Shown piece after piece: positions 1-10,905 of a stretch of 10,905 bases of DNA; position 1 is the stretch's first letter, and every line of letters starts with the position of its first letter. The stretch is from Desulfobacteraceae bacterium (GTDB taxonomy: Bacteria > Desulfobacterota > Desulfobacteria > Desulfobacterales > BuS5). Under the pieces are notes generated by a model. That model worked only from the letters and a program-made list of their open reading frames with translations. It was not told the DNA's origin and searched no databases. Made by a program: the position numbers and the translations under genes. The DNA lies in assembly GCA_030592105.1 (NCBI GenBank), contig JAUVKE010000058.1, positions 1 to 10,905 of the forward strand, read 5' to 3'.

Positions 1-1611
1 CAGGACCAAACGACTCAGTATCGTTTGCTGACCAAAGATCATGTTTCCGTGGCATCTTTTCTTGGTAAAAGGGTGATAAAAGTCGATGCAAAAGGATTGA
101 CACTCCTTGCTGAAGAAGCATTCAATGATGTATCTCATTTGTTAAGATCTTCCCATCTTAAACAATTGTCAGAGGTTTTTAAAGATGTTGAAGCTTCAGA
201 TAATGACAAATTTGTATGTCTTGAATTGATGAAAAATGCTGTAATTTCAGCTGAAGGTATTTTCCCCATGTGTCAGGATACAGGAACAGCTATTGTCCTT
301 GGACATAAAGGGCAGAGAGTCTGGACAGAATCTGTTGATAAGGAAGCCCTCTCCAGGGGTATTTTCAATGTTTATACAAAAAAGAATTTAAGATATTCTC
401 AAAATGCCCCATTAACTCTTTATGAAGAGGTAAACACAGGAAATAACCTCCCTGCACAGCTTGAGATATTTGCCCAGGAAGGAGAAGAATACCATTTTCT
501 CTTTATTGCAAAGGGCGCAGGATGTTCTAATAAGACATATCTGTATCAGGAAACAAAACCGTTGTTTAATGCAAGGAAATTATTTGAATTTATTGTTAAT
601 AAGTTAGAAACCATAGGGACTGCGGCATGTCCCCCATACCATTTTGCTGTGGTTGTGGGGGGGCTTACTCCTGAGGCTACTCTTAAAACAGTAAAGCTTG
701 CAACTGCGGGTTATTTGGACGAACTCCCTTCAAAGGGTGATATGACAGCCCATGCCATACGTGATCGTGAACTTGAAGATGAAATATTAAAGGCATCACG
801 TCTATTGGGGGTGGGGGCTCAGTTTGGAGGTAAATGTTTTTGCCATGACATCAGGGTTATCCGCCTTCCAAGGCATGGCGGGTCATGTCCCGTTGGGATA
901 GGGATAAGTTGCAGTGCCGACAGAAATATAAAGGCTAAAATAACTTGTGATGGTCTTTTTCTGGAGCAACTGGAAAAAAATCCTGCACAATTTCTTCCTG
1001 AGCCGGAAGAAACCGAAAGTGATATTATTTCCATTGATTTAAATAAATCAATGGATGAAATCAGAAAATCTTTGGGGAAATATCCCATTGGAACACGTCT
1101 TTTTTTAAATGGAAAAATGATTGTGGCAAGGGATATTGCCCATGCTAAATTTAAAGAACGGCTTGACAGGGGGGAGAGTCTCCCCGGGTATCTTGAAAAA
1201 TACCCCCTGTTTTACGCGGGTCCCGCAAAAACACCGAAGGGGTATCCTTCCGGTTCTTTTGGCCCCACAACAGCAGCCCGCATGGACCCGTATGTTCCTT
1301 TGTTTCAGAAAAATGGGGGCTCCCTGATAATGATTGCAAAGGGGAATCGTTCAAAAGCTATTACAGCATCGTGTAAAAAATATGGGGGATTTTATCTGGG
1401 CAGCATAGGAGGAGAGGCGGCAAGGCTGGGAGCAGAATGTATTTCAAAAATTGAGCTCCTTGAGTATCCTGAGCTTGGAATGGAAGCTGTATATATGATA
1501 ACGGTTCAAAATTTTCCAGCTTTTATTATTGTGGATGATAAGGGGAATGATTTCTTTGAACATATTATTAAAGTTCCTTTTGCCTATTCAGTTAAACCCC
1601 TTGTGGCATAG
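1..1611 (+). CDS. fumA: Class I fumarate hydratase, [4Fe-4S] type (5' end outside window)
   Basis: Catalyses reversible hydration of fumarate to (S)-malate in the cytoplasm, as part of an oxidative or reductive TCA pathway. The visible 536 residues cover nearly all of the FumA/FumB family (about 548 aa). All three cluster-ligand cysteines are present: codons at 271-273 (in CQDTGTA), 628-630 (in AACPPYH) and 910-912 (in SCSADRN). Also present are [32 protein letters not shown] and AKGNRSK, which form the substrate pocket in characterised class I fumarases. A TTG at 25 could be read as a start, but the frame is open from base 1. The residues before it (DQTTQYRLL) align with DAAQYHLL of the downstream paralogue, so the real start lies roughly 12 codons upstream of the window. 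The gene ends 38 bases before the start of the second fumarase homologue and is probably co-transcribed with it. The family assignment is secure; the symbol marks the family, not proven orthology. Confidence 0.95.
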
Positions 1612-1636
1612 TTTTTTAATACTTGGTACATATCAT

Positions 1637-1642
1637 GGAGAG
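1637..1642 (+). promoter_or_regulatory. Ribosome binding site deciding the start of the second fumarase homologue
   Basis: GGAGAG lies 7 bases upstream of the ATG at 1650. The in-frame TTG at 1623 and ATG at 1635 have no comparable purine-rich stretch, so 1650 is the preferred start. It also gives a 548-residue protein, the usual length of FumA-type enzymes. Confidence 0.6.
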
Positions 1643-1649
1643 TTGCATA

Positions 1650-3296
1650 ATGGATCCCTTTAAGTATCAGTCGATGTTTCCCATTGTGGCAGATGCTGCA
1701 CAATACCACCTTTTAACTACAGATTTTGTTAATGTTGAGTCTTTTGAAGGAACAGATGTTGTTGTAATTGCCCAGGAAGGTCTGACTCTTTTGGCTGAAC
1801 AGGCTTTTAAGGATGTCTCTTTTCATACCCGGCCGTCCCACCTGCAGCTTTTATCAAAAATTCTTGATGACCCTGAAAGTTCTAAAAATGACAAGCTTGT
1901 TGCACTGGCTATGATCAACAATGCCCTTGTGGCTTCTGAGTCCGAGTTCCCATTGAGTCAGGATACAGGGACTGCCATTATTAAAGCAAAAAAAGGGCAG
2001 CGGATATGGACAGATTTTTCTGACGAAGAAGCGCTTTCCAAAGGTGTTTTTAATGCTTATGTTAAAAATCCGTTGCGCTATTCAATAAACGCACCTTTTA
2101 GTATGTATGAAGAAAGTAATACAGGATGTAACCTTCCTGCCATGATTGAAGTCAATTGTGCAGGTGGGAATGAATATACTTTTATATTTATTGCCAAAGG
2201 ATCGGAATCGGCAAACAAAACATTTCTTTATCAGGAAACAAAGGCAATATTAAATCCTGAAAGCCTCATGGATTTTATGACGGAAAAAATGCGCCTCCTC
2301 GGAACCGGGGCAAGCCCTCCGTATCATCTTGTCTTTGTTATAGGGGGCACTTCCCCTGATGCGAATTTAAGGGCCGTTAGCCTGGCTACTTCCGGGTATC
2401 TGGACGACCTTCCCAGGCGGGGAAATAAAATGGGGCACGCTTTTCGCGATATTGACCTGGAAGATGAGGTGTTTAAAGCTTCGTGCGATCTTGGGATAGG
2501 CGCTCAGTTCGGTGGAAAATATTTTTGTCATGATGTTAAGGTAGTCAGGCTTCCAAGGCACGGTGGTTCTTGTTTTGTGGGGCTTGGGCTTGGCAGCGGT
2601 TCAGACAGGCGTATAAAAGGGAAAATTAACAGAAATGGAATTTTTCTCGAAAAAATTGAAACTGAATTCGAACAGTATCTCCCCAAAGAGCGACTCGATT
2701 ATCGTCCTGATGCTTTAATTGATTTAAACAGACCCATGGATGAAATACGAAAAGAGTTGGGGCGATACCCTGTGGCAACCCATCTTCAATTAAACGGCAA
2801 AATGGTTGTTGCAAGGGACATGGCCCATGCCAGAATTAATTCCCTCATCGAAAAAGGAGGGGAACTTCCGTGGTATTTGAAGAAATATGCCCTGTACTAT
2901 GCAGGACCTTCCAAAATCCCCGGTGGCTATTCTTCGGGTTCATTCGGACCCACAACCGCAAGCCGGATGGATCCCTATATTCCTTTGTTTCAGGAAAATG
3001 GAGGGGCTCTTGTTTCCGTTGGAAAGGGGAACAGATCCCAGGGGTTTGCAGATTCCTGTGAAAAGCATGGAGGTTTTTATCTTTGCTGCCCAGGGGGCAT
3101 GGCTGCGGTGATAGGAAAGGCATGCGTAACCGATATGGAGGTTATTGATTATCCCGACCTTGGCATGGATGCGGTATTTTTGATAACAGTAAAGAATTTT
3201 CATGTTTTTCTCATGGTGAATGATAAGGGGAATGATTTTTTCAAACAGGTTCTGGATCTTTCTTTTGCGTATACTGTGGAGCCCCATATCAAATAA
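1650..3296 (+). CDS. Class I fumarase homologue lacking all three Fe-S ligand cysteines
   Basis: A 548-residue, full-length class I fumarase homologue, clearly paralogous to the upstream gene, with long shared blocks such as QDTGTAI, NKTFLYQETK, GAQFGGK and GNDFF. Each cysteine that would bind the [4Fe-4S] cluster is serine: Ser103 (AGT 1956-1958), Ser222 (AGC 2313-2315) and Ser316 (AGC 2595-2597). Other pocket residues remain: Gln104, Asp105, Arg143, His304, Arg389, Thr435, Thr436, Arg439 and Lys459. Their spacing to the ligand positions agrees with what I recall of the Leishmania enzyme (Cys133, Arg173, Cys252, Cys346, Thr467, Lys491). Cysteines not seen in the upstream copy occur in NTGCNLP and as Cys479-Cys480 (LCCPGG, where the active type has LGSIGG). 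The cluster normally acts as Lewis acid on the substrate hydroxyl, so ordinary fumarase activity is doubtful. It may be a pseudoenzyme, a regulatory or heterodimer partner of the upstream enzyme, or a hydratase with other chemistry. The frame is intact and well conserved, which argues against a decaying pseudogene. Confidence 0.9.
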   Translation: MDPFKYQSMFPIVADAAQYHLLTTDFVNVESFEGTDVVVIAQEGLTLLAEQAFKDVSFHTRPSHLQLLSKILDDPESSKNDKLVALAMINNALVASESEFPLSQDTGTAIIKAKKGQRIWTDFSDEEALSKGVFNAYVKNPLRYSINAPFSMYEESNTGCNLPAMIEVNCAGGNEYTFIFIAKGSESANKTFLYQETKAILNPESLMDFMTEKMRLLGTGASPPYHLVFVIGGTSPDANLRAVSLATSGYLDDLPRRGNKMGHAFRDIDLEDEVFKASCDLGIGAQFGGKYFCHDVKVVRLPRHGGSCFVGLGLGSGSDRRIKGKINRNGIFLEKIETEFEQYLPKERLDYRPDALIDLNRPMDEIRKELGRYPVATHLQLNGKMVVARDMAHARINSLIEKGGELPWYLKKYALYYAGPSKIPGGYSSGSFGPTTASRMDPYIPLFQENGGALVSVGKGNRSQGFADSCEKHGGFYLCCPGGMAAVIGKACVTDMEVIDYPDLGMDAVFLITVKNFHVFLMVNDKGNDFFKQVLDLSFAYTVEPHIK

Positions 3297-3302
3297 TGGA
3301 GC

Positions 3303-3352
3303 CTGGTTTTATCCTGGGCCACTGATCCCAAAACGGCCGAAATTAAAACCAG
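3303..3352. repeat. 9-bp perfect inverted repeat in the fumarase-PFOR intergenic region
   Basis: CTGGTTTTA (3303-3311) is the exact reverse complement of TAAAACCAG (3344-3352), with a 32-base spacer. It begins 6 bases after the stop of the second fumarase homologue. It could form an RNA stem ending the fumarase message or be part of the PFOR leader. No T-run follows, so it is not a classic intrinsic terminator. Confidence 0.5.
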
Positions 3353-3390
3353 CCCCAAATAGTGCCCTGTGAAAAACTTTATGATCAAAA

Positions 3391-3411
3391 ACGGAAAATT
3401 CTGTTTTCCGT
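3391..3411. repeat. Compact hairpin/palindrome upstream of PFOR
   Basis: ACGGAAAA (3391-3398), a 5-base loop and TTTTCCGT (3404-3411) make a perfect 8-bp stem 51 bases before the PFOR start codon. It may be a leader hairpin, a weak terminator of the fumarase unit (only the loose run ATTTTT follows, 7 bases downstream), or an operator half-site pair for a dimeric regulator. The sequence alone does not decide. Confidence 0.5.
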
Positions 3412-3446
3412 CTATAGATTTTTATCTGATGTATACATACATTTTT

Positions 3447-3453
3447 AAAGGAG
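3447..3453 (+). promoter_or_regulatory. Strong ribosome binding site of PFOR
   Basis: AAAGGAG lies 9 bases before the ATG at 3463. It is a near-perfect Shine-Dalgarno sequence, which fits high expression of an abundant central enzyme and fixes the start. Confidence 0.8.
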
Positions 3454-3459
3454 TATTGA

Positions 3460-6996
<3,537 letters not shown>

Positions 6997-7025
6997 ATTG
7001 CCGTTTGAATAATTTTAATACTGGA

Positions 7026-7068
7026 AAAACTTAACAGCCTTTTTAAAAAGGCTGTTAAGTTTTTTTTT
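7026..7068 (+). terminator. Intrinsic terminator after PFOR
   Basis: CTTAACAGCCT (7030-7040) pairs perfectly with AGGCTGTTAAG (7049-7059) around the 8-base loop TTTTAAAA. The stem is extended by AAAA/TTTT on the outside, and a run of nine T (7060-7068) follows. The A-tract on the left side makes it plausible as a terminator on the minus strand too. It separates PFOR from the downstream three-gene operon, which therefore needs its own promoter in about 50 bases. Confidence 0.9.
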
Positions 7069-7115
7069 GTGATTACATATTTTTATATTAAAGGTGCCTT
7101 AAAAAAGTTTGTACA

Positions 7116-7733
7116 ATGATTACTAAATGCGCAAGATGCGGAATTTGCTGCAATAAAGGGGGGCCTGCTTTTCATGTTGAGGATAAACCTATTCTTGAAA
7201 AAGGAGTGATTCCGCTGAAATTTCTTTTTACCATGAGAAAAGGGGAGCCTGTAAATGATAATCTCCAGGATCGTATTATTTCAGCTGATTCAGATATAAT
7301 AAAAATTAAAAGCCAGAAGGACTCCTCGGCCTGTATCTTTTTTGATGACACAGAAAAGAAGTGCCGGATTTATCAGAACAGACCCCTTGAATGCAAAGTT
7401 TTAAAATGCTGGGATATCAGGGAGATAAAAGAGATTTATTCTAAAAACAGAATTACAAGAAAAGACCTTCTGTCTGAGGTAGAACCCCTTTGGGATCTTG
7501 TTGAAACCCATCACAGGTTCTGTTCATATGATAAAATCAGATCTTTGTCAGATGATATTAATGCAGGAGACAAAAATGCCATTGAACAGGTCAATGAAAT
7601 AATAGGCTATGACACACATATCAGAGGGCTTGTGGTGGAAAAGGGGGGCGTGGAACCTGAAATGACAGATTTCCTTTTTGGGCGGCCTCTTTTAAAAACA
7701 ATAGGTATGCTTGGAATCAAGATAAAGGAGTAA
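7116..7733 (+). CDS. YkgJ-family cysteine-cluster protein (CxxCxxCC)
   Basis: A 205-residue soluble protein with the family signature: CARCGICC at the N terminus (Cys5, 8, 11, 12), then Cys73 in ACIFFDD and Cys83 in CRIYQNRP. Cys93 and Cys98 follow in ECKVLKC, and a ninth cysteine, Cys136, lies in HHRFCSY. Members are presumed metal- or Fe-S-binding and have no single agreed function. The C-terminal third (from about residue 140) has no motif I recognise. It is the first gene of a tight operon: its stop codon is 6 bases before the amidotransferase start, and its last codons contain that gene's ribosome binding site. Its own ATG has no convincing Shine-Dalgarno; the nearest purine stretch, AAAGG near 7090, is too far upstream. 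A role in maturation, metal supply or redox sensing for the two downstream enzymes is a guess from context only. Confidence 0.85.
   Translation: MITKCARCGICCNKGGPAFHVEDKPILEKGVIPLKFLFTMRKGEPVNDNLQDRIISADSDIIKIKSQKDSSACIFFDDTEKKCRIYQNRPLECKVLKCWDIREIKEIYSKNRITRKDLLSEVEPLWDLVETHHRFCSYDKIRSLSDDINAGDKNAIEQVNEIIGYDTHIRGLVVEKGGVEPEMTDFLFGRPLLKTIGMLGIKIKE
7724..7730 (+). promoter_or_regulatory. Ribosome binding site for the amidotransferase, inside the preceding gene
   Basis: AAAGGAG overlaps the last codons of the YkgJ-family gene, 9 bases before the TTG at 7740. Together with the need for cysteine at position 2 it fixes the TTG start and suggests translational coupling. Confidence 0.8.
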
Positions 7734-7739
7734 CAGGTT

Positions 7740-9641
7740 TTGTGCGGAATCCACGGTATAATATCCAGGTCTGACCCTGAAGATGAAATATGCGATAATT
7801 TATTTCAAATGGGAAAACTTCAGCGGCACAGGGGGCCTGATGCGTATAAAAATGAAGCTTACAGATTCAGGGATCTGTGTGTTGGATTTGGATTTGAACG
7901 TCTTTCCATATTGGACCTTCAGACCGGAATGCAGCCCATCAAATGTGAAATTGATGATTCAGTGATTATATGTAATGGTCAGGTTTATAATTATCTTGAG
8001 TTGAAACATATGGTCTCTTCAGAGCCCTTTGTAAGTAAGGGCGATATTGAAGTTGCATTACATTTATACAGAAAAAAAGGGGTCTCTTTCCTCGATTTTT
8101 TAAATGGAATGTACGGTGGGGCTATTTATGACCCAGCCAGGCACAGAGTCCTTTTGTTCAGGGACCGCTTCGGAATAAAACCTTTATATTATACTGAGTA
8201 TAATGGTAATTTTGTTTTTGCTTCTGAAATCAAACCGGTTCTTCAAGGGAGCAAAAGACCCCCTTTGCTGAATCAGAAAAAGCTTGGCACCTTTTTTTCC
8301 TACAGGTATCTTCCTGGAAATGAGACCATGTTTAAAGGTGTGTTCCGGCTTCCCCCGGGCTCTTTTCTTGATTATGATCTGGAAACCGGAAAGTATAATA
8401 TTGTCAGATACTGGGAGTATTCTTTTCCTCCGGAAAATCGAAAAATCTCCATTGGGGAAGCCGAAGAAGAGTTTTGCAATCTTTTTTCAGATGCTGTTAG
8501 TATCAGGCTCCGTTCAGATGTTGAAGTGGGCTGTTTTCTCAGTGGCGGCATCGATTCTTCTGCTGTTGCTCAACAGGCGGCTTCGTATAAATCAAATATT
8601 AAGCTTTTTTCCATCTCTTTTGCAGAACCTGAATATGATGAATTGCCCCTGATAAAAAATTTTATCAGTGCCAATAATAAAAATTTTAAGGATGTTACCC
8701 ATCATACAGGCTCCTGCGGCAAAAATTCCCTGGCACTTTTACCTGACATTATCCGCTGCACCGAAGATCCCATATCCCTGGGAGCCCTTCTCCCCACAGA
8801 CCATGTTTGCCGCCTTGCAAGTAATTATGTAAAAGTTGTACTTACAGGGGAAGGTGCCGATGAAATATTTGGAGGCTATCGAAAATTTCTCCTTGAGATG
8901 GCTGCAGTCCAATATCCTCAGCTTTCTTTACAAAAACAGAAAGATCTTGATCTTAAATACCCTGAACTTGCCCCCTATCTGAAGATTAGAGATCCTGACC
9001 CTGCCTTAAGATATATCCAGAGCGAGCTTCTCTTTACAAAAAAAGAACTTGGCAAGCTTATTGGGCAGGAAGCTGCAGCAAAAGAGACCCTTTGTCTTGA
9101 TGCCCTTCCTTTTTTAACCGGAGAGGAGCACCCTGTAAATGCGGCCATCTGCATGGAGAGCAGATTTCGCCTTCCTGATTATGTGATATTGCGCCTTGAC
9201 AAGCTCTCCATGCGTCATTCCCTTGAGGCACGCACCCCTTTTTTGGATTACAGGCTGGCTGAGTTTGCAGCAACTCTTCCTGCTGATTTTAAGATAAATC
9301 TCGATTCAGGGGAAGAAAAATTTATTTGCCGCCGGGCCTTTGCTCACAGCGGTATACTTGATGGGGAAACCGCATCCAGAAAAAAACAGCCCTTTACCAT
9401 ACCTTTGCCAAAATGGTTGTCTGAACCGGATAGCCTCCCGGAATTTTTTAAAGAAATAATGTGGGGTAATATTATAAAAAAACAGGGGATTTTAAATCCG
9501 GATATGGTACATAATCAGATAAAAAAGATTACCTCCAGGGACACAGGCCCGTCTACGCTTGTCTCAGAGGCTGATAGATTTTTTGCAATAGCTGTTTTTA
9601 CTATTTGGTATAACGAGTTTATAACCGGTTTGAATAAATGA
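7740..9641 (+). CDS. asnB: Glutamine-dependent asparagine synthetase-type amidotransferase
   Basis: A 633-residue AsnB-family enzyme, close in length to Bacillus AsnB. It uses glutamine-derived ammonia to amidate a carboxylate that it activates as an acyl-AMP. The N-terminal glutaminase domain (about 1-200) begins Met-Cys-Gly-Ile, giving the Cys2 nucleophile after a TTG start. It has RHRGPDA, Arg54 (FERLS) and Asp102 (GDIEV). The glutamine-site motif, usually NGE, is Asn79-Gly80-Gln81 here. The synthetase domain has the pyrophosphate loop SGGIDSS (268-274), TGEGADEIFGGY (Glu371) and SLEARTPFLD. AsnB itself makes asparagine, but homologues amidate other acids, including N-acetylglutaminylglutamine. 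The gene sits between a cysteine-cluster protein (6-base gap) and a glutamate-cysteine-ligase-like gene (4-base overlap), so a non-aspartate substrate made by that ligase is possible. The family is certain; the substrate is not, and the symbol marks the family only. Confidence 0.9.
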   Translation: MCGIHGIISRSDPEDEICDNLFQMGKLQRHRGPDAYKNEAYRFRDLCVGFGFERLSILDLQTGMQPIKCEIDDSVIICNGQVYNYLELKHMVSSEPFVSKGDIEVALHLYRKKGVSFLDFLNGMYGGAIYDPARHRVLLFRDRFGIKPLYYTEYNGNFVFASEIKPVLQGSKRPPLLNQKKLGTFFSYRYLPGNETMFKGVFRLPPGSFLDYDLETGKYNIVRYWEYSFPPENRKISIGEAEEEFCNLFSDAVSIRLRSDVEVGCFLSGGIDSSAVAQQAASYKSNIKLFSISFAEPEYDELPLIKNFISANNKNFKDVTHHTGSCGKNSLALLPDIIRCTEDPISLGALLPTDHVCRLASNYVKVVLTGEGADEIFGGYRKFLLEMAAVQYPQLSLQKQKDLDLKYPELAPYLKIRDPDPALRYIQSELLFTKKELGKLIGQEAAAKETLCLDALPFLTGEEHPVNAAICMESRFRLPDYVILRLDKLSMRHSLEARTPFLDYRLAEFAATLPADFKINLDSGEEKFICRRAFAHSGILDGETASRKKQPFTIPLPKWLSEPDSLPEFFKEIMWGNIIKKQGILNPDMVHNQIKKITSRDTGPSTLVSEADRFFAIAVFTIWYNEFITGLNK

Positions 9642-10606
9642 TATTAACAGATTTTAACCAAAAAATACTCCATAATTATACAAATCTGCTTTTCATAAAA
9701 ATTGAAGAGAATCTGTATAATTCACATTCCACATATGGTTTTGAATTTGAATTCCTTCCGAGTCGGGTTATGGATATTGCCCAGATGGAAAAGCTGAAGT
9801 CCTTTTTAGAAAAAGAAGGGTTAATAAAATATGAATCAGGGTTTATAGCAGAGAACGGGCTTATTATTACGTTTGAACCAGGAGGGCAGATAGAATATTC
9901 CAGCCCCCCTGTGATGATAGAAAATATTAAGCAATTTGAAAATCTTCTGGCGCAGGTTCAACATATAAACAGCATGATTTTAAAAAGGCTGAATATTAAA
10001 TATCTGTCAACAGATTATATCCCGGGCAGATCAGATGCGCCCCTTTGCCTTAAAGGGGAACGGTATATTAATCTGCATAAAAGGCTTGGTTTTTCCGGAA
10101 CAATGGGAAGAGAGATGATGAAAGGGACAGCATCTGTTCATCTCCATACAGGCTTGCTTTCCATGGATGAAATTCCTTTAATATATAAAATACTTTGCCT
10201 CATGGCAAAGAGCCGGGAATTCGGCATGTCCCAAAAGCGTAGAGAAATATGGAAAAATACTGATCCCCTGCGATGCAATATGCCTGAAATAGATTTTGAT
10301 AATACAGATGCCAGGGGGATACTGGGAAAAATAGTTCACCACGCATTATCAGTGCCTGATTTATATACGAACATACCTGTTTATAAAATGAACAACCTTA
10401 CCTTTGATTATTTTTTAATCCATTTATCCACAATATTTACCAGCGTGAGACTCAATATGAAAGGTCCTACATTTGAGCTTAGAACACTCGACAGCATGCC
10501 GGTTAAAGAGATGTTTGAGAAATTAAAACTTTTTATTGAGGTTCTGGAGAAAAAAAGAGGCTTGAGCAGATATAAATTTTCCCGGCTAAAAGGGACAAGG
10601 TCGTGA
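9638..10606 (+). CDS. Glutamate-cysteine ligase-like (GCS2, plant-type) carboxylate-amine ligase
   Basis: A 322-residue protein with the motif series of plant/EgtA-type glutamate-cysteine ligases. These are GFEFEF (34-39, metal/ATP-binding Glu36 and Glu38), EPGGQIEYSSPP (80-91), GREMMKGTASVHLH (157-170), RREIWKNTDPLR (201-212) and TFELRTLDSMP (278-288). Such enzymes join the gamma-carboxyl of glutamate to an amine, usually cysteine, using ATP. Characterised plant and mycobacterial relatives are longer (roughly 430 residues and more), so this is a short version, although the core motifs are all present. The ATG overlaps the stop of the amidotransferase gene (ATGA at 9638-9641) and has no Shine-Dalgarno, so it is probably translated by coupling. 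No glutathione synthetase (GshB) is visible in the window. The product could be gamma-glutamylcysteine or another gamma-glutamyl amide. A 91-base copy of its 3' part lies downstream at 10815. The family call is firm; the substrate is open. Confidence 0.8.
   Translation: MILTDFNQKILHNYTNLLFIKIEENLYNSHSTYGFEFEFLPSRVMDIAQMEKLKSFLEKEGLIKYESGFIAENGLIITFEPGGQIEYSSPPVMIENIKQFENLLAQVQHINSMILKRLNIKYLSTDYIPGRSDAPLCLKGERYINLHKRLGFSGTMGREMMKGTASVHLHTGLLSMDEIPLIYKILCLMAKSREFGMSQKRREIWKNTDPLRCNMPEIDFDNTDARGILGKIVHHALSVPDLYTNIPVYKMNNLTFDYFLIHLSTIFTSVRLNMKGPTFELRTLDSMPVKEMFEKLKLFIEVLEKKRGLSRYKFSRLKGTRS
10466..10556 (+). repeat. Direct repeat, copy 1 (inside the ligase gene)
   Basis: This part of the ligase gene, encoding residues 277-306 including the conserved FELRTLDSMP motif, recurs 349 bases downstream with 82 of 91 bases identical by my hand alignment and no indels. 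Confidence 0.9.
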
Positions 10607-10814
10607 GAAAAGAATAATCAAAGCTCAACCCATTGATATTATAATAATAAAATTTTAAAATAAAAAAAATGGGTTAAGGATAAATATTTCCTAATAGGTC
10701 CCTATAAAAACAAGAACCAGGGGGAGGGTTACCAGGGAACATAGAGTGGAAATAACTACCAGCCCCGCGGTTTCATATGTCTGGTTAAAGGATTGTGAAA
10801 GTCGATGCGGTTAG
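10607..10814. other. Non-coding interval with AT-rich inverted repeat
   Basis: I see no gene here. AACCCATT (10627-10634) and AATGGGTT (10668-10675) form an 8-bp inverted repeat around 33 bases of nearly pure A/T; no T-run follows, so it is not a typical terminator. From about 10792 (GTGAAAGTCGAT) the sequence weakly resembles the ligase gene at 10445 (GTGAGACTCAAT). This suggests that the downstream relic once extended further upstream and has since acquired small indels. Confidence 0.5.
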
Positions 10815-10905
10815 CCTCCATTTGAGATTAGAATACTCGACAGCATGCCGGTTAAAGAGATGTTAGAGAAACTAAACCTTTTTATTGGGGTTTTTGAGAA
10901 AAAAA
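10815..10905 (+). pseudogene. Relic copy of the 3' end of the ligase gene (runs off the window)
   Basis: Direct repeat copy 2 of 10466-10556. The reading frame is colinear and encodes 30 residues including FEIRILDSMPVKEM, with 23 of 30 residues matching the intact gene. Of the nine base changes only one (TTA to CTA) is silent, and the others change seven amino acids; this is not the pattern of a gene under selection for its protein. An in-frame TAG (10812-10814) directly precedes the copy, and no start codon with a ribosome binding site opens it. It is best read as the decaying end of a tandem duplicate, or a duplicated gene end left by recombination. It continues past the window edge, so its full extent is unknown. 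Confidence 0.75.

What the first reader, a model, noticed from the sequence alone, without database searches (positions are those of the whole stretch)
1956..2597. Class I fumarase homologue with all three [4Fe-4S] ligand cysteines replaced by serine
Cys to Ser at all three cluster positions (codons 103, 222, 316), while Gln104, Asp105, Arg143, His304, Arg389, Thr435/436, Arg439 and Lys459 are kept at family spacing. Each serine codon (AGT, AGC, AGC) is one T-to-A step from a cysteine codon. Retaining the substrate pocket while losing the cluster in an intact 548-residue frame suggests selection for a new role: a substrate-sensing pseudoenzyme, a heterodimer partner, or a hydratase using serine-ligated metal or no metal.
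Basis: partly seen in the sequence, partly recalled or inferred. Interest (0 to 1): 0.75.

Follow-up and report, generated by a model that had tools for sequence, protein, structure and literature searches.

The report
Cluster-free twin of a bacterial fumarase
Beside a normal iron-sulfur fumarase gene, this bacterium carries a conserved twin that has lost every cysteine needed to hold the iron-sulfur cluster, so the twin probably works as a helper or sensor subunit rather than as an ordinary fumarase.

Summary
ORF2 (1650-3296, 548 aa) is a full-length class I fumarase homologue with Ser at all three [4Fe-4S] ligand positions. It is conserved: nine listed database proteins (68-95% identical, all 548 aa; four are near-copies of each other) also have Ser-Ser-Ser and form one clade with it, while 228 of 228 other fumarases compared and 8 of 8 of the ORF1 clade have Cys-Cys-Cys.

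ORF1 (1-1611), 38 bp upstream and 55% identical, is a paralogue that keeps the cysteines. The pocket is not fully kept: the place of active-site Gly216 is Glu186 in 10 of 10. And published work puts one active-site residue, His334, on the other chain; it is kept in 10 of 10. Both clades plus one outlier share a 19-residue C-terminal tail, so they look like an old duplication, and both now evolve at similar rates.

Best reading: a cluster-free pseudo-subunit that pairs with ORF1 and lends it a histidine (pairing inferred, about 0.5). A solo sensor or new chemistry is not excluded. Adjacency to ORF1 is shown here, probable on one more contig, unshown elsewhere.

The parts
1..1611 (+). ORF1: class I fumarase paralogue with all three ligand Cys (codons at 271-273, 628-630, 910-912); its 5' end is cut by the window edge
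517..525 (+). ORF1 loop Ala-Gly-Cys: extra Cys (codon 523-525) beside the active-site Gly; Cys in 8 of 8 of the ORF1 clade, Ser in 227 of 228 others
1552..1608 (+). ORF1 19-residue C-terminal tail shared with the ORF2 clade and P0167
1637..1640 (+). GGAG, likely ribosome-binding site of ORF2
   Evidence: sequence
1650..3296 (+). ORF2: triple-serine class I fumarase homologue, 548 aa
1956..1958 (+). Ser103 codon AGT (Cys133 of L. major)
2157..2159 (+). Cys170 codon, gained Cys, 10 of 10 in the clade, 0 of 228 others
2205..2207 (+). Glu186 codon GAA (place of active-site Gly216)
2313..2315 (+). Ser222 codon AGC (Cys252)
2484..2486 (+). Cys279 codon, gained Cys, 10 of 10 in the clade, 4 of 228 others
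2559..2561 (+). His304 codon CAC (His334, given by the other chain in the L. major dimer)
2595..2597 (+). Ser316 codon AGC (Cys346)
3084..3089 (+). Cys479-Cys480 codons, gained pair, 10 of 10 in the clade; 1 and 11 of 228 others
3237..3293 (+). ORF2 19-residue C-terminal tail
3463..6996 (+). pyruvate:ferredoxin oxidoreductase, downstream neighbour; next to a single fumarase in several relatives

Best explanation
ORF2 is a conserved, cluster-free pseudo-subunit that arose by duplication of a class I fumarase. Shown: it lost all three cluster ligands and the active-site glycine, kept the family fold (predicted) and nine other active-site residues, and is as constrained as its sister clade. Inferred: it pairs with ORF1. 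In class I fumarases each active site takes one histidine from the other chain, so an ORF1/ORF2 dimer would hold one working site (cluster of ORF1, His304 of ORF2) and one cluster-free pocket, altered by Glu186, that serves as a regulatory or structural site. This is how catalytically dead paralogues (prozymes) tune their partners in other enzymes.
For: Ser-Ser-Ser in 10 of 10, Cys-Cys-Cys in 228 of 228 others and 8 of 8 of the ORF1 clade. ORF1 lies 38 bp upstream on the same strand with no terminator-like site between the two genes. The best relatives of ORF2 and ORF1 (P0001 95%, P0122 93%) both have a longest contig of exactly 40,289 bases, which suggests a second such pair. Both clades split into two deep branches at similar identities to the window's copies (81 and 78%, then about 70%). 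Shared 19-residue tail and Gly306. Mean crown depth 0.320 against 0.364, invariant columns 301 of 545 against 296 of 533, seven rows each: no sign of decay. His304 kept in 10 of 10, and its L. major equivalent belongs to the other chain's active site. Both clades changed the same active-site loop, differently.
Against: No complex was shown or modelled. ORF1 has every active-site residue and could be a homodimer. Eight residues of ORF2's own pocket are also kept 10 of 10, more than lending one histidine needs; but 187 of 209 near-invariant columns are kept in general, so this says little either way. The sister relationship of the two clades has only modest support.
Confidence: 0.5

Rival explanations
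1. ORF2 is a stand-alone cluster-free protein (homodimer) that binds a dicarboxylate as a sensor or has a scaffold role, independent of the ORF1 enzyme.
For: Eight residues of its own pocket are kept in 10 of 10; adjacency to an ORF1-type gene is not shown in half of the clade.
Against: No added sensor, DNA-binding or signalling domain: only the two fumarase domains. Glu186 in the pocket speaks against plain binding of a dianion (inference). The ORF1 clade changed in the same loop.
Confidence: 0.22
2. ORF2 is an enzyme with a new kind of site: hydration or lyase chemistry without a cluster using Glu186 and the serines, or a different metal or redox site built from the gained cysteines 170, 279, 479 and 480.
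For: Four cysteines gained and fixed in 10 of 10 and rare in others (0, 4, 1 and 11 of 228); Glu186 fixed; pocket otherwise kept.
Confidence: 0.15
3. ORF2 is a decaying copy without function.
For: Catalytic ligands are lost.
Against: Nine listed homologues (about six distinct apart from the window) of the same length with the same serines; constraint similar to the sister clade.
Confidence: 0.02

Closest known systems
One-chain class I fumarate hydratases (L. major FH-2, 5l2r; E. coli FumA and FumB)
   Same: Both Pfam domains, same length class, 46% identity to L. major entries in the fold search, predicted fold TM about 0.85; nine of thirteen listed active-site residues
   Different: No cluster cysteines, Glu at the Gly216 place, gained cysteines 170, 279, 479 and 480, 19-residue tail
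Two-subunit class I fumarases and L(+)-tartrate dehydratases (e.g. M. jannaschii, 7xky)
   Same: Same two domains; a fumarase made of two gene products
   Different: There one domain per subunit; here two full-length paralogues, one of them without ligands
Prozyme pairs: trypanosomatid AdoMetDC/prozyme and deoxyhypusine synthase with its dead paralogue (PMC5201418, PMC3663545; start of abstracts seen)
   Same: Catalytically dead paralogue beside an intact one; there the dead one activates the other in a complex
   Different: Unrelated folds; complex and activation are not shown for ORF1/ORF2

Membership tests
Class I fumarase | Fumerase (PF05681) and Fumerase_C (PF05683) domains | tested here: met
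   206.2 and 220.1 bits against cut-offs of 25 and 22.2
Class I fumarase | NCBIfam models above their cut-offs | tested here: inconclusive
   TIGR00723 152.1 (cut-off 145.15) met; TIGR00722 76.6 (100.65) and the FumA/FumB equivalogs not met; ORF1 also misses TIGR00722 (91.1) and the equivalogs
Class I fumarase | Three Cys ligands of the [4Fe-4S] cluster | tested here: not met
   Ser103, Ser222, Ser316
Class I fumarase | Remaining active-site residues of the L. major enzyme | tested here: not met
   Nine of ten kept; Gly216 is Glu186 in 10 of 10. Numbering of eight of the thirteen places was computed; the five C-terminal ones rest on the alignment
Class I fumarase | Fold | tested here: met
   AlphaFold2 pLDDT 78.7, pTM 0.81; 23 best PDB matches are L. 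major fumarate hydratases; a prediction only
Class I fumarase | Fumarate hydratase activity | not testable with these tools
   needs purified protein
Prozyme-type pseudoenzyme pair | Dead paralogue and intact paralogue in one genome | tested here: met
   ORF1 and ORF2 in this window; deadness inferred from sequence
Prozyme-type pseudoenzyme pair | Conserved co-occurrence of the two | tested here: inconclusive
   window, and probably the 40,289-base contig; not shown for the 54,855- and 21,290-base contigs
Prozyme-type pseudoenzyme pair | Physical complex that changes the partner's activity | not testable with these tools
   no complex prediction or assay available

The most novel reading that the evidence does not exclude
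The triple-serine clade holds a new kind of site in the class I fumarase fold: chemistry without a cluster around Glu186 and the three serines, or a new metal or redox site made by the four gained cysteines, working with a partner whose own active-site loop has gained a cysteine.
Probability: 0.15. Interest if true: 0.85.

Novelty: new variant of a known kind. Interest (0 to 1): 0.6.

Why it matters
If the pairing is right, this is a natural half-dead fumarase dimer in which one subunit acts on catalysis only through a histidine lent to its neighbour. That would make the role of the cross-chain histidine of class I fumarases directly testable, and show how an oxygen-sensitive iron-sulfur enzyme can acquire a cluster-free control subunit. 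If the pairing is wrong, the fold has been put to a use that the papers searched here do not describe.

Tried and rejected
Pseudogene or sequencing error: rejected. Ligand cysteines moved elsewhere: Cys293, 308, 470 and 492 are common family cysteines, not replacements; the gained ones are kept as a rival. Virus or plasmid: no relative confirmed in viral contigs; plasmid matches are all under 60% identity (188 records).

More members in whole genomes: in 389 Desulfobacterales genomes 286 have a match at E 1e-200, best 888.6 bits; the six best were fetched and are all Cys-Cys-Cys; at most three candidates per genome were scored, and the others were not read. No match at 1e-266 in 395 genomes of the phylum, nor at 1e-290 for the ORF1-clade profile in 389 genomes; the tool warns for both that an empty answer without a positive control shows nothing. 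G160, close to the window's organism (AsnS 91%, CxxC 86%, GCS2 86% identical), has no class I fumarase match, but holds only about 1.6 Mb and may be incomplete.

The ORF1 model is poor (pLDDT 66.1, pTM 0.62) and was not used. dN/dS between orthologues was not possible, as only their proteins were at hand. A motif scan for the tail missed its P0167 copy, which I judged by length and by eye.

Full report
Observation. ORF2 runs from ATG 1650 (GGAG at 1637-1640) to 3296 and encodes 548 aa with both fumarase domains. The residues named as kept are all there.

It is a clade. A search of about 5.8 billion proteins scored 7,999 candidates and listed 120: nine at 68-95% identity, then a gap to 62%. All nine have Ser-Ser-Ser and 548 aa. 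P0005 to P0008 are near-copies of one another, so with ORF2 there are about seven distinct sequences. They form one clade (SH-aLRT 100 in a 92-row tree; 100/100 for the six members used in a 54-row careful tree; ligand columns blanked). The 228 other fumarases in the set, taken from the two listings and from fetched loci, all have Cys-Cys-Cys, as do the eight of the ORF1 clade. Members further down the 7,999 were not seen.

The neighbour. Frame 1-1611 is another class I fumarase, its start cut by the window edge, 55% identical to ORF2 and with all three cysteines. It belongs to a clade of eight (93-70% identity) with the loop Gly-Ala-Gly-Cys-(Ser/Ala)-Asn-Lys, where the common form is Gly-Gly-Gly-Ser-Ala-Asn-Lys. 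ORF2's clade has Ser-Glu at the second and third places. Of 209 columns with one residue in at least 95% of the 228 others, 22 are changed in the ORF2 clade and 9 in the ORF1 clade, two of them in both. Both clades and one outlier, P0167, end in a tail of 19 residues after the KGND motif; among the other 215 rows with a readable end none has 19, and the 13 with 14 to 17 residues read differently. They share Gly306, found in two of 228 other rows, one of them P0167. The three groups form one side of a branch with modest support (80; 81/71). The two clades alone as sisters are not rejected (p-AU 0.775 and 0.303), but P0167 groups with the ORF1 clade at 96/88. The likely history is duplication in one lineage, loss of the ligands in one copy on a long stem (0.41 against 0.18), and then constraint similar to that of the sister: mean crown depth 0.320 against 0.364, invariant columns 301 of 545 against 296 of 533 (seven rows each).

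Active site. A list for the L. major enzyme, read in a passage of PMC10602362, names twelve residues of chain A (three Cys, Gln134, Asp135, Arg173, Gly216, Arg421, Thr467, Thr468, Arg471, Lys491) and His334 of chain B. In the triple-serine clade the three Cys and Gly216 are replaced in 10 of 10 and the other nine kept in 10 of 10. Glu186 at the Gly216 place would disturb normal substrate binding (inference). The cross-chain histidine is of no use to a homodimer with two dead sites but would be of use to a heterodimer with ORF1 (inference). Cysteines 170, 279, 479 and 480 are fixed in the clade and found in 0, 4, 1 and 11 of 228 others.

Fold. AlphaFold2 with 60 aligned sequences gave pLDDT 78.7 and pTM 0.81 for ORF2, with residues 145-161 and short stretches below 50. 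Foldseek puts L. major fumarate hydratases in the first 23 places, TM about 0.85. ORF1 gave pLDDT 66.1 and pTM 0.62; I do not interpret this.

Setting. After ORF2 come PFOR (3463-6996), a CxxCxxCC protein, an asparagine synthase-like protein and a GCS2-like protein. No terminator-like site lies between ORF1 and ORF2, and one weak promoter-like site (1623-1651) overlaps the start; promoter-like hits in that region are no more than shuffles give. The window looks like this common locus with the fumarase doubled. The closest relative of its GCS2 protein is named as from a Desulfobacteraceae MAG (93%), so the organism is probably a member of that group. In the four held genomes of G160's family three have a class I fumarase match, and none has a class II fumarase over the family's cut-off, though two have weak matches below it. 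Class I enzymes are therefore probably the main fumarases there (inference; some of these genomes may be incomplete).

Conservation of the pair. P0001 and P0122, the best relatives of ORF2 and ORF1, both have a longest contig of 40,289 bases, which suggests one contig. For P0005 and P0009 the same reasoning links the triple-serine gene to GCS2-like genes (54,855 and 21,290) but not to an ORF1-type gene (120 listed of 8,000). So adjacency is shown once, probable once and not shown in the other half of the clade.

Literature. Ten searches of the open library showed no paper on a cluster-free class I fumarase: 'fumarase' with 'pseudoenzyme' gave none; four terms on inactive paralogues gave one preprint, seen in the listing only and on another subject by its title. 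One search served the prozyme comparison (listing and start of abstracts). Passages were seen of PMC3565967, PMC10602362 and PMC4682846. Most subscription journals are missing, so this is weak evidence of absence.

Verdict. The best reading is a pseudo-subunit working with ORF1; the complex and its effect are inferred.

Noticed in passing
window 10815-10905: 91 bases at the window end are 90% identical to 10466-10556, the 3' part of the GCS2-like gene: a partial direct duplication, followed by the window edge.
   Followed up: partly
window 7740-10606; L059-L068: An asparagine synthase-like gene and a glutamate-cysteine-ligase-like (GCS2) gene overlap by four bases here and stand side by side in nine of ten Desulfobacterales loci: a conserved pair that may make or modify a small peptide or amide.
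   Followed up: partly
window 7116-7733: CxxCxxCC (putative zinc- or iron-chelating, PF03692) protein between PFOR and asparagine synthase; in L058 it follows the fumarase directly.
   Followed up: no
P0167 (longest contig 10,298 bases): A Cys-Cys-Cys fumarase with the shared 19-residue tail and Gly306 but without the loop changes of either clade; it may show the state near the duplication.
   Followed up: partly
window 517-525 (ORF1) and P0122-P0128: The cluster-bearing partner clade has its own fixed active-site-loop change, a Cys beside the active-site Gly in 8 of 8, which could alter specificity or add a redox switch.
   Followed up: partly
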